32,130 bases of DNA from Candidatus Cloacimonadota bacterium (GTDB taxonomy: Bacteria; Cloacimonadota; Cloacimonadia; Cloacimonadales; TCS61), in the NCBI GenBank assembly GCA_029932755.1, contig JAOZPK010000006.1, forward strand, positions 1 through 32,130. Direction: 5' to 3'. Both the position numbers and the translations under genes were made by a program. Shown piece by piece: positions 1-32,130 of the stretch (positions within the stretch are counted from its first letter, which is position 1; the number at the start of each line of letters is the position of its first letter). The notes under the pieces were generated by a model that was not told the DNA's origin, made no database searches, and saw only the letters and a program-made list of their open reading frames with translations.

Positions 1-120
1 TTTCCTCAGAGAGACAATTTCACTCCGTCTTTCTGAGAAACTCTACTTGTCTTTCCCTCGAAGAATCTGGAGTGTTTAGACTCTTCGTCGTATGCCCCTG
101 TAAGATTTCCTCAGAGAGAC
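1..120. repeat. Palindromic interspersed repeat, copy A: full 105-bp unit at 16-120, preceded by the last 15 bp of another unit at 1-15 (tandem, period 105)
   Basis: tttcctcagagagac at 1-15 recurs at 106-120; unit 16-120 aligns without gaps to 435-539 with 6 mismatches by eye. Internal inverted repeat gaagaatct (60-68)/agactcttc (78-86); approximate terminal inverted repeat gtctttctgagaaa (27-40)/tttcctcagagagac (106-120). Confidence 0.9.
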
Positions 121-419
121 ATCGGTTTTTCATTTATCAAATCCAAATACAAATCACGCCATTTTGGATTTACTATTTCTATTAATGCTATCTTCTTCTT
201 TCTCAATTTTCCCTTAATTTGTTTTTCTCGGGATATTGCACTATAAATATCTTCACCTTCTTCATAGTAAACGAGTTTCGTGACATTATATCTTTGGGTA
301 AAACCTTCAACTACATGGTTTTTATGCTCCCAAACTCTTTTAAGAAGATCTGAAGTAACTCCTGTATACAAAATTTTGTTATTTACATCACTTAAAATAT
401 ACACATAAGAATACTTCAT
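111..419 (-). CDS. Single-domain GIY-YIG endonuclease (UPF0213/YhbQ-like)
   Basis: MKYSYVYILSDVNNKILYTGVTSDLLKRVWEHK...SREKQIKG...NPKWRDLYLDL matches the GIY-YIG pattern (VYI...YTG, R..EH, RE.Q.K, NP.W.DL). Confidence 0.9.
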   Translation of the reverse strand: MKYSYVYILSDVNNKILYTGVTSDLLKRVWEHKNHVVEGFTQRYNVTKLVYYEEGEDIYSAISREKQIKGKLRKKKIALIEIVNPKWRDLYLDLINEKPMSL

Positions 420-434
420 AATTTAAACCTAAAT

Positions 435-539
435 AATTTCACTCCGTCTTTCTGAGAGACTCTACTTGTCTTTCTCCCGAAGAATCTGGAGTGTTTAGAC
501 TCTTCGTCGAATGCCTCTGCAAGATTTCCTCAGAGAGAC
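435..539. repeat. Palindromic interspersed repeat, copy B (105 bp), direct orientation relative to copy A
   Basis: aatttcactccgtctttctgagagactctacttgtctttctcccgaagaatctggagtgtttagactcttcgtcgaatgcctctgcaagatttcctcagagagac, about 94% identical to 16-120. Confidence 0.92.
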
Positions 540-541
540 AA

Positions 542-1069
542 CTATTTCAAATATCTGTCGCGTTCACTGTATATACAGCCGCAATACTGCTGACGATACA
601 TCTCATAATCTTTGGAGATCTGTATTCCTTCTTTCCAGTATTCCCTGAAATCACGGTAATAAAATTTAACGCCGTATTCTTTAGCAAGTGATTCTCCAAT
701 TTCTTTTATCAGTTTGTGCTCTTGGAATTTGCTATAGAGCAGGGTTGTAGTAAAAGCATCAAAATTACCTTTTTTAGCAATTATAGCAGCATATTTCAAG
801 CGTTCATAATAACAACTTCTGCAACGTTCCTGTTCACGGAAGGCAGCTTTTCGCAGGAATTTTTCCAACTCATACTCATCTTTTATGATCAGCGGAAATT
901 TTTCTTTTTCTGCAAATTCCTGCAAACTTTCCAATCGTTTCTTGTATTCTGTATATGGATGTATATTGTGATTATACCAGAATCCATGTATTTCATGGCC
1001 TTCTTCTTTTAAATGAAAATAGGGCGCCGCAAAACACGGCGCACAACATATATGAACAAGTAATTTCAT
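542..1069 (-). CDS. queH: Epoxyqueuosine reductase QueH (DUF208 family)
   Basis: MKLLVHICCAPC N-terminus, RCRSCYYERL and YCGCIYSERDR cysteine motifs typical of QueH. Confidence 0.9.
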   Translation of the reverse strand: MKLLVHICCAPCFAAPYFHLKEEGHEIHGFWYNHNIHPYTEYKKRLESLQEFAEKEKFPLIIKDEYELEKFLRKAAFREQERCRSCYYERLKYAAIIAKKGNFDAFTTTLLYSKFQEHKLIKEIGESLAKEYGVKFYYRDFREYWKEGIQISKDYEMYRQQYCGCIYSERDRYLK

Positions 1070-1081
1070 TTTTCTTTACTT

Positions 1082-2227
1082 TTAAAATTCCTTTAACAGG
1101 TTCGAGGCGATCACACTGCGCTGAACCTGATTTGTTCCTTCATAGATCTGAGTAATTTTTGCATCACGCATCATTTTTTCTACCGGATATTCTTTCATAT
1201 ATCCATATCCACCCAATATCTGAACTGCGTCGGTGGTAACTTTCATAGCCATATCTGAAGCAAAAACTTTACACATGGCAGATTCTTTGGCATATTTTTT
1301 TGCACCTGAGTCGATAAGTCTTGCAGTTGCCATAACAAGTGCCCGGGCAGCTTCGATCTGAGTTGCCATTTCTGCCAGCATAAATTGAACACCTTGGAAA
1401 GCTGCGATCGGTTTCCCAAACTGAATACGCTGTTTAGCATATTTTGCAGCTTCTTCATAAGCACCTTGAGCAATACCCACAGCTTGAGCTGCAACCATCG
1501 GACGTGATTTATCAAGTGTTCTCATAGCGATCATGAAACCTGTTCCTTCACGACCTACAAGATTTTCTACCGGTACCCGGCAATTATCAAAGATCAACTC
1601 TCTGGTCATCGAACCACGAATACCCATTTTATCTTCTTGCTTGCCAAATGAAAAACCTTCAGTTCCTTTTTCTACAATGAGACAGGAAGCTCCACGCGCC
1701 CCTTTGGATTTATTAGTAAGAACAAAAACCGTATAAATATCAGCTTCTCCACCATTTGTGATCCACTGTTTTGTACCATTAAGAATATAATGATCACCAT
1801 CTCTGGCTGCAGTAGTTTCCATGCCGCCGGCATCAGATCCGGCATTTGCTTCTGTTAAGGCAAAAGCTGCCAGCTTTTCTCCATTGGCTATCAGTGGTAA
1901 CCACTTTTGTTTCTGCTCTTCACTTCCGGAGATAAGGATCGGATACATTCCCAGACCAGATCCACCCAGTGAAAGACCGATTCCGCCGCAAACACGGCTG
2001 AATTCTTCTGTGATTATCGCAATATCTACAACTTTACCGCTGATACCGTCATACTCTTCCGGAACCAGTACAGCAAACATATCTGTTTGTTTAAATACTT
2101 CTACGATCTCCCAGGGGAATTCGTGTCCTTCATCATATTTTGCTCTTACAGGTTTGATCTTTTCCTCGGCAATTTTACGAGCTATCTCTTTTATCTCTAA
2201 TTGTTCTTCGGTCAGGAAATAATCCAT
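1082..2227 (-). CDS. Acyl-CoA dehydrogenase
   Basis: MDYFLTEEQLEIKEIARKIAEEKI..., AFALTEANAGSDAGGMETTA, QILGGYGYMKEYPVEKMMRDAKITQIYEGTNQVQR. Start moved to ATG at 2227 (revcomp) because GGAGGGA lies just upstream; the ORF track begins at 2254. Confidence 0.93.
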   Translation of the reverse strand: MDYFLTEEQLEIKEIARKIAEEKIKPVRAKYDEGHEFPWEIVEVFKQTDMFAVLVPEEYDGISGKVVDIAIITEEFSRVCGGIGLSLGGSGLGMYPILISGSEEQKQKWLPLIANGEKLAAFALTEANAGSDAGGMETTAARDGDHYILNGTKQWITNGGEADIYTVFVLTNKSKGARGASCLIVEKGTEGFSFGKQEDKMGIRGSMTRELIFDNCRVPVENLVGREGTGFMIAMRTLDKSRPMVAAQAVGIAQGAYEEAAKYAKQRIQFGKPIAAFQGVQFMLAEMATQIEAARALVMATARLIDSGAKKYAKESAMCKVFASDMAMKVTTDAVQILGGYGYMKEYPVEKMMRDAKITQIYEGTNQVQRSVIASNLLKEF

Positions 2228-2452
2228 TCTCCCTCCATTATTAAAATTTATCACTTTTTTTATTTAATATTTCAGTCAAGCAAAACTACTAACAGCTTGA
2301 TAACACAACTTTTAAATGAGCTTGGCTAATTTTTAATAACAGTCCTATTAAGTCAAATTATTATTAGCCATCCACTTACTTATTAATATCTTGACTAATT
2401 GATATTGTTCATTGGATTTGAGTATGAAACTAAAAAAAGGAGTAGGAATATT

Positions 2453-3223
2453 ATGAAAAAATTAATACTTTTAATGTTGGTAGTATTACTTTCATATCAG
2501 ATGATCAGGGCTCAAGAAACTTTAGAACAGATTGCAAAAGATATCATCAATGCTTATAAAATTTCAGATGTGGATTTATTAAAGAAACATGCCAGCGGCA
2601 TTTTGCTGCCTGCTATTAATGAACATTTCTTCGAAGATAAACAGGCAAAAGAACTTGCGGTTATGACCAATGATTGGGATGGAACGATCAAAGAGATTCG
2701 CTACTCTTCAGAAAATATTATGAATAAAACCATTATCAGTGCAATGATATATTTTAAAATGTGCGCTGATAAAGAACAAATATGTGTTGTTATGCTTAGC
2801 AGTCTTGATGAATCTGAATGGAAGGCTTTGGGCATGGGAATTACTACTATAGATAAAGCAGAATATGAGAAGAATTCTCTATCTCTACAAAGTGTAAAAA
2901 CAGTTATCACGCCAGTTGATCACAAGGGATATACAATTGAAATGGCTTCGGGTGAGATAATTAAAAATCCCTCAACAGCCAAGCTGCAAGAACTTCTGAC
3001 TACTCTCGATGATGATAATTTCTTTATCACCCTTTCTGATAATGATGGATTTCTGCAGGCAGCATATTCAGAAGATGGATTCTCGGTGGAATATCGCGGA
3101 ATGAACGGTTATTTCGGTGCAACTAAACTTCTTTCGCAAGAAGAAACATCCGGGTTATTTGTAAAATATATTGATAAAGTTAACAATTGGCAAGACTCAG
3201 TCAGCTGGGAAAGCCTGGAATAA
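2453..3223 (+). CDS. Putative secreted protein of unknown function
   Basis: Signal peptide MKKLILLMLVVLLSYQMIRAQE; AAAGGAGTAGGA ribosome-binding site upstream of ATG 2453; the upstream TTG start at 2399 looks less likely. Confidence 0.7.
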   Translation: MKKLILLMLVVLLSYQMIRAQETLEQIAKDIINAYKISDVDLLKKHASGILLPAINEHFFEDKQAKELAVMTNDWDGTIKEIRYSSENIMNKTIISAMIYFKMCADKEQICVVMLSSLDESEWKALGMGITTIDKAEYEKNSLSLQSVKTVITPVDHKGYTIEMASGEIIKNPSTAKLQELLTTLDDDNFFITLSDNDGFLQAAYSEDGFSVEYRGMNGYFGATKLLSQEETSGLFVKYIDKVNNWQDSVSWESLE

Positions 3224-3267
3224 AATTTTAGTTAGATCGATAAAAGTGTCTATCTGATGGGAGTTTT

Positions 3268-5667
3268 TTACATTAAGTTGTAGGGATCTATATCGATAAC
3301 CTGTTTTATTGTACTACCCAATTTTAAATTATCTTTTAAAAAGCTTACTGCTGATGAGATCACCTTTACACTATCAGCTTTTAATATGAGATGGTAACGA
3401 AAACTATTCTGCATTCTGGCAATCGGAGCATCGATCGGACCCAGGATACTTAACTGATCTGCTGTAAAAAGATCTTTAAGTTTCACTATTACTTTGTTAT
3501 TCTTAGCTATTTGCTCTTTTAAATATAGTTCATTTTTGTGGGAAAAGAGAAACCTGGCCAACCTAAATTCAGGTGGATATTTCAGATGTTTTCTCATATT
3601 CAATTCTTTTTCGGCAAATGATTCAAAGTGCTGTTTCATAGCAGTTGTAATGGAATAGTGTTCAGGATTGTAGGTTTGGATGATCACTTCACCCGATTTT
3701 TCACCCCTTCCCGATCTTCCTGCCACCTGGGTTAATAGTTGAAAAGTTCGCTCAGCAGCTCTGAAATCGGGTACATTAAGTCCAATATCCGCTGAGATCA
3801 CGCCAACTAAAGTTACATTTTCAAAATCGAGTCCCTTAGCTATCATTTGCGTTCCCAATAAGATATCTACAGTTCCTTCACGCATTCTTGTAAACATCGA
3901 ATCGTAGCTGTCTTTACGCCCGGCACTATCGGAATCCATTCTTAAGATCCTGGCATTTGGAAAGAGAATATTCAGCTGCTTCTCGATCTGCTGGGTACCC
4001 GATGCTCCAAAGGAGAACATATAACTTCCGCACTCCAGGCATTTTCTTGGCATATGTGTTTTATGGCCACAGTAATGACAGATCAACTCAGAAGAGGCAC
4101 TATGATATTTCAGGGAGATATCACAATGTGGACATTCAAATAATTTTCCGCAGGAGATACACTGCACAAAAGAGGAATGTCCTCTTCTATTCTGCAGTAA
4201 AATTATCTGCTGACCAAGGCTTAGTTTCTCTTCTATTTTTCTCTTTAATTTTACCGATAGAAGCAAATGCGGATCTTTCTCTTTTTTCATATCGATTATA
4301 TCAACGGTAGGAAGTTCATAGGAAAGAGGACGGTGTGATAATAATAACTGCGTAAATTTTCCTGTTTTCACATTATTCCAACTCTCCAGAGAAGGAGTTG
4401 CACTGCCCAAGATAACAACGGCATTGTTCATTTTAGCTCTGAGGATCGAAAGATCCCGTCCATTATAACGCGGAGTATTTTCCTGTTTATAGGTTGTTTC
4501 GTGCTCTTCATCAACGATAACTACACCCAGATTATTTAGCGGAGCAAAAATTGCACTACGCGCCCCGATCACGATCTTACTTCTACCCGACTTTATTTTA
4601 TTCCACTGTTCCCATCTTTGCCGGTCATTCAAGTGGCTGTGCAGAATGGCAATATCTTCTCCAAAAGCGTTGAAGAACCTGTCAACCATCTGAGGTGTAA
4701 GAGCAATTTCAGGAACCAGCATCAGGGCGGTCTTCCCATTTTTCAATGCACTCTTTATTACTTCAATATAAACTTCTGTTTTGCCGCTGCCGGTAATACC
4801 AAAGAGCAAGAACGGATGAAATTTCTCTGAATGTATATATGTTTTTATGATAGAAATGGCTTTCTGCTGTTCAGCTGTTAGCTCTATTTTTTTTAATATA
4901 CGCTTCTGTGGAAAAGTAAAATATTGTTTTCTGACTTCCCGAGATTCGATTGATAAAAGGCTTTTCTTTCTGAGTGCTTTTACTATTGAATAGCTGTATT
5001 TTTGCGCGATCTTAGCAAGAGGAAAATTATCGGAGATATTCTTCATATATTCATATGCTTCTGTTTGTTTTGCTGTGAGCGAAGGCAGAGGATCAACCTG
5101 CTGTAATTTAACAAAATTGACGATCTTTGGCTTGATCTTCTCATCAAATACTCGATTGATTTCAATAATACCACTATTTTCCAACTCTTCCAGCAAAGTG
5201 TTGAATTCAGAAGTTTTTATTCCTATTTTTTCTTTCAATTTTGGGATATCAAGCCAGTCTCTATAAGATTCATTATTGAGCTCTTTTACTATCTTCTTCG
5301 ACATCTCATTATTATAATCCAATTTAGAATTATCAGCCAATCTAACTTTTCTTTGCAATTGGATATTGAAAGCCGAGGGAAGCATTGCAGAGAGTGATTG
5401 TCCCAAACTGCACCTATAATACTTACTGATCCACAAAGCCAGTTCTAATAATTCAGAAGATATTTTTGGAATATCATCAACGATCTCAAGGATATCTTTA
5501 TATTTGATATCTTTATCAATATCCTGTGTCTCCTGCCAAATAATACCGGTATGAAACGTGTTATTAAAAGATACCAATACCCTGCAGCCAGGTACAATAT
5601 TTTCCTTATTCTTATAAACATAGAGCTTTGTAACATTAATAGGAAGTGCAATTTGATAATATTTCAT
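3268..5667 (-). CDS. priA: Primosomal protein N' (PriA helicase)
   Basis: Walker A LLFGITGSGKTEVY, DEEH box VVIVDEEHETTYKQ, zinc-binding CISCGKLFECPHCDISLKYH...CHYCGHKTHMPRKCLECGS, QVAGRSGRG. Confidence 0.96.
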   Translation of the reverse strand: MKYYQIALPINVTKLYVYKNKENIVPGCRVLVSFNNTFHTGIIWQETQDIDKDIKYKDILEIVDDIPKISSELLELALWISKYYRCSLGQSLSAMLPSAFNIQLQRKVRLADNSKLDYNNEMSKKIVKELNNESYRDWLDIPKLKEKIGIKTSEFNTLLEELENSGIIEINRVFDEKIKPKIVNFVKLQQVDPLPSLTAKQTEAYEYMKNISDNFPLAKIAQKYSYSIVKALRKKSLLSIESREVRKQYFTFPQKRILKKIELTAEQQKAISIIKTYIHSEKFHPFLLFGITGSGKTEVYIEVIKSALKNGKTALMLVPEIALTPQMVDRFFNAFGEDIAILHSHLNDRQRWEQWNKIKSGRSKIVIGARSAIFAPLNNLGVVIVDEEHETTYKQENTPRYNGRDLSILRAKMNNAVVILGSATPSLESWNNVKTGKFTQLLLSHRPLSYELPTVDIIDMKKEKDPHLLLSVKLKRKIEEKLSLGQQIILLQNRRGHSSFVQCISCGKLFECPHCDISLKYHSASSELICHYCGHKTHMPRKCLECGSYMFSFGASGTQQIEKQLNILFPNARILRMDSDSAGRKDSYDSMFTRMREGTVDILLGTQMIAKGLDFENVTLVGVISADIGLNVPDFRAAERTFQLLTQVAGRSGRGEKSGEVIIQTYNPEHYSITTAMKQHFESFAEKELNMRKHLKYPPEFRLARFLFSHKNELYLKEQIAKNNKVIVKLKDLFTADQLSILGPIDAPIARMQNSFRYHLILKADSVKVISSAVSFLKDNLKLGSTIKQVIDIDPYNLM

Positions 5668-5671
5668 AGTT

Positions 5672-5701
5672 AAAAAAATAGCCCTCCTGCAAGAGAAGGG
5701 C
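5672..5701 (-). terminator. Rho-independent terminator for the minus-strand operon
   Basis: On minus strand: gcccttct-cttgc-aggagggc (8-bp stem with one G-U) followed by tattttttt. Confidence 0.8.
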
Positions 5702-5718
5702 CATCTAATATTTGTATA

Positions 5719-7161
5719 TTACTTCATGAATTTCATTCTGAAGCTGTAACCGATCGGATCTTTCACCGGTATTTTCCAGTTTAAGATGATCTCACGACAT
5801 TTTGATAAAAATGATTCAGTAAAATAACTGCCTTTGGTTGTTTCAATATCCACAGCTTCAACTTTACCGCTTTTACTGATAATGATCGAGAACTCTAAAG
5901 TTCCATACATATCCATCATCATAGTTTCTACACCGAATAATTTAGATATCTGTGGTTTATAGGTGGCAACCACCCTGTCTATATCAGCAACGATCGATTT
6001 TGTTTGAGGAGATATTGTCTGTTTAACTTTTATCGATCCTTCTGAAACCATTTTAATTCCGGCAAAGCGTTTTTTCACAGCAGTAAATTGAGCTTTACTT
6101 TCAACTTTGGTAATGTTATAGCTTCCAACATCTCCACCCAGACCGGCCATATCAACTTCTTCAAAACCGCCTGTTCCACCTAAGTCGAGACCTGATAGAT
6201 CACCTAATCCGCCCAGACCGTCACCAGATCCTTCCAGATCAAATCCGCCGGAACCGGCAACATCAAGATCAGTGGATCCACGTCTGGCTTTAGGTCCTGT
6301 TCCGGATCCCGGACCACCTGAACCTGCGGCAACAATTTCACTAACTTCTGTAACCTCTAAAAGTTCATTACTAAAATCACCTGTTCCTGTTCCGCCTGCA
6401 ATACCACCTCCAACATCGAGGGCAAGTCCAAATTCCTGTTCAAATTGAGCTGAAGTCATGGCTTGAGCATATTCTACCTGCTCCGTAACTTCTTCTTCCA
6501 TCTCTTCTCTCGATTTTCCAACTTGTACATCTCCTGTACCTTCGGTCTCAACAGTTTCTTCAACTACCGGTTGAATTAGAGTAGCAAAATCTTCAATACG
6601 CTGCATACGTTCTGCAAAATCTACCTGTACAGGCGGGACATAGGTAGTTTCCGCAATATAGAGACCTATCCAGGCAGTAATAAGACCAAGGACAACAAGT
6701 ATCCGCGTGAATTTTTGCTGAGGAGTAGCGGGTGGAAATTTAGCAAATTGTTTGGCAATGCTGATCTCTTGTAGGGAGGGAGTATATGTATATGGTTTAT
6801 TAAAACTATATTCAATTTCCCAACTACCTCCAAAGCTGATAGAACCTACAGTAGAAGGATCAAGAGTTAGAGTTTTCCCCTTGATAAGATTAGCTCTTCT
6901 TAGATCATCCAACCCCAATTCCTGATTATCTTTTTTTACAGTTACCTTCATATTATCGCGCAAATTCAGTTTAAAAGATGAACCCTGTTTAGAGATCAAT
7001 TTGTATCTTTTTGGAAAGGCCTTATCAAGGATCTGCCAGAAAAGATCTCTGTCGTTTCCTATAAAGAATTTGTTTGTAAAATCCCTTTTGTGTCTGGCAA
7101 TATCCAAAATTTTATCTTGATATTTTAATTTTAAATTCAATACTTTATCAACCATAGGCAC
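5719..7161 (-). CDS. AgmX/PglI C-terminal-domain / TonB-like energy transducer with cytoplasmic N-terminal domain and Gly-rich periplasmic linker
   Basis: One predicted TM (FTRILVVLGLITAWIGLYIA, residues ~151-170) after ~150 soluble residues; Gly-rich linker residues ~250-347; C-terminal YKPQISKLFGVETMMMDMYGTLEFSIIISKSGKVEAVDIETTKGSYFTESFLSKCREIILNWKIP resembles AgmX/TonB C-terminal domains. Genomic context with ExbB/ExbD. Confidence 0.8.
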   Translation of the reverse strand: MPMVDKVLNLKLKYQDKILDIARHKRDFTNKFFIGNDRDLFWQILDKAFPKRYKLISKQGSSFKLNLRDNMKVTVKKDNQELGLDDLRRANLIKGKTLTLDPSTVGSISFGGSWEIEYSFNKPYTYTPSLQEISIAKQFAKFPPATPQQKFTRILVVLGLITAWIGLYIAETTYVPPVQVDFAERMQRIEDFATLIQPVVEETVETEGTGDVQVGKSREEMEEEVTEQVEYAQAMTSAQFEQEFGLALDVGGGIAGGTGTGDFSNELLEVTEVSEIVAAGSGGPGSGTGPKARRGSTDLDVAGSGGFDLEGSGDGLGGLGDLSGLDLGGTGGFEEVDMAGLGGDVGSYNITKVESKAQFTAVKKRFAGIKMVSEGSIKVKQTISPQTKSIVADIDRVVATYKPQISKLFGVETMMMDMYGTLEFSIIISKSGKVEAVDIETTKGSYFTESFLSKCREIILNWKIPVKDPIGYSFRMKFMK

Positions 7162-7164
7162 CCC

Positions 7165-7698
7165 TTATAATCCCAGAATTTCATCTTTGTTATCTGTATG
7201 AATTGCAGAGAAATAGATGTTTGCGAACGAAGCCTGGGCACTGAACTTTATAAACTCCGTTATATACCTACAGGGTAATTCTTTATCCGCCTGGATCAGC
7301 AAGCAGGGCTTACTGCTGGTCGAAGTTATCGATCTTGCTTCCATTTGCAGAAGTCTGAGTAGAGAATTCCTGATCTCCGGTTTATTCAAGAAGTCTTGCA
7401 GAGATCCAACTTCTATACTTTCTGCACCATAAAGTATTTTGTCGGGATAAATTTTAAGGTATACTGCCTTTCCACTTTCTATCAGTTTATTTATTGTAAC
7501 TGTAGTTGGCAGGATCATCCCTTCCGGAGCATTTTTCTGGGCAGCATCCATAGAGATATTCTTTATCATAAAGACAAGTAAGATCGTTAGAATATCGATC
7601 AGGGAAGTAATGTTAAGGTCTTTAGTTTTGTTACCCCTTTTTCTGCTTTGGAATTTACCTCCACCAGAACGATTAACCTTAACTGATAATGAATTCAT
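7165..7698 (-). CDS. ExbD/TolR family biopolymer transporter (paralogue 2, intact TM Asp)
   Basis: KTKDLNITSLIDILTILLVFMIK; Asp35 aligns with the conserved ExbD/TolR TM aspartate. Confidence 0.88.
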   Translation of the reverse strand: MNSLSVKVNRSGGGKFQSRKRGNKTKDLNITSLIDILTILLVFMIKNISMDAAQKNAPEGMILPTTVTINKLIESGKAVYLKIYPDKILYGAESIEVGSLQDFLNKPEIRNSLLRLLQMEARSITSTSSKPCLLIQADKELPCRYITEFIKFSAQASFANIYFSAIHTDNKDEILGL

Positions 7699-7707
7699 AA
7701 TCTGCTC

Positions 7708-8214
7708 CTATTTAGCTTTATAATATTTCGTTGATGATGTCAGATACTTGATGTTAGGAAAATTATTGCTTTTACAAATATCAATAGATCTCAGCAACGT
7801 ATCAAATTTTACAGTCGGATCGGGAAGAAGGTCAATTGTGCCCTGATTTTCGTTATTCTCTTTTAAGCGGGCAATATTTCGATCCAGAGTAAAATAATCG
7901 TATGTACCGACAGATAATTGAGGGATAGTTATAATATCTTCAATTCCCTCTACCATGATCTCAAACCGATCCGGTAAGAGGGCAAGAGTAATTATTTTAG
8001 GTAACTCCTCTAATTCCTCTGTTGCTTCATCACCTCCTCCGCCTCCAGCGGCTTCGGTAGGAAGAGTGATCTCAATCATTGCCAGATGAACTGTTACCAT
8101 TATAGTCATCAACATTGGAATAATAACTATAAACAGATTCATTATCGGAATCAGATTAGGTTCTCTAGGTTCATTTTGAGAACGTGATCTGTTCTTGGAT
8201 GGACCGTAAGCCAT
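7708..8214 (-). CDS. ExbD/TolR family biopolymer transporter (paralogue 1, TM Asp replaced by Asn)
   Basis: EPNLIPIMNLFIVIIPMLMTIMVTVHLAMIEITLP; aligns with ExbD NVTPFIDVMLVLL with Asn26 at the Asp position; sits between ExbB and the second ExbD. Confidence 0.82.
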   Translation of the reverse strand: MAYGPSKNRSRSQNEPREPNLIPIMNLFIVIIPMLMTIMVTVHLAMIEITLPTEAAGGGGGDEATEELEELPKIITLALLPDRFEIMVEGIEDIITIPQLSVGTYDYFTLDRNIARLKENNENQGTIDLLPDPTVKFDTLLRSIDICKSNNFPNIKYLTSSTKYYKAK

Positions 8215-8218
8215 AGGA

Positions 8219-8947
8219 CTAATCCTTCATTGAATAAGTAATTTGGTTAATCGCTTTTACACTAAACTCATCAATATCGTTGATAATCTTATCTGCTCTG
8301 GACTGAAGACCACCTTTAATAATCATAGTCGGAATTGCAACAATAAGTCCGTATGCTGTGGTTCCCATAGCCATTGATATACCTTCTGTTAGAAGTCTGC
8401 TCTTATCAGCTTCCGGTGCATTAGCCAGTGAATCAAAAGCAGCAACCAAACCGAAGATAGTTCCAAGAAGTCCTATAAGAGTTGAAATTTGAGCAATGAT
8501 ATCGAACCAGAAAAGACCACCTTCAACATGAGGGATAGCCTGAAGACCAGCTTCATCGAAAGAGTTTTGCAAATGCTGTTTCAGTTGGACTCCTTTCTTA
8601 CCGGATTTAATACCGTCATTATAACCAAGAAGTCCATTCCAGAAGATGAACCCAAGCGTAGTTTTCTTGAATTGAGCACAAATACGTATTGCTTCTTCTA
8701 TCTGGTTATTTTTGATATAACCCTTTAACTTAAGATAAAATTGTTGTGTGTTCAATTTCTCTTTGATAGATAACTGCCAGTATTTGATAATCGCCAAGAT
8801 TAACGTAATGACCAGCAAAAATGAAATGATGTACATAAAAACACCACCATTAATAAACATATCTACAACATTCACCGCAGCTGAAAGACTACTTACACTA
8901 AAAAGTAAAACAACAAGCAAGAAAACTTTTAAAATATTGTTTTTCAT
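8219..8947 (-). CDS. MotA/TolQ/ExbB proton channel family protein
   Basis: ISTLIGLLGTIFGLVAAFDSLA and TEGISMAMGTTAYGLIVAIPTMI motifs; signal-peptide-like N-terminal extension MKNNILKVFLLVVLLFSVSSLSAA. Confidence 0.92.
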   Translation of the reverse strand: MKNNILKVFLLVVLLFSVSSLSAAVNVVDMFINGGVFMYIISFLLVITLILAIIKYWQLSIKEKLNTQQFYLKLKGYIKNNQIEEAIRICAQFKKTTLGFIFWNGLLGYNDGIKSGKKGVQLKQHLQNSFDEAGLQAIPHVEGGLFWFDIIAQISTLIGLLGTIFGLVAAFDSLANAPEADKSRLLTEGISMAMGTTAYGLIVAIPTMIIKGGLQSRADKIINDIDEFSVKAINQITYSMKD

Positions 8948-8959
8948 TCCCTACCTCCC

Positions 8960-9208
8960 CTAATATAACAACTTATTTGATTTTTTAAATTTATCAATTA
9001 CATTTAATTTCATATCGGTCTCCAGATCTGTCTCTTTACGCGGCATGATAGAAGAATTATCTGGTTTCCTGATCTCAATTTTGGTTTCTTCATCTAATTT
9101 ACTTTTTACTGTTTTAACATTAAACTTCTTTGATCTCACAGGTGTCTGACCAAATAGTGAGACAGAGAGGAGTAAAATAATTAATAACAGGACAATAATT
9201 TTTTTCAT
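8960..9208 (-). CDS. Small (82 aa) secreted protein of unknown function
   Basis: Signal peptide MKKIIVLLLIILLLSVSLFGQ followed by a charged mature region; embedded in the operon just upstream of exbB. Confidence 0.65.
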   Translation of the reverse strand: MKKIIVLLLIILLLSVSLFGQTPVRSKKFNVKTVKSKLDEETKIEIRKPDNSSIMPRKETDLETDMKLNVIDKFKKSNKLLY

Positions 9209-9266
9209 CTTTTCCCTCTATTTTAGAATTAATCTTTATTTAGAAACAAATAAACTATCCTTTCTT

Positions 9267-12200
9267 TTACTCTGTCAACTTCTTTTTCGCACGGTAATTC
9301 ATTTCAAAGATAAGACCTTTGTATTCTTTACCGCCATTTACTTCAATTTCAATGGTATTCATCCCGGGTATCAACTCTTCAACAGAATACTCAAATGGCT
9401 GGATTTTTTTCAAACGATCATCAACTACAATACCTTTGTCCTCAACTATCAACTGATCATTTATCCAGATCGTAACTGTATTTTGACCAATACACTTCAA
9501 GCTGGCATTGATAACCTCTCCCGATATTTCAAACTCTTTTTTGAAGACTACTGTTTCAACATTATGTGAATCTATCACGGGATACCATATATCTACAGCT
9601 TCACTGCTTTCCATCCCATACATCTGAGCTTTGAAGAATTTAAAGTTAGAATGATTTGCCGGGATCCACTCATCTACATGAGTATCTTCAGCAGTAGAAT
9701 CACTTACTGTGGTTTCTGGGTTATTTAGTGTATCCGGAACACTTACCTCTATTCCTTCTGAAATTTCTTTTTTGGTCATCCAGCTGAAGTCTGAGACAAG
9801 AATAAGCTGTTCTGTAGTTTTGTGATAGGCAAATTTCTCTTCATCGAACTGCAGAGAAAGTGCAGCGGCAAATGTTACAGCGTTTTCCTTTGTAGCGCCA
9901 GATGGAATTTTAAAGATAATATTGTTCTTCCCGCTAGTAATATGCATTGAAGTAGATACATTATATTGAGGTAGTAATTCATCCCCTACATGGGTAAGTT
10001 CTTTTCTCATTTCTGCTTCTTTCTCAACCAATACATTATTTATATATATTTCCAAAGGTTGATTGAACGCATAAGTAATATTAAGTAATTCCGGTTTGAT
10101 TTCAGCTTCAATATCTTTCTTGATAAAGGTTGCGAATGTATCACTAACAATTATAGCATAGGCAGAATCAAAAACAACCTGTTCTGAAGCAATAGTTACA
10201 TTTTTCCATATCCCATAATTATATTGTACCGAAGCAAGATCGGTGATCGGTTTTCTATTACTCTTCCAACCATAAGTTGTGTAATAATATTCATGGATCT
10301 TTGGTTTTTCAATTCCGAGATCAACCAGACGATCATATGTTTTTTCAACCCATTCATCTGTATAATCCTTTCCTGTAGAGAAAGTTGTCAGAATAGTTTT
10401 ATACAATTGTACAGCCTTTTTCAGGAAGTTCAATTTGATCTGATTTCCATTGTTCATAATAGTATTTTTATACTGTTCCTGCTGAACAGGATTGGCAGTC
10501 ATCTGATCACTATTCAATTGATTTGAAATATCAAGGTAGTGCTGAATCTGTATGATTACAACTTCAGCAGCATAATCATAGGTTTGGGCAGCTACATATA
10601 GTGCCTCTGTACGATCTTCTATTTTTAGATCGTATTGCTTACCTTCCTGAATTAGTGCTATTATTTTTGCTGTCTCTTCATCCGCCATTTCCATCAGTTT
10701 AGGAATTCTTCTTTTACCTTCAACCAGATGTTTTTTCCACTCGGTAAGTTCATTTACCCTGATCAATTCATCTGGAGTTTTTGAAAGATAGCCACGCTGC
10801 ACTTTAGCAATTTCTTTATGGAATTTATCGCTGAATGTTGCATAATTATTATAGTAGGCAAAGTTATCATAAACAGCTTCTGTAGGAAGAGAGAGACCCT
10901 CTGCCAGATAATGTTTATCTAGTTCTTTAAATTCTTTGATCTTCTCGTACATCAATTCATACTGCTCTGCAACAAAGAAAGTATCAACTTCGACAATAAC
11001 CTTCTTTAATTTTTCAGCAGCAACTTTTACCAGCAGATCGATCGTTGGATCTTTTTTAAAAAGATAAGATGCTAACTCTTCGAATTTTTTATTTTCACCT
11101 CGATCATTATATATCTTAGCTACATTTACCAGGAAGTCATTAGCTTTTGGATGTTCCGGATAGAGCTTATCAAATAGTAGACTTAATTCAACTAGTTTGT
11201 TCTCGATTTCCAATTCAGCATAGATCCTATAGGCATTAAGGAAAATACTTGCTCTGTTATCTTCCCCTATGTCTAGCTTATCGGCATCATCATGGAGCTG
11301 CAGATACATCTGTGCGGCTCTTTCTTTTTCGTTATATTGTTCACCTTCGTAAAATCCAATGATCTGGAGTCGAAGTTTATATGCTTCATTAGATTCTTTG
11401 TATTTATTGATAAACTGCTTACGCAGGCTTTCGCTCTGATTCCAATCTTTTAAGGAATCTGTAATCGTCCAAGCACTGATATAAGCAGCAAGAACATCAT
11501 TTTTACTTTCTTTTTTAGAGGCAATATCAAGGTAGAGATCGATCGCTGTTTGATTTTGTCCTGCTTTCTGATAACTTTCGATAGCATTAACAATAAAGCC
11601 GGTACTTTTATCAGGATCAATATTTTCTAACTCTTTTGCCAGTCTCAAATATTCTTGGGCTGCCGTAGCAAAGTCTGCAGAATCGGTAAGAGTAGTAGCC
11701 TTAGCCTGCATTGTGGCCAGAATATTATTATTAAAGTTTTCCTTCTCATCTGGGGTTGCATATTTTACAGCTTCACGATAGAATTTTTCGGCATCATCAT
11801 AATTATTCTTATTTTGGCTTATCTCAGCGAGACGAGAATAGATGATTTTCTTAAGATCGTTTTCAACTTGATATTGAAGCACCATCTCAAAATCTGTAGA
11901 AGCTTCTTGGTAATCTTCTTTATTATAATGCAACTCTGCACGCTGATAGATGACCCTGATCAGTTCTTTTTCAGTTTGACTCCCTTTATCTTCGTAATTT
12001 TGAAGGAAATCCTGATATTGGTTCATAGCAGCTATAAACATAGAATCTAATCCGGCACGATCCAGTAACAGACCTCTTGTTGTATCAACATAGGCTTGTT
12101 GTTCAACTGTACTATCTAAGATAGCATAGATTCTCTCATAATTATAGAACTTAATTTCATGATAGTTATAGATCTTTGGAAAATCGGGATTTTTCTCAAT

Positions 12201-13637
12201 AAAATCGCTGATATTGTCGTTAGTTTCAAAATATAATCTCGGATTCTGTGAGTTTTCCGCTAATTCCTGGCTAAAATCAACAACACTTTTTTTGATCTTA
12301 TTTGTATACTCTTCGGTACTGAATTCTTCAAATTTAGAATAATTATCAACCAACTCTTTATATTGGAGATAATCCTCTTCTTCTTTAGATTGAGCAAAAA
12401 TATTATGATATTTTGGTTCCAGGAATTCATAGGCCACTTTGATGATCTCCAGTTGATCTGTAATATCCTCTCCCTTATTTGTCTGGTACCATGTTGAATC
12501 AGCTCTAAATTCTGTTGTCAGCCGTTCATACTGATCAATAATAAGCTCTTCAGCAGCAATACCCCGCCTGGTTCGATTAGGATTATTTGTATAGATCGTA
12601 ATTATGGAATCGACCATAGAAGGAGATTCAATGCTGCCCGGATATAAAGTGATGTATGCATTGTAGAGGTCGGCAGCTTGCATGGGTGCATTATATCTAT
12701 GCTTTAAGTTAATTGCTTTTAGTAAGATCTCTTTCCCGTAAGCGTCTGAGACAAAAGTATGGAAGATCTCTTTAGCCTTACTGGCTGCTTTAGAATATTG
12801 AACAAAATCTGTTCCATCATATTCAATTAGACTAAAAGCAATATTCTCAAGCGCATCAGCTTCAAAGAATGTAGCTTCGATCTGTAAGGAATCCGTATTA
12901 ATTATCTTCAATATCTCGGTGAAATCATCTATTGCATTGGTAAAATCACCCATTGTAAAATTTGTCCAAGCTCTTTGGAAAAGACCATAATTTTGCAGTT
13001 TATCATCTTTTTGCAGGGCTACTTTATCAAAATATTCCACCGATTTTTGAAAGTACTTTTGAGGAGTACGTGCATCCAAAGCCAGTTCAAAGTAAATAAT
13101 CCCTAATCTATAGAAAGCTTCCGTGTAATATTTTGATTCAGGGAATGTTTCAGTTAGCTCCAGGTGGGAATTGATAACATATTCAAGATTCTCTTCCGTG
13201 ATACGTAATGAATCCGGCCAATTCATAACCAGTGCAATATTATTTTGTCTGGCTTGATTACGTTTGTCAATTTCAGATTTGAAACCATAAAAGCCGATAT
13301 TATACAATACTACATCTTTATATAAGAAATTGTTATCCGCAACTAAAACTTTCTGATAGTAATCAGTTGTAATCCGGGGATCAGCTATATTTATTTCAGT
13401 GCTCATCTCAGCTAAGTTAAAATATAGAGTTGCCAACCCGGGTGACTCAAGATTATCAGCTACAAATCTGAGAGTACGATCATATACTTCTTTTTTATAA
13501 TTAACCTTTTCCTGATATTTATCTTTTAATTCACTTTTAAGATTCGGCGAAATCGCTTCATCAGTTTGAGCAACAACCGTAGAAATACTGAAGATGACAA
13601 TTAAGAATAATATGAAAAATCTATATTTACTGTTCAT
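9267..13637 (-). CDS. Giant secreted TPR protein (1456 aa) with C-terminal beta-sandwich-like region
   Basis: Signal peptide MNSKYRFFILFLIVIFSISTVVAQ; many TPR-like A/Y periodic helices; C-terminus ...IKCIGQNTVTIWINDQLIVEDKG...NTIEIEVNGGKEYKGLIFEMNYRAK resembles a galactose-binding-like beta-sandwich. Confidence 0.8.
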   Translation of the reverse strand: MNSKYRFFILFLIVIFSISTVVAQTDEAISPNLKSELKDKYQEKVNYKKEVYDRTLRFVADNLESPGLATLYFNLAEMSTEINIADPRITTDYYQKVLVADNNFLYKDVVLYNIGFYGFKSEIDKRNQARQNNIALVMNWPDSLRITEENLEYVINSHLELTETFPESKYYTEAFYRLGIIYFELALDARTPQKYFQKSVEYFDKVALQKDDKLQNYGLFQRAWTNFTMGDFTNAIDDFTEILKIINTDSLQIEATFFEADALENIAFSLIEYDGTDFVQYSKAASKAKEIFHTFVSDAYGKEILLKAINLKHRYNAPMQAADLYNAYITLYPGSIESPSMVDSIITIYTNNPNRTRRGIAAEELIIDQYERLTTEFRADSTWYQTNKGEDITDQLEIIKVAYEFLEPKYHNIFAQSKEEEDYLQYKELVDNYSKFEEFSTEEYTNKIKKSVVDFSQELAENSQNPRLYFETNDNISDFIEKNPDFPKIYNYHEIKFYNYERIYAILDSTVEQQAYVDTTRGLLLDRAGLDSMFIAAMNQYQDFLQNYEDKGSQTEKELIRVIYQRAELHYNKEDYQEASTDFEMVLQYQVENDLKKIIYSRLAEISQNKNNYDDAEKFYREAVKYATPDEKENFNNNILATMQAKATTLTDSADFATAAQEYLRLAKELENIDPDKSTGFIVNAIESYQKAGQNQTAIDLYLDIASKKESKNDVLAAYISAWTITDSLKDWNQSESLRKQFINKYKESNEAYKLRLQIIGFYEGEQYNEKERAAQMYLQLHDDADKLDIGEDNRASIFLNAYRIYAELEIENKLVELSLLFDKLYPEHPKANDFLVNVAKIYNDRGENKKFEELASYLFKKDPTIDLLVKVAAEKLKKVIVEVDTFFVAEQYELMYEKIKEFKELDKHYLAEGLSLPTEAVYDNFAYYNNYATFSDKFHKEIAKVQRGYLSKTPDELIRVNELTEWKKHLVEGKRRIPKLMEMADEETAKIIALIQEGKQYDLKIEDRTEALYVAAQTYDYAAEVVIIQIQHYLDISNQLNSDQMTANPVQQEQYKNTIMNNGNQIKLNFLKKAVQLYKTILTTFSTGKDYTDEWVEKTYDRLVDLGIEKPKIHEYYYTTYGWKSNRKPITDLASVQYNYGIWKNVTIASEQVVFDSAYAIIVSDTFATFIKKDIEAEIKPELLNITYAFNQPLEIYINNVLVEKEAEMRKELTHVGDELLPQYNVSTSMHITSGKNNIIFKIPSGATKENAVTFAAALSLQFDEEKFAYHKTTEQLILVSDFSWMTKKEISEGIEVSVPDTLNNPETTVSDSTAEDTHVDEWIPANHSNFKFFKAQMYGMESSEAVDIWYPVIDSHNVETVVFKKEFEISGEVINASLKCIGQNTVTIWINDQLIVEDKGIVVDDRLKKIQPFEYSVEELIPGMNTIEIEVNGGKEYKGLIFEMNYRAKKKLTE

Positions 13638-15651
13638 TTCTTACTCTTTCCTGAAATTCTTTATACTCTTTATCCATGATCTGAGTCTGTTTAAAGAGAA
13701 TACTGAGTAAACTATATTGATATTGATCATTAGCGCACATGATCTCTTCCATTAAGCCAGATAAAGTATCATCGTAAATAAATTGCAGTCCTTCAAATTC
13801 TGCAATCATGATCTCTTTTTGATTACTCAATCTTTGAGCTATCATTTTATTGAAATTTTTGATCACATCCTTTTTCAAGGCCATAAGTTCTTTTTTATTT
13901 CTATCAATAGCAAATGCTTCATCCTGTATTAAATCCTGGAAATCATCAGATGGTTTTCCTTTAAACATGTATTGGGCAATAACATTTATCGATTCAAGAT
14001 TCTCTTCTATATTGTTTTGAGAATTTCGAATTGAGGGCAACATTTCTTCATGATCATTTTGGGTAGCAATCTCTTCAATTTCTCTCCAGGTATTAAGTAA
14101 ATTCTCCTGATGGATCTTTTCATAAGCTAAAGCTTTGGCAAAATCGTAATCTTTTCTAGAAAAATGGGGTCTATGCCCAAGGTAACTTAATACCTGCAGG
14201 GTTATGATAGATGAATCTGAAGAGGCGATCTCACGATCAAGAATATCTGGGATTCTTTTATTCGGCAACGTTTGTGCCAATAGAATTATCGCATCCATAT
14301 CGGCAATTGTACTGCTGTAAGACATATACTCTTCTTCTAGAATCTGCAACGTGGCAAGAGAATTAATATCAAGTCCTGTATATAAAGCTTCTAATGTATT
14401 ATTGGTCTGAGTCAGTGCATTTTCGATATTATCCGATTGAAGCTTAAGTTTATCCCACTCCTCTCCGGTAATATTTTTTTGGGTAAGCTGCCTTCTCAAT
14501 TTACTATATTTTTCTAAAAGACTGTATTTTGTGTTCATTGTTTCCATGAGAATATTATTGCGATTGATCATTTCTGAGAGAGTATTCTCAGCCTGATCAT
14601 AATTCCCTTGACCTTGCTCAGAGACCGCTACAAAGAATTTTGCAGAAGCAAAATACTGGCTTTTTATTGGTTTCTCGATTATTATATTGAAATAGGCAAT
14701 AGCTCTCTTATATTTTTTGTTACTATAATTCTGCATTGCAATTTCATATATTATTTCGTCTGGGATATCAACTTTGGAGTTTTCATAATAGTTGTCGTAA
14801 TAAGCTAAAGCCATTTCATAATCGTCATTAACTAAATGCAATCTGGCAAGTGAAATTAATATATATTCGTAATGTTCAACTTTTTTACTGTATCTATTTT
14901 CCAATAGAGAAAACTTCTCGATCGAGCTGGTCAGATCTTCGGTGAAATATGAGATAAGAGCGAGCATCGATTCTGATCTGAAGGCAAACTTTTTATCTTT
15001 TTTCAAGATGTTAAAGTAAGTTTCCGCTTCAGTGTACCTTGCAGTATTGTAGTAAGCCTGGGCCAGCCAGAAATTTTGCTGTAAAGATTTTTCGGCAATG
15101 TATTGATCAAAAATATCTATTAGTTCCTGGTCAAGCCCGGTAATAAAATAGATCTCTTCCAAAAGCAAAATGGTTGGATTCATAATTGCAGAACGGGGGT
15201 AGTCCTCAACTATTTCCTCTAACAATCCTTGAGCTTTTTCATAATCGTTCTTAATATAAGCCAGTTTGGCACGATAATAGAGAAGCTGATCTTGTAACTC
15301 AACCACATCTCCGTAAATAATTTTCTGCTCGCCAATTTTCAGTGCAACCTTTTTGATCAATTTTTCTTCGAACATGCGTTCAATAATTTTTGCAGTTTTA
15401 GAGAAAACTTTTTTCAGATTGGAAACCTTTCCTCTCTTATATAGCTCTCTTACGGCAGCTCTCTGCTGTAGGAGATTAAAGTAGTAGGAGATTTCCTCTT
15501 CTAGAATAGCTAATTCTCTCTTCTCTTCTTTCAGTTGTTCAATAAGAGGTTTCTCTTTTTCTACCGGTTTAAAAATGGAAGTAATATCTTCCTGGGCAAC
15601 TAAGGTTGACCCTAAAACCAGCAGTATTAACGCAAAAAATATTTTTTTCAT
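13627..15651 (-). CDS. Secreted TPR protein (674 aa)
   Basis: Signal peptide MKKIFFALILLVLGSTLVAQ; TPR-like repeats (YNTARYTEAETYFNILKK, NDDYEMALAYYDNYYENS, NKKYKRAIAYFNIIIEK). Overlaps the next gene by 11 nt. Confidence 0.8.
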   Translation of the reverse strand: MKKIFFALILLVLGSTLVAQEDITSIFKPVEKEKPLIEQLKEEKRELAILEEEISYYFNLLQQRAAVRELYKRGKVSNLKKVFSKTAKIIERMFEEKLIKKVALKIGEQKIIYGDVVELQDQLLYYRAKLAYIKNDYEKAQGLLEEIVEDYPRSAIMNPTILLLEEIYFITGLDQELIDIFDQYIAEKSLQQNFWLAQAYYNTARYTEAETYFNILKKDKKFAFRSESMLALISYFTEDLTSSIEKFSLLENRYSKKVEHYEYILISLARLHLVNDDYEMALAYYDNYYENSKVDIPDEIIYEIAMQNYSNKKYKRAIAYFNIIIEKPIKSQYFASAKFFVAVSEQGQGNYDQAENTLSEMINRNNILMETMNTKYSLLEKYSKLRRQLTQKNITGEEWDKLKLQSDNIENALTQTNNTLEALYTGLDINSLATLQILEEEYMSYSSTIADMDAIILLAQTLPNKRIPDILDREIASSDSSIITLQVLSYLGHRPHFSRKDYDFAKALAYEKIHQENLLNTWREIEEIATQNDHEEMLPSIRNSQNNIEENLESINVIAQYMFKGKPSDDFQDLIQDEAFAIDRNKKELMALKKDVIKNFNKMIAQRLSNQKEIMIAEFEGLQFIYDDTLSGLMEEIMCANDQYQYSLLSILFKQTQIMDKEYKEFQERVRNEQ

Positions 15652-15662
15652 CTTTATAAAAT

Positions 15663-16649
15663 CTATTCTTGTAATAGTTTTCTAATTTCTTCTAACTCTT
15701 TTTCTGCCTGCTTCCTTCTCTGTCTGATCTGTTCTAACTCTTCATGCAGTGGGTTAGAATCTTCATTATACATCTCTTCACCCTCAGGTGATACTTTCTT
15801 AATTGCTCTCTGCTGGACACCTAAAGTCTTCTTTCTCTTCTCAGCAGCTTTTAATTCAGAAAACTTATCGAGGGTATACTTTAGATTAATAGCAATTTTT
15901 TTACTACCTTCATCACCTTTAATACCAAGAAAATCTTCAAGTTCGTACATGCCTGCTCTGAGTGTAAAGTTCTTATAAAAACCGTTCAAGCCAACATTTA
16001 TATTTTGACTATCCCATTCGACGTCAAGACCCCAAAAGCGGGATGGTTTAACATCCATTCCCATAAAAACACCACCAAAACTTTTAACGGTCTCTCCCTT
16101 ACCCTGAAATCTTCTCAGTCCCATTCCGAAATGGAAGGAAGTCTCCAGATAATCCATGGCCGGTATGCCGGTAATGATGACCAGAGATTTACTGATCGCC
16201 ATAAATGGAGAGTTGCTGATATAGTCCTGCGGATCGGTAAATTCATAACCCTGTTCAGCTAATTCTTCTTTTTCATAGTCGCTGACACTTGATAAAATAT
16301 TTGTCAGACCAAATGAGATTGCCGGCAAGGTCTCAGTTTCATTAATGAGGCGAAACTTAAGATTACCGAAAACACCTGCCGTGCTGGTATAGACAATGCC
16401 GATCTCGCCCCGGTCAAAGAGACCGAACCGAATAGAGCCTGCAAAGTCATACTCATTATAGCGTTCTTCCATTCCAACTATCATCCCATCACTAATAAAA
16501 TAGTTAGTATAGGAAATATCCAGCATTTTGTGCGGCAATACATACGCATCCGGTATGTTTATATTACCCAATGTAGAGTACGGCATGGAAAACAGTGCTA
16601 TATTGAACAAGCATAAGATACTTACAAACAATAAAACCCTTTTCTTCAT
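15663..16649 (-). CDS. Putative outer-membrane beta-barrel protein with C-terminal coiled coil
   Basis: Signal peptide; alternating beta pattern (FGLFDRGEIGIVYTSTAGVFGNLKFRL, FGMGLRRFQGKGETVKSFGGVFMGMDV); charged helical tail EELEQIRQRRKQAEKELEEIRKLLQE. Confidence 0.65.
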   Translation of the reverse strand: MKKRVLLFVSILCLFNIALFSMPYSTLGNINIPDAYVLPHKMLDISYTNYFISDGMIVGMEERYNEYDFAGSIRFGLFDRGEIGIVYTSTAGVFGNLKFRLINETETLPAISFGLTNILSSVSDYEKEELAEQGYEFTDPQDYISNSPFMAISKSLVIITGIPAMDYLETSFHFGMGLRRFQGKGETVKSFGGVFMGMDVKPSRFWGLDVEWDSQNINVGLNGFYKNFTLRAGMYELEDFLGIKGDEGSKKIAINLKYTLDKFSELKAAEKRKKTLGVQQRAIKKVSPEGEEMYNEDSNPLHEELEQIRQRRKQAEKELEEIRKLLQE

Positions 16650-16723
16650 AATAACCCCCGAGCTTAAAACGATTTTCTTTTTAACTTATTGACAATCTAT
16701 TCGTCAAGATTTTTCTTTAAATC

Positions 16724-17092
16724 ATGATTAATAATATTAAACGCATTGGTACTGAAGGAGAAAAAAAGGCAAAAGATTTTTTGATCTCAAATAATTATAA
16801 GATCATCAAAACAAATTTTCATTCTCCCTATGGCGAGATCGATATCATTGCCCAAGACGGTGAGATCTTAGTATTCATCGAAGTCAAAACACGATCCAGC
16901 GATCTGGATTCTGCTCTGAACAGCATTTCAATCTCCAAAAGAAAAAAGATCTCCAAAACAGCTTCCTATTTTCTTTCAAAAAATGACACTTTTTATGATG
17001 TGTTCACACGTTTTGATGTAATTATTATCCTGAACAGCAGAACTCATACATCATTAAAACATATCAAAGAAGCTTTTGTTCCCACTTTCTAG
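16724..17092 (+). CDS. yraN: YraN/UPF0102 family endonuclease-like protein
   Basis: GTEGEKKAKDFLISNNYKIIKTNFHSPYGEIDIIAQDGEILVFIEVKTRSS is the typical UPF0102 motif. Confidence 0.92.
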   Translation: MINNIKRIGTEGEKKAKDFLISNNYKIIKTNFHSPYGEIDIIAQDGEILVFIEVKTRSSDLDSALNSISISKRKKISKTASYFLSKNDTFYDVFTRFDVIIILNSRTHTSLKHIKEAFVPTF

Positions 17093-17488
17093 CCTGATTA
17101 ATATCTTATGTTACGAACTACAATAAATTAAGTACTGTATCTCTTCAACTTTGTACTTTTCTTTATTGAACCAATATGCAGTTTGCAAAATGTATTTTGT
17201 TCACTTTATGTCAAACTTTTTTTAAAGAACCAGTTTTTCGATCAACTAACTATTGACTATTCTATTTTTTTAACATTTTGGAAATAAATGCATAATGCAT
17301 ACCAAACTTACAAAACTAATAGCTATTGTATCAATAAAAATGCCTAAGCTTTTCCGGTTATAAATGTTAGGAACATTCATGAATTATTAATTACAATAAT
17401 AAGATATAATAACCGATTGAAATCTATTCTATCCTGTGACAATTATGTCATTATCGTGACATTAAGAAGAACTTGTCGACACCAAGTA

Positions 17489-18811
17489 TTACTCTAACAG
17501 ACTCATATCGAATTCCTCACCCAGATAGCCTTTTAGTTGTGAAGAACTTGATTCCTTAGGATCGTTATCACTATAGATCAATTTATAATTTTGGCTAGTC
17601 TGAAAATCGAGGAAAAGATAGGTTAAGTTATTATGAATTCGATATTTCCAAATTTCATATTTCTTCTGGGCATATTTTGTATCTAGTCCGGTATTGCCCA
17701 ACAGAATATCATCGGGTTTACCGTTTTTTATATATATCCTTCCGCGATCGGTATCCCATCCATCATTGAAGTGAGTAAAATGTTCATTGCAATATTGGAT
17801 CCGTTCTTTGATCAACTGATAGAATTCATTTGTCTTGGTAGAGGTATCCGAATCGTTAACCTCCCAGAATCTATCAATAAATTTCAGTTTGCCTTCATGA
17901 GAAAGATCTTTCCATATTTTTGTTTTGCTGGAAGGCAAAAAATATTTCAACAAAGCTATTTCATCCTCCAGATCCACAAAGAGCCGGTAATTACTTACAC
18001 TTTTTTTCTTAATACTAAAATAATCCTCAGTTTTATTAATAACATTTGAGATGGGATCCCGAGCCTCAATAATGATCTTATGGTAGCCTTCTGCCAGAGA
18101 AGAGATATCTATTTTCTTCTGTTGCGGTATCTTACTTCCACGGCAATTAAGCTCACTGATGACAACCTTCACAGTATCATCATCTTTTAAAATGTTAACT
18201 TTTTCAAAAAGTTTTCCCACCGGGGACCGGACATTTCCCAGTTCATAGTAAAGGTATAATGAATCTATCTCGCCTTTTGTATAAACATGATCACAATTAA
18301 TAAAGAATAGCTGATCATTTCGATGAAATTTATCCAGATATTCAGTTGTATCGGGAACTATATTGGAAGAGAATTCCAGATCACTGAGAAAAGAATCTCT
18401 CTTTAATATGATAAGTTCCTTAAACCAGGAAGAACTATTAGGCGAGTGAATATCGGTAAATGAAATATGCATTGCATAGACTGAGCTGGGCAAGGTAACG
18501 GATATTTTATCCCTGAACAATTTCCCCGATCTGGTCATCTCCTGGTTGGGAAAGATAAGTTTATTTGTAAAATCACCCTCGCTTATAGTCTCCTCATCTT
18601 TGATGAGCCTATATTCAACTTTAAGTCCAGCCACAAATCCGGAGTCCGTTTTTTCAAACTGGAGAAGATTATAGGGTAACTGATAATTAAAATCGAAGAT
18701 CGTATTATTAGAGTTATCCAGAAATCTGTTAAGATCGACAGCAACAGCCAACTGGTCTGAAAAAAGCATTGAACAAGATAAGATGAGTAGAATAGTTAAA
18801 AACTGTTTCAT
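17489..18811 (-). CDS. GWxTD domain-containing secreted protein
   Basis: Signal peptide MKQFLTILLILSCSMLFSDQ; FIDRFWEVND...FNDGWDTDRGRIYIKNGKPDDIL matches the GWxTD domain. Confidence 0.88.
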   Translation of the reverse strand: MKQFLTILLILSCSMLFSDQLAVAVDLNRFLDNSNNTIFDFNYQLPYNLLQFEKTDSGFVAGLKVEYRLIKDEETISEGDFTNKLIFPNQEMTRSGKLFRDKISVTLPSSVYAMHISFTDIHSPNSSSWFKELIILKRDSFLSDLEFSSNIVPDTTEYLDKFHRNDQLFFINCDHVYTKGEIDSLYLYYELGNVRSPVGKLFEKVNILKDDDTVKVVISELNCRGSKIPQQKKIDISSLAEGYHKIIIEARDPISNVINKTEDYFSIKKKSVSNYRLFVDLEDEIALLKYFLPSSKTKIWKDLSHEGKLKFIDRFWEVNDSDTSTKTNEFYQLIKERIQYCNEHFTHFNDGWDTDRGRIYIKNGKPDDILLGNTGLDTKYAQKKYEIWKYRIHNNLTYLFLDFQTSQNYKLIYSDNDPKESSSSQLKGYLGEEFDMSLLE

Positions 18812-18824
18812 AACATATCCTTTT

Positions 18825-21800
18825 TTAGAAACTTAAAGTTAATTTCTGCTGCAATCCTTCAATGCTTTCACACAACTCCTTCAGTTGCGTGTTGGGAAAT
18901 ATCTTCATATCTTTAGGATGCAGATTCAGCATCTTAAAAGAGGAGGTTTCCAGGGCGATATGAAGACCGAAATTACCTCTATTTTCTCTTAATAATTTTT
19001 TTAGTTTTTGTGAAAATTCTTCACTGAAATCGGCCTCTTTCATTTTGAGGTAAACCTCGCCGGCAAGCCCTTTTTGTAATTCATCAAAGTGCATGACCTT
19101 GGTGGGTATAATTCTTAGGATATTATCTCCGCCATTGGAATAGTTAGATTTTTTGCCAATGATAAAAAGTTCCTGCCCCACCTGCATGGATCTGATGTAA
19201 TTCATATAATCATCTCTAAAAAGGGTCACCTCGAATTTACCGTTCAGATCTTCCAGGATAACAATAGCAAAGGGGTTTCCCCTTTTATCCATTTTTTTGA
19301 TCACCTCAGAGACCACTCCTGCAATGGCTATCTTGGCCGGAGTCGCATCCAAAGATTTTTCTGAAAAGTTTGATGACATATTTACAAAAAGATCTATCAT
19401 TTCACGATATTGATTAAGCGGATGACCCGACCAGTAATAGCCCAGGACCAACTTTTCATGCTTTAATTTCTCATGCAGGGTCCAATCATGAATATCAGGT
19501 AATTTCGGTTGATACTCATCATCTTCCCCATCCCCATCAAAAGCATCAAAGAACATCATCTGTCCCCGCTTCTTCTCCGCTTGCACCCCTGCCCCATATT
19601 CCAGAGCATTCTCAATTGCCTCATATTTTTGAGCCCGGTTCCCGTCCAGTTCATCCATGGCACCTGAACCAATGAGGCTCTCTAAAACTGATTTATTTAC
19701 ACACATCGTATCTGAACGTGTACAAAAATCGAATATTGTTTTATATTCTCCCGCTTCATCCCTATCGCTGATCATGGCATTTATAGCCGCACTGCCCACG
19801 TTTTTTATAGCCCGCAAACCAAAGAGGATCTTTTTCCCATGTACTACAAATTCATTCTGGCTTTTGTTAATATTGGGTGGGATCACCTCGATCCCCATCG
19901 CTTTACATTCATCCACAAAATAGGGGATCTTAGCGGGGTTATCTTCCAAAGAAAGAAGAGCTGCCATAAACTCAACCGGATAGTGTGATTTTAGGTAGGC
20001 TGTTTGGAAAGCTATGTAGGCATAAGCGGTGGCATGACTTTTATTAAATGCATAGTTGGCAAATTCGAGCCAATTATTCCAGATAGTTTCAATAACGTGC
20101 GGTTTAACACCGTTTCTGGAAGCTCCTTCCACGAATTTAACCTTTAATTCTTCCATTGTTTTCAATTTTTTCTTACTGATGGCTTTCCTGAGGGTATCAG
20201 CTTCAGCACCACTCAACCCGCCCATTTCGCGAGCAATCTGCATTACCTGTTCCTGATAGACGGTCACGCCATAAGTCTCTTCAAGTGAATTCTCTGTAAG
20301 CTGATGGATATAAGATATCTTTTCTTTACCCTGCTTTCTATTGATAAAAGTTTCAATAAACTGCATCGGACCGGGACGATAAAGAGCTACCATGGCAATA
20401 AGATCTTCAAATTTGTTGGGTTTTAAAGCTGAGAGATATTTCTTCATGCCACTGGATTCAAATTGGAAAATACCGTCGGTCTGTCCGTTGGAAAGTAATT
20501 CATAAGCTTTCTGGTCGGTAATATCGACATTATCAATATCAATTTCAATATTTTGAGAATTCTGGATAAGTTCCGCTGTTTTTTTGATCAGGGTTAATGT
20601 TCTGAGGCCCAGAAAATCCATTTTCAGCATTTTCAGATCATCCAGCCATTTGCCTTCATACTGCACCAGAACTGCCGTTTCGCTCCCTTTTTGAGTACTG
20701 GTGGCAAGTGGAACATAGTCACTCAAATTCCCGGGGCCGATAACCACACCCGCTGCATGCACACCTGTATGACGAACCAGTCCCTCTAAAACCTTTGAGT
20801 ATGTAAGGATCGAAGCATAGATATCGTTCTCAGACATTTTTTCGGCAAATTCTTTGGATTGTTTTAGAGCTTTTTCAAGTGATATGCGGGGAGTTGAAGG
20901 TATCAGTTTTGTTATTTCATTCGCTGCTGCAGCCGGCAGATCCATTACCCTGGCCACATCTTTGATTACAGATTTGGCTCCTAAGGTACCAAAAGTAATG
21001 ATCTGGGCAACACTTTTACGTCCATATTTTTGTACTACATAATCTATGATCTTGCCTCTGCCTTCAGCACAGAAATCGATATCAATATCGGGCATGCCGA
21101 TCCGGTCCGGATTCAAAAAACGTTCAAAGAAAAGACCATATTTCATCGGTTCTATCTGGGTAATTGAAAGTAAGTAAGAGACGATGCTGCCGACAGCAGA
21201 ACCACGACCGGGACCCACCGGTACATCCATATCACGGGCTGCATCGCAAAAATCTTTCACGATCAGGAAATATTCATTATAGCCCATCTTATTGATCACT
21301 GAAAGTTCATAATCTATGCGCTGTTTTACCTCAGCCGTAATTTCTGGATATCTGGTCTTAGCCGCTTCATAGCAGAGAAATTTCAGATACTCTTTGGAAT
21401 TTGCATAATCATCCGGAATAGCGATCTTGGGAAAGAGAAAATTGTTGTAATCAAGTTTCAGATCGATCTGATCCGCGATCTTCACTGTGTTATCGTAAGC
21501 TTCAGGTTGCTGTGGAAAAAGCTCTCTCATCTCCTCTTCCGATTTGAAATAGAGCTGATTTGTATTATATTTCATGCGGTTGGAATCGGATAGTGATTTA
21601 CCTGTCTGAATACAGAGCAAAACATCATGAGCCTCCGCATCTTTCCTGTTAATATAGTGGCAATCATTGGTAACGACAAGTGGAGTATTCGTCTGGTTGG
21701 CCAGTTCAATTAACATTGGAGCGACTATCTTCTCCTCTTCTATTCCATGATTCTGGATCTCGAGATAAAACCGGTTCGGAAAAATATCCTTATAGAAATT

Positions 21801-22271
21801 GACGACCTCTTCCGCCTGCTGACGATTCCCGCTTAAAAGCAGATGAGGGATCTCTCCCTTCAGACAGGCTGAAAGACAAATTATCCCTTCTGAATATTCA
21901 GCAATCAGACGTTTATTAATGCGGGGTTTATAGTAAAAACCATCCAGATAGGCCTTGGATGAGAGCTTAATAAGATTCTTATAACCCTGAAGATTCTGAG
22001 CAAGCAGGACCAGATGGTGCCTGATATCCTTCTTAGCTTCGGGTTCGTCAAACTCATGATTTATGATATATGTTTCGATGCCGATGATGGGTTTGATACC
22101 TTCTCTCTTAGCTTTGTTGTAGAAATCTATAACACCGAACATATTACCGTGATCGGTCATGGCAACAGCCGGCATACCAAATTCCTTAGCCTTTGCGATC
22201 ATTTTATCTGTACGGCAGGCGCCGTCTAAAAGACTATATTGAGTGTGATTGTGCAGATGGATAAACGCCAT
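18825..22271 (-). CDS. dnaE: DNA polymerase III subunit alpha
   Basis: PHP N-terminus MAFIHLHNHTQYSLLDGACR; VGPGRGSAVGSIVSYLL; PDIDIDFCAEGRGKIIDYV; 1148 aa. Confidence 0.97.
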   Translation of the reverse strand: MAFIHLHNHTQYSLLDGACRTDKMIAKAKEFGMPAVAMTDHGNMFGVIDFYNKAKREGIKPIIGIETYIINHEFDEPEAKKDIRHHLVLLAQNLQGYKNLIKLSSKAYLDGFYYKPRINKRLIAEYSEGIICLSACLKGEIPHLLLSGNRQQAEEVVNFYKDIFPNRFYLEIQNHGIEEEKIVAPMLIELANQTNTPLVVTNDCHYINRKDAEAHDVLLCIQTGKSLSDSNRMKYNTNQLYFKSEEEMRELFPQQPEAYDNTVKIADQIDLKLDYNNFLFPKIAIPDDYANSKEYLKFLCYEAAKTRYPEITAEVKQRIDYELSVINKMGYNEYFLIVKDFCDAARDMDVPVGPGRGSAVGSIVSYLLSITQIEPMKYGLFFERFLNPDRIGMPDIDIDFCAEGRGKIIDYVVQKYGRKSVAQIITFGTLGAKSVIKDVARVMDLPAAAANEITKLIPSTPRISLEKALKQSKEFAEKMSENDIYASILTYSKVLEGLVRHTGVHAAGVVIGPGNLSDYVPLATSTQKGSETAVLVQYEGKWLDDLKMLKMDFLGLRTLTLIKKTAELIQNSQNIEIDIDNVDITDQKAYELLSNGQTDGIFQFESSGMKKYLSALKPNKFEDLIAMVALYRPGPMQFIETFINRKQGKEKISYIHQLTENSLEETYGVTVYQEQVMQIAREMGGLSGAEADTLRKAISKKKLKTMEELKVKFVEGASRNGVKPHVIETIWNNWLEFANYAFNKSHATAYAYIAFQTAYLKSHYPVEFMAALLSLEDNPAKIPYFVDECKAMGIEVIPPNINKSQNEFVVHGKKILFGLRAIKNVGSAAINAMISDRDEAGEYKTIFDFCTRSDTMCVNKSVLESLIGSGAMDELDGNRAQKYEAIENALEYGAGVQAEKKRGQMMFFDAFDGDGEDDEYQPKLPDIHDWTLHEKLKHEKLVLGYYWSGHPLNQYREMIDLFVNMSSNFSEKSLDATPAKIAIAGVVSEVIKKMDKRGNPFAIVILEDLNGKFEVTLFRDDYMNYIRSMQVGQELFIIGKKSNYSNGGDNILRIIPTKVMHFDELQKGLAGEVYLKMKEADFSEEFSQKLKKLLRENRGNFGLHIALETSSFKMLNLHPKDMKIFPNTQLKELCESIEGLQQKLTLSF

Positions 22272-22518
22272 TTAAATTCCTTTTTTAGAATTTCTTACAT
22301 TTCAGAATTAATCTCTTCAACTAAAATATGTAAGTTAATATTTCTCCTGTTTTTTTTATGTCAAGATGAAACTAAGATTGAATTTCTTTTATTTCTTAAT
22401 ATCACACACTCGTATGATTTGACTTTGAAAATATTAATCTTATCAAGAAATATTAGCCTTTGCTAAATCTTCACAATAAAAAAACATTTGACAAAAATTT
22501 AACTGACTACTAACTCGG

Positions 22519-22532
22519 TGAGTGTGTACTCA
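22519..22532. promoter_or_regulatory. Candidate TetR-type operator upstream of the TetR gene
   Basis: tgagt-gtgt-actca perfect inverted repeat, overlapping actc-ggt-gagt (22513-22523); TTGACA -35-like at 22488-22493; 15 nt before the tetR-like ATG. Confidence 0.5.
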
Positions 22533-22547
22533 TTAAATGGGGGTTAA

Positions 22548-23138
22548 ATGAATAAACGGCAAATACAGAAGCAATTCACACGAGAAAAAATTATTCGTGC
22601 TGCCAAACAGATATTTATAGAAAAGGGGATCATAAACACTGCTACATCACAGATCGCAGAAGCTGCAGGAATTGCTCACGGTACTCTATTCCTGCATTTT
22701 CCCAATAAAGATTCACTGGTTATTGAACTGCTTGATGTGGAGTTGGCAAAATTCAGCGATAAGATAAAACAGTTGATCATAGAAACCACCGATATTGATA
22801 CAATTTTAAAGCAATATTTAGATCTTATCCAAGCGGAAGAAGGATTTTTTTCATCACTTGCCCGTGAATTGCCCAACTATAAAAATGAGTTGCGCCGGAA
22901 AATATTATTTCGGGAATCTCTGATCAGAGAACATTTTCATCAGGTGATAGAGAATGGTATTGAGCAAAAGATCTATGCTGATATTGACATTGCAAGTACA
23001 CTCAATTTTTTATTCGGCACAATTAATTACTATTTAAGCCTGAAAACAAGTTTTGTGCAGCAGGGAAGCGTAATAGAAAAATTTCGTGATCAGATCATTG
23101 ATATATTTATGAAGATCTTAGAGAAAACTAAAGGATAG
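22548..23138 (+). CDS. TetR/AcrR family transcriptional regulator
   Basis: N-terminal HTH: REKIIRAAKQIFIEKGIINTATSQIAEAAGIAHGTLFLHFPNKDSLVIELL. Confidence 0.93.
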   Translation: MNKRQIQKQFTREKIIRAAKQIFIEKGIINTATSQIAEAAGIAHGTLFLHFPNKDSLVIELLDVELAKFSDKIKQLIIETTDIDTILKQYLDLIQAEEGFFSSLARELPNYKNELRRKILFRESLIREHFHQVIENGIEQKIYADIDIASTLNFLFGTINYYLSLKTSFVQQGSVIEKFRDQIIDIFMKILEKTKG

Positions 23139-23149
23139 GAGGATCTTAA

Positions 23150-26100
23150 ATGAACGAACTATACATTTGCAAAAGTTGCGGAAAAGTATTAAAAGAAGCG
23201 AAAGATTTTGCCGGTGGAAAGATCGGCAGTGCATACTGCAGCCAGTGCACAGATGAATTCGGTTATATGAGAAGATATTCCCAGGTTGTTGAAGAGATCA
23301 AGCATAAACTGATGAAGCAGATGTCTCTCTCCGAGGAAGAAGCAACAAAAATGGCTATGGAGAATGTCTCGGACATCCCGCACTGGGCACAGCGTGAAAA
23401 CCTGATCAGCTCCAAAAAGAACATCATAATTACCGATGTGGGAAGCACCACCACAAAAGCAATTCTGCTGCAAAAAGAAGGTGATGAATTTAAGTTAAGA
23501 TCACTGCATCATGCTGCCACAACTGTGGAAAAACCGGTAGAAGATGTTAATATCGGAGTTTTCAGAGCAATTAAGCATATTGAAAAAGAGACAGGTATTC
23601 CCTTATTAGAATCTGGTTCAACGGAATCTAAGATTATTTTCAATGATGACACTCTATATTTAACCACCAGCAGTGCCGGAGGTGGATTGCAGATACTGGT
23701 GATCGGGTTGACTCTTTTTGATTCTGCCAGCAGTGGTAAAAGAACAGCTTTTGGAGCGGGTGGCGTAATCCTCGATACATTTGCGATAGATGATAAGCGT
23801 AGCAGTCTGGAGCAGATGCAGGCGATGAGCGTTCTGCATCCCGATATCATCCTCATGTGCGGAGGGGTGGATGGCGGAGCGGTTTCACCTATCCTGCGTC
23901 TGGGTGAGATCCTGCAACTGGCGAATCCGAGTCCGAAATTTGGTGATAAAACCAATATCCCGCTGGTCTTTGCCGGTAATACCGGGGCGAGATCGTTCAT
24001 TGCAGGATTGTTCGGTAAAAAATTCGATCTCTTTATCGTTCCCAATCTGCGGCCAAAACTAACTGAAGAGAACCTGCAGCCGGCCAGAGAGAAGATCCAT
24101 CAGCTCTTTATGGATAATGTAATGGAACAAGCTCCCGGCTATTCCAATTTGAAAAAGATAGTTAATGACGACATTATTCCAACCCCGATGAGCGTGATAA
24201 ATTCACTTCAACTTATAAGTGAAAAACTCGATGAAAATGTAATGGCTGTTGATATTGGCGGGGCAACCACCGATATTTTTTCTAATATCTTAGGAGAATA
24301 TTTTAGAACCGTGAGCGCCAATTACGGAATGAGCTACAGTATTTCTAATGTATTTAAAGATGCCGGATATGCCAATGTTAAAAAATGGCTGCCCGATGGA
24401 TTGGATGATAATTACATAACTAATTACATTGCCAATAAAATGCTCTACCCCACCTTCAACCCTTCTACTGTGCCACAGATCGCAATTGAACATGCCATTT
24501 CCAAAGAGGCAATCAGGATGTCAAAAAAGCAACATATGGAGATGAATTTTAATACTAAAGAGATCGGGTTTCTGGATAAGATAAAAATGAAACACAAAGA
24601 TCTGGAAAATATTACAAAAGCTTTTTATATTGAGAAAGCTCAAGAGGCTAAGAAATTTCATATGTACGACATTAATATTCTTATCGGAGCCGGTGGTGTG
24701 CTATCTCACACAGAATCCAATGAACAGGCTCTATCCATAATCTACGATGGATTCCAACCTGAGGGTATTACTGAGATTTGGAAAGATAAGCATTTTATCT
24801 CTCCTCATTTGGGCAAATTGAGTGCCGTTGATGAAAAACTTGCAACAAAATTAATGACAACGGAATGCTTTGAAAAAATAGGAATAGCTATTCGTCCCCT
24901 ATCCCAGGAATGGAAGCAGGATAAAGTGGTTTTGCATATAACGGTAGATAATATGCAACACATTATCAAAGTTGGAGAGCAACTCTACATTCCCAACAAA
25001 GAAGAAGATGTCAGGAGTGTTTCGATCATTCTGGAAAAAGGATTCTATTTGAATGAACAAGGCAAAGGAATGAAATTTGAGTCCGATCTGCCACTCTTCA
25101 TCGATGCTTCATTTGAAGATAACTTTAATTCAGAAAACAAGACAATGCAGCTTTTCTCACAATTTGATGAAGTCCCTTCCATTGAAGAAAGTTTTAACGG
25201 ATTTATAAAACAAAAACCGATAGTTTCAGGAATTCAAGAACATAAAGTTGCACTTCCATATGCAGGGAATATTTTAGTTAAAGTAGGAGATGAAGTAAGC
25301 AGTGACAGCATTATCGGTGAGAACCTGTTCGACCCGCCAAGAGTTTATGTGATCTCACTTTTTGATAAAACATATTTGCATTTAAATAGTGATAATATTG
25401 AAAAATCTCTTCTCATAAAAGAGGGTGATGAAGTTAAATTTGGTCAGCGCATTATAGAGATCGGAGATAGAACTTTTATCCAGGAACTTCAATTCCAGCA
25501 TTTCTATTTTGATGCTCCTGTACGGGGAAGAGTTGAGAAAATCAACTTAGATTCGGGAACAATTATTATGCGTGAGATCCAGGATTATTCCACCAAACCA
25601 AAAAAGATCAATGTAGCTAAGAAACTTAATGTTCTGCCTAAACAGATAAAAGCTTATATGAAAAAAGGGGTAGGAGATTTTGTTTACGCAGGAGACTCCT
25701 TAGCTTCCAGAATCCTTGATAAAAGAACTACACTTCCTGGCATTGTATCATCACCTACCACCGGTAAGATAAAAGAAGTTAATCTTGAAACCGGCATTGT
25801 TACGGTTCAATATGATAAAGACCCTTATCAACTAAGAGCCGGTATCAAGGGTAAAGTTGAAAGAGTAGAAGAAGGAATAGCTGCCATTATCTCATATAAC
25901 GGATTAACTTTGAAAGGAATTATCGGTTTTGGAACTGAAGCAAGCGGAAAATTGAAGCTAATTGAGAAGCCATCGGAATTAGATAATTGCCACGAAGATG
26001 AAATCCTGGTCTTCACACAGAAGATTGATATTGAAATTCTTACCAAAGCTACAAAGAAAAAAATAAAAGGTATTATCACACCCTCGATAAACAGTGTTGA

Positions 26101-26314
26101 TTTGGTTCAATTTATCGGTAAGGAGATCGGAGTTGCGCTAACCGGAAACGAAGATATTCCATTCCCGCTTATACTTACAGAAGGATTTGGAAATTTCAAA
26201 ATGAACAGTGATTACTTTAAAACTTTATCGGAAAATAATGGTAAACATATCTATATCAATGGTCATACTCAAATCAGGGCAGGAGTTACAAGACCTAAGA
26301 TGATAATCTATTAA
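23150..26314 (+). CDS. Zinc-ribbon (PF12674-like) + glutamate-mutase-L/GlmL-like ASKHA domain + C-terminal barrel-like domains
   Basis: CKSCGKVL...YCSQCTDEFGY ribbon; IIITDVGSTTTKAILLQ and VMAVDIGGATTDIFS phosphate motifs; MCGGVDGGAVSPIL; C-terminal VKVGDEVSSDSIIGENL / IKEGDEVKFGQRIIEIGD / KGVGDFVYAGDSLASRIL barrel-sandwich-like repeats. Confidence 0.8.
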   Translation: MNELYICKSCGKVLKEAKDFAGGKIGSAYCSQCTDEFGYMRRYSQVVEEIKHKLMKQMSLSEEEATKMAMENVSDIPHWAQRENLISSKKNIIITDVGSTTTKAILLQKEGDEFKLRSLHHAATTVEKPVEDVNIGVFRAIKHIEKETGIPLLESGSTESKIIFNDDTLYLTTSSAGGGLQILVIGLTLFDSASSGKRTAFGAGGVILDTFAIDDKRSSLEQMQAMSVLHPDIILMCGGVDGGAVSPILRLGEILQLANPSPKFGDKTNIPLVFAGNTGARSFIAGLFGKKFDLFIVPNLRPKLTEENLQPAREKIHQLFMDNVMEQAPGYSNLKKIVNDDIIPTPMSVINSLQLISEKLDENVMAVDIGGATTDIFSNILGEYFRTVSANYGMSYSISNVFKDAGYANVKKWLPDGLDDNYITNYIANKMLYPTFNPSTVPQIAIEHAISKEAIRMSKKQHMEMNFNTKEIGFLDKIKMKHKDLENITKAFYIEKAQEAKKFHMYDINILIGAGGVLSHTESNEQALSIIYDGFQPEGITEIWKDKHFISPHLGKLSAVDEKLATKLMTTECFEKIGIAIRPLSQEWKQDKVVLHITVDNMQHIIKVGEQLYIPNKEEDVRSVSIILEKGFYLNEQGKGMKFESDLPLFIDASFEDNFNSENKTMQLFSQFDEVPSIEESFNGFIKQKPIVSGIQEHKVALPYAGNILVKVGDEVSSDSIIGENLFDPPRVYVISLFDKTYLHLNSDNIEKSLLIKEGDEVKFGQRIIEIGDRTFIQELQFQHFYFDAPVRGRVEKINLDSGTIIMREIQDYSTKPKKINVAKKLNVLPKQIKAYMKKGVGDFVYAGDSLASRILDKRTTLPGIVSSPTTGKIKEVNLETGIVTVQYDKDPYQLRAGIKGKVERVEEGIAAIISYNGLTLKGIIGFGTEASGKLKLIEKPSELDNCHEDEILVFTQKIDIEILTKATKKKIKGIITPSINSVDLVQFIGKEIGVALTGNEDIPFPLILTEGFGNFKMNSDYFKTLSENNGKHIYINGHTQIRAGVTRPKMIIY

Positions 26315-26381
26315 TAAGATAATTCTTGACTTGAAACAAAATGATTCGATATTTCATTCATAGAAATTAAAGGAGGAAGAT

Positions 26382-26777
26382 ATGTATGATAATATGTACG
26401 CTTCGGAAGTGAGCTCAGGTCCAGGGATAGTTTTCTGGATTTTTTATTTTGCCTTTATTGTTTTTTTCATCATTGTTATGTGGAAGATCTTTGTGAAAGC
26501 AGGGAAACCGGGCTGGGGATGTATTGTCCCGATCTATAACAATATCCTACAGTTGGAAATTGCCGGCAGACCGATCTGGTGGATCTTCTTAATGTTCATC
26601 CCATTTGTGAATATTGTTATTTCGATCATCGTGATAATTGATTTTGCCAAAGCATTCGGCAAAGGAACCGGTTTTGGAATTGGAATGTTATTTCTGCCCT
26701 TTATCTTCTTCCCGATCCTTGCCTTTGACAGCTCTGAATACCAGGAGACAATTCATATTGTAAGTCAGCCGTATTAG
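26382..26777 (+). CDS. Small multi-pass membrane protein, DUF5684-like
   Basis: VKAGKPGWGCIVPIYNNILQLEIAGRPIWWIFLMFIPFVNIVISIIVIIDFAKAFGKGTGFGIGMLFLPFIFFPILAFDSSEY is typical of this family. Confidence 0.8.
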   Translation: MYDNMYASEVSSGPGIVFWIFYFAFIVFFIIVMWKIFVKAGKPGWGCIVPIYNNILQLEIAGRPIWWIFLMFIPFVNIVISIIVIIDFAKAFGKGTGFGIGMLFLPFIFFPILAFDSSEYQETIHIVSQPY

Positions 26778-26802
26778 ATTTAATATAGAAGCATTAAATT
26801 AG

Positions 26803-26838
26803 AAGCCTTTCGGGTTTGTAAGCTCGAAAGGCTTTTTT
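26803..26838 (+). terminator. Rho-independent terminator
   Basis: aagcctttcg (26803-26812) / cgaaaggctt (26825-26834) 10-bp perfect stem, 12-nt loop, T run 26833-26838. Confidence 0.88.
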
Positions 26839-26912
26839 AAGTTGACCTTAGCAAACTGAAAGATATATTTTTTTATTCCCTTTTCACTTATTTCATCAGG
26901 ACTTGTCCGCCA

Positions 26913-28124
26913 TTACTTTAGGAGAATCATCTTTCTCGTCTTTTCGAAATTTTCAGTTTTCAGTTTATAGAAATATATTCCAGTAGAAACGAATTTACCA
27001 TTATCATCTTTTCCATTCCAAATTACTGAATGCTGACCTGCTGGTAGCTGTTCGCTGATAAGCTGCTTCACTTGTTGTCCTTTAATGTTGTAGATATTGA
27101 GTGTCACAAACGAGGATGTTTGTGTTACAGAAAAACTGATAGTTGTTTCAGGATTGAAAGGATTAGGATAATTTTGAGATAATTCAAATTTAACACTGGT
27201 GATTTCATTTGAAACTTCAATTCCAACCGGATTGATTAATCCATTTATGTCATATCTGGAAAAGAAATTCCAGATTTCTTCAGATGCATTAATATCATAA
27301 TTTGTATATGGAAGTCCATATTCATATGTAGTTCCAGGCCATGAATGTCCACCATCAATTACTTTATAATGTTCAACTGAAACACCATTATCACCTTCAT
27401 CATAAGCAATAAGCTCAATAGTACTTCCGTCATTTGGGTCAATATCAGGTAATTCTGTTATTGTAGGTGTTGCATTGCAATTATTATATCCAACCCAATA
27501 TTGGATCACATCTTCTATAGGTTCTGACCACCATGTCCCATTATAAGGAACAACAGTATCTGAATCTCCATGCATTTGTATAATCGGAGTTGGGTGTTGA
27601 GGATTACTATTGCTTAATGTTTCCGGAGTCATTGATCCTGCAACAGAGGCAATAGCAGCAATCCTATCACTCAATTGACAAACTAAGAGAAAACTCATGT
27701 ACCCTCCGTTGGAAAACCCAGTGCTGTAAATCCTTGTTGAATCAATACTGAAATCTGAAGAAAGTGAATCGAGCAATGCCTCTGTAAAACCTACATCATC
27801 TATTGGACTCCCTATAATCCAACCCCCAACATTCCAATGAGTTATACCTTGAAATAACGTTCCCTGAGGATGGACAATCAAAAACCCTGAACTATCAGCA
27901 ATAGATCTAAAATCACCATACTCCATTTGATAATCTGCAGTCTGATTATATCCATGAAAATTAAGAATCAATGGAACTGGTGAATTCCCAGTGTAGTTTG
28001 CTGGTATATAGAGAATATATTCTCTTAGCATTTCGTCATGTGTTATTGATCCATAGATGGTTTGTTGTGCAAAACACAAAGTTGATAATCCAATTAGGAA
28101 AAGAATAATTACTAATTGTTTCAT
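26913..28124 (-). CDS. Secreted PHB-depolymerase/feruloyl-esterase-like hydrolase with C-terminal sorting domain
   Basis: VPLILNFHGYNQTADYQ, TGFSNGGYMSFLL (GxSxGG), HGDSDTVVPYNG, DGGHSWPG; C-terminal NYPNPFNPETTISFSV...GIYFYKLKTENFEKTRKMILLK. Start at 28124 (MKQLVI...) chosen over 28136 because of the GGAGG upstream. Confidence 0.88.
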   Translation of the reverse strand: MKQLVIILFLIGLSTLCFAQQTIYGSITHDEMLREYILYIPANYTGNSPVPLILNFHGYNQTADYQMEYGDFRSIADSSGFLIVHPQGTLFQGITHWNVGGWIIGSPIDDVGFTEALLDSLSSDFSIDSTRIYSTGFSNGGYMSFLLVCQLSDRIAAIASVAGSMTPETLSNSNPQHPTPIIQMHGDSDTVVPYNGTWWSEPIEDVIQYWVGYNNCNATPTITELPDIDPNDGSTIELIAYDEGDNGVSVEHYKVIDGGHSWPGTTYEYGLPYTNYDINASEEIWNFFSRYDINGLINPVGIEVSNEITSVKFELSQNYPNPFNPETTISFSVTQTSSFVTLNIYNIKGQQVKQLISEQLPAGQHSVIWNGKDDNGKFVSTGIYFYKLKTENFEKTRKMILLK

Positions 28125-28206
28125 AAAAACCTCCAATAATTTAATCTTATTGTAAAATTCTAGTATAGCAATGCTGCTCTAATCTAAAATACTAATTCCT
28201 TTATCT

Positions 28207-30651
28207 TTATTTGAGTAATATCATCTTTTTCGTCTTTTCGAAATTAGCGGTTTTAAGTTTATAGAAATATATTCCGCTTGAAACGGATTTACCATTGTCA
28301 TCAGTCCCATTCCAAATAACTGTACGCTGACCGGCTGACAGTTGATCGCTTATAAGCTGTTTTACTTTTTGTCCTTTGATGTTGTAGATGTCTAGATTCA
28401 CAAACGAGGACGTTTGTGTTACAGAAAAACTGATCGTTGTTTCTGGATTGAATGGATTGGGGTAATTCTGATGTAGCTTAGTTATGGCAGGAATTACATT
28501 TTCATTGCTGCTTAAATTTTGAGAAACAGCCACGGTCTTGATACAAAAATTATAGTTATAAGTTGCAGGAAGTGGCATCCAGGAAGATGTATAGATGTAG
28601 GCTCCGTTTCCTTCTACTACTGGACCTGCATCGTGATAAACTGCTGCAATGTTACCGGAGAGAGAATAAATTCTGTAACCGATATAATATTCTGCCGTTA
28701 CATCTATCTCAAAAAGATCTTCATAAACAACATTAAGCCACTCACCTTCTGTAAAATTATTTACCTGTTGTTCACAGAGTAAAAAATCGTTTTTCCAAAT
28801 TTGAGCATATAATTCACCTTCATCAGGATCGAAAGGAGCGATAAATTCTACTTGTGAAAAAATATTATCTTCATAACCTATTAGGTCTTCTCCAGCCAGC
28901 CGGATCGCACAACTCATATATTGGAAAAGCTGTAATTGTCCCACCGGATCTCCAGCAAAATTGAATGTAAATTCATAGGGATATTCTTCCAGTTGGAAAT
29001 CAATAATTTGGTTATCTACTGAGATTGTTACATCCTGGGTATCGAAGTAATTTCCAGCTAAACTGGCAGTTGCTACATAATCTCCAGGAATTACTCCTGG
29101 AATAACGTAATCACCATTTATATCTGCAACTCCGGAACTGATTAATATATCATCCTGGTAAATATTTATGTGCGTATTTTCCGGATTTATAGCAACACTT
29201 ACATTTCCGGAAATTGTCTCATAATTATCCAAATAGATAATAAGAGTATTATTATTTTCATCCAAAGTAACGATCTCATTCTTATAAAAATATCCACCAT
29301 TTTCTAATTCGATGATTGCTGTCATTTCGTATTCACCAGGGAAAAGAATGGGAATATCAAAGTAACCGTCCGGATCATCAACAAATATCTCATGATATCT
29401 GGGTCCATCCAGAATAATGTGAGTTTCATCCAAAGGGACTCCTTCTGCAACGACCACACCAGACACATCGAAAGGTATAGTTCCACCTTCGATATTAATA
29501 ACAGCACATTCAATGATGCTGAAGCCGCCTGGCATTCCGGTGGGAAGAGAGAACCAACCACTGGAGGCTCCTCCCCAGCCAAAATTTAAATGATAGGTGT
29601 CTTCATTACCATTATAACCATCACAAATTATTATATGACCACTTCCACCTGATATATAAACGGCAAACTCTGCCGGACGAGCTTCTATTATATCTGCCTG
29701 GAGATCACTATAAAACAGTTCATTAATAACTGTAGCATAAATCGCTGTATCGTAATCGTATTTGTCAAGAAGAGCATAATAAGCATCAACTAACCATGTC
29801 CCAGACCAAGAGGAAGAGTACCATGTATCTATGGATACTCCTGAGGCAAAATTCAAAGCTGCGATCAAATCTTCTGAGGGATCATCATAATTCTCATAAG
29901 CAATTTTCAATTCATCAAGATATAGATTTAACTGTGGAAAGGAAGGAAAATCAAGCGTTAAATAATCATCATCAATATGAATAGATGGTGATGTCCCGTA
30001 TGAATAATAGTCGTCTGTATCATCAAAAGTGGCTTCACCGATATACTTATGATAATGTAAGATTTGTGCGAAAGCTGTACCTCCGCAACCCACCGCGCTT
30101 CTTTGCATATTTTCCGGATCGAGTGGACAAAAATTATTGTATGGTTCACTTTGGTGCCATTGTGTATCTACCCATCCTCCTGTGGAACTGTAACCTTCCG
30201 GCGGATAGATATTATTCCTGTTCCGGGGTTGTTCATAAGTTCCATTTAGATAACTGCTCCACAAGATTCGGTTTGATTGTTTTACCTCTTCTGATGTGTA
30301 TGGAATTGCTTCCAATCTTAATCTCATATCATTTTTCAGATATTGATATCCAATATTTTGAGGGGTGTCCAAATTAATGAAATTGTTGAGAAAAGAATAA
30401 CCGATAACCGGGTAAATATCTGTATCAGTTGAGGTCGCAACAAAGCCTTTTGGCTGCAGATTGAAAACATAAGCTAAAGTAATTTCATTTGAATCTTTTA
30501 TTTCAAAATATTCGGAGATCGTATATCCTGTTTTTTCGTGAATAGTGAGTTGATGTTCTGCTATTTTCAGAGCTTGTTCGTAGCTTACGGATGATGCTGT
30601 GAGAACATTAACAAGAAAAAGTAAAATCACTAAAATAAGTAATTGTTTCAT
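28207..30651 (-). CDS. C10 family (streptopain-like) cysteine peptidase with C-terminal sorting domain
   Basis: RSAVGCGGTAFAQILHYHKY (catalytic Cys), SGGSGHIIICDGYNGNEDTYHLNFGWGG (catalytic His), Spi-like prodomain; C-terminal NYPNPFNPETTISFSV...KTKKMILLK. Confidence 0.9.
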   Translation of the reverse strand: MKQLLILVILLFLVNVLTASSVSYEQALKIAEHQLTIHEKTGYTISEYFEIKDSNEITLAYVFNLQPKGFVATSTDTDIYPVIGYSFLNNFINLDTPQNIGYQYLKNDMRLRLEAIPYTSEEVKQSNRILWSSYLNGTYEQPRNRNNIYPPEGYSSTGGWVDTQWHQSEPYNNFCPLDPENMQRSAVGCGGTAFAQILHYHKYIGEATFDDTDDYYSYGTSPSIHIDDDYLTLDFPSFPQLNLYLDELKIAYENYDDPSEDLIAALNFASGVSIDTWYSSSWSGTWLVDAYYALLDKYDYDTAIYATVINELFYSDLQADIIEARPAEFAVYISGGSGHIIICDGYNGNEDTYHLNFGWGGASSGWFSLPTGMPGGFSIIECAVINIEGGTIPFDVSGVVVAEGVPLDETHIILDGPRYHEIFVDDPDGYFDIPILFPGEYEMTAIIELENGGYFYKNEIVTLDENNNTLIIYLDNYETISGNVSVAINPENTHINIYQDDILISSGVADINGDYVIPGVIPGDYVATASLAGNYFDTQDVTISVDNQIIDFQLEEYPYEFTFNFAGDPVGQLQLFQYMSCAIRLAGEDLIGYEDNIFSQVEFIAPFDPDEGELYAQIWKNDFLLCEQQVNNFTEGEWLNVVYEDLFEIDVTAEYYIGYRIYSLSGNIAAVYHDAGPVVEGNGAYIYTSSWMPLPATYNYNFCIKTVAVSQNLSSNENVIPAITKLHQNYPNPFNPETTISFSVTQTSSFVNLDIYNIKGQKVKQLISDQLSAGQRTVIWNGTDDNGKSVSSGIYFYKLKTANFEKTKKMILLK

Positions 30652-30666
30652 GATAACTCCTTATTA

Positions 30667-30754
30667 AACCTTCGCAATGGCTGAAAGTCTTGCGAATGGT
30701 TGGCAATTTTCTGATAACAACCATTGTGAAGGTCTTCAACCATTCGCAAGGTTT
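30667..30754. repeat. Compound palindromic extragenic repeat (four related half-sites)
   Basis: aaccttcgcaatgg (30667-30680), cttgcgaatggttg (30689-30702), aaccattgtgaaggt (30719-30733), caaccattcgcaag (30737-30750). Confidence 0.8.
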
Positions 30755-30757
30755 CAG

Positions 30758-32130
30758 TTATTTCATTAATATCATTTTCTTCGTCTGTTCATGTTTTCCA
30801 GCTTTCAGTTTATAGAAATAAATCCCTGAAGAAACTGATTTATTATTATCATCTCTTCCATTCCAAACTACGCTGTAATGTTTTCCCTCTCGTCCTTCGA
30901 TGAACTCAGGATGACACAAGCTCGGGGAAAGGTCTTTCACTTTTTGACCTTTAAGGTTATAAATACCCAATTCGATTTGTTTGTTTTGTTCGCTGCTAAC
31001 GCTAAAAGAAATCGTGGTGGACGGGTTAAAAGGATTGGGATAATTTTGATGCAGAAAGTCTTTTGTTTGTACAATTGTGTTTTCGTTGCTGCTAACCGGT
31101 TCGGGATGCTCATAAGCTCCCATATCAATGTAAGCAAATCCATCTCCTCTGCCATCCACGATTCGCTCATTACCGATAATATCAAAAAGTGGTAGATTCA
31201 ATCCGGTTGTATCTTGAATACCGGCATCTATACAGGGAGAATCTTCCAACAATGAGAAGGAATGTTCTCCGGTTCCTGCAAATAAAGGATCTTCAAAAAT
31301 ATTGAAAAAATCATCACAGGATGTTCCATAAATGTTAAATCCTGTAATATCACCCAGTCCGGTAGGAACACCTCCACTAAATTCATTCCCATCGTTAAAA
31401 AAATCACAGAAACTGATATCTACATTTCCGGGTAGATTAAAATATATTCCTGCACCACTAACTGCCTCATTTCCTTCGGCTATCGTATTGATCATGGTAA
31501 TGTCCGAACTATTAACAGCAATTCCCCCACCATTTCCGGTTGTATTTCCGCTGATTGTGCAGTTGATAAATTTAGCATAAGCATTAATTAGGACATAAGC
31601 ACCACCGCCATTTCCACCTGAATGATTATCACTTATCATGCAATTGATAATATCTACTTCAGAATCATATATCCCAAAACCACCGCAATTTCCATTAGCA
31701 GTATTTCCAAAAATTTGACAATTTTCAACAATACCGTGATTTGTTGTTGAACATGAAGTATAAGTTATACCTCCAGAATGTGTTCCTGCTGTATTGTTAC
31801 ATATGATATTATTGAAGAATACGGGGCTGGAATCGCCAATAATAAAAACTCCACCACCCCTTAAATCAGTAGAATTTCCTGTTATAACATTGCCTACTAA
31901 GGTTGGAGAACTGTTGTTAATGAATATCCCACCACCATCAGCAGAACTATTGCCGTTTGTGATCGAGAATCCGGTTAAAACGGCATCCATAGTTTCACCA
32001 TTTACAAATCCTACAACATAACCATTTTGATTTCCATCAATAATTGTCAGGGAAATATAGGTTGTATCTTGTGTTGTTAAGAATAATGAAGCAATAGTAA
32101 TGTTCTTACCATAGTAGTTAATGTTTTCTA
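30758..32130 (-). CDS. Right-handed parallel beta-helix repeat protein with C-terminal sorting domain; 5' end lies beyond the window
   Basis: Repeated GNSTDLRGGGVFI/GNTTGNGGGIAV-type coils; DIGAYEHP-like end; NYPNPFNPSTTISFSV...TKKMILMK. Manual translation stays open from 31990 to the window end (...NINYYGKNITIASLFLTTQDTTYISLTIIDGNQNGYVVGFVNGETMDAVLTGFSITNGN), so Met at 31990 is internal. Confidence 0.9.
   Translation of the reverse strand, partial: ENINYYGKNITIASLFLTTQDTTYISLTIIDGNQNGYVVGFVNGETMDAVLTGFSITNGNSSADGGGIFINNSSPTLVGNVITGNSTDLRGGGVFIIGDSSPVFFNNIICNNTAGTHSGGITYTSCSTTNHGIVENCQIFGNTANGNCGGFGIYDSEVDIINCMISDNHSGGNGGGAYVLINAYAKFINCTISGNTTGNGGGIAVNSSDITMINTIAEGNEAVSGAGIYFNLPGNVDISFCDFFNDGNEFSGGVPTGLGDITGFNIYGTSCDDFFNIFEDPLFAGTGEHSFSLLEDSPCIDAGIQDTTGLNLPLFDIIGNERIVDGRGDGFAYIDMGAYEHPEPVSSNENTIVQTKDFLHQNYPNPFNPSTTISFSVSSEQNKQIELGIYNLKGQKVKDLSPSLCHPEFIEGREGKHYSVVWNGRDDNNKSVSSGIYFYKLKAGKHEQTKKMILMK
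30891..30915 (-). repeat. Interspersed repeat fragment inserted in-frame in a CDS (encodes CHPEFIEGR)
   Basis: cgtccttcgatgaactcaggatgac; translates to CHPEFIEGR in the gene frame and SSFDELRMT on the opposite strand. Absent from the two paralogous C-terminal domains in this window. Confidence 0.8.

Follow-up and report, generated by a model that had tools for sequence, protein, structure and literature searches.

The window analysed here, a stretch of 32,130 nucleotides from a Candidatus Cloacimonadota bacterium, carries a TetR-type gene followed by the gene of a large protein, here called A, whose ATPase domain is of the GlmL type. No glutamate mutase subunit (GlmS or GlmE) is recognised in the window. 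The reading tentatively preferred is that A may be a TetR-autorepressed, Hsp70-like ATPase or chaperone for an envelope function, and not for a B12 mutase.

The tetR-A locus

The tetR gene (22548-23138, + strand) encodes a TetR-family repressor of 196 aa and is separated by 11 bp from the gene of A (23150-26314, + strand; 1054 aa), with a GGAGG preceding the start codon of the latter. These open reading frames agree with those given by an earlier sequence-only reading, which had placed the start of the feature at 22488, the first base of a TTGACA (22488-22493, + strand) that can be read directly and, as a consensus match, is a predicted promoter element, presumed to be the -35 box of a tetR-A operon. 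The TetR protein has the DNA-binding domain of its family (TetR_N, PF00440, 54 bits vs a cut-off of 24), its C-terminal part is weakly TetR_C_24-like, and the NCBIfam FadR model scores 57.7 bits, under its cut-off of 200.

A DUF5684 membrane protein is encoded 67 bp downstream of A (26382-26777, + strand; PF18936, 97.6 bits). The DUF5684 cluster is present in 14 loci and lies 3' of A in several, and it is a recurrent neighbour, possibly within the same operon. Further along the window, on the minus strand, three successive genes (26913-28136, 28207-30651 and 30758-31990) have products that end in a T9SS-type C-terminal sorting tail, and that of 26913-28136 resembles an extracellular PHB depolymerase (150.7 vs a cut-off of 150). 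In one other genome a ClpB-like AAA+ protein is found 3' of A (L039:6820-9318).

Domain architecture and predicted structure of A

The three-part architecture that the sequence-only reading had given A is confirmed by profile matches. The N-terminal zinc ribbon (Zn_ribbon_2, PF12674; residues 6-79, 23165-23386, + strand) scores 29.3 bits vs a cut-off of 22.5, and its cysteines (7, 10, 30 and 33) are kept in the alignment of TetR-linked homologues. It is followed by a full-length MutL domain (PF13941; residues 92-572, 23423-24865, + strand) at 322.5 bits vs a cut-off of 27, a genome search giving the same coordinates. Both phosphate motifs, which had been noticed before, lie in this domain (DVGSTTTK at 96-103 and DIGGATTD at 368-375) and line up with those of true GlmL and Or-4. 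The C-terminal region (residues 686-1054, 25205-26311, + strand) consists of barrel-sandwich segments and then an alpha/beta end at about 935-1054 with swivelling-type matches; a Biotin_lipoyl match at residues 837-884 reaches 23.6 bits vs a cut-off of 22.1, and an NQRA_N barrel-sandwich match at 750-799 is under its cut-off. Repeated barrel-sandwich segments had been read over some 450 residues, and whilst the segments stand, the region is now refined to about 370 residues that include the alpha/beta end.

Structure prediction of the C-terminal part, which had been proposed as a check, was done with AlphaFold2 and reaches a pLDDT of 87.7, against 74.7 for the protein as a whole. Compared with the PDB by Foldseek, the whole model is closest to an N-methylhydantoinase (9h03), and near the top there are also an acetone carboxylase (5svc) and the Apc core complex (5l9w); Hsp70s, FtsA, PilM, glycerol kinase and DdrA are also matched, as is the diol-dehydratase reactivase 2d0o (E 4e-5), and these matches place A in the ASKHA (actin/Hsp70) fold at the level of the domain. 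The C-terminal model matches insertion domains of RNA-polymerase beta' (E about 1e-4) and also Rv3853. Its weaker matches include PA-domain and RraA-like folds, both of the swivelling class in SCOP. TM-scores normalised by query length reach only 0.07-0.21, so that the fold matches are valid for domains and not for the whole architecture, and a sequence search of the PDB gave nothing convincing.

It is apparent that A is related to, but distinct from, the known systems of this type. With GlmL/MutL (NF040745; PF13941) it has in common the full-length PF13941 domain, both phosphate motifs, and the SSAxGG, GGxDGG-type and PTP motifs, yet it is twice as long, adds the zinc ribbon and the C-terminal domains, lacks neighbouring GlmS/GlmE, has VSAN in place of VEGD, and scores 195.9 bits against the GlmL cut-off of 475. 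Or-4, the GlmL-related ornithine degradation protein (NF040744), also has a GlmL-type ATPase domain, but A belongs to another clade and scores 172.9 bits vs a cut-off of 600, and no OraSE was seen beside A. Neither curated NCBIfam family therefore takes in A. In diol/glycerol dehydratase reactivase the large subunit is an ASKHA ATPase to which further domains, one of them swivelling, are joined (PMC7674605). The structure 2d0o_A thus resembles A in carrying extra domains on an ASKHA ATPase, although the domain order differs, the overall TM-score is low and a partner small subunit of A is not recognised.

Relatives of A and a split paralogue

Other Cloacimonadota MAGs contain 38 A-type loci with 50-89% identity, and relatives were matched in 59 of 60 genomes, nearly all of which have a distinct copy, B; the finding is thus not due to chance. 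The whole-genome searches were centred on Cloacimonadota, and the single scan of a genome collection detects close relatives only. Two of the 38 loci (L035, L038), in records titled Armatimonadota, have an A of Cloacimonadota type and are likely mislabelled.

On sequence comparison A is a fused paralogue of B, a split three-gene set that is near-universal in Cloacimonadota. In the ten B loci read, one of them in the window's own genome, the core is a GlmL-like ATPase of about 620 aa, preceded in most by a protein of about 125 aa and followed, except at contig ends, by one of about 375 aa (B2). The ATPase domains of A and B are about 40% identical and the C-terminal domain is common to both, the C-terminus of A being homologous to B2 (hhalign probability 100, E 9e-41), although B2 extends further at its C-terminal end, by a stretch with no counterpart in A. 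Set B differs from A in being three genes, in having no zinc ribbon and in its housekeeping-type neighbourhood, and no TetR gene was recognised near B at the loci read. The ATPase-domain tree has A, joined by some divergent copies, as one supported clade and B as another, both separate from GlmL/Or-4 with support of 100/100. Where five GlmL/Or-4 comparators have RTVEGD, both A and B have RTVSAN. Relatives were absent from viral contigs, and in a plasmid collection the ATPase matches were of GlmL/Or-4 type only and a B2 homologue was absent. Additional divergent GlmL-like copies occur in G042 and G050 (L077:9617-12016, 799 aa, and L078:9208-12411, 1067 aa).

A predicted TetR operator and its second target

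The coupling of A to a TetR gene is conserved among its zinc-ribbon-bearing homologues. A TetR gene lies upstream on the same strand in all 18 zinc-ribbon-bearing A genes with enough upstream sequence and in none of 11 homologues without the ribbon. Ribbon-less homologues have other neighbours (ABC permeases, an S9 peptidase, a histidine kinase). The count covers named records and the window, with at least 2.5 kb of upstream sequence demanded of the ribbon-less rows; L055, whose cysteine spacing escaped the pattern, was entered among the 18 by eye, and as many ribbon-less rows are one clade the counts are not independent events. Judged from these gene neighbourhoods, the TetR linkage and the zinc ribbon go together.

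Comparison of upstream regions gave a putative operator of 29 bp, TGACTACTAACTCGGTGAGTGTGTACTCA (22504-22532, + strand), a phylogenetic footprint with 0 mismatches to the consensus TGAS-N5-ACTCRGTGAS-N5-RCTCA, which begins about 10 bp after TTGACA. It is made up of two 14-bp palindrome-like units, TGA(N8)TC(G/A), 15 bp apart; 0 matches are expected in shuffled window sequence, and the genome of the window has no other such site. Searched for at up to 1 mismatch in two overlapping sets of 40 genomes, the pattern gave 26 distinct sites, whilst the reversed control pattern gave 0. All 26 have TTGACA about 10 bp ahead; 21 lie before tetR, and 5 before a gene for a DUF6754 protein of about 994 aa (in G010, G012, G014, G015 and G019), and in a few further orthologues (L061, L064, G038) the motif departs from the consensus at more positions. 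The predicted operator is highly specific, and sequence gives good support to the parts of the locus and to the regulon. A conserved palindromic site thus lies at tetR's own promoter, as would be expected of an autorepressor, and we infer that this TetR binds the site at 22504-22532.

In G038 tetR, A and the four genes of the DUF6754 operon are consecutive. The genus of the window has the DUF6754 operon as well, but the stretches read there contain no operator at up to 4 mismatches, hence co-regulation of tetR and this operon is seen in some genera only.

B12-dependent enzymes and other alternatives

A search for B12-dependent mutases or aminomutases had been proposed as a check, and such an enzyme as the partner of A is not borne out. 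That A would reactivate such an AdoCbl-dependent enzyme, like true GlmL, is quite improbable, even though its closest named homologues adjoin GlmS/GlmE or OraSE and candidate enzymes are common: the mutase searches, which covered GlmE, methylmalonyl-CoA mutase (MCM) and KamD, found MCM in 41 and the lysine 5,6-aminomutase KamD (PF09043) in 23 of 60 genomes. However, GlmE (PF06368) is over its cut-off in 0 of the 60, the window's own genome (an assembly 82% complete) included, MCM is not found in G000, and KamD is absent from G000 and from nearly all genomes of the window's family. Seven genomes that are 93-98% complete (G001, G006, G007, G012, G020, G021 and G022) have A or an A-like copy without MCM or KamD, genomes such as G043, G044, G051, G053 and G054 have KamD without a match to A, and A has RTVSAN for RTVEGD and misses the curated GlmL and Or-4 cut-offs. 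Lysine 5,6-aminomutase, MCM and glutamate mutase were rejected as partners since their distribution does not fit; the retention of A where none is found leaves the B12 link unsupported, and the distribution of A already disfavours reactivation of a mutase. At the loci read no AdoCbl mutase lies beside A except in G058, where mutAB/meaB are near A; these are divergent and lie beyond pgk, and were judged incidental. Two further candidates were set aside, a B12-binding protein 3' of A in G020, judged to be of a sensor type only from its sequence start and signalling-gene neighbours, and the sole PF02310 match of G007, a protein of about 560 aa read as radical-SAM-type from its length and sequence start. 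Among the neighbours read of the Cloacimonadota kamDE genes in L101, L103 and L107 a GlmL-like gene was not recognised. Use of AdoCbl does persist, as the class II ribonucleotide reductase NrdJ is present in 9/9 and a CobA-type adenosyltransferase in 8/9 tested genomes, and A and B might maintain this AdoCbl-dependent enzyme. This is very improbable, as among 14 control genomes 7 pass the cut-off of the NrdJ model and 0 that of PF13941, and linkage of NrdJ to A or B was not seen; of the two, B would be the better candidate, A being missing from some genomes.

An ATP-dependent metabolic enzyme like HyuA or acetone carboxylase, rather than a chaperone, is an unlikely reading of A. The leading Foldseek matches (9h03, 5svc and 5l9w) and a weak PF01968 match (24.1 vs a cut-off of 22.9 bits) are in its favour, but PF13941 fits far better at 322.5 bits, a HyuB-like partner gene is not recognised near A, and inspection of the alignment by eye shows no conserved lysine at the biotinyl/lipoyl position. 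Equally unlikely is a nucleotide-dependent sensor or regulator acting with TetR, for example by binding TetR or RNA polymerase through the ribbon and the barrel-sandwich region. Ribbon and TetR linkage do co-occur and the C-terminal model resembles the beta' insertion domains; however, barrel-sandwich folds are promiscuous, and set B has the same C-terminus with no TetR recognised at the loci read.

Possible function of A and the DUF6754 operon

Beyond the architecture, nucleotide motifs, paralogy, operator and regulon, which are supported by computation, we infer for the envelope-chaperone reading an ATPase activity, a chaperone action, a client and a ligand. Within the GlmL/MutL superfamily of actin-fold (ASKHA) ATPases, A would be a member diverted from the reactivation of B12 mutases. 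A nucleotide-dependent chaperone is plausible, and A probably acts on a client as a chaperone or remodelling factor driven by ATP. Its GlmL-type domain would hydrolyse ATP, whilst the barrel-sandwich/swivelling region and the zinc ribbon may contact the client. TetR would repress tetR-A through the two tandem palindromes just past the TTGACA box, with a ligand lifting the repression. An envelope function is the most likely client or process, as in several genera the operator stands before the DUF6754 operon, the genes of which lie directly behind A in G038. Against this stand the lack of the operator before that operon in the stretches read from the window's genus, and the different neighbours of ribbon-less A homologues. 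The earlier suggestion that A serves something besides glutamate mutase is in keeping with the lack of GlmE in all 60 genomes and with a regulon that points to this operon. The more specific proposal, that A belongs to a class of GlmL-derived ATPases serving an envelope complex (the DUF6754 set) under a dedicated TetR, with B as the split housekeeping counterpart, is rather doubtful.

A branch of this family kept where such mutases were not found, together with a TetR operator and a membrane operon, suggests that a reactivase fold may have been recruited for another process. An uncultured phylum thereby gains testable parts: the 29-bp operator and the repressor, the ATPase, and a membrane operon as its candidate client. 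New here are the TetR operator and its second target in relatives, the DUF6754 operon. This operon has four genes, for the DUF6754 protein and for membrane proteins of about 207, 200 and 330 aa. Family annotation yielded no function for its proteins and a literature search found no paper naming DUF6754. In all or most of five promoters upstream of the DUF6754 gene (L131-L135), a TTGACAATAA-like stretch occurs a second time, closer to the gene, and is possibly a second promoter or site.
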